A stretch of DNA of 64,000 bases, taken from assembly GCA_029265905.1 (NCBI GenBank), contig JAJUGR010000004.1:95955-159954 (forward strand), in the 5' to 3' direction. The stretch is from Sporomusaceae bacterium (GTDB lineage Bacteria > Bacillota > Negativicutes > Acidaminococcales > JAJUGR01). Both the position numbers and the translations under genes were made by a program. Shown in pieces: positions 1-64,000 of the stretch (the stretch's first letter is position 1; each line of letters starts with the position of its first letter). The notes beneath the pieces are model-generated. The model searched no databases and was not told where the DNA came from. It saw only the letters and a list, made by a program, of their open reading frames with translations.

Positions 1-532
1 AATAAATAAACTGCCGGCTTTCTTTGACCGCCTGCTGCACGTTATTCAACAAAATGCCAACCGCCACCGCGCCAACAACCTCGCCGTCGCGCGTCACAAT
101 CGGTGTAAACGCCCGCAGGGAAGGCCCCAGGGTTCCCTCCCCCAGCGAAGTGTATTCCTTGCCGGCCAGCGCCTCAACTTCATCGCCGCCAACGAAGGCC
201 TTGCCGATCCGGCTTGGATCGGGATGGGACTTGCGTATGCCGTTTTTATCCATAACGACAACGAACTCAACCTGAGTGTCCGTGCGGATCGCCTCGGCGA
301 AGGCCTGTATCTCCGTCTCCGGCCGCTGACCGGTCATCGCCTCGATGACGACTTGGGAATGCGCGGCGATTCTGCCTATATTCCGGGCTTTTTCATCCAA
401 CACCGTTTGCGCCTTGGTGGAGATGTGATTGCTGATCATCATGTTCGTGACTAAGAGCGCCATTGCCACCACGCCGCAGACGAGCAGCGTAATTTTCGTC
501 CTTAACCCAATAACCGGTTCTCTGTCCTTCAC
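1..532 (-). CDS. Sensor histidine kinase, DcuS/CitA-like, N-terminal sensor part only (runs off window edge)
   Basis: Minus-strand reading from GTG at 532: MKDREPVIGLRTKITLLVCGVVAMALLVTNMMISNHIS...FVVVMDKNGIRKSHPDPSRIGKAFVGGDE...GKEYTSLGEGTLGPSLRAFTPIVTRDGEVVGAVAVG; typical TM plus Cache/PAS-like periplasmic domain; RBS upstream. Confidence 0.75.
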   Translation of the reverse strand, partial: MKDREPVIGLRTKITLLVCGVVAMALLVTNMMISNHISTKAQTVLDEKARNIGRIAAHSQVVIEAMTGQRPETEIQAFAEAIRTDTQVEFVVVMDKNGIRKSHPDPSRIGKAFVGGDEVEALAGKEYTSLGEGTLGPSLRAFTPIVTRDGEVVGAVAVGILLNNVQQAVKESRQFIY

Positions 533-595
533 TGCGTCGTCTCCCTCCGGCAAAAAAACACCCCCTCATGCTCATTGACAGGGGGTAAAATCCAA

Positions 596-985
596 TTACA
601 CGCCGATGACCTGCACCCAAACCTTGCGGCGGCGCGGTCCGTCGAATTCGCAAAAATAAATGGCCTGCCAGGTCCCCAGCACCAGGCTGTGGTCAATCAC
701 CGGCAAGGTAACGGAACAGCCAATGAGCGAACTTTTCAAATGGGCGGGCGAGTTGCCTTCCACGTGCTGATAAGGCAAATCCGGCACCATCTGCTCTAAG
801 GCCAGTTGCATATCGGCCGCCACATCCGGATCGGCGTTTTCGTTAATCGTCACGCCCGCCGTGGTATGCGGAACAAACACCTGGCAGATTCCTCGCCGAA
901 CATGTCCATTTAGAACAATTTCCCCGACCAGAAGCGTAATATCAATAAACCCCTCTTTCGGCGTATCCAAAAAAAACTGTTCCAT
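596..985 (-). CDS. YjbQ family (UPF0047) protein
   Basis: ORF translation MEQFFLDTPKEGFIDIT...HTTAGVTINENADPDVAADM...; start chosen at ATG 985. Confidence 0.85.
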   Translation of the reverse strand: MEQFFLDTPKEGFIDITLLVGEIVLNGHVRRGICQVFVPHTTAGVTINENADPDVAADMQLALEQMVPDLPYQHVEGNSPAHLKSSLIGCSVTLPVIDHSLVLGTWQAIYFCEFDGPRRRKVWVQVIGV

Positions 986-1080
986 GCTTGTCACCGCCTT
1001 GTTGCGCAATTGAGCTTGCCCTTACCCTCATTATACAACAGTTTGACCAAACGGTTGTGTATTTCACGCGGCGGCGACGG

Positions 1081-1719
1081 TCAGACGAGCGCAACCGCCC
1101 GCACCGGCGAGCCGTCGGCCGACTTGATTTTCAGCGGCAGGCAGCAGAACGTAAAGCCGCTCGCCGGGAGATGCTCAAGGCCGGTCAGATTTTCCACAAT
1201 CACGAGCCCCTGCTCCAATAGCAAATGGTGGATGGGAAAAGCCGCCGAGTCAAGCGCATCAACCGACAGGGCGTCAACGCCGACCCCCTTGAGCGAAAAA
1301 TCCGCCAGATAGCGGGCGGCCGCTTCGTCCAGCACGGGAAAGGAGCCGTAATACGCCGGCGCCCCCCAGAAGCGGCTCCAGCCCGTGTGAAGCAAGACAT
1401 AATCGGCCTGCCGGATCAAGGCTTCGTGCGGCGTGAGCGCCGCCAGGCCGATCTCGCCCGCCAAGCCGGTGCAGTCAAGCACCACGCCCCGACCGCAAAA
1501 CCGCTCGATCGGCTGTTCGTCGATCGACGCGCCACCGGCCACCATATGCTGCGGCGCGTCGATATGCGTGCCCACATGGTAGTTCAAGGTGACTTGCGCC
1601 ACGGAGCAGCCGTCTTCTTCCACGCGCGACAGTTGCACAAACTGCGGCTGTTCGTTCTCCGGATAAACCGGCATATCCGCACAGATCAGTTGCGTCAGGT
1701 CAATCACTTGCATGGCCAA
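1081..1719 (-). CDS. Cyclase family protein (kynurenine formamidase-like)
   Basis: DLT..CADMPVYP..., HVGTHIDAPQHM motif. Confidence 0.85.
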   Translation of the reverse strand: MAMQVIDLTQLICADMPVYPENEQPQFVQLSRVEEDGCSVAQVTLNYHVGTHIDAPQHMVAGGASIDEQPIERFCGRGVVLDCTGLAGEIGLAALTPHEALIRQADYVLLHTGWSRFWGAPAYYGSFPVLDEAAARYLADFSLKGVGVDALSVDALDSAAFPIHHLLLEQGLVIVENLTGLEHLPASGFTFCCLPLKIKSADGSPVRAVALV

Positions 1720-1733
1720 AGCCCCCTAAAAAA

Positions 1734-1768
1734 ACATATAGCTGACGGCTGCGCCGTCAGCTATATGT
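1734..1768. terminator. Palindromic hairpin between BASS transporter and cyclase gene
   Basis: acatatagctgacggctgcgccgtcagctatatgt inverted repeat. Confidence 0.6.
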
Positions 1769-1801
1769 TATCCCATTAGAAGGCAAGAGACAAGGAGTCG
1801 G

Positions 1802-2743
1802 TTATTTCCCTTTCGTCGCGTCCGCCGGCGGGCGTTTGCCCCACCAGCCGGCCAGCATCGAGCCGGAAATATTGTGCCAGACGCTGAACACAGCGCTCGG
1901 CAGCGCCGCGACCGGAGACAGGTGCACCATCGCCAGGGCGGCGCCCAAGCCGGAGTTCTGCATGCCGACTTCAAACGCAATCGCGCGCGATTTGTAATCG
2001 CTCATGCCGAACAGCCGGTTGGCCGTGAAGTAAGCCACCGCATAGCCGAGCAGATTGTGCAGCGCCACGCCGATAAAGAGCACGCCGGCCACTGCCGCCA
2101 GCCGCTGGGCGCTCGCCGCCACAACCGCCGAGACGATGATGATGATGGCCGTCACGGAGATCAGCGGCACGATTTCCACAAACTTTTCGACAAACGAGCC
2201 GAACAGCTGGCGCAGTCCAACGCCGACAACGATCGGGACCAGCACAATCTTCAGGATGTCGACCAAGAGCGCGGTCGCATCGACCGGAATGAATTTCCCG
2301 CCCAACGCCAAAAACAGGTACGGCGTAACAAAGGGCGCGATCAGCGTCGTGATCGAGCTGATCGTAACCGACAGGGCCACATCGCCTTTGGCGAGAAAAG
2401 TCATGACGTTGGATGCCGTGCCGCTCGGCACACAGCCGACCAGGATAAAACCGGCGGCCAGTTCCGGATTAACCGGCAGGATCGACGCAACCAAAAAGCC
2501 GAGCAACGGCATAATGATAAACTGGAGCAAAACGCCAATCACCACGTCGCGAGGGCTTTCGAACACCGCCGCAAAATCCTCTTTTGTCAGCGTGAGGCCC
2601 ATGCCCAGCATCACGACGCCAAGCAGTTGCGGGATATACGGCGCACTTACTTTGAAGGTAGCCGGGAAAAAGAAAGCTAATGCCGCGGCAACAATGACCA
2701 ATACCGTGAAATTGCCTGTAATGAATTGCACAATCTTTTTCAT
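1802..2743 (-). CDS. Bile acid:sodium symporter (BASS) family transporter
   Basis: MLGMGLTLTKEDF, GCVPSGTASNVMTFLAKGDVALSV, EVGMQNSGLGAALA motifs. Confidence 0.88.
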   Translation of the reverse strand: MKKIVQFITGNFTVLVIVAAALAFFFPATFKVSAPYIPQLLGVVMLGMGLTLTKEDFAAVFESPRDVVIGVLLQFIIMPLLGFLVASILPVNPELAAGFILVGCVPSGTASNVMTFLAKGDVALSVTISSITTLIAPFVTPYLFLALGGKFIPVDATALLVDILKIVLVPIVVGVGLRQLFGSFVEKFVEIVPLISVTAIIIIVSAVVAASAQRLAAVAGVLFIGVALHNLLGYAVAYFTANRLFGMSDYKSRAIAFEVGMQNSGLGAALAMVHLSPVAALPSAVFSVWHNISGSMLAGWWGKRPPADATKGK

Positions 2744-2819
2744 GAATCAACAAAACCCCCTAATTATTGCAAACCAACATAAATATTGCTGTAAAGAAGC
2801 TTCTGGCTGTTGGGGCCAA

Positions 2820-4475
2820 CTATTTCAACACAGCGCCGGTGTTCGCCGACGTGACCAGTTTTGCGTAACGCGCCAGGTAGCCGGTCGTCACCTTCGGCTG
2901 CGGCTGCTTCCAGGCCGCACGGCGTTTGGCCAGTTCTCCGTCGGAGACAAGCAATTCCAGCTTGCGGCTGGGAATATCAAGCGAAATCAGGTCGCCTTCC
3001 TCAATCAGCGCAATCGGCCCGCCGTCCATTGCTTCCGGGGAAATATGGCCGACGCACGCGCCGCGGGTCGCGCCGCTGAAGCGTCCGTCCGTGAGGAGCG
3101 CCACCTTCAAGCCCATGCCGGTGATGACTGCCGTCGGATTGAGCATCTCGCGCATGCCGGGGCCGCCTTTGGGCCCTTCATAGCGGATGACAACGACTTC
3201 GCCGTCATGCACCTTTTTGCCGACGATCGCCTCGATCGCCTCATCTTCAGAGTTGAATACGCGGGCCGGGCCTTTAAAGACCAGCATGTCCTCCGCTACG
3301 GCGCTTTCCTTGACGACCGCGCCGTCCGGCGCCAGGTTGCCGCTCAAGATGGCGATGCCGCCGGTCGCACGGTGCGGCGCTTCCACGGTTTTGATCACGT
3401 CCGGCCGCAGCGTCCGGGCCTTGGCAATGCGGTCGCCCATCGTGCCGTCCACCGTCAGGGCATCCTTGTGAATCCGACCGATCTTGGACAATTCCGCCAT
3501 GATCGCGTTCATGCCGCCGGCTTCGTTCAGATCCTGGATGTGGAAGGTGCCGCCCGGGCTGAGCTTCGTGATATAAGGCGTTTTCGCGCTGATTTCGTCG
3601 AATTTTTTCATCGGCAGTTCCAGGCCGGCTTCATAGGCAATCGCCGTCAGATGCAGCACCGTGTTGGAGGAGCCGCCCACCGCCATATCGACGGACATGG
3701 CGTTTTCAAACGCTTTCATTGTCATGATGTCGCGCGGTCTGATATTTTCTTTGACCAAGCGAACGGCCGTAGCCCCGGCTTCCTTCGCCATCCGCCGGCG
3801 GGCGCCGAAGGCCGCGGCCGGAACCGTGCCATTGCCGGGCAAGGCCATGCCGAGCACTTCCGCCATGCAGTTCATCGTGTTGGCGGTGAACATGCCGGCG
3901 CAGGAGCCGCAGCCCGGGCAGGCCGACTGCTCCATCTCGTCCAGCTCTTCCGCCGTAATTTTGCCGCTCTCGAACAAGCCGGCGGCTTCAAACATCGTGC
4001 TGACGCTGATGTCGCGGCCTTGGTAGCGGCCGGCCATCATCGGGCCGCCGCTCATGACGATCGCGGGAATGTTGACCCGCGCCGCCGCCATCAGCATGCC
4101 GGGCACGATCTTGTCGCAGTTGGGGATCAAAACCAAGCCGTCAAAGCCATGGGCAACGGCCATCGTTTCAACGGAATCGGCAATCAACTCACGGCTCGAC
4201 AGCGAATAGCGCATGCCTTCGTGGCCCATGACAATGCCGTCACACACACCGATGGCCGGAAACTCCATCGGCGTGCCGCCGGCCGCCGTGATGCCCAGCT
4301 TAACCGCCTCCGCGACTTCGCGCAGGTGGATGTGGCCGGGAATAACCTCGTTGAAGGCGTTGACAACGCCGATCAAGGGCTTTTCCAGATCCGCCTTGGA
4401 ATAGCCCATCGCGTAAAACAGCGAGCGGTGAGCGGCTCGGGTCGAACCTTTTTTGACAATATCACTTCTCATCAT
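2820..4475 (-). CDS. ilvD: Dihydroxy-acid dehydratase
   Basis: [23 protein letters not shown]..., [39 protein letters not shown] before 4475. Confidence 0.97.
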
Positions 4476-4496
4476 TTCTCTTCCTCCCTTTTGTCG

Positions 4497-4755
4497 CCAA
4501 AAAATAAAACGCCCCCATTGATGTTGCATCAATAGGGGCGATTGCTATCGCGGTACCACCCTACATTATACTTATTAGCACGCCAGTGCTTCCGATTAAC
4601 GCTCGGCCGCGGCGCTGCCTACAGCTACGCGATGCAACGCTGCACCCCCGTACCGCTCAACAGGCTGTTCATGGGTGACCCGGTACAGCTTACCGGCACC
4701 GATTCGCACCAACCATCGGCTCTCTGAGACGTTCACGCTGTACCCATCCCAATCA
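4497..4755 (-). promoter_or_regulatory. T-box leader (tRNA-sensing) upstream of ilvD
   Basis: Minus strand has AGGGTGGTACCGCG T-box sequence (4549-4562), AGAGAGCCGATGGTTGGTG Stem I distal motif, and terminator GCCCCTATTGATGCAACATCAATGGGGGC followed by TTTTATTTT (4501-4539). Confidence 0.93.
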
Positions 4756-4842
4756 TCACATTTATTACTAATTCTTTAAAAATTATCTCAAGACAAGTGT
4801 GTTTTGTCAACACACAACTTCGAATCGGCCGAAACAATCGGC

Positions 4843-4873
4843 AAAAAAGAAGGGCTGTTCAGCCCTTCTTTTT
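4843..4873. terminator. Rho-independent-like hairpin
   Basis: aaaaaagaagggctgttcagcccttcttttt. Confidence 0.6.
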
Positions 4874-4947
4874 ATCGCAGCTGTCAGATGTCCGATCCCC
4901 AAGGAAGTCAAACCGAAACCGTTCAAAAACCAGTAAGCAGCAAACCC

Positions 4948-4990
4948 AAAAAAGTCCTCGTAAAACGAACCCGTTTTACGAGGACTTTTT
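4948..4990. terminator. Terminator downstream of gudD copy 1
   Basis: aaaaaagtcctcgtaaaacgaacccgttttacgaggacttttt. Confidence 0.8.
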
Positions 4991-4992
4991 CA

Positions 4993-6387
4993 TTAGCGCA
5001 CCACCATGCTGGGCCGCTTGGGATCATATTTCCAGTCCGGAATGAGGTAGCGCATCGCCATCGCGTCGTCGCGCGCCCCGGTTCCGATCTTGTTGTACAG
5101 CGCGTTGGCCTTTTCAACCTGCGCCATATCGACCTCAATGCCCAGGCCAGGTTTTTTCGGCACCTCCACCAAGCCGCCGACGATCTTAAGCGGCTCTTTC
5201 GTCAAGCGCTCCTGGTTCTCCTGCCAGATCCAGTGCGTATCGATCGCCGTGATCTCGCCGGGCGCCGCTGCCGCGCAGTGCGTGAACATGGCCAGCGAAA
5301 TGTCGAAGTGGTTGTTGGAGTGCGAACCCCAGGTCAGGCCGAAATCATGGCAGAGGTGGGCGACGCGGACGGAGCCCTGCATCGTCCAGAAGTGCGGGTC
5401 GGCCAAGATGATGTCGACGGCGTGAAGCGGCAGCGAGTGGCTCATTTGCCGCCAGTCGGTCGCGACCATGTTGGTTGCCGTCGGCACGCCGGTCGCCCGG
5501 CGGAATTCAGCCATGATCTCGCGGCCGGAGTAGCCGTTTTCCGGCCCGCATGGATCTTCGGCATACGCCATGACGTCATTTCTATTCCGGCACAGGCTGA
5601 TCGCTTCGTTCAGCGACCAGGCGCCGTTCGGATCAAGCGTAATGCGCGCATCCGGGAAGCGTTTGGCCATCGCCTCCACCGCTTCCATTTCCGCCTCGCC
5701 GCTCATGACCCCGCCCTTAAGCTTGAAGTCCTTAAACCCATACCGTTCCTTGGCCGCTTCCGCCAGGGCGACGACGGAATCCGTCGTCAGCGCCTCTTCA
5801 TGGCGCAGGCGCAGCCACCCGTCCTTGGCCTCGGGGTTCGACAGGTAGGGCAGGTCGGTTCTTTTGCGGTCGCCGATATAAAACAGGTAGCCGAGCATGC
5901 GCGCTGCATCGCGCTGCTGGCCGCTGCCGAGCAGCGCCGCCACCGGCACGTTCAAAAATTGTCCCATCAAGTCGAGCATCGCCGCTTCAATCGCCGTCAG
6001 CACATTGTCGGCGCGCAGGTTGATTTCATGCGGCTGCTTGAGGATCGCCGCCTCCGCCTCGCTCGTCACCTTGTGCACCGTCGCCTGCGGGCCGGTTGAC
6101 TTGCCGAGAACCTGCTGGCGGATGCTGTTCAAGACATTGTTGTACACGCCGACCGACTGGCCGACGACTAGCTCTTTTGTCTGCCGGAGCGTCTTTAAAA
6201 TGCCTTCGCCGCCCGGCACCTCGCCGACGCCGGTGTGGCCGGCGCTGTCCTTCAGGATGACAATGTTGCGGATGAAATAAGGGGCGTGCGCGCCGCACAA
6301 GTTAAGCAGCATGCTGTCGTAGCCGGCCACCGGGATGACCTGCATCTCGGTGATTACCGGCGCCCCGGTGAATATTTGATTGCTCAT
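4993..6387 (-). CDS. gudD: Glucarate dehydratase (copy 1)
   Basis: [57 protein letters not shown]; enolase superfamily catalytic motifs present. Confidence 0.95.
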
Positions 6388-6417
6388 GAAAATGCGCCTC
6401 CCCTGACAGTTTGACTG

Positions 6418-7761
6418 TTACAATTCAACGCGCTTGATTTCGCCGACGATGAACAGATAGCTGACGATCGCAACGAAGGCGTGCAGGCCGACAAAGACCA
6501 GGGCGCCGTTGAAGGAGCCGGTCGTGTTGACGATGTAGCCGATCGCGATCGGCGTCGTAATGCTGGACAGGTTGCCGCACGTATTCATCAAACCGCCGCT
6601 CAAACCGGCAATCTGTTTTGGCGCCGTGTCGGAGTTGACCGCCCAGCCGAGCGCGCCGAGGCCTTTGCCGAAGAAGGACAGAGCCATGAACGCGATGACG
6701 ACGGTCGGATTGTCAACGTAGTTGCAGACGATCATGCTCATGGACAGCAGCATGCCGAGCACGATCGGCACCTTTCTCGCCACCGTGAGCGAGTGCCCGC
6801 GTTTCATCAGGTAGTCGGAGAGAACGCCGCCCAACACGCCGCCGGTAAAGCCGAAAATTGCCGGAACGGAGGCGGCAAAGCCGGCTTTTAAAATCGTCAT
6901 GCCGCGGGCCTGCACCAGGTAAATCGGGAACCAGGTAATGAAGAAGAAGGTCAGGGCGTTGATGCAGTATTGCGCAACGTAGATGCCGACCATCATCCGG
7001 TTTTGCAGCAGTGATTTGATATGCTTCAGGTCGGGCCCTTCCGTCTTGCCGTTTTTGCCCACCTGATCCATGTTGACCAGGGCGCCGCCCTTGGCGATGT
7101 AGTCGATTTCAGCTTGGTTGATGTAAGGATGGTCTTTCGGATTATGGATGAATTTTTGCCAGACAAGGACGAACAGAATGCCGAGCACGCCCATGACGGT
7201 GAAGACATAATGCCAGCCGTACGTGTGGACGAGCCAGCCCATCAGCGGCGCGAAAAAGACCGTGGCCGCGTATTGGGCCGAATTGAAGATAGCGGAAGCC
7301 GTGCCACGCTCCGAGGCCGGGAACCAGGCCGCGACGATCCGGCTGTTGGCCGGAAAGGACGGCGACTCCGCCGCGCCGACCAAAAAGCGCAGCGCGAACA
7401 GCGTGGCGATAGCCGTAAAGCCCGTCAAAAAGCCGACAAAACCTTGAAAGAGGGTAAAGAGCGACCAAAAGAAGATGCTGGCGGCATAAACCTTTTTCGA
7501 ACCGAAGCGGTCCAAGAGCCAGCCGCCGGGCAGCTGGCAGGCCACATAAGCCCAGCCGAATGCGGACAGGACATAGCCCATGTCGACGGAATTCATCCCC
7601 AGCTCTTTGGAGATCGCCGGACCGGCCAAAGAGATCGTGGCTCGGTCCGCGTAATTGATGACCGTAATCAAAAACAAGATGACAACGACCAGCCAACGGA
7701 CGCTAGTTGGTTTTTGGGCCTCAGCAGCAACCGCGGCTGCCGCATTATTGTTCGTGTCCAT
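6418..7761 (-). CDS. gudP: MFS transporter, D-glucarate/galactarate (GudP/ACS) family
   Basis: RWLVVVILFLITVINYADRATISLAGPAISKELGM...; between two gudD copies. Confidence 0.88.
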   Translation of the reverse strand: MDTNNNAAAAVAAEAQKPTSVRWLVVVILFLITVINYADRATISLAGPAISKELGMNSVDMGYVLSAFGWAYVACQLPGGWLLDRFGSKKVYAASIFFWSLFTLFQGFVGFLTGFTAIATLFALRFLVGAAESPSFPANSRIVAAWFPASERGTASAIFNSAQYAATVFFAPLMGWLVHTYGWHYVFTVMGVLGILFVLVWQKFIHNPKDHPYINQAEIDYIAKGGALVNMDQVGKNGKTEGPDLKHIKSLLQNRMMVGIYVAQYCINALTFFFITWFPIYLVQARGMTILKAGFAASVPAIFGFTGGVLGGVLSDYLMKRGHSLTVARKVPIVLGMLLSMSMIVCNYVDNPTVVIAFMALSFFGKGLGALGWAVNSDTAPKQIAGLSGGLMNTCGNLSSITTPIAIGYIVNTTGSFNGALVFVGLHAFVAIVSYLFIVGEIKRVEL

Positions 7762-7790
7762 TTCATTCACCCCGTACAATTATTATTTAG

Positions 7791-9137
7791 TTAACGCACC
7801 AAGCAGGGACGCTTGTTGTCGAATTTCCAGTTGGGAATGAGGAACTGCATGGCCGCCGCGTCATCGCGTGCGCCGAGGCCCATCTTCTTGTAAACTTCAT
7901 GGGCTTTTTCCACCTGGTCCATGTCAATTTCCACGCCCAGGCCCGGCTTATCCGGAACAGCCACCATGCCGCCTTCAATTTTAAGCGGTTCTTTCGTCAG
8001 GCGTTCATGGCCTTCCTGCCAGATCCAGTGCGTGTCGAGTGCGGTGATCTTGCCGGGTGCGGCCGCACCGACGTGCGTGAACATCGCCAGGGAAATATCA
8101 AAATGGTTATTGGAGTGCGAACCCCAGGTCAAGCCCCATTCGTGGCACATCTGTGCTACGCGCACCGAACCCTGCATCGTCCAAAAATGCGGGTCGGCGA
8201 GAGGAATGTCGACCGAATGCAATTGGATCGTGTGGCCCATTTGGCGCCAATCAGTCGCGATCATATTGGTGGCCGTCGGCAGGCCGGTCGCACGGCGGAA
8301 TTCTGCCATGATTTCCCGTCCGGAGTAGCCGTTTTCCGCCCCGCAGGGGTCTTCGGCGTAGGCCAGGACATCCTGCTTGTTTTTGCACAGGCGGATCGCC
8401 TCGTCAAGCGACCAGGCGCCGTTCGGATCAAGCGTGATGCGGGCGTTCGGGAAGCGCTTCGCCAGGGCGGTCACCGCTTCGATTTCCTCGTCGCCGGCCA
8501 AAACACCGCCTTTTAATTTAAAGTCATTGAAGCCATAGCGCTCGTAGGCCGCTTCAGCCAACGCAACCACCGCCGCCGGCGTCATCGCCTCCTCGTGGCG
8601 GATCCGCAGCCAGTTGTCCTTTTCCTGCGGCGCGCTGTAGTAAGGCAGGGTCGTCTTCTTGCGGTCGCCGACGTAAAACAGATAACCCAGCATCTCAACC
8701 TTGTCGCGCTGCTGTCCTTCACCCAAAAGCGCGGCTACCGGCACGCCGAGGTACTGGCCCAACAGGTCGAGCAGGGCTGCTTCCAGCGCCGTTACAACGT
8801 GGATCGTGGTGCGCAGGTCAAACGTTTGCAGACCGCGGCCGCCGGCGTCCCGATCGGCAAACAGGTGCCGGACGCGGCTCAGGATATTGTTGTATGTTCC
8901 GATCGATTGGCCGACGACCAAGGGGCGGGCGTCTTCGAGCGTCTGGCGGATCTTTTCGCCGCCCGGCACTTCGCTGACGCCGGTATGGCCGGCATTGTCC
9001 TTCATGATCACGATATTGCGCGTAAAGTAGGCGCCGTGCGCGCCGCTGAGGTTGAGCAGCATGCTGTCATGGCCGGCGACCGGGATAACTTGCAGTTCAG
9101 TAACAACAGGCGCACCGCTTTTAATTTCATTATTCAT
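7791..9137 (-). CDS. gudD: Glucarate dehydratase (copy 2)
   Basis: Paralogue of 4993-6387; [34 protein letters not shown]. Confidence 0.95.
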
Positions 9138-9174
9138 AATGACACCTCAATTCAGTAAATTTCGTTCAATTTTG

Positions 9175-9199
9175 CAGGCCCGCCAGCAAAACGGGCCTG
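9175..9199. other. Intercistronic hairpin between garR and gudD copy 2
   Basis: CAGGCCCG...CGGGCCTG; T-run only on plus strand. Confidence 0.5.
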
Positions 9200-9219
9200 T
9201 TTTTCATTTCCGTTCTTCT

Positions 9220-10104
9220 TTAGCGCGTCACTTCGACCTTAGCCATTTTTTCGTAGAACTTCACGAGGCCGCAGTGATCGTTTTCGCCCAGGCCGTCCAC
9301 CTTCAGGGCCTGCATCATTTCCATGACGGCCGCCGTCAGCGGCAGGGGCACGCCGACTTCATGCGACGTTTCCAGGGCATTGTTCAGATCTTTGATGTGC
9401 AGGTTGATTCTAAAGCCCGGGTCAAACTTGCGGTCCATCACCAGCGGCGCTTTCGCGTCCAGCACGGTGCTGCCGGCCAAGCCGCCGCGGATCGCCTGGT
9501 AGACGAGTTCCGGCTCGACGCCGGCCTTAGTCGCCAGCACCATCGCTTCCGACATGGCCGCGATATTGAGCGCAACGATCACCTGGTTGGCCAGCTTCGT
9601 TACGTTGCCGGCGCCAACGTCGCCGGTGCGGACGACGGAGCCCGCCATAGCCTTCATCACGTCGTAGTATTTGTCAAACACGTCCTGCTTGCCGCCGACC
9701 ATGACGGACAGCGTGCCGTCGATCGCCTTCGGTTCGCCGCCGCTCACCGGGGCGTCCAGCATTTCCACGCCTTTGGCCGCTAGCTTTTCCGCCAATTCGC
9801 GGCTCACCAGCGGCGCGATCGAGCTCATGTCGATCACGACGGTGCCGGCTTTCGCACCTTCGATGACGCCGTTTTCGCCCAGCACAACCTCTTTCACCTG
9901 CGGCGAATTAGGCAGCATGGTGATAATCACTTCCGCCTGCTCGGCGACGGCGCGCGGCGTGGTGGCGACGGTGGCGCCCAGCGCGGACAATTCTTCGACA
10001 ACAGCGGCGTTGCGGTCCAGCACGACCAGTTCGTAGCCCGCTTTCAGCAGATTTTTGCTCATGGGCTTGCCCATGATTCCCAAACCGATAAACCCGATCT
10101 TCAT
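9220..10104 (-). CDS. garR: 2-hydroxy-3-oxopropionate (tartronate semialdehyde) reductase
   Basis: MKIGFIGLGIMGKPMSKNLLKAGYEL..., LDAPVSGGEPKAIDGTLSVMVGG, beta-hydroxyacid dehydrogenase family; glucarate context. Confidence 0.9.
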   Translation of the reverse strand: MKIGFIGLGIMGKPMSKNLLKAGYELVVLDRNAAVVEELSALGATVATTPRAVAEQAEVIITMLPNSPQVKEVVLGENGVIEGAKAGTVVIDMSSIAPLVSRELAEKLAAKGVEMLDAPVSGGEPKAIDGTLSVMVGGKQDVFDKYYDVMKAMAGSVVRTGDVGAGNVTKLANQVIVALNIAAMSEAMVLATKAGVEPELVYQAIRGGLAGSTVLDAKAPLVMDRKFDPGFRINLHIKDLNNALETSHEVGVPLPLTAAVMEMMQALKVDGLGENDHCGLVKFYEKMAKVEVTR

Positions 10105-10153
10105 TTCAATCAACCGCTCCTTTATCTGTCTGTATATAATCTCACGATAACGC

Positions 10154-11065
10154 TTATTGCAGCAAGCCCATGCCGACCAACACCTGGCGCAGACGTTCGC
10201 GTTCGTCAGACGTCATCGGGCCAACCGGGTCCATGCAATTGCCGGCTTCGATGCCCAGCATCGTCAACGACTCTTTAATAACCGAGGGGAAGGTGCCGAT
10301 GGTGAAGGCGATGCGCAAGGGCGCCAGCGTGAACTGGTCTTCCAATGCGCCTTTTAAGTCGCCCGCCATGTATTTGTTGTAGATGCTGGCGCACAGGGTC
10401 GGCGCGACATTGGCGCAGGAGGCGATCGAACCAGCCGCACCGTAGCACAGCGCGCCAAAGATCAGCGTATCGCGCCCCATCAGCACGTTGAAGTCTTCCC
10501 GCCCGCGGGTCAGGCGAATGTATTCGGCCGTCAGGGTCAGGTCGCCGCTGGAGTCCTTGACGCTGACGATGTTCGGTATTTCCGCCAGTTTGGCCACCGT
10601 CGACGCCGCGAGGTTGACGCCCGTCTTGGGCGGGTTGTTATAGAGCACGATGGGCAGCGACGTATTGTCGGCGATCGTCTTATAATGGTCGAAAAGCTGG
10701 CCTTGGGTTGGCGTAACGAACATCGGGGTCAAAACGGACACTGCGTCAACCTTGCACTCTTCGGCAAGCTGCGTCAGCATGACGCTCTCGCGCGTCGTGA
10801 TGCCGTTCGTTCCGGCGTAAACCGGCACCCGGCCCTTCGCTTCGTCCATGGCCACGAGGAAAAGCTCGCGTTTTTCCTCCGGCGTCATTCCGTAGAACTC
10901 GCCGGTCGTGCCGGCCACAAACAGGCCGTGCACGCCGCCATCGATCAAGTGGTTGATCAATTTGCGTATCGCTTGCTCATTGAATTTTCCCTCTGCCGTA
11001 AGCGGCGTGATGACCGGCGGTATAATGCCGCGGGGTAAAAATTGGGCTTTCTTTTCCTTGTTCAC
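10154..11065 (-). CDS. DapA/DHDPS-family lyase, likely 5-keto-4-deoxyglucarate aldolase or dehydratase
   Basis: PPVITPLTAEGKFNEQAIRKL, GTTGEF, VLYNNPPKTGVNL, IVSVKDSSGDL (Schiff-base Lys); GTG start with RBS at 11065. Confidence 0.85.
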   Translation of the reverse strand: MNKEKKAQFLPRGIIPPVITPLTAEGKFNEQAIRKLINHLIDGGVHGLFVAGTTGEFYGMTPEEKRELFLVAMDEAKGRVPVYAGTNGITTRESVMLTQLAEECKVDAVSVLTPMFVTPTQGQLFDHYKTIADNTSLPIVLYNNPPKTGVNLAASTVAKLAEIPNIVSVKDSSGDLTLTAEYIRLTRGREDFNVLMGRDTLIFGALCYGAAGSIASCANVAPTLCASIYNKYMAGDLKGALEDQFTLAPLRIAFTIGTFPSVIKESLTMLGIEAGNCMDPVGPMTSDERERLRQVLVGMGLLQ

Positions 11066-11238
11066 AAAAACTCCCCTTCCTTTTTTGCCAGATTCGATAT
11101 TAAATTTCATTATGCAGTGTTTAATTTCATATGTTGAAATTATCTTTTATAATTCTAGCACCTTTTTTTAAATCTTGCTAGCTTTTTTGCACAAATCAAA
11201 ATTTTTTATTTTTCGCAAGCCGTTCGCCCGAGCAAAAG

Positions 11239-11273
11239 CAAAAAAAGAACGGCCTGCAAGCAGACCGTTCTCT
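11239..11273 (-). terminator. Terminator downstream of iclR-type regulator
   Basis: Minus: GAACGGTCTGCTTGCAGGCCGTTCTTTTTTT. Confidence 0.8.
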
Positions 11274-11292
11274 CCAAAAGACGTTATTTTGT

Positions 11293-12066
11293 TTACCAGC
11301 TCATCCTGGCGCCGAGCCGCGCAGAAATCCGATGCGCATAATCGATCAACAGGGGCACATATTCTAAAATCTTCTCCTCCGGGTAGGTGCTCGTCGGCCC
11401 GGAGATGCTGATGCCGGCGACAACATTGCCGGCTGCGTCATATATGGGCGCCGCGATACAGTTGATGCCGTTGCTCCACTCTTCGCGGTCCATCGCATAG
11501 CCCTGCAGCCGCACCTGCTCCAATTCCTTCATGAATGCCTTCTCGTCCGTAATCGTTGTCAGCGTATAGCGCTTCACCCCGCGTTTGAACGCCTCCCGGG
11601 CGATTTCGGGCGTGTTGCAGGTCAGCACCTTGCCCAGCGCCGTGCAATGGATCGGGCGGCGCATGCCGATATGAAAGTAGCCATAGGCGCAATAAGGCGT
11701 TTCCGCCCGCGCAACATAGACAACTTCATTGTCATCCAAAACAGCCAGGTTGGCGTTGACCTTGAGGTTGTTGGACAGCTCTTCCAAAAATGGCAAGCTG
11801 GTCCTTCTAATCTCCATTGAATTCAAGACGATCCCCTCATACTTCAAAAAGCCGCGGCCAAGCGAATAATACCCATCCTGCTGCTCGATCAGGTTGAACT
11901 CCTTCAGCGTGTTGAGCATGCGATAAGCCGTGGCCTGGTTGATGCCGGTCGCCGCGGCGATCTCTTTCAGCCTTAGCCGGGGCTTCTCATAGGAAAAGCA
12001 ATTGAGTATCGTTATGGCCTTGACCAGACTATTATTCAATGCCTCTTTTTGCGCTTCCGCAGCCAT
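11293..12066 (-). CDS. IclR family transcriptional regulator
   Basis: Winged HTH ...LKEIAAATGINQATAYRMLNTLKE... plus IclR effector domain GISISGPTSTYPEEKI. Confidence 0.93.
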   Translation of the reverse strand: MAAEAQKEALNNSLVKAITILNCFSYEKPRLRLKEIAAATGINQATAYRMLNTLKEFNLIEQQDGYYSLGRGFLKYEGIVLNSMEIRRTSLPFLEELSNNLKVNANLAVLDDNEVVYVARAETPYCAYGYFHIGMRRPIHCTALGKVLTCNTPEIAREAFKRGVKRYTLTTITDEKAFMKELEQVRLQGYAMDREEWSNGINCIAAPIYDAAGNVVAGISISGPTSTYPEEKILEYVPLLIDYAHRISARLGARMSW

Positions 12067-12157
12067 AAAGACGCCCTCCGCATTTCACATTCTAAAATAT
12101 AAGTTCATTATTAGATAATTATACCGAATTTTTCCTAGTTCCACAAGCGCACAGGCA

Positions 12158-13342
12158 TCAATTTTCTTGCCCGCCGAAGATAATTTTGCACAAGACGGCG
12201 TGATTAAAAAAACGCTCCGGCTGAAGACCGGTCGTTTGCTTCAGCTTTGCCAGACGGAAAACAAGCGTGTTGCGATGAATATAAAGCGCCTTTGCGGCGC
12301 TGGACACGTTGAGGTTGTTGTTCAGCAGCGCGTTCACCGTGTTGCCCATGTCGTATTTGACGCACAAGCTTTCACAAACGGCATTTCGTTGCTGTTTCAG
12401 CGCCAGGCAGCCGGCCAGCGCTCCCGGCACGCGCAACAAATAGGCGGCCAGCAAGTCGAAATCGTAAATGCAGGCGGCCACGCCGCGCTTCCCGTGCTTG
12501 CGGACATAAAGCGCCTCTTGATATGAGTGGTGCAATTCATCCGGCGAAACGGCAAGGCCACCAATGCCGATGGCCAGGCCGGTGTGCCGCCCCTCCGGGT
12601 CAAGGACCGTCTGCAGCGCCGCCCCCCAGGCGCAAAAGGCGTCTGGCGCCGCGTCAGCCGCAAAGCCTTTGAGCACAACGAGCGCCGCCTCGCTGAATAC
12701 ATATAAATCTTGTTCTGCGTCAAGCAAGCCAGACGCCCCCAGCACCTCCGCCAGCTGCGCTTCCACTCGGGACGCCACCAGGCCATGCGGCCCGTATTGC
12801 TTGCGGGCCTCCGCCAAAACGGGCTCAATGTCGACAACGGCAACACAGCGCGGCGTCCGCAGCTCAAACCGCAGCAAGGCGGCCAACTGCTCGATTTTTT
12901 CGTGTTGCCGCCGCGCCCCAGGCGACAGAAGCAATCGAACCAACTGCTCTCGCAGTTGCAGGTTGTCACGGAATTTTTCCACCAGTCCTTCGCGCTCCAA
13001 GAGCAGCTCCGTCACCATCTTGACAATCCGAGCCGTATCGCGCACGGCGTCAGGATGGCCGGAGAGGCCCACCACGCCAACTACCTGCCCCTCCAGCACA
13101 ATCGGCCAGTTCAAGCCGGGCTGCGCCCCAGGATAGCCAGCCACATCCTCCGGCGCAATCTCAACCTCCCGGCCGCTGGCAATGACGGCGATCGCGCCCT
13201 GATGCCGGGTTTGCAATCGCTCCGGCTGCCCAGAGGCGATGATCACGCCTTCGCTATTCATGATATTCACGTTCTGCCGTACGATCGGCATGATATTATC
13301 GACGATCTTCTGCGCCAGCGCCGCCGTGATAAGCACAAGCAT
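12158..13342 (-). CDS. cdaR: CdaR family sugar diacid utilization regulator
   Basis: N-terminal LTAALAQKIVDNIMPIVRQNVNIMNSEGVIIASG; C-terminal PucR-type HTH NNLNVSSAAKALYIHRNTLVFRLAKLKQTTGL. Confidence 0.9.
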   Translation of the reverse strand: MLVLITAALAQKIVDNIMPIVRQNVNIMNSEGVIIASGQPERLQTRHQGAIAVIASGREVEIAPEDVAGYPGAQPGLNWPIVLEGQVVGVVGLSGHPDAVRDTARIVKMVTELLLEREGLVEKFRDNLQLREQLVRLLLSPGARRQHEKIEQLAALLRFELRTPRCVAVVDIEPVLAEARKQYGPHGLVASRVEAQLAEVLGASGLLDAEQDLYVFSEAALVVLKGFAADAAPDAFCAWGAALQTVLDPEGRHTGLAIGIGGLAVSPDELHHSYQEALYVRKHGKRGVAACIYDFDLLAAYLLRVPGALAGCLALKQQRNAVCESLCVKYDMGNTVNALLNNNLNVSSAAKALYIHRNTLVFRLAKLKQTTGLQPERFFNHAVLCKIIFGGQEN

Positions 13343-13525
13343 GCCCCCAGTCGTTTTATTGATATTATACAACAGCGCACTGCTTTAGCAATGAAAAATC
13401 CATTTTCATTGTGCAAATTAGCCAAGCAAATACCATTATTGCCGCGCATTATTAGCGACTGCCGCCAATTGAACGGACGGGCAAAACTTATTTACAATAA
13501 AAGAAAACGAATAGGATGTGACTCG

Positions 13526-14695
13526 ATGCATATTATCGCAGCGCCTGATTCATACAAGGGCAGCCTCTCGGCCGTAGGCGTGGCCGACGCCATGGCACGA
13601 GGCATTTACGCCGTTTTCCCCAACGCCCGCGTGCACAAACTCCCCATCGCCGACGGGGGCGAGGGGACGGTAGAAGCCCTCGTCGCAGCCACCGGCGGAA
13701 CGATTCTTCACCAGCCGGTGACGGGTCCGTTAGGAGAAACCGTGACGGCCGCCTGGGGCCTGTTAGGCGATAAACGGACCGCCGTTATTGAAATGGCCGC
13801 CGCCTCCGGCCTGCCGCTGGTCGACAAAGACCGGCGCAACCCCCTGGTCGCCACCACATACGGCACCGGCGAGCTGATCAAGGCGGCTTTGGACCGCGGC
13901 GTCCGCAGCTTCATCATTGGCATCGGCGGCAGCGCTACCAACGACGCTGGCGCCGGCCTGGCGCAGGCGCTAGGCGTGAAATTCCTTGACGGCAGCGGCC
14001 GCGAATTGCCGTTCGGCGGCGCGGCGCTGGCAAGCCTGGCGCACATCGATCTGTCCGGCCTTGATCCCCGCCTGGCGGAAGCGACCATCCTGGTCGCCTG
14101 CGACGTCGCCAACCCGCTTTGCGGACCGCAGGGCGCCTCCGCCGTCTACGGGCCGCAAAAAGGCGCAACGCCGCAAATGGTCGCCCGGCTTGACGCGGCG
14201 CTCGAACACTTTGCCGAGGTCGCCACGGCCGCGACCGGCCGCAGCGTAGCCGAGCGCCCCGGCGCCGGCGCCGCCGGCGGTCTGGGGGCCGGCCTCTTGT
14301 TTTTTACCAATGCCCAGTTGAAGCCGGGCGTCGAAATCGTCTTGGAAGCGGCCGGCTTTGCCGACCTCGTCAGGCAAGCCGCCTTCGTCATCACCGGCGA
14401 AGGCGCTACGGATTTCCAGACCGCCTTCGGCAAAGCGCCGGTGGGCGTGGCCAAACTCGCCAAACAGCATAACGTGCCAACGATCTGCCTGTCGGGGGGC
14501 CTGGGAAACGGCAGCGACGACGTGCTGCAGCAAGGTGTTGACGCCCTGATGAGCATCGCCCCCCGCCCCATGGCGCTAAACGAGTGCATAAGTGGAGCAA
14601 GCGAATTGATTGAACAGGCAACCGCCCGGCTGTGCCGCCTGATCAGAGTCGGCATGAACATCAAGAGCGTAGAAAAGGAGTGCATTGCGCCATGA
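13526..14695 (+). CDS. garK: Glycerate kinase
   Basis: MHIIAAPDSYKGSLSAVGVADAMARGI..., ADGGEGTVEALV, GIGGSATNDAGAGLAQALG; ORF track over-extends upstream. Confidence 0.94.
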   Translation: MHIIAAPDSYKGSLSAVGVADAMARGIYAVFPNARVHKLPIADGGEGTVEALVAATGGTILHQPVTGPLGETVTAAWGLLGDKRTAVIEMAAASGLPLVDKDRRNPLVATTYGTGELIKAALDRGVRSFIIGIGGSATNDAGAGLAQALGVKFLDGSGRELPFGGAALASLAHIDLSGLDPRLAEATILVACDVANPLCGPQGASAVYGPQKGATPQMVARLDAALEHFAEVATAATGRSVAERPGAGAAGGLGAGLLFFTNAQLKPGVEIVLEAAGFADLVRQAAFVITGEGATDFQTAFGKAPVGVAKLAKQHNVPTICLSGGLGNGSDDVLQQGVDALMSIAPRPMALNECISGASELIEQATARLCRLIRVGMNIKSVEKECIAP

Positions 14696-16443
14696 CAGCG
14701 ATGAAACGGACCAAAATCGTTTGCACCGTTGGCCCCAGCACCGATAAGCCCGGCGTCCTCGACGCAATGATCGCCGCCGGCATGAATGTGGCCCGGTTTA
14801 ATTTTTCCCATGGCACCCACGGGGACCACGCCCAGCGCATCGCCCTGGTCCGGCAGGCAGCCGCCAAAGCGGGCCGCCATGTCGCCCTTATGCTTGATAC
14901 AAAAGGTCCGGAAATGCGGCTGGGCAAATTCGCCGAAAACAAAGTCCAACTGGCGGCCGGACAAACCTTCCGGCTGACCGGACGCCCGCTCGCCGGCACG
15001 CAGGACATCGCTTCGGTCAGCTACGCGCACCTGGCGCAGGAAGTCAAGCCAGGTGCGAAAATCCTCTTGGCCGACGGCCTGGTCGAACTGCTGGTCGAGA
15101 AAATCGAGGGCGAAGAGATTGTCACCACCGTATTGAACAGCGGCGAAATCAGCAACAACAAGCGCGTCGCCGTACCCGGCATTTGCATCAACCTCCCGCC
15201 GGTTTCCGAGCAGGACGCCGCCGACATCAGCTTTGGCATCGCCCAGGACATGGACTTCATCGCCGCTTCCTTTATCCAGCAGGCTTCCGACGTGCTGGCA
15301 ATCCGCAAACTGTTAGAGGCGGCAAACCACCACATGGGCATCATTGCCAAAATCGAAAACACGCCCGGCGTCAACAATATTGACGCCATCTTGCAGGCCG
15401 CCGACGGCGTTATGGTGGCGCGGGGCGATCTGGGCGTCGAAATCCCGGCGGAAGACGTGCCGCTGGTGCAAAAAATGCTGATCAAAAAATGCAACCAGCT
15501 GGGCAAGCCGGTCATCACCGCAACGCAAATGCTCGAGTCGATGATCGTCAACCCCCGCCCGACCCGCGCGGAAGCAAGCGACATTGCCAATGCGATCATG
15601 GACGGCACGGATGCCATCATGCTCAGCGGCGAAACAGCCTCCGGCCAATACCCAATCGAAGCAGTCAGCACGATGGCGCGGATCGCAACCCGGACCGAGC
15701 ACAGCCTGGGCCGGGCTTGCCTTCCGCCAAGCGCCGCGGCGGCCAAATCCACCACCTCGGCAATCAGCCACGCCTGCGCGCAGATTGCCGCCGAACTGGA
15801 CGCCGCCGCGATCATCGCCGCGACGCAATCCGGCTACACAGCGCGCATGCTCTCCAAAAACCGGCCGGAAACACCGATCATCGCCGTAACGCCGTATGAA
15901 AAAACCGCCCGTCAAGTCCAGCTGTTGTGGGGCGTGCATCCGCTGGTCGATCCGGTCTCCCAAGCGTCCGACCAAATGGTAAACGAATGCGTCCGTTCGG
16001 CCACGGCGGCCGGACTGGTGAAGCCCGGCGACCTGGTCGTTGTGACCGCCGGCGTGCCGTCCGGCACACAGGGAACGACCAACATGATCCGGGTTCATAT
16101 TGCCGCTGAGGTGCTTCTGCGCGGCCAAGGCATCCAGAGCCGCGCCGTAACCGGCACCGTGCGCGTCATCCGTTCGCCGCAGGACCTCGTGGCCTACCGG
16201 CCGGGCGACATCCTCGTTGTGGACAGCGTCGATGATTCCATCGCGCCGCATGCCGCGCAAGCGGCGGCCATCATCGCCGAGGAAGGCGGCCTCTCCTCGA
16301 ACGCCGCCATCATCAGTATCCACTGCAACTTGCCCGTCATCGTCGGCGCCGCCGGCGCAACGGAAGTGCTCGAAACGGGGATGCTGGTCACGGTCGATCC
16401 AAACCGCGGCCTGGTGTTCCGCGGCGAAACAAACGCCAGATAA
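14692..16443 (+). CDS. pyk: Pyruvate kinase with C-terminal PEP-utilizer-like domain
   Basis: MKRTKIVCTVGPSTDKPGVLDAMIAAGMNVARFNFSHG, MVARGDLGVEIPAEDVPLVQK, TATQMLESM; ATGA overlap with garK. Confidence 0.96.
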   Translation: MTAMKRTKIVCTVGPSTDKPGVLDAMIAAGMNVARFNFSHGTHGDHAQRIALVRQAAAKAGRHVALMLDTKGPEMRLGKFAENKVQLAAGQTFRLTGRPLAGTQDIASVSYAHLAQEVKPGAKILLADGLVELLVEKIEGEEIVTTVLNSGEISNNKRVAVPGICINLPPVSEQDAADISFGIAQDMDFIAASFIQQASDVLAIRKLLEAANHHMGIIAKIENTPGVNNIDAILQAADGVMVARGDLGVEIPAEDVPLVQKMLIKKCNQLGKPVITATQMLESMIVNPRPTRAEASDIANAIMDGTDAIMLSGETASGQYPIEAVSTMARIATRTEHSLGRACLPPSAAAAKSTTSAISHACAQIAAELDAAAIIAATQSGYTARMLSKNRPETPIIAVTPYEKTARQVQLLWGVHPLVDPVSQASDQMVNECVRSATAAGLVKPGDLVVVTAGVPSGTQGTTNMIRVHIAAEVLLRGQGIQSRAVTGTVRVIRSPQDLVAYRPGDILVVDSVDDSIAPHAAQAAAIIAEEGGLSSNAAIISIHCNLPVIVGAAGATEVLETGMLVTVDPNRGLVFRGETNAR

Positions 16444-16485
16444 AAAAGGGCGGTGCAGTTCAGTGAACTGCACCGCCTCTTTTTC
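16443..16485. terminator. Terminator after pyk
   Basis: aaaaaagggcggtgcagttcagtgaactgcaccgcctcttttt. Confidence 0.85.
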
Positions 16486-16514
16486 TGCCCTGCGCCGACA
16501 GTCATGCCGCAACG

Positions 16515-17102
16515 CTATTTTTTCGAAACATACTGATTCCCCTTGAGATAAAACCGCCATAGCCAGTCCTTCGCCTCACCCGCATAATCGATATTGATCC
16601 GCGGCGCGGCGGCGACCTCCGCTTCCGCCGGCTTTTCCCCGGGAACGATGTAAAGCGGGGCCTCCGTCAAGCAATGGCCATTGTGCCGCTTCGTGATGCC
16701 GAACGCCTGGCACAGCTTGCCCGGGCCGTTGCACAAATTGCGCACGCGCTCCGTGCCCCGCCGCGCTTTCATCAAGTCCAGCCCCTCCAGCGGCTCGACG
16801 GCGCGCACCAGCACCGCGCCGGCCTCACCGTCCGCATGGGCCACAACGTTAAGACAGTGGTACATGCCGTAAATAAGGTACACATAAGCCAGGCCCGGCC
16901 GGGCCGCCATAATTTTTGTCCGCTCCGTCACGGCGCGGCTGATATGCGAGCCGCGATCAGCCGCGCCGCCATAAGCCTCCACTTCCACAATCCGGCCCGC
17001 GACGCGCCCTTCCGGCGTATCGCTGACAAGGCGCGCCCCTAATAACGAGCATGCCGCCAATTCCGTCGGCTGCCGGCATAGCGCAAACAACGCCTGCTTC
17101 AT
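16515..17102 (-). CDS. DNA-3-methyladenine glycosylase (Aag/MPG family)
   Basis: LLGARLVSDTPEGRVAGRIVEVEAYGG..., VYLIYGMYHCLNVVA, CNGPGKLCQAFGI. Confidence 0.93.
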   Translation of the reverse strand: MKQALFALCRQPTELAACSLLGARLVSDTPEGRVAGRIVEVEAYGGAADRGSHISRAVTERTKIMAARPGLAYVYLIYGMYHCLNVVAHADGEAGAVLVRAVEPLEGLDLMKARRGTERVRNLCNGPGKLCQAFGITKRHNGHCLTEAPLYIVPGEKPAEAEVAAAPRINIDYAGEAKDWLWRFYLKGNQYVSKK

Positions 17103-17171
17103 CCCGCTTTCCTCTTCCGCCTAAGCCAAATAGACAAAGCCGCCGCCCAGCTTCGAGGCGGGCCCATAAAA

Positions 17172-17498
17172 TCAATAATGCACGCCATTTTCATAATAGC
17201 CCGCTTCGGCCAGCGGAAGAAAAAACAGTTCGACATGGGCGTATCCGGCCTGCTGAAGATGCCGCGTGATCGCCGCGGCCACCCGATCCTGCACCGCCTG
17301 TCCCCGGTCAAACCAATTGACCTGGATCAGCGGGTTAACCGTGACAAGCTCGCCGTCAAAAACATAGCTCGTATCCGGCACTTCGAGCGTAAAATAGTCC
17401 CGCGGGCAGTCGACGATTTGCTGCAGCTCGTCGACCAGCGCCTTGCTGATCGCTCGCACCTGTTCTAGTTTAACGCCTTTTATAATTAATTGCGGCAT
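17172..17498 (-). CDS. DUF1904-like small protein
   Basis: MPQLIIKGVKLEQVRAISKALVDELQQIV...; family recalled, not searched. Confidence 0.6.
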   Translation of the reverse strand: MPQLIIKGVKLEQVRAISKALVDELQQIVDCPRDYFTLEVPDTSYVFDGELVTVNPLIQVNWFDRGQAVQDRVAAAITRHLQQAGYAHVELFFLPLAEAGYYENGVHY

Positions 17499-17628
17499 AC
17501 TACCACTCCTCCTGTTTTAGCATTGCAAATGACTGTCATGTTTATTATAGCATTCGCAGACACGCTGCGTGCGCCGCGCGCAAAAAACGGGCTCTCCCCG
17601 GCCGCAGCAAGGGGAAGCCCGCTTTCCA

Positions 17629-17970
17629 TTATAATTTTTTGACAAACTCGGACTTTAGCTTCATCGCGCCAAAGCCGTCAATATGGCAATCAATGTTATG
17701 ATCGCCCTCCACCAGCCGGATGTTTTTTACCTTGGTGCCGATTTTCAGCGCCGAAGAGCTGCCCTTCACCTTCAGGTCCTTGATGATGCTGACGGAATCG
17801 CCGTCCTGCAGCAGGTTGCCGTTGGCGTCCCGGACTACCAGCTTGTCCTCGCCGCTTTCCGCACCCGCCGCCGGCGTCCATTCGTGGGCGCATTCCGGAC
17901 AGATCAGCAGCGCGCCGTCCTCATAGGTATAAGGGGAGTTGCATTTCGGGCAATTAGGCAAATCAGACAT
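17629..17970 (-). CDS. YjdM/PhnA-type zinc ribbon protein
   Basis: [28 protein letters not shown]... [27 protein letters not shown]. Confidence 0.92.
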
Positions 17971-18039
17971 AGTTCACCTTCTCCATTCCTTCTGTAGTGA
18001 CGTTATGGTACCACAATTTTCTGGCCGTGACAATGGGCG

Positions 18040-19275
18040 CTATCGCCCGTCCAGCTCCGCCATAACTTCCGCCTTGGCTTGCGCTAGTGCCGCCGCCACC
18101 TTGCTTGTGTCCGTGCAGCCGCCCTGCGCCGACAGGGCGCTGCCGCCGCCTTTGCCGCCCAGTTGCGACAGTGTTTGCTGCAACCGCCTGCCCATGTGCA
18201 CGCCCGCTGCATCGCCCGTCGCCGCGAACATCAGGTGCGCTTTGGTGTTGCCTTCATTCACGCCCGCCAGCAGGACAATCGTTTTGGGGTGCTGCAGCAG
18301 CTCCTTGGCCAGCAGGGCGACGTCCTGCGGCGACGCCCCAAGCAGGACATGGTCAACGATCCGCACGCCAACCTCGGTCCAAGCGGCTTGCGCCGCCAGC
18401 TGCGCCGCCACGCCTTTGTACAAGGCCTGCTTGGTCCTGAGCAATTCCCTCGTCAGCAGCTCGCACTTCAAAAGCGACTGGTCTACTGCCGCCTCCAGCA
18501 AGTCGACGGACGAAGAGAGCTTGCCGGACAAACGGGCGGCCAGCCGGTTTTTGCCTTGGTAATCGCGCAAAGCCCGGCCGCCGCAGACGAAGTCAACCCG
18601 CACGGCGTCGCGCCGGCGCTCCCAGTGCCGAATTTTGATCAGCCCGACCTCGCCGGTATGCGTCGCGTGCGTCCCGCAGCAAAAGGAGTACTCGAAGTCC
18701 GGAATATAAATCAGCCGCGCAATTGCCATTTCTTTTGCCGGCGGCTTGCGCAGCGGGTACTCAGCCGCCTGGGCCGGGTCAATCCACTTGGCGGCGATCG
18801 GCTGGTTGGAAAAAACCATCTCATTGGCGATCCGCTCGACTTGTTCCGCGGCGTCCTCCGTCAGCCCATCGATTTTCAGATCGATCTGGCTCGACTCAGT
18901 GCCCAAATGGAAGCCGATCGTCGCGGCCTGCAAGGCGTGATGAAAGGCCGCCGACAAGATATGCTGACCGCTGTGCTGCTGCATGTGGTCAAACCGCCGC
19001 GGCCAATCCACCACACCAGTTACGGTCTGATTGAGCAGAGCCGCATCGACCGGCCCCTGGACGATATGGATCACCTTTCCGCCGGCTTCCTTGACGGCCA
19101 GCACCGGATAGTCCTGGATGCGGCCCGTATCGCTCGGCTGCCCGCCGCCCTCCGGATAAAAAGCGGTCGCGTCAAGCACCAGGCCCAGGCAACCGCCTTC
19201 CCCGGGAATGATCTCGGTCAGCGTCGCCGAAAAGCTTCTGGCATGCGGCAGCTCATAAAACAATTTTTTCGTCAT
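18040..19275 (-). CDS. Alanyl-tRNA editing protein (AlaX-L-like, with DHHA1 domain)
   Basis: DATAFYPEGGGQPSDTG, HMQQHSGQHILSAAF, CCGTHATHTGEVG, C-terminal GGKGGGSALSAQGG. Confidence 0.92.
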   Translation of the reverse strand: MTKKLFYELPHARSFSATLTEIIPGEGGCLGLVLDATAFYPEGGGQPSDTGRIQDYPVLAVKEAGGKVIHIVQGPVDAALLNQTVTGVVDWPRRFDHMQQHSGQHILSAAFHHALQAATIGFHLGTESSQIDLKIDGLTEDAAEQVERIANEMVFSNQPIAAKWIDPAQAAEYPLRKPPAKEMAIARLIYIPDFEYSFCCGTHATHTGEVGLIKIRHWERRRDAVRVDFVCGGRALRDYQGKNRLAARLSGKLSSSVDLLEAAVDQSLLKCELLTRELLRTKQALYKGVAAQLAAQAAWTEVGVRIVDHVLLGASPQDVALLAKELLQHPKTIVLLAGVNEGNTKAHLMFAATGDAAGVHMGRRLQQTLSQLGGKGGGSALSAQGGCTDTSKVAAALAQAKAEVMAELDGR

Positions 19276-19354
19276 ATCGCTTCACCTCATCTGCTGAACC
19301 TGGGCGCTTTCTGCTTGCCAGTACATGCGCCGGCCCTTACGCTGCCAAACCGCC

Positions 19355-20542
19355 TCAAGCCTCGCGCTCGGCGTCGCAGCTGGCATCACCGGCAAACAAG
19401 AATGCGCCGGCGCCTGCCACCATAACCAGACTGCCGGCCAGAAAAGCACCGGCCAGCGAACCCGTACTATCCCGGATGAAGCCGGAAACGGTCGGGGCGG
19501 CGATGGCCGCCAGCATAATAACACAATTATAAACCCCCACCGCTGCCCCCATCATGCCGGGATAACGCGCCGCGACAATGTCGCCGGTCCAGGCGACCGT
19601 GATCGGGGTAAAGGCGGAATTGCTGAACGCGCCGAACAGCAGCAGTCCAAGCACAATTGCCAACGGCTCCTGCGCGTGCGAAACAAAAAACAAGGCCAAG
19701 GCGCCGACGGGAACAATCAGCATGGCGAGCCGCTTGCGACCGCAACGGTCGGACAGCCGGCCCCAAACCAGGCCGGCCGGCACGGCCGAAAAAGCGATCA
19801 ATCCCGTGTAAAAGCCCGCCTGCCCCAGGCTGAACCCCCGCTCGACCTTCAAAAAGGCCGGCCCCCAGGTCATCAGCACCCAAAAGCCATACAGCGCCAG
19901 CAACGTGCCGATATTAACCAGCAGCAGGTCGCGGTCGCAAAGCACCTTCTTATAATCAGCCCAAGCCGGCGAAGCCGCGCCCCGAATATTGGGCAGGACG
20001 CGCCAAAACCAGATAAGCATCAAAAACGTCGGCAGGCTCAGGACAATAAACGGCGCGCGGTAGCTGCCCAACAGCTCGTATACCGGGCCGCTCATCGCCA
20101 GCCCCACCATCAGGCCAAGCGCCATCCCGGCGCCGATGACAGCAGCGCTCGCGCCCCGCTTTTCCGGCGCAACCGCCTGCAGTACCGTCCCGTAGGCGGT
20201 CGGATAATAGGCGCCGGCGCCCAAGCCATGAACAGCGGCGCAGACAAGCAGCCCCATGTAGCTGCTTCCCAAAACGCCAAGCCCCAGCAGACCAAACGCC
20301 GCAAGCCCGTACAACGCCACCAGCACGACCTTGAGTCCGTACCTGTCGCCCAGCAAGCCGGCCGGGATTTGCATGCACACATAAAAGAAAAAGTAGGTGC
20401 TGGTCAACACGCCCAACTGGGCCGAAGACAGCTCCAACTGGGCGGCGATAACAACAAGCAGCGGATACAAGCAGGTGCGGTCGGCATAAACGACCGCCCA
20501 CCCCAAAGCCAGTGCTGTCAGCATAGGTACCTCCCGCCGCAC
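19355..20542 (-). CDS. MFS transporter
   Basis: 12-TM MFS sequence, GLLGDRYGLK, GRLSDRCGRKRLAML. Confidence 0.88.
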   Translation of the reverse strand: MRREVPMLTALALGWAVVYADRTCLYPLLVVIAAQLELSSAQLGVLTSTYFFFYVCMQIPAGLLGDRYGLKVVLVALYGLAAFGLLGLGVLGSSYMGLLVCAAVHGLGAGAYYPTAYGTVLQAVAPEKRGASAAVIGAGMALGLMVGLAMSGPVYELLGSYRAPFIVLSLPTFLMLIWFWRVLPNIRGAASPAWADYKKVLCDRDLLLVNIGTLLALYGFWVLMTWGPAFLKVERGFSLGQAGFYTGLIAFSAVPAGLVWGRLSDRCGRKRLAMLIVPVGALALFFVSHAQEPLAIVLGLLLFGAFSNSAFTPITVAWTGDIVAARYPGMMGAAVGVYNCVIMLAAIAAPTVSGFIRDSTGSLAGAFLAGSLVMVAGAGAFLFAGDASCDAEREA

Positions 20543-20587
20543 TTTTTCGCACGCTTTGCTTAAAATGCGCTTCTATATTTTGCCCGC

Positions 20588-22753
20588 CTAGCTCGCCTTT
20601 TTTATGGGGCCGGGCGGGCGTCCGCCCCCATCATCCTGCTGCAGCGTTTTGCCGAACTTGATCCGCCACCACGAAACGCCCCGCACAGCGTCGACCTCCC
20701 GGCGGATTTGGTCAGGTTCAGGCGGCGCACTCCCTTGGGGCAACGACAGCGCTTCGCGGTAATCGCCATTGGCCTCGCCCATGTGGTCCGCGGTAATCCA
20801 AAAACCGTAATTGACGCCGATATCGTTGCCCTGGGTCAGGCTCCGTCCAACCGAACAGTACTCAAAACCAGGGGGAGCGACCAGCTCCAGCAGCGTGGGC
20901 GTGACATTGATGTGGCTGCCAGCCGCCGTTCGCGGCCAGACCGCTTTATCGACCCCTTTGCCGTACGCGACAAACGGAACGGCGTACCGTTCAAACAAGG
21001 GCGGATTGGCTTCGATATTCACCCGGTCAGCATGGTCGCCGACAATGACAAACAGGCTGTCGGGATGCCGCCGGCGCGCCTCCTGGACAAACTGCGCCAG
21101 CATTTTATCCGCATACCAAAAATGCCCCAATTTCTTGATCAGTTCCTGATCCTGCCGCATTTTTTCCGGCAAGCCGGCGGCAACCAGCTCCGGCTTGAAA
21201 CCGGCCGCCGCCAAATCAACCGTGTAAGGGGAATGGTTGCTCACCGTCAGGATGACGTGAAAGCCAGGCTTGTCATCTGTTACGCGGTCAAGCACATGCT
21301 TGTACAGGTCAGCGTCGTCGCAGCCCCAGGCATTTTTGCTGGCGCCGTCAATATCACCCATGCCGTGAAAAGCATCGAAGCCCTGGGCCAGCGAAAAATC
21401 ACGAATCTTCTCCCAGGAAGCCGGGCCGGCGTACCAAAAGTCGGCGCTGTATCCAAGCCGCTTCATCTGCGGCGCCAGCGCCGTGCTGTACGGTTCCCGG
21501 TACGCCTCAGGCAGGGTGTTGAGATACAGATTAGCCTCAGCAAAGCCCGTGATGACGCCCATAACCGCGTTGATCGTGCTCATGCCGTTGGGCAAAAAGT
21601 AAGGCGAATACGCGGCATCCTCTTGCGCAATAATCTTTTTCAACCCGTTGGCGATGTTCAAGTTGTCATACTGCGGCAAGAGCGGCCAATTGGCGTAGTT
21701 TTCCGCGATAATCAGGAAAACCTGCCGCGGCGGCGTTGGCTGACCGCCGGCCACTTTTTTCTTCAGAAAATCATCCACTTGCTCAGACTGAACCGGCCGC
21801 CCAGCCAGATGCCGGCCGTAATCGGCGACGCGCTGGGGATCCATGTTCAAGCCGGTGGAGGAAGCAATCCGCTCATGCAAGCTGTAGGCCCGGTACAAGG
21901 CCTGCACATCGTCTAAAATCGCCTCATTCAGCAACTGGTCTTTCGTTACGCCCGAATTCTCCCAATCGATGTCATAGGCGTAGGTCAGGCTGCCGCCGAA
22001 GCTGACAAAAACAGCCGCGTGGTAGACGAAAAACAGCAGCACGACGCGCAGCGCCAGGTTATGATGCCATTTCGCCAGCCGGGGAAACGCATACACGCGG
22101 GAGTCCAGGCAGCGCCGCAACAGCTTGCAGAGCAGCCCGGCGGTGACGCCCACCAGCAGCATCCGCAACGGCAGGTTGTATTGCTCGATGGCGGTATACA
22201 AGATCGCCCCAACATCATCATGCAAGGTGTTAAACAGCAGCTGGTTGAACGCCATGCGAAATTCCTGGTAATACGGAATGCGCGCATGAAACAAAAAGCT
22301 GAGCAGCACCACATAAGTTGCGCCCAGGTAAAACCGAATATGGCGCAGCCTGTCCGTATGGACGAACACCCTGAGCACGGTGCAGCAGGCCAGCGGCAGC
22401 AGCACCAGCAAGCCGGCGCTCTTTAAGCTGATGCGAAGGCCATAATACAGTGCCGCGCCAATGTCGCGCAAGGTCACAGCCTCGCTCAAAAAGGGATGCA
22501 GCACCGCGATAAAGCCGACGCGGAACAGGCAGAAAACGGCCAGCATGAAAAAAAACAGCTTGCCCGCCTGCTGCAGTTCGGCAAATAAATCATCCCACCC
22601 GACGCGCTTGATGCTAACCCCAACCTTTCCGGCTCTTTCCCGCGGCTGAGTACGCCGCTTGAGAAAATGATATATAAAGATCGGCAAAAACTCAACCCTA
22701 CGACCAGCCAGCGACGATAAAAACAAAAAAGGGCTGCAACAACAATCAGCCAA
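20588..22753 (-). CDS. LTA synthase family / sulfatase-fold phosphoglycerol transferase-like membrane protein
   Basis: N-terminal TM helices, C-terminal VFLIIAENYANWP...PNGMSTINAVMG...VILTVSNHSPY...DSLFVIVGDHADR; start codon uncertain (no good ATG). Confidence 0.8.
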   Translation of the reverse strand: MADCCCSPFLFLSSLAGRRVEFLPIFIYHFLKRRTQPRERAGKVGVSIKRVGWDDLFAELQQAGKLFFFMLAVFCLFRVGFIAVLHPFLSEAVTLRDIGAALYYGLRISLKSAGLLVLLPLACCTVLRVFVHTDRLRHIRFYLGATYVVLLSFLFHARIPYYQEFRMAFNQLLFNTLHDDVGAILYTAIEQYNLPLRMLLVGVTAGLLCKLLRRCLDSRVYAFPRLAKWHHNLALRVVLLFFVYHAAVFVSFGGSLTYAYDIDWENSGVTKDQLLNEAILDDVQALYRAYSLHERIASSTGLNMDPQRVADYGRHLAGRPVQSEQVDDFLKKKVAGGQPTPPRQVFLIIAENYANWPLLPQYDNLNIANGLKKIIAQEDAAYSPYFLPNGMSTINAVMGVITGFAEANLYLNTLPEAYREPYSTALAPQMKRLGYSADFWYAGPASWEKIRDFSLAQGFDAFHGMGDIDGASKNAWGCDDADLYKHVLDRVTDDKPGFHVILTVSNHSPYTVDLAAAGFKPELVAAGLPEKMRQDQELIKKLGHFWYADKMLAQFVQEARRRHPDSLFVIVGDHADRVNIEANPPLFERYAVPFVAYGKGVDKAVWPRTAAGSHINVTPTLLELVAPPGFEYCSVGRSLTQGNDIGVNYGFWITADHMGEANGDYREALSLPQGSAPPEPDQIRREVDAVRGVSWWRIKFGKTLQQDDGGGRPPGPIKKAS

Positions 22754-22760
22754 GCAGCCC
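22721..22760 (-). terminator. Leader terminator/attenuator upstream of LTA synthase-like gene
   Basis: Minus: GGGCTGCTTGGCTGATTGTTGTTGCAGCCCTTTTTTGTTT, about 35 nt downstream of extended -10 TGGTATAAT (22801-22809). Confidence 0.65.
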
Positions 22761-22923
22761 GCTTCTCGCGAAAAGAAGGATTTAAGTCCCGCAAAGTAGA
22801 ATTATACCATGCAGTGTTTTTTGAAAATTCAAGCACAATTTGCTTTCTTTACCTTTCAAAGGAATCTCGTCAACCGGGCACCATGGAATGCACGCCGCCG
22901 GCAAGGCGAAAGGGGTTTTCAGC

Positions 22924-24684
22924 ATGAAGCAGTTCGCGCTCCCGCCAAACTTCGCCGCTTCTTCCGCCGACATCCTGGAGGCCCTAGGATTCGGCGTCGC
23001 CATCATCGACGCGGACAATCACCAAATCGTCTATGCCAACAACACGCTCCTCAACCTAAGCGGCCAAACACCGGACACGCTCCTCGGCCAATCGTGCCAC
23101 CAACTGTTATGCCCGGCGCAACAGGGCGCTTGCCCCATTTCCGACCTGGGGCGAACGATAGACAACTCGGAACGGCTGCTGCTGCGAGCCGACGGCCAGA
23201 AGATCCCGATCATCAAAACCGTCCTGCCGCTGACGCTCGCCGGCAAAAAATACCTAATGGAAAGCATCATTGACAACACTACGCGAAAGGAAATGTGCGA
23301 CCTGCTGTCCGCCGCCAACGAGAACTTGAAGCGGGAAATTGACAACCGGCGACAGGCGGAGGAACAGCTGCAAGGGCTCGCCTACCACGATACCTTGACG
23401 GGCTTGCCGAACAGGGCCTTTTTCCTGGCGGCGCTGGATCATGCCATTGCCGTAGCGGAGCGCTCCGCCGCTATGCTGGCCATCCTGTTTTTGGATCTGG
23501 ACGGCTTTAAAACGATCAACGACACCCTGGGCCATGCCAGCGGCGACAAGCTGCTGGCGGAAACCGCCAAAAGATTGGTCGCCACCGTCCGCAAGGGCGA
23601 TATCGTCGCCCGCATCGGCGGCGACGAATTTGTCATCCTGTGCGAAAGCATTGCCCACCCGGAGGCCGTGAAAGCGATAACGGATAAAATCGTCGCCAGC
23701 TTCGACAGCGCCTTCAACATAAATGGCCAGGAAGTCTTCATTACCACCAGTTTGGGAGCGGCCTTGTACCCTACCAACGGCCATTGTGCGGAAGAATTGC
23801 TGCAAAACGCCGACAGCGCGATGTATAAAGCCAAAGAACTGGGCCGGAACCAAAGCGTGCTGTGCACCCAGCAAATGCAGCAGGACATCTATGAATACAT
23901 GCAGTTGAGCAACCACCTGTACCGCGCGCTCGAGCGGCACGAGCTTATCCTGCACTACCAACCGCAAATTCATTCCGATTCCTATAAAATCATCGGTGCG
24001 GAGGCCTTGGTAAGGTGGAAGCATCCTGTTTTAGGCCTGCTGCCGCCGGGAAAATTTATTCCGATCGCCGAGAAAACCGGCTTGATTCACGCCATTGGCG
24101 AATGGGTGGTCCGCACAGCCTGCCGGCAAAACAAGGCCTGGCAAGACGCAGGTCTGCCCAAAATCCCTGTAACCGTCAATCTGTCTATCTTGCAGCTCAA
24201 CAAGCCTAGTTTCGTCCAGCAAATTGACGCCATCCTGGCGGAAACCGGTCTGGAGGCGCAATACCTGGAGTTGGAGCTTACCGAAAGCATCGTGATGCAC
24301 GACCTTCTCACCACGGTCAAAGCCTTGGCAGCGCTGCGAAAACGGGGCATTGCCATAGCCGTCGATGATTTTGGCGCCGAGCACGCTTCCCTGCAGTATT
24401 TGACCCAGCTCCCCATCGATAAGATCAAAATCGCCAAACCTTTTGTGCAGGGTATGGAGGCGAACAAAAAGGATGCGGCCATTGCCAACGCGATGCTTGA
24501 GATGGCCAAAAAAATGGGCGTGCGTGCCATTGCCACAGGCATTGAAACCCAGCAGCAAGTCTCCCTCTTAAAGCATGCCCAGTGCCAGGAAATGCAGGGG
24601 TTCTATTTTTCCAAACCGCTTCCGGCGGAGGATTTGGCCCGCCTGCTGGCCAACGGCCTGTCGGCCTCGTTTGAAACAGCTTAA
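22924..24684 (+). CDS. PAS-GGDEF-EAL protein
   Basis: MKQFALPPNFAASSADILEAL..., RKGDIVARIGGDEFV, GAEALVRWKHP, LELELTES; RBS aaagggg before ATG 22924. Confidence 0.93.
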   Translation: MKQFALPPNFAASSADILEALGFGVAIIDADNHQIVYANNTLLNLSGQTPDTLLGQSCHQLLCPAQQGACPISDLGRTIDNSERLLLRADGQKIPIIKTVLPLTLAGKKYLMESIIDNTTRKEMCDLLSAANENLKREIDNRRQAEEQLQGLAYHDTLTGLPNRAFFLAALDHAIAVAERSAAMLAILFLDLDGFKTINDTLGHASGDKLLAETAKRLVATVRKGDIVARIGGDEFVILCESIAHPEAVKAITDKIVASFDSAFNINGQEVFITTSLGAALYPTNGHCAEELLQNADSAMYKAKELGRNQSVLCTQQMQQDIYEYMQLSNHLYRALERHELILHYQPQIHSDSYKIIGAEALVRWKHPVLGLLPPGKFIPIAEKTGLIHAIGEWVVRTACRQNKAWQDAGLPKIPVTVNLSILQLNKPSFVQQIDAILAETGLEAQYLELELTESIVMHDLLTTVKALAALRKRGIAIAVDDFGAEHASLQYLTQLPIDKIKIAKPFVQGMEANKKDAAIANAMLEMAKKMGVRAIATGIETQQQVSLLKHAQCQEMQGFYFSKPLPAEDLARLLANGLSASFETA

Positions 24685-24690
24685 CCCCCT

Positions 24691-24738
24691 TAAACAAATA
24701 AGGCGGCCGCCCTTGTGGGCGGCCGCCTTATTTGTTTA
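24691..24738. terminator. Bidirectional terminator between convergent genes
   Basis: taaacaaataaggcggccgcccttgtgggcggccgccttatttgttta. Confidence 0.92.
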
Positions 24739-25812
24739 ATATTCCCAGAACATCTGTTGGATTTCTTTTACGTCATTGGTTTTGGTCAGAGCCAGCATCA
24801 GCAGGATGCGGGCTTTTTGCGGATTGAGGTTATCAGAAGCCACGAAGCCGTATTTGTCGTCGTTAGCTTCGCCGTTTCTGGCAATAATGCCATTGCCGAC
24901 CCGCGCGCTTCTAACCACGACGATGCCTTGGGCAAGCGCCTGCTCGATCGCCGGATATTCGGCTTTTGCGATGCTGCCATTGCCGGTACCGGCATGGACG
25001 ATGCCTTTAGCGCCGGCATTGATCGCCGCTTCAATCATCGTGCCGGCATTGCCGGCATAGTGATAAACGATGTCGACCCGTGGCAGAGCGGTCAAATCCA
25101 TGACATTAAACTCGGTGTGGCGGGTGTGCTTGCGAAGCGGTTCCCGGTAGAACACGGGCTTGTCGCCGGTAAAGAAGCCCAGCGGGCCGATTTCCGGCGC
25201 TTTGAAGGTATCAACCCGGTCAGTGATCGTCTTGGTCACATCACGGCCGGAATGAATGGTGTCATTGAGCATCACCATGACACCCTTGCCTTTCGCTTCT
25301 TTGCTGCCGGCCAAAATGACCGAGCGGTAGAGATTCAGCGGACCATCCGCGCTCATCGCCGTGCCTGGACGCATTGAGCCCACCAGCACGACGGGCTTGT
25401 CGCTTTTGACGACAAGATTAAGGAAATACGCGGTTTCTTCCAAGGTATCGGTGCCATGCGTGATTACTACGCCGTCAACATCATGCTGATCAAGCAGTTG
25501 GTTGACGCGTTTCGCCAGTTTGAGCCAGATTTCCATTGTCATGCTTTCGCTGGCGACCTGGCTGACTTGCTCGCCGCTTACGTTGGCGACCTGGCTCAGC
25601 TCCGGCACGTTGGAGATTAACTTATCCACCGGCGTAACGGCAGCCGTATACCCTACCGTCGTCGTACTGGTCACGCCCGCGCCGGCAATGGTGCCGCCAG
25701 TCGCCAGAATCTTGACGTTAGGCTTGTCAGCCGCCTGCGCCGCCAAAGCGACCTGCATGGCCATTAAAAACACGCACACAAAAGCCAGTATTTTCAGGTA
25801 CCTTTTCCCCAT
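24736..25812 (-). CDS. ansB: Type II L-asparaginase with signal peptide
   Basis: MGKRYLKILAFVCVFLMAMQVALAAQAADKPNVKILATGGTIAG, VVITHGTDTLEETA; RBS AAAGGAG before 25812. Confidence 0.95.
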   Translation of the reverse strand: MGKRYLKILAFVCVFLMAMQVALAAQAADKPNVKILATGGTIAGAGVTSTTTVGYTAAVTPVDKLISNVPELSQVANVSGEQVSQVASESMTMEIWLKLAKRVNQLLDQHDVDGVVITHGTDTLEETAYFLNLVVKSDKPVVLVGSMRPGTAMSADGPLNLYRSVILAGSKEAKGKGVMVMLNDTIHSGRDVTKTITDRVDTFKAPEIGPLGFFTGDKPVFYREPLRKHTRHTEFNVMDLTALPRVDIVYHYAGNAGTMIEAAINAGAKGIVHAGTGNGSIAKAEYPAIEQALAQGIVVVRSARVGNGIIARNGEANDDKYGFVASDNLNPQKARILLMLALTKTNDVKEIQQMFWEY

Positions 25813-26028
25813 AGAAACAGCTCCTTTCATACTAGTGGCATCGCCTTTTTCTCCGGAGTCATCCACCTGCGGCACGGCTGTCCGAGCCGCAACAACCTCC
25901 TTTCCGCCCCTGGCCGGTTGGCCGGCAAATTTATGTCACTATTTATGTTTTTAATATTATCACTTTTCTGATTATTTGCCCATATAAATTTATCCGCCTC
26001 GTTTCACATAGGCAGAAAGCGCTGCAGA

Positions 26029-26751
26029 TTAGCTGCACGCCAAGACCGGCGCGCGTTTTGCGAGCGGCTTGTCAACAAACCGAATGGCCGCCGCCGCCAA
26101 TACCGTCGTCGGGTCAATCACCGGCCGGTCAATCCGGAACATCTCAAACGCCAGCGGCAGCTCCGTACAGCCCAGCACCAACATCTCCGCGCCGCTTGCC
26201 AACAGCCCGTCGATCGTTGCATAAAACGCCCTTAAATCGATCTCCCGGTTCGCCGCCTTCACCCCGTTGTAGATGACGTCCATGACGCTGGCCTGCCCGG
26301 TTGGCGATGGCGTGAGGAGCGCGACGCCTGCTTTGTCCAGCGCCTTGTGATACACCCCCGACTGAAGGGTGCCGTCAGTCGCCAGCAAGCCGACCTTCCG
26401 CAACCCCCGTCTGCTGATCTCCCCCGCTGTTTCCTCCAGCATGTTCAACAGCGGGATATCGAAAAAGGGCGTAAGCCGGTCATAAAAATAGTGCGCCGTA
26501 TTGCAGGGCATCACCAGGGCGTCCGCGCCCATCGACTGCAGGCGGATGCCGCTGCGCACCATTTCCGGCACGGGGTCGGCGCCGCCTGCCAAGATGGCCT
26601 GCGTGCGGTCCGGAATATTGGTATTGCAGTCGATATAAATATGGATGTGCTCCTGATCGGATTTCGCGTCCGTCATTTCTATGATTTTCCTGAACAAATC
26701 ATATGTGGCCAAAGCGCCCATGCCGCCGATAATGCCAATTGATTTTTGCAT
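26029..26751 (-). CDS. Aspartate/glutamate racemase family protein
   Basis: MQKSIGIIGGMGALATYDLFRKI, MPCNTAHYFYD, LVLGCTELPLAF (both catalytic Cys). Confidence 0.93.
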   Translation of the reverse strand: MQKSIGIIGGMGALATYDLFRKIIEMTDAKSDQEHIHIYIDCNTNIPDRTQAILAGGADPVPEMVRSGIRLQSMGADALVMPCNTAHYFYDRLTPFFDIPLLNMLEETAGEISRRGLRKVGLLATDGTLQSGVYHKALDKAGVALLTPSPTGQASVMDVIYNGVKAANREIDLRAFYATIDGLLASGAEMLVLGCTELPLAFEMFRIDRPVIDPTTVLAAAAIRFVDKPLAKRAPVLACS

Positions 26752-26872
26752 CTCGCTCCCCCCCATTTCGCCTGCCCTACCCTTGCCTTCATTATAAAAT
26801 CCGCCTACAATAGAATCAAATATATATATTAATATAAAAGATATAATCTTTTGCTTATACGGAGGGCGAGCG

Positions 26873-27841
26873 ATGTTCAAGGGCAAGGAATACGTGTATG
26901 AGGTTTATAAGGAGAAAAGCTTTTCAAAAGCGGCGCAGAACCTGTACATCAGCCAGCCCGCTTTGAGCGCCGCCATCAAAAAAATCGAAAAGCGGATCGG
27001 CTGCTGCATTTTTGACCGGAGCAGCAGCCCGTTGCAATTGACGGACGGCGGCGCAGAATATGTCAAGGCGGCGGAAAAGATTATGGATATTGAGAACCGC
27101 TTTGAAAACTACCTCAGCAACTTGAACGAACTGAAGACGGGCCGCCTCTCGATTGGCGCAAGCAACGTGTTCGCCTCGTTCATCCTGCCGCCGATCATCA
27201 CGGCCTTCACCAAGAAATATCCGGCCATCAAAGTAAACCTCGTCGAAGCCAGCTCCGCTCACCTCGAAGAACAGCTGTTTTCCGGCCTGCTTGACTTTGT
27301 CATTGATAATTATCCGTTAAGCGAGGCAATCTATGAAAAGCATTTATTCTGCAGCGAGCGTCTTATCCTGGCCGTTCCGCAAAAATTCTCCGCCAACCGC
27401 CTGGCGCAGGACTATCAGTTGTCGCTCGACGATATCCGCGCCGGAAAGCATGCGCAAGAAGCGACAAAGTCCGTGCCGCTGTCCGTCTTCGCCCGCGAGC
27501 CGTTTATTTTCTTACGGGCCGGCAACGACACCCGGATGCGCGCCGATAAGATTTTTCAGGAAAACGGCCTGACGCCCAACATCATTTTAGAACTCGATCA
27601 GTTGGCTACCGCTTACAACGTAGCCTGCTACGGCATGGGGCTGGCCATTATCAGCGACACGCTGGCCCAAAAAGCAAACCTGGACGCCAACATGCTGTAT
27701 TACAAAATAGCCAGCCCCCACACGCTCCGCGACGTCTTTTTTTATAACAAGCAAAACAAATACGTTACCAGAACGATGGAGGAGTTTATTAAAATCGCCC
27801 AGGCGCGAGGCTCGGGCCCGCTTCACCACGCACAGAAATAG
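26873..27841 (+). CDS. LysR family transcriptional regulator
   Basis: KSFSKAAQNLYISQPALSAAIKKIEKRIGCCIFDRSSSPLQLTDGG. Confidence 0.95.
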   Translation: MFKGKEYVYEVYKEKSFSKAAQNLYISQPALSAAIKKIEKRIGCCIFDRSSSPLQLTDGGAEYVKAAEKIMDIENRFENYLSNLNELKTGRLSIGASNVFASFILPPIITAFTKKYPAIKVNLVEASSAHLEEQLFSGLLDFVIDNYPLSEAIYEKHLFCSERLILAVPQKFSANRLAQDYQLSLDDIRAGKHAQEATKSVPLSVFAREPFIFLRAGNDTRMRADKIFQENGLTPNIILELDQLATAYNVACYGMGLAIISDTLAQKANLDANMLYYKIASPHTLRDVFFYNKQNKYVTRTMEEFIKIAQARGSGPLHHAQK

Positions 27842-28061
27842 GCCGTAGAAGAGTACTCTTCTACGGCTTACCCAACCACAATCTTTATGACTTGCGCTAA
27901 GTCACACGCTACATGGCTGTGGAACTATCTGTCACTAGCGCATTAGGCTCCTTTAGGCCTAATAAAGATATGACAGCCAGATAGTTCGCGGCAGCGGAAG
28001 TCATCCGTACGACCCCCTCGGGCTTTGATGTCCGCCGACATCTCCGAACAACTTCTTCTGT
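27842..28061 (-). ncRNA. Structured noncoding RNA candidate, possibly 6S RNA-like
   Basis: No plausible CDS; minus-strand promoter TTGCGT-17nt-TATATT (28096-28068), long imperfect hairpin (GAACTATCTG/CAGATAGTTC, ATGACTT/AAGTCAT, CGCTGC/GTAGCG) and 26-nt perfect palindrome at the far end (27842-27867). Confidence 0.55.
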
Positions 28062-28067
28062 AATTAC

Positions 28068-28096
28068 AATATACCATGATCGTGACCAAAACGCAA
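28068..28096 (-). promoter_or_regulatory. Sigma70-type promoter for the ncRNA candidate
   Basis: Minus: TTGCGT N17 TATATT with TGG extended -10. Confidence 0.6.
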
Positions 28097-28189
28097 GTCT
28101 TTTTTCTGATTTTTTAACGTTTTTGTTCTTGGCATTTATCTTTTTGCTTTGTCTGTGTAATATTCCAGCAAAGGAAACTTTTGTTGATA

Positions 28190-28309
28190 AAACAGGCAGC
28201 CCTTCTTATTCAGCAATTCCGGCTCAATGGCCGGCGCCGGTCCGGACGCCGCCCCGAACACCACCACCATGCCAAACGGCGCGGCGCAATCAAGCGACTT
28301 CAAGAAGGT
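28190..28309 (-). pseudogene. Remnant of NADPH:quinone reductase / zinc-type alcohol dehydrogenase-like gene
   Basis: TFLKSLDCAAPFGMVVVFGAASGPAPAIEPELLNKKGCLF matches the NADPH:quinone reductase Rossmann-end segment; flanks in the same frame do not continue the family. Confidence 0.65.
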
Positions 28310-28373
28310 GCCCCTGCTTGCTATTCTCACTTTAACACGAAAACCCGGCGACTGGAACGCCATGAGCGCAAGA

Positions 28374-29627
28374 TTAAAACAGCAGCCACGCCATGCCGAC
28401 AATCATCGCCCCCACCATCGGCAGGCAGTTGCGCCTGGCGATTTCCATCGGATTGACGCCGGCAATCCCGGCAACGATAATGGTCGCGCCGGCAATCGGG
28501 GACATCGTCCGCCCCAGCGTGCCGCCCAGCGTTGCCATGCTGCCCATTTGCACCGCCGACAAGCCGAATTCTTCCGCATGCGGCGTAATCGCTTGATTGA
28601 AGGCAAAGGTGGCCGCATCGCCCGAACCGACGACCAGTCCCAGAACAAACGGCCCGACCGCCGCACAAAGTTTGACGATCGACGGATTGCTCAGCATCGC
28701 CGTGGTAAAAGCCTTGACCAGCCCCAGCGCCGTCATGCCGGAAACAAACACCCCGGCGGCAATGATGATGCCAAGTATTTCTCCGTACGCTTTCCCCATG
28801 CCGTCGAAAAAAGCATTGCTCAAGGTGGCGGGGTTTTTCCGCGTCACCAGCAGCGCGGCAATGGCGCCGATGACCATGGCTTGAGGAACATCCATTTTGA
28901 AGGCCGGGACAACCTTGGTGGCGCCCAGGATCAAGATCACGATCGGGAAGACCGGCATCAGAGCGTATAAAAAATTCACCTTAAAGGCTTCCTCGACTTT
29001 CAAGCCTTCGATTTCATATCCTTTATGCTCTTTTTTGTAATAGGCGATAAGCGTGATCAACAGGGTCGCGGCAATCAGCGAGGCAATATTGGCCTTATAA
29101 TGAAAGCCGATTACATCCATGACGCCGACGCCGGCGATCTTCGCCACAAACGGGTTGTGCGCAAGGCCCGGATTCAGCATGCTGCCGTATGTACCGCACT
29201 TCACTGCCGCGGCCGCCATAGCCGGGTGCACCCCCGCCGACATCATCAGCGGCACAAAAATCGCCCCGGCAGCAGCAGCCGTGCCCGCCGCACTTGGCAG
29301 GGCGACGTTGATCGCGTAGGTGGCGAACACCACCCCGGGAATCAAAAACGGGCGGACTTGGGAAAGACCGTTTGCCATCAGGTTGATCAAGTGCTTGTCA
29401 CATTCCGTATATTTCATCACCATGGCAAACCCCATTACCGAGCAAACCGCCTGAATCAGGCCGCCATTCGTCATGTCTTTTGCAAATGCATTCAGCGCCG
29501 CCATCGGCGTGCCGGCCACACAGGCCATGCTAAGGCCGGACGCTAGCAGAACAAGTCTGGCGTCATACCGTTTGAGTAAAAAATAAATAGTAATAAGGAC
29601 CATAATCGTGCCAATTGCAAGCATCAT
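28374..29627 (-). CDS. dcuC: C4-dicarboxylate transporter DcuC family
   Basis: MTNGGLIQAVCSVMGFAMVMKYTECDKHL, ALPSAAGTAAAAGAIFVPLMM, GRTMSPIAGATIIVAGIAGVNP. Confidence 0.93.
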   Translation of the reverse strand: MMLAIGTIMVLITIYFLLKRYDARLVLLASGLSMACVAGTPMAALNAFAKDMTNGGLIQAVCSVMGFAMVMKYTECDKHLINLMANGLSQVRPFLIPGVVFATYAINVALPSAAGTAAAAGAIFVPLMMSAGVHPAMAAAAVKCGTYGSMLNPGLAHNPFVAKIAGVGVMDVIGFHYKANIASLIAATLLITLIAYYKKEHKGYEIEGLKVEEAFKVNFLYALMPVFPIVILILGATKVVPAFKMDVPQAMVIGAIAALLVTRKNPATLSNAFFDGMGKAYGEILGIIIAAGVFVSGMTALGLVKAFTTAMLSNPSIVKLCAAVGPFVLGLVVGSGDAATFAFNQAITPHAEEFGLSAVQMGSMATLGGTLGRTMSPIAGATIIVAGIAGVNPMEIARRNCLPMVGAMIVGMAWLLF

Positions 29628-29712
29628 AACGAAAACCCTCTCTTTGCTGAAAATTCATCGCGCCCTTCAGGCCGGCCCCCCCTTTGTTCACCCCGCCTCC
29701 CTTCTTGCCGCC

Positions 29713-29754
29713 TAAAAAAATAAAAAGAACCCATTTTCTTGCGAAAACAGGCTC
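29713..29754 (-). terminator. Short leader terminator upstream of dcuC
   Basis: Minus: GAGCCTGTTTTC-GCAA-GAAAATGGGTTC then TTTTTATTTTTTT, about 10 nt from predicted start site downstream of TGGTATAAT (29771-29776). Confidence 0.7.
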
Positions 29755-29918
29755 CTTTGCCGATGAATAGATTATACCATACTTTCAGGCAACAAGCCAG
29801 CCTGCTCGCCAGGCCGCCGCTTGACGGCCGCAAAAAACCGCCGCCGGTTGGACAAAAGTCCCTTGTCTTTGATATGATTGAAGTGTTAATGCCAGGCTTT
29901 TTTAGGATGTGATTCGAT

Positions 29919-31547
29919 ATGTATAGCCGCAAGATAAACATCGCTATCGTAAGCAAGAATACGGACCTGGAAAACCGCCTCGCTCGAGCAATTATTCCCG
30001 CCGAAGCCGACATCTCCTGTGTTACGCTTGCGTCGGCCGCGCAAATCAGCGGAACTTCGCCGGACATCCTCATCCTCGATTTTGCCGACGAAACTTTTGA
30101 CAGCGTTGCCAGGGTCGACGAATCGGTCCGCCTTGTGCTTTGCGCGGCCCCGGAGCAACTGCCGCCTGCCGCACTCAGCGATCAAGTGGAGGACATCTGG
30201 CTCAAGCCATTTAACGACACAATCATCACCTTCCAGTATCAAAAGTTGATTGACCGGCTGCTGCTTGTACGCAAGCACGAACTGAGCCAGCACTACCTTG
30301 ACACCCTGATCAACAGCGTTCCGGACCTCATCTGGTTCAAGCGCCTTGACGGCATACACCTGAAGGTTAACGACGCCTTTTGCCGAACCGTCAATAAAAC
30401 CAAACCGGACGTCGAGGGGCACGACCACTACCACATCTGGGACATTCCCAAGGAAGTGTATGAGAGCAGCGACTATGTCTGCCTGGACACCGACACGATC
30501 GTCCTTGCAACCCGCAAGCCGGGCGTATTTGATGAGACGGTCGCCGGCAAAGCAGGCATGCGCCAGCTGAAAACCTACAAATCACCGCTCTTTGATAGGC
30601 GCGGCGAGCTGATCGGCACGGTCGGCGTCGCTCAGGACGTCACGGAGCTGAAAAACACCGATGCCAAGCTGGAGCTCATTTTGCGCACGATGCCGTTCGC
30701 CGTCCTGGTCAAGGATTTAAACGAGTGCGTGATCAACGCGAATCAAAAATTCGAAGAGTTCTTCCAGGTGGACAAAGACGCTATCATTGGCAAGCGCTAC
30801 TGCCTCCAGTCAGCTACGGCCGACAGCGGCGCTACGCCGTCCAACCTGCTGCACTACAAGCACGACAAGGAAGTCCGGCTGCGGCACGACGGCGGCGAAT
30901 TGATCCTGGAAATTATCAAGGAGCCGATCCGCGATTTTTTCGATAACTTCGTCGGTATTTTGTACATCTTCCGCGACGTGACGGTTGAACGCAATTTTCA
31001 GGAGCAGCTCAAGGCCATCGCCTATACCGACCAGCTGACCGGCCTGTTTACCCGCCGCTACCTGTATGAATACATGAACAAATACATGACCGCCTCGACG
31101 GTCAACCTGCTATACATCGATCTGGACAACTTCAAACTGATCAACGATACCTTCGGGCACCATTTCGGCGATGAGATATTGAAGGAGACCGGCCTTCTCA
31201 TGCGGAAAATTTTCCCCAACGACATCTGCGTGCGCATGGGCGGCGATGAATTTCTCGTTGCCATCACCGGCAAAACCGGCGTTGCCTCGCTGAAGGAAAA
31301 AGCCGACACCTTGATCAAAACGCTCAAGGCGCGCTTCCCCCTCTTTCCTGAACCGCAACGCTTTTCCGTCAGCATCGGCATCGCCACCTTCGACGGCCAC
31401 GCCGGCATCCCGCTCGATGAGCTGCTGCGCAAGAGCGACCTGGCGCTCTACAAGGCGAAAAACAACGGCAAAAGTCAGTGCTTCGTTTATGCGCCTGCCG
31501 ACGACGGCGGCGCATCCGACCTGCGGCCGGGCAAGAATTTGCTGTAG
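29919..31547 (+). CDS. Receiver-like/PAS/GGDEF diguanylate cyclase
   Basis: MYSRKINIAIVSKNTDL..., two PAS-like regions, CVRMGGDEFLVAI. Confidence 0.92.
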   Translation: MYSRKINIAIVSKNTDLENRLARAIIPAEADISCVTLASAAQISGTSPDILILDFADETFDSVARVDESVRLVLCAAPEQLPPAALSDQVEDIWLKPFNDTIITFQYQKLIDRLLLVRKHELSQHYLDTLINSVPDLIWFKRLDGIHLKVNDAFCRTVNKTKPDVEGHDHYHIWDIPKEVYESSDYVCLDTDTIVLATRKPGVFDETVAGKAGMRQLKTYKSPLFDRRGELIGTVGVAQDVTELKNTDAKLELILRTMPFAVLVKDLNECVINANQKFEEFFQVDKDAIIGKRYCLQSATADSGATPSNLLHYKHDKEVRLRHDGGELILEIIKEPIRDFFDNFVGILYIFRDVTVERNFQEQLKAIAYTDQLTGLFTRRYLYEYMNKYMTASTVNLLYIDLDNFKLINDTFGHHFGDEILKETGLLMRKIFPNDICVRMGGDEFLVAITGKTGVASLKEKADTLIKTLKARFPLFPEPQRFSVSIGIATFDGHAGIPLDELLRKSDLALYKAKNNGKSQCFVYAPADDGGASDLRPGKNLL

Positions 31548-31647
31548 AGCGTGGCGTTTCGCCCGCGTCTTGTAGTATACTAAGCATAGCTTTTTGACGA
31601 CATGTTCACCGATGTTGTTAATTTTAAAAGAATGATGAGGGATTGAC

Positions 31648-33003
31648 ATGAGCATTAAATCACTTACCGCGTTGGAAGGACGCTACGGGGCTATTACCCA
31701 GCCGCTGGGCGACTATTTTTCGGAATGGGCGCTGATCAAATACCGCATTCACGTCGAAGTGGAATGGCTCATCGCCATGGCCGGCAATCCGGCATTTGCT
31801 GAAATCCGCGCTTTTACGCCGGAAGAAATCAGCTTTCTGCGCGGCCTGGTCACGAACTTTGATGAAGCGGCCGCGTTGCGGATCAAGGAAATCGAACGCA
31901 CGACCAATCATGACGTCAAGGCGATCGAGTATTTTCTCCGCGAGACCCTAGGCGCCATGTCCCTGTCCGACGTGCTGGAATTCATCCATTTCTCCTGCAC
32001 GTCAGAAGACATCAACAACCTCTCCTATGCGCTGATGCTCAAGCACGGCATCGAGGAAGTCTGGCTCCCGGCGGCGCAAACGCTGGTGCAAACGGTTACG
32101 GCAATGGCAGAGGCGGACAAAGACGTCCCCATGCTGGCCCACACCCATGGCCAATCGGCCTCGCCCACCACGGTAGGCAAGGAACTGGCCGTGTTTTCCT
32201 ACCGCTGGAACCGCCAGCTAAAGCAACTCCGCGCGCAAGAATACCTGGGCAAATTCAACGGCGCCGTCGGCAACTTCAATGCGCACAGCATCGCCTATCC
32301 GGAAGTGGACTGGGAAGCCGTTTCCCGTTCGTTCGTTGAAGGCCTGGGCTTGACGTACAACCCGCTGACAACCCAGATCGAATCGCATGACTATGTCGCG
32401 GAAACCTTCCACGCCCTGGTGCGGTTCAACAACATCCTGCTCGACTTCGACCGCGACATGTGGCTCTATATCGCGCTCGGCTACTTCAAGCAAAAAGCGG
32501 TTGCCGGCGAGGTCGGCTCGTCAACCATGCCGCACAAGGTCAATCCGATCGACTTTGAGAACTCGGAAGCCAACCTCGGCCTCAGCAACGCCGTGCTCGA
32601 CCATCTGGCCAACAAGCTGCCGATCTCGCGCCTGCAGCGCGACCTGAGCGACTCTTCGGCCCAGCGCAACATCGGCACCGGTATCGCCCACTCGTTTTTG
32701 GCGATCACCTATACCTTGAAGGGTCTGAAGAAAACGGTCGTCAATGAAGAGGCGCTGGCCGGCGACCTGAACCACGCCTGGGAAGTCTTGTCCGAAGCGG
32801 TGCAGACCGTCATGCGCAAGCACGGCCATGCCAACTCCTACGACAAGCTCAAAGCCATCACCCGCGGCAAAGGCATCAGCGAAGAGGACATCAAAACCTT
32901 TATCGGGAGCGTTGAACTGCCGGCCGCCGACAAAGAGCGCCTGCTGGCGCTCACACCCGCACAATACGTCGGCATCGCCGCCACGTTGGTAAAACACGTA
33001 TAA
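31648..33003 (+). CDS. purB: Adenylosuccinate lyase
   Basis: MSIKSLTALEGRYG..., GSSTMPHKVNPIDFENSEANLG, HTHGQSASPTTVGKE. Confidence 0.97.
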   Translation: MSIKSLTALEGRYGAITQPLGDYFSEWALIKYRIHVEVEWLIAMAGNPAFAEIRAFTPEEISFLRGLVTNFDEAAALRIKEIERTTNHDVKAIEYFLRETLGAMSLSDVLEFIHFSCTSEDINNLSYALMLKHGIEEVWLPAAQTLVQTVTAMAEADKDVPMLAHTHGQSASPTTVGKELAVFSYRWNRQLKQLRAQEYLGKFNGAVGNFNAHSIAYPEVDWEAVSRSFVEGLGLTYNPLTTQIESHDYVAETFHALVRFNNILLDFDRDMWLYIALGYFKQKAVAGEVGSSTMPHKVNPIDFENSEANLGLSNAVLDHLANKLPISRLQRDLSDSSAQRNIGTGIAHSFLAITYTLKGLKKTVVNEEALAGDLNHAWEVLSEAVQTVMRKHGHANSYDKLKAITRGKGISEEDIKTFIGSVELPAADKERLLALTPAQYVGIAATLVKHV

Positions 33004-33018
33004 ACAAATCCAAGCGAC

Positions 33019-33048
33019 AAAAAACCGGCCTTTACGGCCGGTTTTTTG
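33019..33048 (+). terminator. Terminator after purB
   Basis: aaaaaccggcctttacggccggttttttgt. Confidence 0.88.
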
Positions 33049-33130
33049 TTGGGGCGAACGGGCGTCTCGCCCATTACGCGCCCCCTCGGAACATGGCTAT
33101 TCATCCGATCTGCTACTACATGCAAACTGC

Positions 33131-33163
33131 AAAAGAACCCCACCCGCAGATTAGCGGTGAGGT
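33131..33163 (-). terminator. Terminator downstream of ECF S-component gene
   Basis: Minus: ACCTCACCGCTAATCTGCGGGTGGGGTTCTTTT. Confidence 0.65.
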
Positions 33164-33177
33164 CCTATCTCAAGAGT

Positions 33178-33711
33178 TTAGCGGCGGCTTCCCGCCCAGG
33201 AGAAACCGGCAACATGCTTTTTCAGTTTCGGCACGACCGGCAGCACAATCGCCGACGCCACGCCGATTTGAACGAGATTGCCCGGGATTGACGCCATCGG
33301 CGCCAGCCAGTTGCCGTAGATGATCCCTTCGGCGGCGTAGTACCCGACGACTTTGATGACGCAAGCCGCCGCCAAAGCCAGGGCGTAGGCCATGAAAGAC
33401 TGGCGCTTTTCACAAATCGCGCCGACCGTGTAGCCGATGAGCCCGACGATGAGGAGCGTAAAGGGCGCCCATAGGAACCAGCCGCCCACCACATCAAACA
33501 GGGCCATGCCAAGCCCGCCCGCCACAGCGCCCAACCAGCGCCCGTAGAGCATGGCGATAAAAAATAGCGGTACGTTGCCCAAATGAATCAGTCCGCCGTT
33601 GGCGACGATCGGAAGACGAACGTTGACGAAGACCGTGCAGGTAAACACGAGGGCAATCGCTAAGCCTGCGTAGGCTAATTGCTTTGTTTGGCTCAAAGAG
33701 CGCTGTTCCAT
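33178..33711 (-). CDS. ECF transporter S component (vitamin B6/thiamin precursor-type by context)
   Basis: Six-TM small membrane protein MEQRSLSQTKQLAYAGLAIALVFTCTVFVNVRLPIVANGGLIHLGNVPLF. Confidence 0.85.
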   Translation of the reverse strand: MEQRSLSQTKQLAYAGLAIALVFTCTVFVNVRLPIVANGGLIHLGNVPLFFIAMLYGRWLGAVAGGLGMALFDVVGGWFLWAPFTLLIVGLIGYTVGAICEKRQSFMAYALALAAACVIKVVGYYAAEGIIYGNWLAPMASIPGNLVQIGVASAIVLPVVPKLKKHVAGFSWAGSRR

Positions 33712-33759
33712 GCATTTTTCCACCTTTTTATGTTTTAGGATTAATCCGCCCCCGTTTGC

Positions 33760-34569
33760 CTAGATGCTGGCAAGACGATGGGCAGCGTGATACGTCGGCC
33801 CCACGTATTCATTGATCGGGAACCCGTGCGCAATGGCCTGCGTGACAAATTTTTTCGCTTGGGCGACGGCGGCCGGCACCGGCAAGCCCTGGGCCAAGCC
33901 GGACGTTATCGCCGCGGCATAGGTGCAGCCGGCGCCATGCGTGTACTCCGTATTGATTTTCGGCGTCTCAAAAACGGTGAAGTCCTTGCCGTCATACAAG
34001 ATGTCAACCGCGTTATCTGTTCCAAGCTTCGCGCCGCCCTTGATCAGGACGTACTGGGAACCAAGGGAATGAATCTTAGCCGCCGCCTCTTTCATCGCCT
34101 CGACCGACTGAATGCGGATGCCGCTCAACTGGCTGGCTTCAAACACGTTCGGGGTAATAACCGTGGCCCGCGGGGCAAGGAGCTCGCTTATGGCGATGGC
34201 CGACTCCGGATGCAGCACTTCATCGGTTCCCTTGCAGATCATCACCGGGTCGATGACGACGTTTTTCACCTTGTATTCGTCAAGCTTCCGGGCGACCAGG
34301 GAAATAATTTCAACGGTGCCCAGCATGCCGGTCTTCATCGCGTCTACGCCAATCCCACCGAGCACGGTGTTGATTTGCGCCTCCAGCGCCTCGAGCGACA
34401 GAGGGTACACGTCGTGCGCCCAATTGTTGGACGGGTTTTGGGCAACGAGCACGGTGATAGCCGTCATGCCGTATACGCCAAACTCCTGAAAAGTCTTGAT
34501 GTCAGCCTGCAAGCCAGCCCCGCCGCTGGTATCAGATCCGGCGATGGTAAGCGCTTTCGATACTTTCAT
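33760..34569 (-). CDS. Pyridoxal kinase / hydroxymethylpyrimidine kinase family
   Basis: MKVSKALTIAGSDTSGGAGLQADIKTFQEFGVYGMTAITVLVAQN...GAGCTYAAAITSGLAQG. Confidence 0.94.
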   Translation of the reverse strand: MKVSKALTIAGSDTSGGAGLQADIKTFQEFGVYGMTAITVLVAQNPSNNWAHDVYPLSLEALEAQINTVLGGIGVDAMKTGMLGTVEIISLVARKLDEYKVKNVVIDPVMICKGTDEVLHPESAIAISELLAPRATVITPNVFEASQLSGIRIQSVEAMKEAAAKIHSLGSQYVLIKGGAKLGTDNAVDILYDGKDFTVFETPKINTEYTHGAGCTYAAAITSGLAQGLPVPAAVAQAKKFVTQAIAHGFPINEYVGPTYHAAHRLASI

Positions 34570-34710
34570 GAAAAAATCACTCCTAATCAACCTCAATGGG
34601 TGCTTTTATTCGTATGTTTTGCGAAACATGGTTGTATTATAAGCCAGTTCTGGTATCATTGAAATATACAGAAACACATTTTTAAACAGGGACAGATTAG
34701 GAGCGCTGCT

Positions 34711-36102
34711 ATGTCAAACTTAATTCTGCTCGACCATGAAAGCAAGGAGCCGCTGTATCTGCAGCTCTACCGCCATTTCCGCACCGAAATAGAGCAAAAC
34801 CGGCTGAAGGAAGGTCATAAAATCCCTTCTATCCGACTGCTTGCCAACAGTTTGTCGGTCAGCAAGATTACGGTCGAAAAAGCTTACCAGCAGCTATTGA
34901 GCGAGGGGTATATCATCAATGGCAACCGGACGCGTTATGCCGTCAACAAGTTCGTCGAAAGCGCCTGGCCGGCGCCGGCGCCGCGCGTCACGATGCCGGC
35001 TAAAAGCGTTGCGGATGCCCCGCTCAAATACGATCTGGCCAGCGGCGAGATGGATAGGGACGGCTTCGACTTTGCCCTGTGGAAGCGTTATGTCAATAAA
35101 GCATTTGGCGACCACAACCGTCTGATGCGTTATGGCGAACTGCAAGGCGAGGCAGAGCTGCGCCGTCAGATTGTCGCTTATGTCCGCTCGCGAGGCGTGA
35201 ATTGCCACGCCGAGCAAGTCATCGTCGGCCCGGGCGTGCAAAGCCTGTTCAACATATTGGCCGGCATGCTGAAAAGCGAACATAACAGCATCGCCTTTGA
35301 AGAGCCAGGCTTTAAAATGGGCCGGCAGATTTGGGAAGACCGCGGATTTTGCATCATTCCGGTCCGGCTCAAGCGCGAAGGCATCGATACCGGCGAACTG
35401 GCCGAAAGTGAGGCGCGTCTTGTCTACGTGACGCCGTCCCATCAGTTTCCCACCGGCTACATTATGCCGATCGGCGAACGGCTCAGGCTGCTGAACTGGG
35501 CCAAACAGACGGGCGCCACTATTGTTGAAGATGATTACGACAGCGAATTTCGCTATTTCGGCCGCCCGCTGCCGGCGCTGAAAGGGCTTGATACCGAAGG
35601 GTCGGTCGTTTATGTGGGCTCTTTTTCAAAAGCCATGCCCCCTTCGATTCGGATCAGTTATATGGTCCTGCCGGACCGGTTGCTGGACTTGTACCAGAAC
35701 CGGGCCGCGCTGTACACGCAAGCGACCTCCACCATCGAGCAGTTGGCGCTGGCCCGCTACATGGCCGACGGCCATTTGGAGCGGCAAATCCGCCGCCTCA
35801 GAAAGCTCTACAACGAAAAGCACGCCCACTTTTTGGACTGCATTCGCACCATTTTGGGCCAGCGGGTTGACATCAACGAAACGGAATCCGGCCTCCACCT
35901 GGTCCTGACCGTCAAATCTCCGGCCACGCCAAAAGAGCTCTACAGCAGCGCCTTGGCCAAAGGGTGCCGCATCGCCCTTTTGCAGGATTACTACCTGGGC
36001 GAAGCGCCGGTTGCCCCGTCCCAGGTCATCTTGTACTTTTCCAAGATTCCCGCCGCCGATATGCCGGATGCCATCAGCCTGCTGAAAGAGGCCTGGTTTT
36101 AA
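34711..36102 (+). CDS. MocR/PdxR-type regulator (GntR HTH + aminotransferase-I-like domain)
   Basis: GntR HTH KIPSIRLLANSLSVSKITVEKAYQQLLSEGYI plus PLP-fold VYVTPSHQFPTGYIMP, VEDDYDSEFRY, YVGSFSKAMPPSIRISY. Confidence 0.95.
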   Translation: MSNLILLDHESKEPLYLQLYRHFRTEIEQNRLKEGHKIPSIRLLANSLSVSKITVEKAYQQLLSEGYIINGNRTRYAVNKFVESAWPAPAPRVTMPAKSVADAPLKYDLASGEMDRDGFDFALWKRYVNKAFGDHNRLMRYGELQGEAELRRQIVAYVRSRGVNCHAEQVIVGPGVQSLFNILAGMLKSEHNSIAFEEPGFKMGRQIWEDRGFCIIPVRLKREGIDTGELAESEARLVYVTPSHQFPTGYIMPIGERLRLLNWAKQTGATIVEDDYDSEFRYFGRPLPALKGLDTEGSVVYVGSFSKAMPPSIRISYMVLPDRLLDLYQNRAALYTQATSTIEQLALARYMADGHLERQIRRLRKLYNEKHAHFLDCIRTILGQRVDINETESGLHLVLTVKSPATPKELYSSALAKGCRIALLQDYYLGEAPVAPSQVILYFSKIPAADMPDAISLLKEAWF

Positions 36103-36145
36103 AAAAGCGCTCAAGCCTTGAAAAATCAAGGCTTGAGCGCTTTTT
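36101..36145. terminator. Bidirectional terminator between convergent genes
   Basis: aaaaaagcgctcaagccttgaaaaatcaaggcttgagcgcttttt. Confidence 0.92.
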
Positions 36146-36774
36146 CAACGCACAAAGTTGGTGAGTATTTTCGCTTCGCGTTCCGGCGCTTTAACGGTTT
36201 CTTGTCCGGCTTCAACCAGTTTCATCAGCCAGGCCATATTTTTGCCCAACACCCGCATGATCTGCTGGCCCTCTTCGTCGCCAACCACTTCACCCGGCTT
36301 CAAACCATGGATGACATTCCAATAATTCGTGGTCGGCATCAGCATTTCCGTGTAGTTGATATAGTTAACCAGCTGGTTGAAGGTCGCAATCCCGCCCGTG
36401 CGCCGGACAGAAACAACGGCCGCCCCTACTTTATGGCGCAAAAAGCCTAAATTGGCCACATAGAAGGCCCGGTCTAAAAACGATTTCATCGTGCCGCCGA
36501 TCGCCGCGTAATGGGTGGGCGAGCCTAACAAGATACCGTCCGCCGCCTTCATTTTTTGTATCCAGCCATTAACCTCGTCGTTGTCGTAAATGCATTTTTC
36601 ATTCCGGTTTTTCATGCAGGCGTTGCAGGCCATGCACCCCCGGATCACTTTGTTGCCCACCTGGATGATTTCGACTTCTATGCCGGCTTTCTCAAGCTCG
36701 TCGGCAACCAGCTTCAGCGCGTGATAGGTATTCCCTTCCGGGCGGGGACTGCCGTTGAACGCAACTACTTTCAT
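36145..36774 (-). CDS. NADPH-dependent FMN reductase/flavodoxin-like family protein
   Basis: MKVVAFNGSPRPEGNTYHAL, LLGSPTHYAAIGGTMKSFLDRAF; two CxxC motifs CMACNAC. Confidence 0.9.
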   Translation of the reverse strand: MKVVAFNGSPRPEGNTYHALKLVADELEKAGIEVEIIQVGNKVIRGCMACNACMKNRNEKCIYDNDEVNGWIQKMKAADGILLGSPTHYAAIGGTMKSFLDRAFYVANLGFLRHKVGAAVVSVRRTGGIATFNQLVNYINYTEMLMPTTNYWNVIHGLKPGEVVGDEEGQQIMRVLGKNMAWLMKLVEAGQETVKAPEREAKILTNFVR

Positions 36775-36880
36775 AACTATTGCCTCCTTAATCATGATTT
36801 CTATACATTTCGCTGCAAGCCGCGCGCCTCCTGCCAGCCACGGGCAACAATTGCTTTTCAACAGTGCGATGACCGCGGGA

Positions 36881-38170
36881 TTAGAAGCGGCGAACCAGTT
36901 CACCGGCGGCAAATAAAGCTAACCCGATGCAGCCGCCCACAAGCGAACCGTTGATTCTGATAAATTGGAGATCCGTTCCTACGCGCTCCTCAATCAGTTT
37001 ATTCAAGCCAGCATCAGTAAGCTTTTCCATCGCCAACGTGACCACTGCCCCGATGATGGCATGCTCATGCTCGATCAGGTGGATGACAATCTGTTTCAGC
37101 GCTTGCTCCACCGACCGGCAGACTTCCTCATTGCGCTTAAAGGCCTCCCAATAACAGACGAATTGATCAATTATCCAGGCCGTAACCGCCTCATTCGCCC
37201 CTTTTGCCTGGCCAGTTGCCGGCGCCAAGACCTGCGCGGTCAGAATTTCCAGCAGTTCTTCTAAAGCGGCGCTGAAATGAGCCTCTCTTACCACGGCATT
37301 CTTCCACGCCTCAATCGCCGCACACGTCTTCGCGTCCTTGTCCAAGGCCTCAGCGACCTCAAGCAATTTTTGCTTCACCCAACCGCGCAAGGGATGGTTT
37401 TTATCCCCTTCAATCTCCTTCATAAAACGAACGGCTTGCGCATGCAGCTCCGCGCCAAGTTCTTCCGGATCGATTTGGCCCATTTGTTCGCCCAGCCATT
37501 TTAGGCCGCGCAGCAATATATGGTTTGCTGCTTTTTCTTCCTGGTAACTCTGGACACAGTAGTCGATGATGCGCCTTCTGGTTGAAGCCTGCTGCAGCAG
37601 TTCCAGCAACGCGGCGGCAGAAGCATCCACTATTTTTTGATGCTGCCCCTGCTCGACCAGCGTTTTTGCTTGCTGCTGGATAAAGGGCGTCAAGTTAAAG
37701 CGCACGATCTCTGCCTTTAACAAACGTTCCACGCCTGCGGCAGCGCGCTTAGGATCAAGCTTCGCAAAAAACTGATTGATTGCTTTTCTTAATAAAGCCA
37801 ACAGCACATACTTGCCCTTGCCATTTTCCACCCATGCGATCAGGTGCGCCAGCAACGGCAGCCGTTCAACGCTGGCCAGCAGCTTATCCTTGTTAAAAAA
37901 GTCATTCTGCACCAGCAGCGTTGTCGCGCCAATGAGCTTAGCGCGGTTGCGGGGGATCAGTTCCGTATGATAAGGAAACCCAAGCGGTTTTCGAAACAAG
38001 GCCGTCACGGCAAACCAGTCCGCAAAGCCGCCCACCACCGCCGCTTCCAGGACCGAAAAGGCCATCCTCACCGCCAAACTGTCTTTGCAATTGATTTTCA
38101 CCAGCAAGGAGGCGCCAAAAGCCAAGCATACGCCAGCCAAGACTTTGTCGGCCAGGTTCAGTGATTTCAT
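36881..38170 (-). CDS. DUF445 family membrane protein (copy A)
   Basis: GGFADWFAVTALFRKPLGFPYHTELIPRNRAKL; paralogue adjacent. Confidence 0.9.
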   Translation of the reverse strand: MKSLNLADKVLAGVCLAFGASLLVKINCKDSLAVRMAFSVLEAAVVGGFADWFAVTALFRKPLGFPYHTELIPRNRAKLIGATTLLVQNDFFNKDKLLASVERLPLLAHLIAWVENGKGKYVLLALLRKAINQFFAKLDPKRAAAGVERLLKAEIVRFNLTPFIQQQAKTLVEQGQHQKIVDASAAALLELLQQASTRRRIIDYCVQSYQEEKAANHILLRGLKWLGEQMGQIDPEELGAELHAQAVRFMKEIEGDKNHPLRGWVKQKLLEVAEALDKDAKTCAAIEAWKNAVVREAHFSAALEELLEILTAQVLAPATGQAKGANEAVTAWIIDQFVCYWEAFKRNEEVCRSVEQALKQIVIHLIEHEHAIIGAVVTLAMEKLTDAGLNKLIEERVGTDLQFIRINGSLVGGCIGLALFAAGELVRRF

Positions 38171-38174
38171 CGCT

Positions 38175-39425
38175 TCACAGCATCCTTTCCGCCCAAGCGG
38201 TTAGCAAATACAGCCCCATTCCGACCAGGCCGCCCACCACCGAGCCGTTGATTCTGATCATCTGCAGATCATCCCCAACCCGCTCTTCAATGAAGGCGGC
38301 CAGCTTTTCATTCGTAAGCGCGTCTAAATACTGCCTGACCAGGCCGCCTATGTCATCTTGCCGTTGTTCAACAAACCGCAGGAGCATTTTTTTTGCCCAC
38401 GCATCCAGTGATGCGCGTTGCTCGTCATCATCCAAGCCTGCCACAAACGCATCGATTGCTTGCAGCACATAGTTTTCCAGCGGCGGATAATTCCCCGTTC
38501 GCAGCTCTTCCTGCAACCCGGCGACAAACTGGCGCATCTGCTCACCCAAAACAGTCTGCCGTTGCGCTGAAAGGGCGTCATCTTTCCACTTTTCAAGCGC
38601 AGCCTGCATTTTTTCATCCGTTTTCAGCCGTTCCACGTTCTCGCCCAACCAGGCCTTTAACGCCCTTCGCGTCGGATGATTGTCCTGCTGCAGCGCTTGC
38701 AGCTGACCCGTCAGCACCGCAATCATTTTCCGGCTTAAACTTGCCGGCGCAACACCGCTTTTTCGGTCCAGGAGGCTGCGCAATAGACCGTTATTTTCAT
38801 ACCGCTTCAAGGCCGCCTCGACCTCGCCGCAAAGCAGCCTGTAAAACTGATCTGTCTCGACAAGATCGATGAATTTTGCCAGGACAAAGCGAATAAAGGC
38901 AGCATCATAATTCTTTTCCAGGCTTCGCCCCAGCAACTGCGCCAATATGGGGGCAAGCTTCACCTTATGTATGTTATCCTTGAGCAGCTGATCGGCAAAA
39001 TTCGCCGCCTCGGTTGGATTTATACTGCCGAGCATGTCCTGACCTAATTCAACCAGCACCGCTCTCACATTGTCGCGCCCGCCATGCGCTTGAACATAGT
39101 TGCGCACGATTTGAGCCGCATCGTATTTGCCAACAACCGCCATAATGTTTTCTTCCGTAAGCAGTTCCTGCTCAACCAGGGTCACGAGATCATTAAAAAT
39201 GCGTTCGCGGTTGCGGGGAATGACCGCCGTGCGCCAAGGAAAGCCTAATGGCTTCCGGAACAAGGCGGCAACGGCGAACCAATCCGCCAGCCCCCCGACC
39301 AAGGCCGCGCCGCAGCCGCTATGAACCATGCCGACATAAAAATGGCCGCTGTAGGGGTACGTCGCCATGAATCCGGCTGTCGCCAGCCCCAGGGTCAACA
39401 TCGCCTTATACCGATTGCTTGCCAT
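38175..39425 (-). CDS. DUF445 family membrane protein (copy B)
   Basis: GGLADWFAVAALFRKPLGFPWRTAVIPRNRERI. Confidence 0.9.
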   Translation of the reverse strand: MASNRYKAMLTLGLATAGFMATYPYSGHFYVGMVHSGCGAALVGGLADWFAVAALFRKPLGFPWRTAVIPRNRERIFNDLVTLVEQELLTEENIMAVVGKYDAAQIVRNYVQAHGGRDNVRAVLVELGQDMLGSINPTEAANFADQLLKDNIHKVKLAPILAQLLGRSLEKNYDAAFIRFVLAKFIDLVETDQFYRLLCGEVEAALKRYENNGLLRSLLDRKSGVAPASLSRKMIAVLTGQLQALQQDNHPTRRALKAWLGENVERLKTDEKMQAALEKWKDDALSAQRQTVLGEQMRQFVAGLQEELRTGNYPPLENYVLQAIDAFVAGLDDDEQRASLDAWAKKMLLRFVEQRQDDIGGLVRQYLDALTNEKLAAFIEERVGDDLQMIRINGSVVGGLVGMGLYLLTAWAERML

Positions 39426-39522
39426 TGTCCACCTCTGCCGATTAATCTTTATACCCGCTCGCCTTTACCCATTTAACTCTATTATGAGGCCAAATGAGTA
39501 AATCGACAAATCAGCACACGTG

Positions 39523-39560
39523 AAAAGGCCGCAATCCTGCCAAAAGGATTGCGGCCTTTT
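39523..39560 (-). terminator. Terminator downstream of UvrD-like helicase
   Basis: aaaaggccgcaatcctgccaaaaggattgcggcctttt. Confidence 0.85.
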
Positions 39561-41717
39561 CTACGCCGGCGCCAGAAAGCCGTTGGCTAAGCAGACGTCC
39601 AGCGACAAGGTTTTGACCGTTCCGGCAAACTTGATCTCCACATTGTCGGCCGTGAGCGCGACTATGCGGCCGCGCCCGAAGGAGTAGTGGTGTACTGCCA
39701 TGCCGACTGCCAGCTGATTTGACTGCCGGATGGCATTAGGATCATAAGTTGCCGGGGTTTTTCTTTTTTTCGCTAGCTTGCCGCCCGTGGCCAGGGCGGC
39801 CGGCGGGCTGATGATCGTCCTAACCGCCGACACAAACTGCGACTCCGCCACGGCATCCTGCTCCCGCTTATTGTAAGTCAGCAGCTCAAGATGCGTTTTC
39901 GCGCGCGTCATGGCGACGTAAAACAGGCGGACCGCTTCCTCCATCGCCTCGGACTGCCCCCGCAGCTTTTGCTCAACATCGCTGTGCGACGGAATGACAC
40001 CCTCCACCAAATCAATCATATACACGCGGTCAAACTCCAGACCCTTGGCGCTGTGGAACGTGGACAGCGTAACCGCGCAGTCCTTGCGGTTTTTGGCCGC
40101 CTTCGTCACGCGCTCAAGGGCTTGCAGGCGATGGGCAAAATCCGCCATGCTTTTGAGCCCGACCGCCACGTCTTCCAGGGTGTCCAAGATGCCAAGCAAG
40201 TTGTCCTTGCGGAACCCCAGGCGCTCGCACATCCGCTCCAGGGCCTTTTCGTACCCCAGCTTGTGGCGGATGGTGCAGATGGCGGCCAGCGGCGCCGCGC
40301 CCTTCATCCGCTGGATGGTTTCCTGGCATTCTTGCACCTGTTTGAACTGGTAGCCTTGCAGCGATCCGTACTGCCGCAGGTTGTCAAAGACCGATTCGTT
40401 GTTGTTGATTCTTTTGACCGCTTCCATCTGCTGCTTGGTGATATAGCCGTTCATCTTGGCGAAAACCTGTTCAAAAATATCGACCCGTTTGTCCGTATAC
40501 GTCAGGCGCATGAAATTCAATATATCTTTGACCACCCAGTGCGAAAAAAACCGTTTGTCTTCGTCCTTGATGTAAAAAGGGATGCCGGCCCGGTCGAGTT
40601 CGTTGATCAATCCGATCGAGGACGAGTTGTTTCTGTACAGCACCGCCGTCTTGCAAGCCGGGTCGAGCGCCTTGATCGCGTCGAGCAAATAGTTGGTCTG
40701 GGCCCGATAATCGGCCAGATTTCGGATGACAATCGGTTTATGCGGCTGATTGCGGGTAAACATATTCTTGTTATAGCGGTGCTTGTTCCGTTTGATGAAC
40801 GCATTGGCAGTCTCGACAATCTCCGGCGAAGAGCGGTAATTTTGTTCCATGAACAAAATGGCTGCGTCAGGGTACGCCTGCTTAAACTGCAGCAAATATG
40901 ACGGCTCCGCCCCCCGCCAACTGTAGATGGACTGATCATCGTCAGCAACAACGCAGAGGTTGCCATGGCTGCGCACCAGCTTTTCAATGATCGTGTGCTG
41001 AACAAGCGAGGTGTCCTGGCTCTCATCCGTCAGGACATAATCATACAGCCGCTGATAGCGGGCAAGCAGGTCAGCGTCCTGCTCGAAGGCCTCGTTCGCA
41101 TACAGCAGCATGTCGTCGTAGTCCAGCAGCAGCGGGTTGGATGCCGACTTAAACGCTTCGTAGCGCTTCATGATTTCCGCGGCCGCCGGCACGCTGCAGT
41201 CGATTGTCGCCCATTTCACCGGCGCAACCAGCTTATTTTTGATAAAGCTAATATAGGTTGTCAGTTCGTCCATCTGATCTTCAGTGATATTCTCGTTGGT
41301 TTCGCTTTTAAACAGCTCCCGCAGCAGCTGCCGCTTGTCATAGGGCTGGCCGCCTTCAATCAGCTGGTACGCCCGCTTGTTTTTCCGGAAATACTCGCGC
41401 ACGACTTCATACGCCAGGCTATGGATTGTCGAAAAATCAGCGAGCGGCAGCGTCGGGAAAAAGCGGTTGAAGCGGGCCTTCATTTCGTCGGCCGCGGCCC
41501 GGCTGAAGGTCACCGCCTTGATTCGCGCCGGCAAAAGTCCCTTCACCGCCAACAGGTAGCCGATTTTCATAATGATCGTAGTCGTCTTGCCCGACCCGGG
41601 CGACGCCAGCAGCAACAGCGCGCCGCCGGTATTCACCACCGCTTGCCGCTGAACGTCATTTAAGACGACACCGCGCGCCGTCTGCGTCTCCCAAAATAGT
41701 GCTTCTTGTGTGCGCAT
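39561..41717 (-). CDS. UvrD/PcrA-family superfamily 1 DNA helicase
   Basis: LASPGSGKTTTI, VVADDDQSIYSWRGA, QNYRSS, STFHSAKGLEFDRVYM, RLFYVAMTRAK. Confidence 0.95.
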   Translation of the reverse strand: MRTQEALFWETQTARGVVLNDVQRQAVVNTGGALLLLASPGSGKTTTIIMKIGYLLAVKGLLPARIKAVTFSRAAADEMKARFNRFFPTLPLADFSTIHSLAYEVVREYFRKNKRAYQLIEGGQPYDKRQLLRELFKSETNENITEDQMDELTTYISFIKNKLVAPVKWATIDCSVPAAAEIMKRYEAFKSASNPLLLDYDDMLLYANEAFEQDADLLARYQRLYDYVLTDESQDTSLVQHTIIEKLVRSHGNLCVVADDDQSIYSWRGAEPSYLLQFKQAYPDAAILFMEQNYRSSPEIVETANAFIKRNKHRYNKNMFTRNQPHKPIVIRNLADYRAQTNYLLDAIKALDPACKTAVLYRNNSSSIGLINELDRAGIPFYIKDEDKRFFSHWVVKDILNFMRLTYTDKRVDIFEQVFAKMNGYITKQQMEAVKRINNNESVFDNLRQYGSLQGYQFKQVQECQETIQRMKGAAPLAAICTIRHKLGYEKALERMCERLGFRKDNLLGILDTLEDVAVGLKSMADFAHRLQALERVTKAAKNRKDCAVTLSTFHSAKGLEFDRVYMIDLVEGVIPSHSDVEQKLRGQSEAMEEAVRLFYVAMTRAKTHLELLTYNKREQDAVAESQFVSAVRTIISPPAALATGGKLAKKRKTPATYDPNAIRQSNQLAVGMAVHHYSFGRGRIVALTADNVEIKFAGTVKTLSLDVCLANGFLAPA

Positions 41718-41731
41718 CTGAAAACACCCTT

Positions 41732-42856
41732 TTAAAAATCGATCATGGCTGGCCGATAGCCGTCCGGCAATTCCTCTTCCGCTAAGAATGTAAAGGTGTC
41801 GTCATTCAATATGGGGATGAAGATTTCGTATGGAAGCACCGAGAACTCGCAGGCATAATTGCTGGCGCCGAAGGGCAGGCCGGCTTTGCTGCTCAAATTC
41901 AGACCGCGGGCAAACTTGGTGTCGTTTGAGCAGTCGTGTACGGCCAAATCCCAGTTTTGGGCGTCCGCTATTTTCATGAATTTCAGGGTCAACTCCCGGC
42001 TCCAGATCGGCGAGACATAGCCATGGCGGGAGATATACATGTTTTCACCGGCATAGTTGCCGATGTTGTTTTCGTTCAAATGCAGCTCCGCGCAATTGAT
42101 GAAATCGAGGTTTGTTGCCAGGATCGCCTGCTGTTTTTTGAAGAACGTCTCGAAAAATTCCGGCGTCATTGGCGTTTCAATGCCGACGCTTTTGATGTAT
42201 TTTTTCGCCAGGCCGATGTTTTCGATGACCTTGTCCGCACAGCCTGACGCGCCGAGGTTGAAGCGGATCTCGTCAAGGCCGGCTTCCCCGAGCGCTTTTA
42301 AAGTCGCTTCCGTCGCCAAGGTGCCGTTGGTGTATAAATGCTGATACACCTCGGCCGCCCGGAATTTCCTGATTATCGAGTAATACTTTTCGATTTCCAT
42401 GAACGGCTCTAAGTAGACGTAGGAAATGCCCGTCGGTTTTTGGTGAACGGACAGCAATAAATCAATGTCCTTTTCGTAAAACTTCGTGCCGCCGATTTCC
42501 CACAGGCCTTCGCCGACGGGATGGATATCGTCCAGTTCGCCATAGTTGTAGCAGAACTTGCATTCCAAGTTGCATTTGTTCGTTTTCCGAATGGCGCTCA
42601 GGCCCGTGCCGAGCAGGCAGGAACGGCAGCCTTTGGCAAATTTTTCTTCCTTGCCTACAAACAGCGTTCTGTTCGCTAGGGTTTTTAAGTTTTTGATTTC
42701 CGCCTTTAGGATTTCATTTCTGTGATCAATCGCCGCCTCAATTTGCGCGAAGGTCGCATAAATAATTTCTTCATGTTTTACACTAATTTCCTCTTCCTCA
42801 CCTAACTGCGAGAAGAAATCAAACCAGATCAGCGCGTCTTTTTTAGAAATTTTCAT
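41732..42856 (-). CDS. Radical SAM protein of unknown function
   Basis: KCNLECKFCYNYGE (CxxxCxxC), YVYLEPFMEIEKYYSIIRKF, LYTNGTLATEATLKALGEAGLDEIRFNLGA. Confidence 0.88.
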   Translation of the reverse strand: MKISKKDALIWFDFFSQLGEEEEISVKHEEIIYATFAQIEAAIDHRNEILKAEIKNLKTLANRTLFVGKEEKFAKGCRSCLLGTGLSAIRKTNKCNLECKFCYNYGELDDIHPVGEGLWEIGGTKFYEKDIDLLLSVHQKPTGISYVYLEPFMEIEKYYSIIRKFRAAEVYQHLYTNGTLATEATLKALGEAGLDEIRFNLGASGCADKVIENIGLAKKYIKSVGIETPMTPEFFETFFKKQQAILATNLDFINCAELHLNENNIGNYAGENMYISRHGYVSPIWSRELTLKFMKIADAQNWDLAVHDCSNDTKFARGLNLSSKAGLPFGASNYACEFSVLPYEIFIPILNDDTFTFLAEEELPDGYRPAMIDF

Positions 42857-42963
42857 AGCGTACCTACCTATCTGCTCATTATCTAAACCATCACCTGGCT
42901 CGTCCGTGGTGGTGGCCATTTGCTAATCGGCAACTGCACTGGGGTACGGCTGCCTTTTCGCCG

Positions 42964-43443
42964 TTACCAGTGATACTTCTCGCCCCGCCAGATCTTGAAC
43001 GCGCGATAAATCTGCTCAATGAGCAGCAGGCGGACCATCTGGTGGGTGAAGGTCATTTTGGAAAAAGACAGGCGCACGTGCGCGGCCTTGCGCACGTCGT
43101 CGGAGAGGCCGAAGGCGCCGCCGATGATGAAGGTCAGGTGGCTGTCGCCGCTTGACGCGCAGGCGGCAAACGTCTCGGCCAGTTCCTCCGACGACTGCTG
43201 CTTGCCGGCGACGTCCAGGACGAAGACGCGGCTGCCCGACGGAATCTGTTTTATCAGGCGCTCGCCTTCCCGGCTGAGCGCCTGCTCTTTTTGCGCCGCC
43301 GACGGTTCGTCCGGCATGCGTTCTTCGTCGAGCTCTTTAACTTCCAAGCGGCAAAACGGCCCCAGTCGCTTGGTGAATTCGGCAATCCCGTCGCGCAGAT
43401 AGCGCTCCTTGATCTTGCCGACGGTCAGTATCGTTATCCGCAT
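42964..43443 (-). CDS. rlmH: 23S rRNA (pseudouridine1915-N3)-methyltransferase
   Basis: MRITILTVGKIKERYLRDGIAEFTKRL, FIIGGAFGLSDDV, RLLLIEQIYRAFKIWRGEKYHW. Confidence 0.97.
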   Translation of the reverse strand: MRITILTVGKIKERYLRDGIAEFTKRLGPFCRLEVKELDEERMPDEPSAAQKEQALSREGERLIKQIPSGSRVFVLDVAGKQQSSEELAETFAACASSGDSHLTFIIGGAFGLSDDVRKAAHVRLSFSKMTFTHQMVRLLLIEQIYRAFKIWRGEKYHW

Positions 43444-43446
43444 ACC

Positions 43447-44559
43447 CTACTCCTGACTCGGCATATCTTCCAGAACTACGCTCCAGGTCTTGATATCACC
43501 GTTTCGATTCACATCCATCTGCACCTTCTGGCCGATCCGCAGCGTATCGAGCACGGAGCGCAAGTCAGCGACGCTCTGCACCGGCGTGCCGCCGACGGAC
43601 AAGATCACGTCGCCCACTGCCAGCCCCGCCTTCGCCGCCGGACCGCCGTTAAAGACTTTCGCCACGTACACGCCGCTTTCCAGCTGCAGGTCGTAGCCGT
43701 AGCGGGCTGCCGTCTGTCGGTCGATCAAGCCAACGCCCAAGTAAGCCCGTTCCACCCGGCCTTTTTCAATCAGCGATTGCAAAATTGGCTTGGCCGCATT
43801 GATAGGAATAGCAAAGCCGATTCCCTCGACGCCGGACACGGCAATTTTCGCGCTGTTGATGCCGATGACCAGGCCGTCGGCATTGACCAGGGCGCCGCCG
43901 GAGTTGCCGGGGTTGATCGCCGCGTCGGTCTGGATCAGGCGAAAGCGCCGGTCGCCCACATCAATCGAGCGGTTCAGCGCGCTGATCACGCCGGCCGTCA
44001 CGCTCCCCCGGAATTCGAGCCCCAAGGGGTTGCCGATCGCAATGGCCGGCTCGCCGACCAAAATACCGTCGGAGTCGCCGAGTTTCGCCGCCGGCAGCTT
44101 ATCGCCGTCGATTTTCACGACCGCCAAATCCGTAGCGGAGTCGACGCCCAGGACGCGGCCCTTGAAGCTGCGCCCGTCCGATAGGCTGACGATCAATTCC
44201 TGTGCATCGGCCACGACGTGAAAGTTCGTCGCAATGTAGCCCTGGCTGTCAAACAGCACGCCGGAGCCGGTGCCTTTTTCCACCACGACAACGCGATTGA
44301 ACATGTCGCGCGCATAGGCCTTGTTCGTGATGCCGACCACCGCCGGCCCGACCGCCTGCGCCGCTTTGACGATCGGCGTATTGCGTGCCTCCGAAACGCT
44401 CTGCGTAGCGTTCACGGCCTGCAGGGCCGCCGAAGGCGATCCGCCCGCGGGCGTTTTTTTCTGGTTAGAATCCAGGCTGCAGCCGAGTACCAGCATTGCT
44501 CCGATCAAAATACCCGCCAACAAGGTCGTCGCTTGCGGTAAAATCCGTTTGATCTTCAT
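43447..44559 (-). CDS. S1C (HtrA/DegP-type) serine protease with PDZ domain
   Basis: GTGSGVLFDSQGYIATNFHVV, DAAINPGNSGGALVNADG, C-terminal PDZ; N-terminus MLVLGC lipobox-like. Confidence 0.95.
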   Translation of the reverse strand: MKIKRILPQATTLLAGILIGAMLVLGCSLDSNQKKTPAGGSPSAALQAVNATQSVSEARNTPIVKAAQAVGPAVVGITNKAYARDMFNRVVVVEKGTGSGVLFDSQGYIATNFHVVADAQELIVSLSDGRSFKGRVLGVDSATDLAVVKIDGDKLPAAKLGDSDGILVGEPAIAIGNPLGLEFRGSVTAGVISALNRSIDVGDRRFRLIQTDAAINPGNSGGALVNADGLVIGINSAKIAVSGVEGIGFAIPINAAKPILQSLIEKGRVERAYLGVGLIDRQTAARYGYDLQLESGVYVAKVFNGGPAAKAGLAVGDVILSVGGTPVQSVADLRSVLDTLRIGQKVQMDVNRNGDIKTWSVVLEDMPSQE

Positions 44560-45352
44560 CCGTCAACTCTCCTTCCGAGCAGTTCGTCACGCGCCGCTCC
44601 TGGCTGGTTACAAACAGCCGGACCGATGGCAAGCGCCCGGCCGTATCGAGCACGTCGCGAACGGTATTGAACGCCAGGTTTGGCGTGTTGTTTTCATGGC
44701 TCAAGTGGGCGAGAAACACGTCCATCGACGGTTTGGGCGGTAATTTCGCCAGCGTCCAGGCCGCATCCGCGTTGGATAAGTGGCCGCGATTGCTCAAAAT
44801 GCGCTGTTGCAGCATCCGCGGATAAGGACCGTTTTTCAGCATGTTCACGTCATGGTTGGATTCCAGGATGACCACGTCCGCGTCGGCCAAGGCCGCCCGC
44901 ACCGTTTCTGTGACAAACCCGACGTCAGTTGCGACCGTGCACTTGGCCCCGTTATTGGTCAAAACAAAGCCGACCGGATCAGCCGCATCGTGAGGAATAG
45001 AAAAGGGATCAACCGTCAGTTCGCCCAGCCGCACTGTCTCCGGCAGGATACGGCAGCAGACCGGCTCGATTTCGCGACGGCAGGCCAGGCCGTACCAGGT
45101 CGCTTCTTTGGCATAGACCGGCACGCCGTACTTGCGGCAAAAAACCGGCAAGCCCGCCACATGGTCGCGGTGTTCGTGCGTAATCAAGATGCCGGACAAG
45201 TCGGCGGGCTTGACCCCGATCTCAGCCAGCCCGCTTGCAATGCGCCGGGCGCTGATGCCCGCATCTATCAGCAGACCGGTGCCGCCGGACTGTATGTAGA
45301 TGGCATTTCCTTTGCTGCCGCTGGCCAGCACGTGAACTTGAAACTTGCTCAT
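44465..45352 (-). CDS. MBL-fold metallohydrolase (YycJ/WalJ-like)
   Basis: MSKFQVHVLASGSKGNAIYIQSGGTGLLIDAG, LITHEHRDHVAGL, LESNHDVNMLKNGPYP. Confidence 0.92.
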   Translation of the reverse strand: MSKFQVHVLASGSKGNAIYIQSGGTGLLIDAGISARRIASGLAEIGVKPADLSGILITHEHRDHVAGLPVFCRKYGVPVYAKEATWYGLACRREIEPVCCRILPETVRLGELTVDPFSIPHDAADPVGFVLTNNGAKCTVATDVGFVTETVRAALADADVVILESNHDVNMLKNGPYPRMLQQRILSNRGHLSNADAAWTLAKLPPKPSMDVFLAHLSHENNTPNLAFNTVRDVLDTAGRLPSVRLFVTSQERRVTNCSEGELTDEDQTDFTASDDLVGGYFDRSNAGTRLQPGF

Positions 45353-46005
45353 GCATCCCCCTTGGCCAAGGCCGGTCCGGCGCTGGTGCCGATCCGCGTC
45401 GCGCCCGCTTCAATCAGGGCCAGCGCCTGCTGGCGCGTGCGGATGCCGCCTGAGGCCTTGATGCCGATTTTCCCGTTCGCAACGGCGGCCAGCAAGCGGA
45501 CGTCCTCCACCGTCGCCCCGCCGCCGGCAAACCCGGTCGAGGTTTTGACAAACGCGGCGCCGCCGTCGATGACCGCCTGGCAGGCCCGCCGTTTTTCCGC
45601 TTCCGTTAGCAAAACTGTCTCGATAATCACCTTGACCGGCTGCGGCGCGGCACTCTGCACAACCAGCTTGATTTCCTCCGTCACTGCATCCCACTGTCCG
45701 TTTTTGGCAGCCGCCATATTCATTACCATGTCCACTTCGTCAGCGTGGTCTTCCACCGCCAACCGCGCTTCCAGCGCCTTGGCCGCCGCCACAGAGGTGC
45801 CGAGCGGAAACCCAACCACCGTCACTACTTTTACCCCTTTGCCGCGCAGCAAATTCGCCGCCAGCGGCACATAAACGGGCGCAACGCAAACAGCGTGCAG
45901 TGAAGCAAGCGCCGCTTCATTGCACAGGTTCATGATATCGTTAACCGTCGCCTCAGGACGCAACAGCGTGTGTTCAATCATCTTGTTGATGCTTATAATC
46001 GCCAC
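45349..46005 (-). CDS. deoC: Deoxyribose-phosphate aldolase
   Basis: MIEHTLLRPEATVNDI, EVDMVMNMAAAK, FVKTSTGFAGGGATVEDV, KASGGIR. Confidence 0.95.
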   Translation of the reverse strand: MAIISINKMIEHTLLRPEATVNDIMNLCNEAALASLHAVCVAPVYVPLAANLLRGKGVKVVTVVGFPLGTSVAAAKALEARLAVEDHADEVDMVMNMAAAKNGQWDAVTEEIKLVVQSAAPQPVKVIIETVLLTEAEKRRACQAVIDGGAAFVKTSTGFAGGGATVEDVRLLAAVANGKIGIKASGGIRTRQQALALIEAGATRIGTSAGPALAKGDA

Positions 46006-46062
46006 TCCCTTTCAACAACACTACTACTCATTATATAGCACAATGGCCGGAGAAAAAACCAT

Positions 46063-46103
46063 AGAGCCTTTCCAACCCCGCAGTCGAGGCTGAAAAGGCT
46101 CTT
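46063..46103. terminator. Hairpin between Fur-family gene and deoC
   Basis: agagcctttccaaccccgcagtcgaggctgaaaaggctct imperfect inverted repeat. Confidence 0.6.
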
Positions 46104-46111
46104 ATTTTCAT

Positions 46112-46546
46112 TTACTGGTCATTTTTTGCACCCTCGCGCTGGCAGGCGGGACAAACGCCGTAAAAATAGAACTGATGTCCGCGCAAATCGTATCCGGTCG
46201 AATCGCCAACCGTTTGGTAAAACGAGCCCCATTCGACTGGGTCGACGTCGTCGACGCGCTGGCAGGCCAGACAGCGAATATGGGGGTGGTTCGAGGTGTC
46301 TGCGTCATAACGGAAGCTGTCTTCGCCGGTGTTCAAAATCTGAACTAAGTTAAGCTCCCGCAGGATTTCAATTGTTTTATAAACGGTGGCCAGGCTCATC
46401 GTCGGATAATGAGGCTGCAACTCATTAAAGAGCATCTCCGCGCTCGGGTGTGCTTTCGTCGCGGCCAGCGCACTGTAAATGGCCAGCCGTTGCGGCGTCA
46501 CCTTGAAACCGTTCTCCCGCAGCATCGCGGTAATATCTCTTTCCAC
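46112..46546 (-). CDS. Fur/PerR family metalloregulator
   Basis: MLRENGFKVTPQRLAIYSAL, HPSAEMLFNELQPHYPTMSLATVYKTIEIL, CLAC...CPAC zinc motifs. Confidence 0.93.
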   Translation of the reverse strand: MERDITAMLRENGFKVTPQRLAIYSALAATKAHPSAEMLFNELQPHYPTMSLATVYKTIEILRELNLVQILNTGEDSFRYDADTSNHPHIRCLACQRVDDVDPVEWGSFYQTVGDSTGYDLRGHQFYFYGVCPACQREGAKNDQ

Positions 46547-46685
46547 TTCTTCTTCCCTGCTTCTATTTGTTAATGCCTAACCTTAACAGAAAATATTTTT
46601 CCCTTACTGTCACTATTCTACCTGAAAGGAAAATCCCTTGTCAAGTTTCCGCCTTTTGCGGGGAAGGAGGCCTGCGCAGCCGTCC

Positions 46686-48299
46686 TTACTCGAACATGAG
46701 CAGCAGCGGGTAATGCGGCTGGCCGCCTGAATAAACCTCGACCTCCAGCGCAGGATGCGCGGCCCGCACGGCGGCCGCCAGCGCTTCGGCCTCCACTTTT
46801 GTCAGCGCACAACCGTAGTAGAGGCTGAGCAGCTCGGCCGTTTTCGGCCGTTCGCGCTTGACCAGGTCCAGCAGCAATTGTTCGCAGGACTGGCCGACCA
46901 GCACAATCTTGCCGTCGGAAAGGCCAAGGTAGTCGCCGGTCCGCACGGTCAGGCCGCCCGCGACGCTGTCGCGCACTGCTATGCTGACGGCAGCCTCGTG
47001 GACGCCGGCAATGCGCGCCTCCATCGCCGCCCGGTTTTCGGCCAGCGAGCGCTCCTTGTTGAACGCAACCAGCGCCGCCATGCCTTGGGCCGCGTTCGTC
47101 GTTGGCAGCACCTCGACCCGGTCGCCAAGCAGTTTTTTCACCTGTCCGGCGGCGAGGATGATGTTCTTGTTGTTGGGCAAGATAAAGTAATGCGCCGCCC
47201 GGCCGTTTTCGATAATCCGGATGAACTCCTCCACGGGCGGATTCATCGACTGTCCGCCGTGCACGATTTCATCCGCCCCCAGGCTCGTCATAATCCTGGC
47301 CAGTCCATCTCCGGCCGCCACCGCCAAGATGCCGATCCCCGTTTTTTCCTCCGTCTGGCCAAGCTGCATCTGCTCGGCCATGTTGTCCACCTTCACCTGC
47401 TGCAGACTGCCCCAGGCTTGGGCGGCATCGATGACCAGCCCCGGCCGGTCCGTATGGAGATGGATTTTCAGGGTATCGCCGGCGCCGGCCACAATGAGCG
47501 AATCCCCTAATGCGGCGAGCTGCTTGCGCACCGCCGCTTCCTGCCACCCTTTCCCTTTCACCACCAGTTCCGTGCAGTAAGGATACTGCATCGCCAGGGA
47601 CGCCGCGGCCATCACTTTTTGCTGCACCGGCGCCGCCGGCAAATCCAGCGGCCGTGCTTCGCCCGTCAGCCCCGCCAGGCAGCCTTCCAGGAAAACCAGA
47701 AGCCCCATGCCGCCGGCATCAACGACGCCGGCGGCCTTCAGCGCCGGCAACAGGTCGGGCGTATGGGCCAGCTCAATTTTACCCGCCGCCAAAGAGGCCT
47801 GTAAAATTTGTGCAAACGGCTCCCGCCGGCGCACCGACAGATAAGCCCCCTTGGAGATCGCCCTGGCCACCGTCAAAATGGTACCCTCCACGGGCTTGGC
47901 CACGGAGCGGTAAGCATAAAGAATGCCGTACTGAAACGCCTTGCCCATTTCGGTCGTGGTCGCCGTCTCTTTGCCCACCAGGCCGCGTCCAATGCCGCGC
48001 AACAGTTGTGACAAAATGACGCCCGAGTTACCGCGCGCCCCAAGCAAGGCACTTTCCGCCGCCAGCGTCCCCACCTCGCCGATCGTCAGTCCGGTCGAAG
48101 GCTGCAGGCGCCTGGCGACGGCGGTCATGGTCTGGAGCATGTTGGTGCCCGTATCGCCATCGGGCACCGGAAAAACATTCAGGTCATTGATCATTTGGTA
48201 TTGCTCGGAAAAGGCCTGATACGCCCCCAGCAACATGCGCCGCAGCTCATCGCCGGTGATGCGCGGTTTTTCCACCATCTCCACCACTTCCTCACTCAT
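46686..48299 (-). CDS. DAK2 domain protein YloV family (FakA-like)
   Basis: NVFPVPDGDTGTNMLQTM, LLGARGNSGVILSQLLRG. Confidence 0.93.
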   Translation of the reverse strand: MSEEVVEMVEKPRITGDELRRMLLGAYQAFSEQYQMINDLNVFPVPDGDTGTNMLQTMTAVARRLQPSTGLTIGEVGTLAAESALLGARGNSGVILSQLLRGIGRGLVGKETATTTEMGKAFQYGILYAYRSVAKPVEGTILTVARAISKGAYLSVRRREPFAQILQASLAAGKIELAHTPDLLPALKAAGVVDAGGMGLLVFLEGCLAGLTGEARPLDLPAAPVQQKVMAAASLAMQYPYCTELVVKGKGWQEAAVRKQLAALGDSLIVAGAGDTLKIHLHTDRPGLVIDAAQAWGSLQQVKVDNMAEQMQLGQTEEKTGIGILAVAAGDGLARIMTSLGADEIVHGGQSMNPPVEEFIRIIENGRAAHYFILPNNKNIILAAGQVKKLLGDRVEVLPTTNAAQGMAALVAFNKERSLAENRAAMEARIAGVHEAAVSIAVRDSVAGGLTVRTGDYLGLSDGKIVLVGQSCEQLLLDLVKRERPKTAELLSLYYGCALTKVEAEALAAAVRAAHPALEVEVYSGGQPHYPLLLMFE

Positions 48300-49126
48300 G
48301 ACTTCACCATGTAGGTAACGCCGACAAGCCCCGGTCCCAGGTGCGCGCCCAGCACGCTGCCGCCGCTGGCGACGCCGACCGGCAAATCGGGCAGCAGCTC
48401 GGCCAGCAAGCTGCGCAGCTTTTGTGCGTCTTCTTTTGCTTCAATTTCCACGACGGTCGCGCATTCCGGCGCATCGGCCGCGACCGCCTCCGCCAAACGG
48501 CGCAACGAACGTTCCCGCGTCCGCACCTTGTCCAGCACCGCCACCTTGCCCCGCTCCAAATAGAGCACCGGCTTAATCTGCAGCAGCGTGCCGATCAACG
48601 CAGCGGCTCCGCCGATGCGGCCGCCCTTATGCAGGTATTCCAGCGTCGACGGGGTAAACACCGCCCTGGTCCGCCCCGCCCGCGCCCGCGTTCTTTTTTC
48701 CGTCTCATCCAGGCTGCAGCCGGCGGCAATATCGGCCAGCGCCGCTTCCGCCAGCTGCGTCAAGCCGGCCGCCGTCGTTCTGGAATCAACCACGCGGACG
48801 TGAGCCGCGCCCAACCGGTTGGCGGCCGCCATCGCCCCTTGCACCGTGCCGCTGAGCTCGCCGTCGATCGCAATCACCAACGCCTCGTCGCCGGCCTCAA
48901 CAATGGGGCGCAAGACCCGCTCAAACTCGGCCGGCGAGGGCTGGGAGGTTTTCGCCATCAAGCCGGTGGCGGCAACGCGCGCAAACAGCGCCGCCAGCGG
49001 CAGTTCGCCGTCTTGCCAGACGTCGCTCCCGTGGCTGACGCTCAAATAAACCAGCGACAAGTTGGGCGTGTTTTTTATCTGTTCGGCGGTCAAGCCGGAC
49101 GTGCTGTCGGTAATAACGTGAATCAT
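48296..49126 (-). CDS. DegV family protein (FakB-like)
   Basis: MIHVITDSTSGLTAEQI, TSQPSPAEF, VDSRTTAAGL, YLHKGGRIGGAAALIGTLLQIKPVL. Confidence 0.94.
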   Translation of the reverse strand: MIHVITDSTSGLTAEQIKNTPNLSLVYLSVSHGSDVWQDGELPLAALFARVAATGLMAKTSQPSPAEFERVLRPIVEAGDEALVIAIDGELSGTVQGAMAAANRLGAAHVRVVDSRTTAAGLTQLAEAALADIAAGCSLDETEKRTRARAGRTRAVFTPSTLEYLHKGGRIGGAAALIGTLLQIKPVLYLERGKVAVLDKVRTRERSLRRLAEAVAADAPECATVVEIEAKEDAQKLRSLLAELLPDLPVGVASGGSVLGAHLGPGLVGVTYMVKS

Positions 49127-49296
49127 CAAGGCGCCTCCTGCCATAAATCCTCTTTCTTTTATTGTAGCAGACCCACCCCCGTTTCACCACCGGCGCGGCG
49201 GCGCCGCATTTTTACGCGGGAGAAGGAAAATTTGCCTTCAAGTCGAAGTGTAAAGGGATGATTTGAAACGATAAATTGGCAAAAAAGGAGCCTGTC

Positions 49297-51435
49297 ATGC
49301 AAAAGCAACCCTTATTCGCACTCGACATCGGCACCCGCAGCGTCGTCGGCCTAGTGGCGGAACCGGCCGGCGACAAACTGAACATATTGGCCTTTGAGCG
49401 TCAGGAGCACCAGACGCGCGCCATGCTGGACGGCCAGATCCACGACGTGCCGCAGGTGGCGGCGGTCTTGAAAGCCGTCAAGGAAAAGCTGGAGGCGAAA
49501 GTCGGACCGCTGAAGCGGGTCGCCGTCGCGGCCGCCGGCCGCGCCCTGCTGACGTTGCGCATCAACTCGGACCTCGATGTCAGCGCGCAGCCGGTTCTGG
49601 ACCGGGAAACGGAGCGCACGCTGGAGCTGGCCGCCATCCAATCGGCCCAGGTCAAGTTGGCCAAGCAGCAAGATTTGCCTGATCCGACGGGTTATTATTG
49701 CGTCGGCTACAGCGTTGTCGCCTTCATGCTCGACGGCACGCGCATGGGGCGGCTGATCGGCCAAAAGGGCAAAAAGGCGGAGATCGAGCTGATCGCCACA
49801 TTTTTGCCGCGCCAGGTCATCGACTCCATGCAGTCCGCACTGAAGGAGGCCGGGCTCGAAATGTCTACGCTGACGCTCGAACCGATCGCCGCCATCAACG
49901 TCCTGATCCCGCCCACGATGCGCCACCTGAACTTGGCTTTGGTTGACGTGGGCGCGGGGACGTCAGACGTCGCCCTGACGGCGGAAGGCTCGGTCGTTGG
50001 TTATGGCATGGTCCCCTGCGCCGGTGACGAGGTGACTGAGGCTTTGTCGCAAGCCTACCTTCTCGACTTCAACGTCGCCGAGAAATTAAAACGCCAGCTG
50101 CACGGCAAGACGCGCAAGCTGACGGTCAAGGACGTCCTCGGCGGTTCGCAGAAAATCGATTCCGCCACGCTCTTGGCCAGCATTGTCCCGACGGTAAACG
50201 AGCTGGCTGAGCTCATTGCCCGGGAAATCAACTCGCTCAACCAAACCCCGCCCCAAGCCGTTTTATTAGTGGGCGGCGGCGCCCTGACGCCCGGACTGCC
50301 GGAAGCGGTAGCAAGCAAATTCGCCCTGCCGCCGGGCCGGGTTGCCGTCCGGCTGCCGGAAGCCGGCCGCGACTTCGTTTCCCTGCCGAAAGAACTCATC
50401 GCGCCAGATGCGATCACGCCCTTGGGCATTTTGCGAATCGCCGGCGGAGAATCGCTGCACTTTGTCGGCGTCACGGTCAACGGACAGTCGCTGCGCCTCT
50501 TCAACCTCGGCAAACTGACGGTCGCTGACGCCCTGCTCGTCAGCGGCATCGACATCAAGACCCTGCGCGGCAAACCCGGCCTGGGCCTGACCGTCACCTT
50601 AAACGGCCGCACGCAATTCATCGCCGGCAGCCACGGCGCGCCCGGCTCGATTGAACGAAACGGCCGGCCGGCGACCCTGGAGACGCCGCTGGAGGAAGGC
50701 GACGCCTTGACCGTCAAGCGCGGCTCGAACGGCCTAACCCCCATCGTCACGGCCAGCGACTTGGCCGACCTGTCCACGGTGGTTACCGCGACACTCAACG
50801 GCAAGACGATCGCACTGCCGCCGACCGTGCGGATTAACGGCGTCCTTCAGCCCGGCCATACGCGCCTTGCCGACCGGGATACGGTCGAGGTGTCGTTCCC
50901 GAAAGCAGTTGGCGATCTGCTCGCCGCCGGCGAAATGGCGGCAACAGAGCGCTTTTGCTATGAGCTAAACGGCGAACCGCTGGAGATTGAGCAGCCAGTC
51001 GTCGTGTTCGCCAACGGGCGACCGGCCAAGCTGTCTGATCCGCTGCCGCCCAACGCCGACATCCGCACCTCGCCGCCGGAGCCGCCGACCTTGACAGAAC
51101 TGTTGGCCCTGGATACGACGACGCTGGTCCGCGCCAAGGTTTCCTTCGAAGGCAAAACGGTCGAGCTGGACACGGTCTACCAAACGCTGACCGTCAACGG
51201 CAAGCCGGCGGCGCCCGGCGACCGGCCGCCGCGCGGCGCCGCCATCGTCCATCAGATTACGGCCCGGCGTCCCATCGTCAGCGACGTGCTGCTGGCCGCC
51301 CACTTTGACCCGCAGCAGCAGATTCCGCCCGGATCGCACTGCCAATTGCTGGTCAACGATATTCCGGCCGAGTTCACCACCCCCGTCAAGACGGGCGACG
51401 TGGTCACGCTGCGGCTATCACCGACCCTGGATTAA
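49297..51435 (+). CDS. FtsA/PilM-type actin-fold ATPase with long repetitive C-terminal extension
   Basis: FALDIGTRSVVGLV, ALVDVGAGTSDVALTAEGSVVGYGMVPCAGDEVTEALS, LLVGGGALTPGLPEAVA; then about 300 aa of VNGxPxxxxxPLxxGD-like units; RBS aaggag before ATG 49297. Confidence 0.88.
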   Translation: MQKQPLFALDIGTRSVVGLVAEPAGDKLNILAFERQEHQTRAMLDGQIHDVPQVAAVLKAVKEKLEAKVGPLKRVAVAAAGRALLTLRINSDLDVSAQPVLDRETERTLELAAIQSAQVKLAKQQDLPDPTGYYCVGYSVVAFMLDGTRMGRLIGQKGKKAEIELIATFLPRQVIDSMQSALKEAGLEMSTLTLEPIAAINVLIPPTMRHLNLALVDVGAGTSDVALTAEGSVVGYGMVPCAGDEVTEALSQAYLLDFNVAEKLKRQLHGKTRKLTVKDVLGGSQKIDSATLLASIVPTVNELAELIAREINSLNQTPPQAVLLVGGGALTPGLPEAVASKFALPPGRVAVRLPEAGRDFVSLPKELIAPDAITPLGILRIAGGESLHFVGVTVNGQSLRLFNLGKLTVADALLVSGIDIKTLRGKPGLGLTVTLNGRTQFIAGSHGAPGSIERNGRPATLETPLEEGDALTVKRGSNGLTPIVTASDLADLSTVVTATLNGKTIALPPTVRINGVLQPGHTRLADRDTVEVSFPKAVGDLLAAGEMAATERFCYELNGEPLEIEQPVVVFANGRPAKLSDPLPPNADIRTSPPEPPTLTELLALDTTTLVRAKVSFEGKTVELDTVYQTLTVNGKPAAPGDRPPRGAAIVHQITARRPIVSDVLLAAHFDPQQQIPPGSHCQLLVNDIPAEFTTPVKTGDVVTLRLSPTLD

Positions 51436-51474
51436 AAAGAGGCTTCCGCATCGCATGATGCGGAAGCCTCTTTT
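51434..51474. terminator. Terminator between convergent genes
   Basis: aaaaagaggcttccgcatcgcatgatgcggaagcctctttt. Confidence 0.9.
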
Positions 51475-51486
51475 GCTATTGCCAGC

Positions 51487-52035
51487 TTAAACTATTTTTT
51501 CGCCGCCGTACGTTTCACCGCCGGCATCCGGCAGCAGCCCATAGCGGACCGTCCAAAGCGTCTTGTATTTGACCGCCTGCGCATGGATCTGGCTCAAGTC
51601 CTCGCCCAGCGTTTTGACAACCTTGCCCGGCATGCCCGTCACCAGCGAATAGGGGGGCACGATCGTCCCCTTCGTGACAACGGCGCCCGCCGCAACGATG
51701 CTGCCGCGGCCTATCACCGCCCCGTCCAGGATCGTCGCTCCCATGCCGATCAGAACATGATCCTCTATCGTGCAGGCATGGATTGTAGCGTTGTGGCCGA
51801 TGGTCACAAAATCGCCGATAACCGTGGCATGGCTGTCGGACACATGCACGACGCTGTTGTCCTGCACGTTGGAGTAGCGGCCGATTTCAATGCGGTTGAC
51901 GTCGCCGCGCGCCACCACGCCAAACCATACGCTGCTGAATTCCTTCATTTCCACCTTGCCGATAACGCTTGCCGTTTCGGCGACAAAGCTCTTGGAGTCC
52001 AGGTTCGGGCGGATGCCCTCAAAAGTCATGATCAT
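51487..52035 (-). CDS. Gamma carbonic anhydrase family protein
   Basis: Left-handed beta-helix hexapeptides ...VHVSDSHATVIGDFVTIGHNATIHACTIEDHVLIGMGATILDGAVIGRGSIVAAGAVV. Confidence 0.93.
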   Translation of the reverse strand: MIMTFEGIRPNLDSKSFVAETASVIGKVEMKEFSSVWFGVVARGDVNRIEIGRYSNVQDNSVVHVSDSHATVIGDFVTIGHNATIHACTIEDHVLIGMGATILDGAVIGRGSIVAAGAVVTKGTIVPPYSLVTGMPGKVVKTLGEDLSQIHAQAVKYKTLWTVRYGLLPDAGGETYGGEKIV

Positions 52036-52086
52036 CAACAATCACCCCTCTTGCCTTATTATATCACACTGTTTCACTCGGGAAAA

Positions 52087-53394
52087 CTAGCAATTGGCCG
52101 CGACCAGCGCAAAGGCTTCATCCGCCGCCTCGATTGTTTGTTGGATCGCCTCCGGCGTATGCGCCGCGCTCAAAAAGCCCGTTTCAAACTGCGAGGGGGC
52201 CAAATAGACGCCGCGCTCGAGCATTGCCTTGAAAAAGATGCCGAACAGGCGGGTGTCGGAGGCCAGCGCCGTGTCGTAATCGATGACCGGCTTATCGGTA
52301 AAGAAGCAGGAGAACATCGAGCCGATGCGATGGAATTGCAGCGATAAGCCGTGCTTTTGGGCCCTCTCCTTCAGGCCGCCGGTCAAAATCGCCGTGTAGG
52401 TTTCCAGCTGTCCGGCGATGTCGCGCTCCTTCAGCGCTGTCAAGGTGGCGATGCCGGCCGCCATGGCCAGCGGGTTGCCGCTCAGCGTGCCCGCTTGGTA
52501 CATGCTGCCGGCCGGAGCGACGTGCTCCATGATTTCCCGTCGGCCGCCGTAGGCGCCGACCGGCAGGCCGCCGCCGATGATCTTGCCCAGGCAGGTGAGG
52601 TCGGGGCGTAGGCCGTAGAGTTCCTGCGCGCCGCCGCGCGAAGCTCGAAAACCCGACATGACCTCATCAAAAATAAGCAGCGCGCCGTAGGAGGCGACCA
52701 GTTTCTGTACCGCTTCCAGGTAGCCCTTATGCGGCAAAATAAGCCCCATGTTGCCGGGAGTCGGTTCGATGATGACGGCGGCAATCTGCTCGCCGCTTTG
52801 CTGAAATACGGCTTCCAGCGCCGCCAGGTTGTTGTACGGCACAGTCAGCGTGTTTGCCGCCACGCCGCTGGGCACGCCCGGACTATCGGGCACGCCGAAC
52901 GTCATCGCGCCCGACCCCGCCTTCACCAGCAGGCTGTCGTGGTGGCCATGATAGCAGCCGGCGAATTTGACGATCTTCTCGCGGCCCGTATAGGCCCGCG
53001 CCAAGCGCAGCGCGCTCATCGTCGCTTCAGTCCCGGAGTTGACCATGCGCACCATCTCAATCGACGGCACCAGTTCGCAGACCAGTTCGGCCAGGGCCGT
53101 TTCAGCCAGCGTCGGCGCGCCGTAGGAGGTTCCCTTGCGGGCCGCCGCCTCGATCGCTTCCGTCACGCTTTTCGGCGCATGCCCCAAAATCAGGGGGCCG
53201 TACGACAGGACGTAGTCGATATAGCGGTTGCCGTCAATATCCGTGATTTCACAGCCTGCGCCGCGCTCAATGAACGGCGGCGTGCCGCCGACGCTCCGAA
53301 ACGAGCGGACCGGGCTGTTGACGCCGCCAGGGATGATTTTTTTCGCAGCGGCAAACGCAGCCGCCGATCGTGTTTGCTCCAACATGCGCCTCAC
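52087..53394 (-). CDS. hemL: Glutamate-1-semialdehyde 2,1-aminomutase
   Basis: [68 protein letters not shown]. Confidence 0.97.
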
Positions 53395-54374
53395 TCCTTC
53401 TCTTCGGCCAGCCAGCGCGCGGCGTCCAGGGCATGATAGGTGATGATCATGTCGGCGCCGGCCCGCTTCATGCTCAAAAGCGTCTCCAGCACCGTTTTTC
53501 TCTCTTCAATCCAGCCTTTGAGCGCCGCGGCCTTGACCATGGCGTATTCGCCGCTCACGTTGTAGGCGGCCACCGGCACATTGAATGTTGCCTTCGTTTG
53601 GCTGACGATGTCAAGATAGGCCAGGGCCGGCTTCACCATGACGATGTCAGCGCCTTCTTCGAGGTCAAGCGCCACCTCGCGCAGCGCTTCCTGGCCGTTG
53701 GCCGGGTCCATTTGGTAGCCCTTGCGGTCGCCGAACTGCGGCGCTGAGTCGGCCGCCACGCGGAACGGGCCGTAATAGGCGGAGGCGTACTTGGCGGAAT
53801 AAGCCATGATCGGAACCTGGCTGTAGCCGGCTTCATCGAGGCCGCGGCGGATCGCCCCGACCCGCCCGTCCATCATGTCGGAGGGCGCCACAATGTCGGC
53901 GCCCGCCCGGGCATGGCTGACCGCCGACCGCACCAAGAGCGGCAGTGTTTCGTCATTCGCCACCTCGTCGCGGTGCAGCAGCCCGCAGTGGCCGTGGTCC
54001 GTGTACTCGCAGAGGCAAACGTCCGTAATGACCACCAAATCCGGCAATACCGCCTTGATCGCCCGCACGGCCCGCTGCACCGGGCTGCTGTCGTCCCAGG
54101 CGCTGCTGCCCTGCGCGTCCTTGTATTCGGGCAAGCCGAATACAAGGACGGCCGGAATCCCCAAATCATACGCCTCTTTCGCCGCTTCGACGACGCGGTC
54201 AACCGAGTAGTGGTAGCTGCCCGGCATCGGCTCGATTTCTTCTTTGACGCCCGTCCCCGGCACGACAAACAGCGGGAAAATAAAATTTTTCACCGACAGG
54301 CGCGTCTCCCGCACCATGCTTCGTATGCCGCGCGAAGACCTCAGTCTTCTCGGCCGTTGCAACAAGTCCTCCAT
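53391..54374 (-). CDS. hemB: Porphobilinogen synthase
   Basis: [57 protein letters not shown]. Confidence 0.97.
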
Positions 54375-54376
54375 GC

Positions 54377-55894
54377 TTACGCCTCCTCGTAGTAGGCCGT
54401 GATGGCCTCGACCAGGCCGGGGATCGTAAATTCGTCCGCAATAATATCCGGCTCTAATCCGTATTGATAGCAAGTTTCCGCCGTCACCGGGCCGATGCAG
54501 GCCAGCTTCACGCCCTGGAGCGGTTCGACGTCATTGCCTAAGAGCGATAGGAAATTCGTCACCGTGGACGAACTGGTGAACGTGACCATGTCCACCTCGC
54601 CCGCCGCCAGCGCTTCGCTCAATTCCGCGCGGCAGCTGGAATCAATAACTGTTTTATACGCGCTGACTACGTCGACGCGCAGCCCGGCTTCCGCCAGTTT
54701 CTTCGGCAGGAAATCGCGCGCCACAGCGGCGCGCGGCAACAGCACTTTTTGCCCCGGCGCCACCAGCGGCGCCAGCGCTTCCCATATCCCCTCGGCCCGG
54801 AATTCAAAGGGCACGACGTCAGCACAGATTCCGTGCCGCTCAAGGCGCACCGCCGTCTCGGCGCCGATCGCGACAACCTTCACGCCGCTCAAGGCGCGGG
54901 CGTCCTTGTTCGCCGCCTGCAGCCGGCTGAAGAAAGCGTCAACCCCGTTGACGCTGGTAAAAACAAGCCACTGGTAATCGGTCAAGCCGGCAATCGCCGC
55001 GTCCAGCGGTTCATAGGAATCCGGCGCCTCGATGGCGATGGCTGGCACTTCCCTGACCGTCGCGCCCAGTTGCTCCAGGCGGTCGGTCAGGGCGCTGGCC
55101 TGCGCCCGCGCGCGCGTGACCACAATCCGCTTGCCAAACAAGGGCCGCGTATCAAACCAAGCCAGCGAATCGCGCAACCGCACAACCTCGCCGACGATGA
55201 AAATCGCCGGCGGCGTGAGGCCGGCCGCCGCCACATCGTCAGCCGCCGTTTCCACAGTCGTCACCAAAACGCGCTGTTCCGGCTTCGTGCCCCAGCGGAT
55301 CACGGCGGCCGGCGTTGCGCCAGGGCGCCCGTTCTCGATCAGCTTTTTCGTAATGTGCGGGAGATTTTCCACGCCCATCAAAAAGACCAGCGTATCAACC
55401 GCCGTGGCCAATTGCCGCCAGTTATGGCTGGATTCCGCCTTGTCCGGGTCCTCATGCCCCGTGACAACCGCAAAGGAAGCCGCCACACCGCGATGAGTCA
55501 CGGGAATGCCGGCATAGGAAGGCACCGCCACCGCAGAGGTAATGCCGGGCACGACTTCAAACGCCTGGCCGGCCTCCACCAAGGCCAGCACTTCTTCGCC
55601 GCCGCGGCCGAACACGTACGGATCGCCGCCTTTTAAGCGCACGACCCGTTTGCCCGCCTTGGCCAGCCGGACGAGCAGCCGATTGATATCATCCTGCCGC
55701 ATCGTGTGCTGGCTGGAGGCTTTGCCGACATAAATCCGCTCCGCCGACGCCGGCGCATGGTTCAAGATGCGCGGATCAGCCAGGCGGTCATACACGACCA
55801 CCTCCGCCCCGCGCAAGCAGCGCACCGCCTTTATCGTTATTAATTCCTGGTCGCCGGGACCTGCCCCGACCAGATAAACTATGCCTTTTTTCAC
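54377..55894 (-). CDS. Fused uroporphyrinogen-III C-methyltransferase / uroporphyrinogen-III synthase (CobA-HemD)
   Basis: [18 protein letters not shown]..., [18 protein letters not shown] plus C-terminal HemD region. Confidence 0.95.
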
Positions 55895-55907
55895 CGAAAT
55901 CGCTCCC

Positions 55908-56828
55908 CTACATAATTTCCTTTAAAATATCGTCGCCGCCCGCCGCCAGCAGGCTGCGCGCCAAATCACGGCCTAAGGCTTCCGCCTCCGCTTCCTCGCT
56001 TGTCTCCTTGCCGCGCACCATCCGCTGTCCGTCCAGCGAGGCAATCGCCGCCTCCAGCGTCACTTTGTGGCCATTCACGACCGCATGCACACCGACCGGC
56101 ACCTGGCATCCGCCGCCCAGCACCGCCAAAAAGGCCCGCTCCGCGCTAACCGCCACTTGGGTCTTGCGGTCATTCAAAACGGCCAGCAGGTTCAGCACTT
56201 CTTCGTCATCGCTGCGCGCCTCAATTGCCAGCGCCCCCTGCCCGACCGCCGGCAAGCAGGCGATTGGTTCCAGAATTTCAGTAATCCGCTCGCTCCAGCC
56301 CAGCCGAACCAGCCCGGCGACCGCGAGCACGATCGCGTCCATCTCGCCCCGATCCAGCTTGGCCAGCCGCGTATCAAGGTTGCCGCGCAAATCGACAATC
56401 TTCAAATCCGGGCGCGCCCGCAACAGCTGGGCCCGCCGCCGCAGGCTCGAAGTACCCACGACCGCGCCCGCCGGCAAAGCCTGCAAGGACGGATACCGTC
56501 CGCTGACAAACGCATCGCCCGCGTGCTCGCGCTTGGTAATCGCCGCCAGCGTCAGCCCTTCCGGCAATTCAGTCGGCATGTCCTTCAAGCTGTGCACGGC
56601 CAGATCGATTTGGCGGTTGAGCATGGCTTGTTCGATTTCCTTGGTGAACAGCCCTTTGCCGCCGATTTTGGCCAGCGGCACGTCAAGTATCTTGTCGCCG
56701 CTCGTCATGATCTTGACGAGCTCCACCGTGCACTTTGGATAGTGCCGGCGCAGTTCGTCCGCTATATGGTTAGCTTGCCAAAGCGCAAGCTTACTCTGCC
56801 TCGTCCCAATGATCAGGTGTCGTTTCAT
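55908..56828 (-). CDS. hemC: Hydroxymethylbilane synthase
   Basis: IIGTRQSKLALWQANHIADELR, HSLKDMPTELPEGL, VGTSSLRRRAQLL. Confidence 0.97.
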   Translation of the reverse strand: MKRHLIIGTRQSKLALWQANHIADELRRHYPKCTVELVKIMTSGDKILDVPLAKIGGKGLFTKEIEQAMLNRQIDLAVHSLKDMPTELPEGLTLAAITKREHAGDAFVSGRYPSLQALPAGAVVGTSSLRRRAQLLRARPDLKIVDLRGNLDTRLAKLDRGEMDAIVLAVAGLVRLGWSERITEILEPIACLPAVGQGALAIEARSDDEEVLNLLAVLNDRKTQVAVSAERAFLAVLGGGCQVPVGVHAVVNGHKVTLEAAIASLDGQRMVRGKETSEEAEAEALGRDLARSLLAAGGDDILKEIM

Positions 56829-58107
56829 CTCCGTCTTCTTCCTCTCCTAGCTGCGTCAGGTTGAACAGCTCTTTGATCGCCCGGCGGTAAAAAGCCTCGC
56901 GCCGCGTGCCCGCCACGTCCTGCATCGCCATCATCGGGTCGCGCAGGAACTTGCGCAGCAGCGTCTTTGATAAGCGCTCGACCACCCTGCGCTCCTGCTC
57001 GGTTAAATCAGGCAGCTTGACCAGCGCCCGCTTCAGCATTTTTGTCCGCAGAAAATCCATCTTGTCCTTTAGCTGCGTCATAACCGGGCGCATCGACAAG
57101 TAGGACAACCGTTCCTCGAGCGCGGCCAGCTCATCTTCAATAATGGCGTTGGCCAGCGGCGTCTCCGCCTCCCGCGTTTCCCGGTTGGCCTCCACTACCG
57201 CTTCGAGGTCGTCGATGTTGTACAGCGTTGCCCCGGTCAGGGCCGCCACCTCCGGCTCCACATCCCGCGGCACGGCTATGTCGATAAAGACAAGCGGCTT
57301 GCCCATGCGCCGCGGCAAGATATGCGCCACATCCCAGGCCTTGATGATGTAGTGCGGCGCGCCGGTCGAGGTGATAATGATATCCGCGTTCTCCGCCGAC
57401 GCCAAAAAATCCTCAAACGGGATCGCGATGCCGTGGAAACGGGCCGCCAGGTTCTGCGCCCGCTCCAGGTTCCGGTTGGAAACAAAAATCGTCGAGACAC
57501 CGTTTTCAATCAGGTGGCGCGCCGTCAGTTCCGCCATTTTCCCCGCCCCCACGACAAGCACGGAGGCCAGCGTGAGGTCGCCGGTAATTTTTTTCGCCAG
57601 CTCCACGGCGGCGGACGAAATGGAAACCGGGCTGTAGGCGATGCGCGTGTCCGTCCGCACCCGTTTGCCGACCGCAATCGCCCGGTTGAACAGGGTGTTG
57701 AGCATCGTGCCGGTCGTCCCCATGCTGCGCGCCAGGGCGTACGCCGATTTTACCTGGCTTAAGATCTGCCCCTCGCCAAGCACCAGTGAATCAAGGCTCG
57801 CCGCCACCCGGAACAAATGCCGGATGCACGCCGAGTCCACATGGCAATAAAAATAGGCCTCGTCGTATTGCTCGCCCGCCATGCGGGCCAACAAGCGCTT
57901 AATGACTTCGAGGTCTTCTTGTGCGTCTTCGACGACAGCATATAATTCTGTCCGGTTGCAAGTTGATAAGATGACGCCTTCAAACCAGCGGTCCAGGCGC
58001 TTAAAGCGCCGCAGCATCAGTCGGATCCGGTCTTCCGGAAAAGCGAAGCATTCCCGGACGTCCACCGGCGCCGTTCTATGATTTAACCCCAAAACGACTA
58101 ACTGCAT
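56791..58107 (-). CDS. hemA: Glutamyl-tRNA reductase
   Basis: MQLVVLGLNHRTAPVDVRECFAF, LSTCNRTELYAVV, LGEGQILSQVK. Confidence 0.97.
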   Translation of the reverse strand: MQLVVLGLNHRTAPVDVRECFAFPEDRIRLMLRRFKRLDRWFEGVILSTCNRTELYAVVEDAQEDLEVIKRLLARMAGEQYDEAYFYCHVDSACIRHLFRVAASLDSLVLGEGQILSQVKSAYALARSMGTTGTMLNTLFNRAIAVGKRVRTDTRIAYSPVSISSAAVELAKKITGDLTLASVLVVGAGKMAELTARHLIENGVSTIFVSNRNLERAQNLAARFHGIAIPFEDFLASAENADIIITSTGAPHYIIKAWDVAHILPRRMGKPLVFIDIAVPRDVEPEVAALTGATLYNIDDLEAVVEANRETREAETPLANAIIEDELAALEERLSYLSMRPVMTQLKDKMDFLRTKMLKRALVKLPDLTEQERRVVERLSKTLLRKFLRDPMMAMQDVAGTRREAFYRRAIKELFNLTQLGEEEDGDETTPDHWDEAE

Positions 58108-58732
58108 CCCTAATCTTCCCCTCAATTTCTTCGCGCCGGCCGGCGCGCACACCCGTCAAATCCTCCGGCCGCAATACCTGCCGCCAAAACAGCTCCCGCT
58201 CCCGCGCGCTTCCGCCGGCCTCTTTCAGCCTCAAGCGCTGAGTCTCCAGAAACTGCAAAAAAGCATCCATCTCCGCGCCATACAATTCGGCCAATTCTTG
58301 GCGGATCAGCCGGGCAAGAGCCGGACTCTTGCCGCCGGTCGAAACCGTCAGCAGCAAATCGCCACTGGCGACCGAGGCAGCGACCTGAAAATTTCCGGCT
58401 TGCGGCGACGTCACCACATTCACTAGCCTGCCTGCCTGTCGGGCATCCTGCGCAACGACTTGGTTCACCGCGTCATCGTCGGTCGCGGCAACAACGAGAA
58501 AATAGGCCTTCGCCGCACCGGCGCGGTACGTCTCCCGCCGCCAGATGACGGCGCCCGCCGCCGCCAATTTTGCGAGGGCAGGCGTCAGGAGCGGACTGCA
58601 AACGGTGACCCTTGCGCCGCTCTGCAAAAGCGCCGTCACCTTTCGCTCCGCCACCGGTCCGCCGCCAACAACAAGGCAGGCCTGTGCCTCTAATTGAATC
58701 GTAATCGGATAGCCACATTTATTCATATCCAT
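58076..58732 (-). CDS. Precorrin-2 dehydrogenase / sirohydrochlorin ferrochelatase-like
   Basis: YPITIQLEAQACLVVGGGPVAERKVTALLQSGARVTVCSP. Confidence 0.93.
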   Translation of the reverse strand: MDMNKCGYPITIQLEAQACLVVGGGPVAERKVTALLQSGARVTVCSPLLTPALAKLAAAGAVIWRRETYRAGAAKAYFLVVAATDDDAVNQVVAQDARQAGRLVNVVTSPQAGNFQVAASVASGDLLLTVSTGGKSPALARLIRQELAELYGAEMDAFLQFLETQRLRLKEAGGSARERELFWRQVLRPEDLTGVRAGRREEIEGKIRDAVSRFGVKS

Positions 58733-58789
58733 CTAATTTAAGTTCGCCCTTTAGCCGCATTTTCCTGTCTCATTCTGTTCATTTTGGTC

Positions 58790-58823
58790 AAAAAAAGCGC
58801 CCTTCGCTGCGAAGGGCGCTTTG
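58790..58823 (-). terminator. Terminator after LCP-family gene
   Basis: Minus: AAAGCGCCCTTCGCAGCGAAGGGCGCTTTTTTT. Confidence 0.88.
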
Positions 58824-58848
58824 CCGGACGTGCCGGTCTTTAGCCATA

Positions 58849-60189
58849 TTATCTTTTCATAAAATCCTGTCCGATGATAATCGTTGCTTCATAAGCCGCC
58901 CCTGTATCATTGCGCACCTGCAACTGATAATTGAACGGCAAGGAAGACAGCTTCGCCACCACATCGCCGCTCGGCGTATGCGAAACGACCAGCGTGGTTT
59001 TGATGCTTTCCACATCGCTGCTCCCCACGACCGCAAGGCCGCGTCCGGCCAGCAGTTCGCGCATCCGGCTTGTTGCCGCCGGCGAGCCGCTGCCGTTGAG
59101 CAGGTAAACCCGCACCTGCTTCGACTTAGGCGCAACGGTCGGCTTATCCGCGTCAGGCGTCGGCTTTGCTGTTGCCTGGCTGCCCGCTTTGGCCGGGTCC
59201 TGCTTAGCCAGATCCTTGTTCGCCGACTTCACCGCCTCCGGCGCTTTCACCAATTCCGCTTCTTTCGGAAGCGCCGTTTCGTATTCTTGCGCCAGCCGCA
59301 CGCTGGCAGTCTGGAATCGTTCTGACGAGCCACCGCCCTGCAATTCGGCCATATGGCGCCGCAAGGCTGTGATATCCGGAATCCAATAGCTGACCTCATC
59401 AATATAAGCCGGCGTGCCGGGCACGGTATCCGTCTTCAGCCCTTGCTTGGAAGCCTTTTGCATGGCGCGGCCGAGGGTGACCATTTCCGTCGCCGACATA
59501 TCCGTCTCCAGCAAGGCATTCACTTCTTTGATCAGGTTCGGCAAGCTGGTCACGATTGCCGGGCTGGACAGCTTCTCTTGCATCGCCTGCATAAAATGCT
59601 GCTGGCGCTTGATGCGGCCAATGTCCCCCTCTTCATCGCGATAGCGGACATACTGAATCGCGGTTCGCCCGTCCATATGCTGCATGCCGGGCTGCAGATC
59701 GATCACCAGGTTGTCGTAGGGATCCTCGTAGTACATCCGCTTTTCCACGGCAATATCAATGCCGCCCACGGCATCGACGATCCGTTGGAAACCTTTGATA
59801 TCGATGACAATATGATGCTTGACGCGGATGCCTAAGAGCTCCTCAACCGTTCGTTGGGCGAGCTTGTAGCCGCCAAACGCAAACGAGTGGTTGATCTTTT
59901 CCCACCCATGGCCGGGGATCTTGACCCGCGTGTCCCGTGGCACGGACAGGAGCGAGACCTGCTCGTTTTTCGGATCGTACATCACGACAAACATGGTATC
60001 AGAGCGTCCGCCGTCACCTTCGCGCTGATCCACGCCCAAGACGAGGATGTTCGTGCGGCCGGCAAGCTTGTCGTTGAAGCCCAGGATATCGGGCTGATCC
60101 TCCGGTGCAAAAAACCAATAGGTCACGAGCGCCGTCGCCGCGACCACCAGCAGGGAGGCAAACCGCCTCACCCATTTATTTCGAAACAT
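58849..60189 (-). CDS. LytR-CpsA-Psr (LCP) family protein with LytR_C domain
   Basis: NILVLGVDQREGDGGRSDTMFVVMYDPKNEQVSLLSVPRDTRVKIPG...GIDIAVEKRMYYEDPYDNLVIDL. Confidence 0.94.
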   Translation of the reverse strand: MFRNKWVRRFASLLVVAATALVTYWFFAPEDQPDILGFNDKLAGRTNILVLGVDQREGDGGRSDTMFVVMYDPKNEQVSLLSVPRDTRVKIPGHGWEKINHSFAFGGYKLAQRTVEELLGIRVKHHIVIDIKGFQRIVDAVGGIDIAVEKRMYYEDPYDNLVIDLQPGMQHMDGRTAIQYVRYRDEEGDIGRIKRQQHFMQAMQEKLSSPAIVTSLPNLIKEVNALLETDMSATEMVTLGRAMQKASKQGLKTDTVPGTPAYIDEVSYWIPDITALRRHMAELQGGGSSERFQTASVRLAQEYETALPKEAELVKAPEAVKSANKDLAKQDPAKAGSQATAKPTPDADKPTVAPKSKQVRVYLLNGSGSPAATSRMRELLAGRGLAVVGSSDVESIKTTLVVSHTPSGDVVAKLSSLPFNYQLQVRNDTGAAYEATIIIGQDFMKR

Positions 60190-60211
60190 ACACTACACTT
60201 CCTTTTTAAAG

Positions 60212-60240
60212 AAAAAACCCCGCCAGTCCAGCGGCAGGGC
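60212..60240 (-). terminator. Terminator-like hairpin between LCP and NUDIX genes
   Basis: Minus: GCCCTGCCGCTGGACTGGCGGGGTTTTTTC. Confidence 0.7.
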
Positions 60241-60275
60241 TTGAAATTAAGTATAACAAAATGAAGAAAACAACG

Positions 60276-60923
60276 TCAAGACGCGGATAATAATGTCACA
60301 AGCCGATCACGGCACTGCTTTAAAAAGATGTCGATCACCTTGGCCGTCAACCCCCAGATGACCCGCTCGCCGTACCGGTAAAAATACACCGGATAGGTGC
60401 GGCGCTTCTTCCAGTCCCGCGGATAATCGACCAGCCACTCGTACGGAAAACCCGGCAGTGGTTGCGTCGCCATCTCCATCTGCGAAACAAGCGGCTCCGT
60501 CTCCAGAAAAAAACGCAGGGGCACGGTAAACACTTCCGCAACTTCTGCGTCGCTCGGGCGAATGGTGGCATGGTCCCTTACTACGCCTACGTGCGGGTAG
60601 ATAATCACGCCGATTTGCGTAACCAGGTAGTTGAGCGGGCCAACCAGCTCGATCTGCTCCTTGCACAAAGTCAATTCCTCGCACATTTCACGCATGGCCG
60701 TATCGGCCGGCGACGCATCTTCCGGATCGATTTTGCCGCCTGGAAAGCAAATTTCCCCCGGCTGCCAAGCCAGCGAGGCGGCGCGCACTTCAAACAGCAG
60801 CGACCAGCCCTCCTCCGTCTTGACGATCGGCACCATCACCGCCGCCCGCAAAAAATCCGCTTCGTTCTCCATCTCGATGGGCTCCTGCAAAGCCTGGCGC
60901 AACGCTTGCTGCAGTTCCTCCAC
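60276..60923 (-). CDS. NUDIX hydrolase, CoA pyrophosphatase type
   Basis: GEICFPGGKIDPEDASPADTAMREMCEEL Nudix box. Confidence 0.92.
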   Translation of the reverse strand: MEELQQALRQALQEPIEMENEADFLRAAVMVPIVKTEEGWSLLFEVRAASLAWQPGEICFPGGKIDPEDASPADTAMREMCEELTLCKEQIELVGPLNYLVTQIGVIIYPHVGVVRDHATIRPSDAEVAEVFTVPLRFFLETEPLVSQMEMATQPLPGFPYEWLVDYPRDWKKRRTYPVYFYRYGERVIWGLTAKVIDIFLKQCRDRLVTLLSAS

Positions 60924-60931
60924 ATTATCAC

Positions 60932-61945
60932 CTACTGTCGCTGGAATCGCTCCTTTATATTGTCCGACGAAATGACCTGCCCGTCAACCGCTATCAAAAC
61001 GGAACCAGCCGCCGGATAATGTCGCTGCAGCAGATCTTGGCCGGCCTGTCGCCCGGCAACAAACACGGCCGTGCTGAGAATGTCGCCCAGCGTCGAACTC
61101 GGGCAGATAATCGTCGCGCTGGCCAATCCCGTATCGCTGGGGGCGCCTGTACGCGGATCGAAGATATGCGCGTAACGCTTGCCTGCATAAACGGCATAGC
61201 GCTGGTAATCGCCCGAAGTCTGGAGACTTTCCCCGTCCCGCAACGAAAAAACGCCGCTCAGTTTTTCTTTGCCCCGCGGATGTTGCAGGCCAACCCGCCA
61301 GGGCGTGCCGTCCGGTTTGTTGCCGAGCGCATGCACATTGCCGCCCGCATTAATCAACGCATGCTTGATTCCAGCGGCTTTCAGCGCCGCAACGGCTTTG
61401 TCAGTCGCGTATCCCTTCGCAACCGCCCCCACATCGAGGCTCATCCCGGCCCGCGGCAAGCGCACGGTGGAAGCTTGTTTATCGATTTCTACGCCCTCGT
61501 CATCGACAAGCCGCAGGGCCGCTTGCACCGCTTGGTCAGCCGGCGGTTTCCAGCCATCCATGTCCCGAATCTGCCACGTGTCAGCCACTGGGCCAACCGT
61601 CAATTTAACCAAGTTGCGAACTGGCTCCGGCTGAGCCTGGACCGCTTCAATCATCTCAATCAGCATCGGGTCCACCTGTACGGCCGCACCGCCGGCCGCG
61701 CGATTAACGCGGCTGATGTCGCTGTCTGGCTGAAAGCGGTCCGCAATCCGATGAATGCGTTCATACTCGGAAAATGCCTGCCCAATACCCGCTTTCGCCG
61801 CATTTCCATAGGCCGTAATTTCGATCGCCGTGTCCATGACAAGCCGCGTTTCCTTGACCGGTGCAGTTGCTTGTCCAGCACAGCCGCCGATGATACTTGT
61901 GAGGACGAGCAGAGTTGCCGCTATAGCACACCATTTTTTTCTCAT
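60932..61945 (-). CDS. apbE: FAD:protein FMN transferase (ApbE)
   Basis: Lipobox IIGGCAG; VMDTAIEITAYG, SLDVGAVAKGYATDKAV, NAGGNVHALG, HIFDPRTGAPSDTGLASATI. Confidence 0.94.
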   Translation of the reverse strand: MRKKWCAIAATLLVLTSIIGGCAGQATAPVKETRLVMDTAIEITAYGNAAKAGIGQAFSEYERIHRIADRFQPDSDISRVNRAAGGAAVQVDPMLIEMIEAVQAQPEPVRNLVKLTVGPVADTWQIRDMDGWKPPADQAVQAALRLVDDEGVEIDKQASTVRLPRAGMSLDVGAVAKGYATDKAVAALKAAGIKHALINAGGNVHALGNKPDGTPWRVGLQHPRGKEKLSGVFSLRDGESLQTSGDYQRYAVYAGKRYAHIFDPRTGAPSDTGLASATIICPSSTLGDILSTAVFVAGRQAGQDLLQRHYPAAGSVLIAVDGQVISSDNIKERFQRQ

Positions 61946-62045
61946 TGCTATACTCCTAAAAAATAAAGGATAGCCTCCTCAGTGAAAGTGCGTACATTCG
62001 TATCGAACCATCACAGTTATGACTACCCCCGGTGAGTGAAGTTAT

Positions 62046-62068
62046 TAACTTATGTAAGTTATTATACC
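62046..62068 (-). promoter_or_regulatory. Promoter -10 with adjoining 16-bp palindrome upstream of apbE
   Basis: Minus: GGTATAAT then TAACTTACATAAGTTA (perfect inverted repeat). Confidence 0.5.
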
Positions 62069-62187
62069 TACGCTTTTCTTAGTTGTCTAGTACTTTTCGC
62101 ACATTAAATACGCATACGCAATTTTCCGTCAGCTTGCTTGAAAAAGATACTGCAAGACACCCGTCACTATGTTATCCTTATATACGT

Positions 62188-62814
62188 ATGAAAAATGCGT
62201 ACCAAAAGGAGCTCATTATCTTGCTTTGGACAACCCTGGAAATCATTGGCACACTGGCCTTTGCCGCTTCCGGCGCACTGGTCGGCATCAAAAAACGACT
62301 CGATATCTTCGGCATCGCCATACTGGCGGTTACCACCGCGGTCGGGGGCGGCATCATCCGCGACACCCTGATCGGCAACACGCCGCCGCTGTCGCTGACC
62401 CATCCTTCGTTCATCTTATTGAGCCTGGCGGTCGCCGTAGGTGTTTCTTTCTCGGTCAAACAGGTTATCCGCCGGCAGAAGTTGCTCAACCTTTGCGATG
62501 CAATCGGCCTCGGCGCGTTTACCGCGACCGGCGCGAGCCTCGGCCTCCAGCACGACAGCCTGCTGCTGGTGCTCACGCTGGGCGTCGTAACCGGCGTTGG
62601 CGGCGGCGTCATCCGGGACATCTTCGTGCAGCAGATTCCCACCGTCCTGCACCGGGAAGTCTACGCCAGCGCCTCCCTGCTGGGCGCGCTCATTTTTTAC
62701 CTGCTCCAATTTCATCTGCCCGTCCACGTCGCCATCTATCCGGCCTTTGTTGCAACGACCGCCATCCGACTGTATTGCGTGCATCACCGCATCGACTTGC
62801 CCCGCGTCCGCTGA
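62188..62814 (+). CDS. TRIC/YadS (UPF0126) family membrane protein
   Basis: GTLAFAASGALVGIKKRLDIFGIAILAVTTAVGGGIIRD, duplicated in GVVTGVGGGVIRDIF. Confidence 0.92.
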   Translation: MKNAYQKELIILLWTTLEIIGTLAFAASGALVGIKKRLDIFGIAILAVTTAVGGGIIRDTLIGNTPPLSLTHPSFILLSLAVAVGVSFSVKQVIRRQKLLNLCDAIGLGAFTATGASLGLQHDSLLLVLTLGVVTGVGGGVIRDIFVQQIPTVLHREVYASASLLGALIFYLLQFHLPVHVAIYPAFVATTAIRLYCVHHRIDLPRVR

Positions 62815-62883
62815 CCAGCCAGCCAATTGCGCCTGACTGCCTCCGCTTAGCAAAAGCAATGGATATGGAAGGGAGACCTACAA

Positions 62884-63315
62884 ATGAATACGCTAGAAAC
62901 AAAAACATCCATGTGCCGCCTCGTCAAGGGTGGCGATCTGAATCATCACGGCACGCTTTTCGCCGGGCGCGGCGCCGAGTGGTTTGTCGAATCGGGCTTC
63001 ATTGCCGCCGCCTCCGTCACCGCGCCGGAAAGCACCGTTTGCGCTAAGATTCACGGCATGGTCTTTACCCGTCCCGTCAAAAAGGGCAGCATCGTTCGCT
63101 GCGAAAGTCAGATCATTACCGCTGGCAAAACCAGCCTGACGGTTTATGTGAAAATCGTCATCCACCCCACCAATGAATTTGTCGTCGATGGTTTCCTGAC
63201 CTTTGTCAACGTCAACGCCGACGGCCGTTCGACGCCGCATGGCATCACCATCGAAGTCTCGACGCCCGAAGATGAGGCGCTGTTGGCCCGCGCCAAGGCC
63301 TTGCCCAAAAATTAA
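62884..63315 (+). CDS. Acyl-CoA thioesterase, hotdog fold
   Basis: MCRLVKGGDLNHHGTLFAGRGAEWFVESGFIAAAS. Confidence 0.88.
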   Translation: MNTLETKTSMCRLVKGGDLNHHGTLFAGRGAEWFVESGFIAAASVTAPESTVCAKIHGMVFTRPVKKGSIVRCESQIITAGKTSLTVYVKIVIHPTNEFVVDGFLTFVNVNADGRSTPHGITIEVSTPEDEALLARAKALPKN

Positions 63316-63328
63316 GACTGAGCGGATC

Positions 63329-63366
63329 AAAAAAGGTTGTCGGCAAAAAGCCGGCAACCTTTTTTT
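63329..63366 (+). terminator. Terminator after thioesterase
   Basis: aaaaaaggttgtcggcaaaaagccggcaacctttttt. Confidence 0.9.
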
Positions 63367-63455
63367 GTGACAGATTCGTTTAGCGGGATATGCATCTGGC
63401 CTTTCCGCCAGCCCCCTAAATGACGGGACGACAACATGCAAGCTGAAAAGGCGCG

Positions 63456-63532
63456 GCGCGAGCGGCCAATAGGTCACGGATGACCGCTTAGGCATTGGGC
63501 GCAGGAGGCGCATTAATGCCGGCCGCTCGCGC
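63456..63532. repeat. Multi-hairpin palindromic element (three-way-junction geometry)
   Basis: Outer GCGCGAGCGGCC/GGCCGCTCGCGC, inner GGTCA-CGGA-TGACC and GGCATT..GCGC-AGGAG-GCGC..AATGCC. Confidence 0.75.
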
Positions 63533-63559
63533 TAGCCTTAAGGCGCTGGCATGTTCGAC

Positions 63560-63589
63560 CTGTCATTTCCCAGGGCGGCGGAATGACAG
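63560..63589. repeat. Inverted repeat
   Basis: CTGTCATT...AATGACAG. Confidence 0.5.
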
Positions 63590-63660
63590 CTGCATGAACG
63601 CGACTCTTGCATCGCTCAATCGCACTGCATTCATCCATCCCCACGGCGCAGCAAACAGGT

Positions 63661-63770
63661 CCAGATGCTAGAAGTGGCGAGAATTGCGCAGCGACGCGTA
63701 CAAAACGGTACGCGAGCCAGCAACCGCAAGGCACGACAACGCAGATGGGCCTGTTTCATGCGTCGTGACA
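63661..63770. repeat. GC-rich palindromic element with CGCGTAC-aaaacg-GTACGCG core
   Basis: 7-bp perfect hairpin at 63695-63714, flanked by further imperfect inverted repeats (CACGAC..GTCGTG). Confidence 0.55.
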
Positions 63771-63774
63771 ATGC

Positions 63775-63808
63775 AAAGAGCCCAGCACCTAAGGTGTTGA
63801 GCTCTTTA
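63775..63808 (-). terminator. Terminator-like hairpin downstream of 5S-like segment
   Basis: Minus: AAAGAGCTCAACACCTTAGGTGCTGGGCTCTTT. Confidence 0.6.
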
Positions 63809-63811
63809 TCC

Positions 63812-63850
63812 GGCCGGCAACTACCTATCCTCCCAGGGCGTCGCCACCCT
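63812..63850 (-). rRNA. 5S rRNA 3'-end-like segment (fragment or interrupted copy)
   Basis: Minus: GGGTGGCGACGCCCTGGGAGGATAGGTAGTTGCCGGCC resembles the 3' end of bacterial 5S rRNA; terminator-like hairpin follows. Confidence 0.5.
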
Positions 63851-64000
63851 TTCGGACGTCCATCCGCGTCGTCTGGCTTTGTCGTCGCGAGCTCCCCTCC
63901 TCGACGTACCTTAGGGTACGCCTGCGTCGCATCGCGCGCTGCCTTCGCGCCAGTCTCGCGCCTTGCCGCCCTCATCTTCTTGTGCGAAAGTACTTGGGTG

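Follow-up and report, generated by a model that had tools for sequence, protein, structure and literature searches.

The DNA analysed here is a 64,000-nt stretch (hereafter, the window) from the genome of a Sporomusaceae bacterium. Between the convergent ends of genes for a LysR-type regulator (plus strand, ending at 27841) and a DcuC-family transporter (minus strand, ending at 28374), both identities checked in Pfam, we read from the sequence an RNA gene on the minus strand, at positions 28096-27835. Within positions 24736-27841, asparaginase-like and aspartate/glutamate racemase-like ORFs stand beside the LysR gene and, judging from their translations, probably belong to an amino-acid utilisation cluster.

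An earlier note on this DNA had pointed to a minus-strand promoter, TTGCGT-17-TATATT, and to a perfect 26-nt palindrome at the end of the RNA, and both are present (Table 1). The -35 box lies at 28096-28091 and the -10 box at 28073-28068; the element is, by its sequence, an extended -10, sigma-A-type promoter, and the pattern TTG...ATGnTATAnT recurs with the same spacing 5' of seven further copies of the RNA (eight loci in all). A generic promoter scanner made no call on it. The palindrome, at 27867-27842, is followed by CTATTTC and forms a terminator hairpin which, with the strands delimited by hand, is fully paired in all homologs despite its different sequence. The computed fold of the minus strand has an energy of -96 kcal/mol (z = -4.6), and the plus strand gives the same z, so that folding energy alone cannot choose between the strands; the minus strand was chosen because of the promoter, the terminator tail and the homologs.

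Table 1. Features of the RNA gene in window coordinates
Feature	Position	Strand	Composition	Basis or remark
Possible UP element	28097..28127	-	A-rich; AAAAACGTTAAAAAATCAGAAAAAAG	5' of the -35 box; second copy nearly identical here
Promoter	28068..28096	-	-35 TTGCGT, 17-nt spacer, TG-extended -10 TATATT	sequence; fixed spacing in eight loci
Predicted transcript	27835..28061	-	about 227 nt	predicted from the -10 box (5' end) and the terminator (3' end)
Domain 1	27997..28055	-	stem P1, hairpin GATGTC/GACATC, small CCC/GGG hairpin (three-way junction)	covariation
Domain 2	27922..27987	-	P2 GAACTATC/GATAGTTC, inner helix GTCAT/GTGAC, internal loop a/b, hairpin H2 TATTAGGC/GCCTAATG	covariation
Loop strand a (domain 2)	27964..27969	-	AUCUUU	complementary to d
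Loop strand b (domain 2)	27936..27941	-	GCGCUA	complementary to c
Domain 3	27876..27921	-	P3 CACA/TGTG, internal loop c/d, hairpin H3 TGACTT-AGCGC-AAGTCA	homolog comparison
Loop strand c (domain 3)	27906..27911	-	UAGCGU	complementary to b
Loop strand d (domain 3)	27881..27886	-	AAAGAU	complementary to a
Intrinsic terminator	27835..27867	-	11-pair hairpin (palindrome) and CTATTTC tail	terminator recognised on the minus strand

A second copy of the RNA, 73% identical, is located on contig C30 of the same genome (G000). A covariance model built from these two copies gave the first matches elsewhere in the class, namely members in other Negativicutes families (genome G101 and the soil MAGs CTSoil_073, or G069, and CTSoil_079, or G177) and a shorter form in G067; the next-round model added a second copy in G177 as well as members in Propionispira arboris DSM 2179 (G308) and P. 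raffinosivorans DSM 20765 (G309). The family thus spans the window genome, with its two copies, and no fewer than six further genomes of the class, among which G177 likewise carries two. P. arboris is placed in the Negativicutes by the NCBI taxonomy, and the window genome, listed under the same class, accordingly belongs there as well. With model R2, scores of 82-145 bits are obtained for full-length members, compared to 32 bits for the G067 form, which is devoid of domain 1 and in which domain 2, the loops and the terminator still align. The core match of model R3 to the window RNA spans 28056-27902 (120.2 bits). Across members, the transcription unit would measure approximately 220-320 nt, with the ends placed by sequence comparison. 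Between the two Propionispira species, a single difference is visible over about 300 nt of transcribed sequence, against an identity of about 95% in the surrounding 12.7 kb and of about 50-75% in the intergenic part upstream.

The distribution of the RNA is patchy within the Negativicutes. DNA similarity searches of the genus, family and order recovered only the genome's own copies. Genome searches with a first-look filter of limited sensitivity found no copy in the 62 order-mates of the window genome, and in the order of G177 such a search found the RNA in G177 alone among 28 genomes; the many-genome searches score few candidates per genome, and these absences are therefore weak. Collections of phages, plasmids and viruses yielded no match, a single viral pattern match having been rejected because the family model does not match it. 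Also discarded were weak model matches at three loci, two of which (L041 and L049) look like coding sequence, whereas one (L060) covers domain 1 only, and pattern matches at L052, L055 and L056, which have no model match.

The covariation across homologous loci that the earlier note had asked for is present: in an alignment of eight members, representing seven distinct sequences, 20 of the 38 modelled pairs carry changes on both sides. Standard pairs occupy 94% of the cells, compared to 29-43% when the partners are slid by 1-3 columns, and none of 500 shuffles, a control that ignores the relatedness of the members, reaches any of five covariation measures. Judging from this alignment, selection acts on the structure of the RNA, and the conserved fold, as read from the homologs, begins with a three-way-junction domain at the 5' end, followed by two irregular hairpin domains and the terminator. 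In domain 1, 96-100% of the cells are paired and 7 of 17 pairs have two-sided changes, a property shared by 13 of the 21 pairs of domain 2. In domain 3, where the strands were delimited by hand, the stems persist across homologs although their sequences differ, and additional stems are found here in G101, G069, G177 and Propionispira but are absent from the copies of the window genome. In the 3' halves of the long-form members L083, L084, L086 and L087, an extra domain 3 subdomain carries a GTTAAG...CTTAAC-type stem, again lacking from the window genome's copies.

Each helix named in the earlier note has its complementary strands in the sequence, but conservation is confined to GAACTATC/GATAGTTC, TTAGGC/GCCTAA and the local hairpin TGACTT-AGCGC-AAGTCA. 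In most homologs, the outer helices of the proposed rod can pair only in part: 4-5 of 7 positions for ATGACTT/AAGTCAT (one homolog reaching 7/7) and 4-5 of 6 for CGCTGC/GTAGCG. ATGACTT is instead part of the covarying 5' stem.

Domains 2 and 3 each contain an internal loop, and the two loops are complementary to each other through both of their strands. In all eight members examined, strands b and c form six of six pairs, with variants including ACGCUA/UAGCGU, ACACUA/UAGUGU and GCGCUG/CAGCGC; on the alignment, this helix is 100% paired and has three pairs with two-sided changes, compared to 2-50% pairing in slid controls, and own partners differ from swapped ones at p ~0.005. Strands a and d, delimited by hand, form 4-6 pairs in seven of the same eight members (AUCUUU/AAAGAU, CCUUU/AAAGG, ACUUU/AAAGU, CCCUA/UGGGG, UCCU/AGGA and AUCU/AGAU), the exception being the second G177 copy, with three pairs out of register; here too, own partners beat swapped ones (p ~0.003). 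With these eight members as the basis, the a-d and b-c contacts are very probably real, whether docked or alternative. Since they cross P2 and P3, the contacts would imply a pseudoknot in which the loops dock or, failing that, a second fold. The 'mutually exclusive helices' of the earlier note thus survive in part and in another form: not the rod helices named there, but P2/P3 versus a-d/b-c, both of which covary and which cannot nest together.

The genes flanking the RNA, compared as neighbouring ORFs, of which those outside the Pfam scan were named from their translations, are unrelated between genomes. In G101 they include a large helicase-like ORF and an FMN reductase, and in G069 a transporter-like ORF and a tRNA-binding-domain protein; G177 has a CsgG protein, Propionispira a TetR-like ORF and G067 a riboflavin transporter. 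Because the neighbours differ from genome to genome, the RNA stands alone and most likely acts in trans rather than as a leader, as judged from the gene order; the constant place 5' of a related gene that a cis-acting leader or riboswitch would hold is not seen, with convergent genes flanking the window copy and variable neighbours elsewhere. A TPP riboswitch (L039:55-166, minus strand of the locus) is found near one of the G177 copies of the RNA. Directly upstream of the second copy in the window genome, and on the same strand, lies a gene for a ProQ/FinO-domain protein (PF04352, 94.8 bits; L004:4895-5323, on G000:C30). ProQ is rare in Negativicutes (above the cut-off in 5 of 381 genomes), and G000 is the only one of the 381 to carry it together with the RNA, which is absent from the four other proQ loci. 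A ProQ partnership was rejected accordingly: the adjacency is real but the co-occurrence is absent.

The window has no match in Rfam 15 at the gathering threshold, and for nine members of the family the best sub-threshold matches are at chance level and different from member to member. The full Rfam scan called for in the earlier note returned no credible family, at gathering or relaxed thresholds, and the note's reading of a structured RNA that has a promoter of its own, possibly an unrecognised one, was borne out. Helix covariation and a dedicated promoter and terminator, seen in several genomes, mark the RNA as a stand-alone structured non-coding RNA, and the family is almost certainly one that is absent from Rfam. 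In the literature on non-coding RNAs of Negativicutes we found cis motifs only, such as those tied to gltD and ldh2 (PMC8632094); a structured-RNA motif has also been described upstream of S-layer-domain genes (PMC6429828). The gltD and ldh2 motifs are likewise structured Negativicutes RNAs, but each is located 5' of one particular gene (PMC8632094), whereas the RNA described here ends in a terminator of its own and lacks a constant neighbour. The raiA motif RNA (205 nt; PMC12286853) offers a likeness in manner of working only: it is a compact, folded Bacillota non-coding RNA of about 200 nt with tertiary contacts, whereas the window RNA, in which the loop contacts are derived from sequence alone, matched no Rfam model. 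OLE, ROOL and GOLLD (PMC12286853) are also ornate bacterial RNAs with kissing contacts, and form RNA-only complexes; they are, however, much larger and give no match.

Resemblance to 6S RNA had been suggested in the earlier note, and in being a heavily folded product of a stand-alone gene, about 200 nt long, the window RNA does resemble it. A divergent second 6S RNA, an open-promoter mimic binding RNA polymerase, would account for this size and gene organization and for the long irregular helices of the single-sequence fold, but we consider it very improbable. RF00013 does not match the window RNA at E<=5, or even at E<=10, in the relaxed Rfam scans; the genome already encodes a canonical 6S RNA elsewhere (G000:C10:28406-28588, RF00013, 106.6 bits); model R3 matches none of the nine 6S loci tested; and the fold is a different one, in which the long rod of a 6S RNA, with closing stem and large central bubble, is not conserved among homologs, the outer rod helices being only partly kept in most of them against 94% pairing in the local domains. 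Even less credible is a chance palindrome-rich sequence or a MITE-like mobile repeat with no RNA gene at all. The two copies in each of two genomes, the patchy distribution and the inverted repeats would be in keeping with such an element, yet the promoter, the compensatory changes and the terminator are kept at 27% divergence, the neighbouring ORFs include no obvious mobile genes, and phage and plasmid collections contain no match.

Two further alternatives accept the RNA gene and differ as to how it would work, and we regard each as rather unlikely. In a switching RNA, P2/P3 and the nested a-d/b-c helices would be two alternative folds selected for rearrangement, which would be consistent with the covariation of both crossing helix sets. 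The nested alternative, computed without P2 and P3, is about equal in stability in Propionispira but clearly weaker, by 7-11 kcal/mol, in four of the five members tested, and docking is favoured because the pairs fill the loops almost exactly, the fit of loop lengths to pairing that docking predicts. A conventional small RNA would base-pair with mRNAs, its structure serving for stabilisation, perhaps with the help of a ProQ/FinO-type chaperone in the window genome. The size, the dedicated promoter and terminator, the location in trans and the proQ gene adjoining the second copy are compatible with this possibility; the co-occurrence with ProQ in G000 only and the mostly paired state of the conserved parts, unlike a seed region, argue against it.

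We favour a stand-alone, trans-acting RNA family with a docked-loop core, working through its fold, and give this reading a probability of roughly 0.7. The loop of domain 2 would dock with that of domain 3, a with d and b with c, producing a compact core in which two short helices connect a pair of four-way junctions. Like 6S, OLE or raiA RNA, the RNA would work through its three-dimensional shape, as a protein scaffold or partner or in an RNA-only assembly. A shape-based role is suggested because the promoter is conserved, the 5' end is largely paired, conservation is concentrated in the helices and the docking loops, and there is no obvious conserved single-stranded seed. Taken separately, the claim that the RNA may work through its fold, and neither as an antisense RNA nor as the leader of an adjacent gene, has in our estimate an even chance of being correct. 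More tentatively still, and with the odds against it, the family may represent a new class of bacterial RNA in which two internal loops dock via both strands into two stacked four-way junctions, possibly swapping partners between molecules to form dimers or larger RNA-only particles, or switching folds.

Earlier RNAs of such kind, 6S, OLE and raiA among them, proved to have notable roles. The Negativicutes family described here adds a sizeable and well-supported structured RNA outside Rfam. With members in the named, deposited strains P. arboris DSM 2179 and P. raffinosivorans DSM 20765, it is directly testable, and in predicting a double contact between the loops the model makes a precise claim about its structure that can be falsified.
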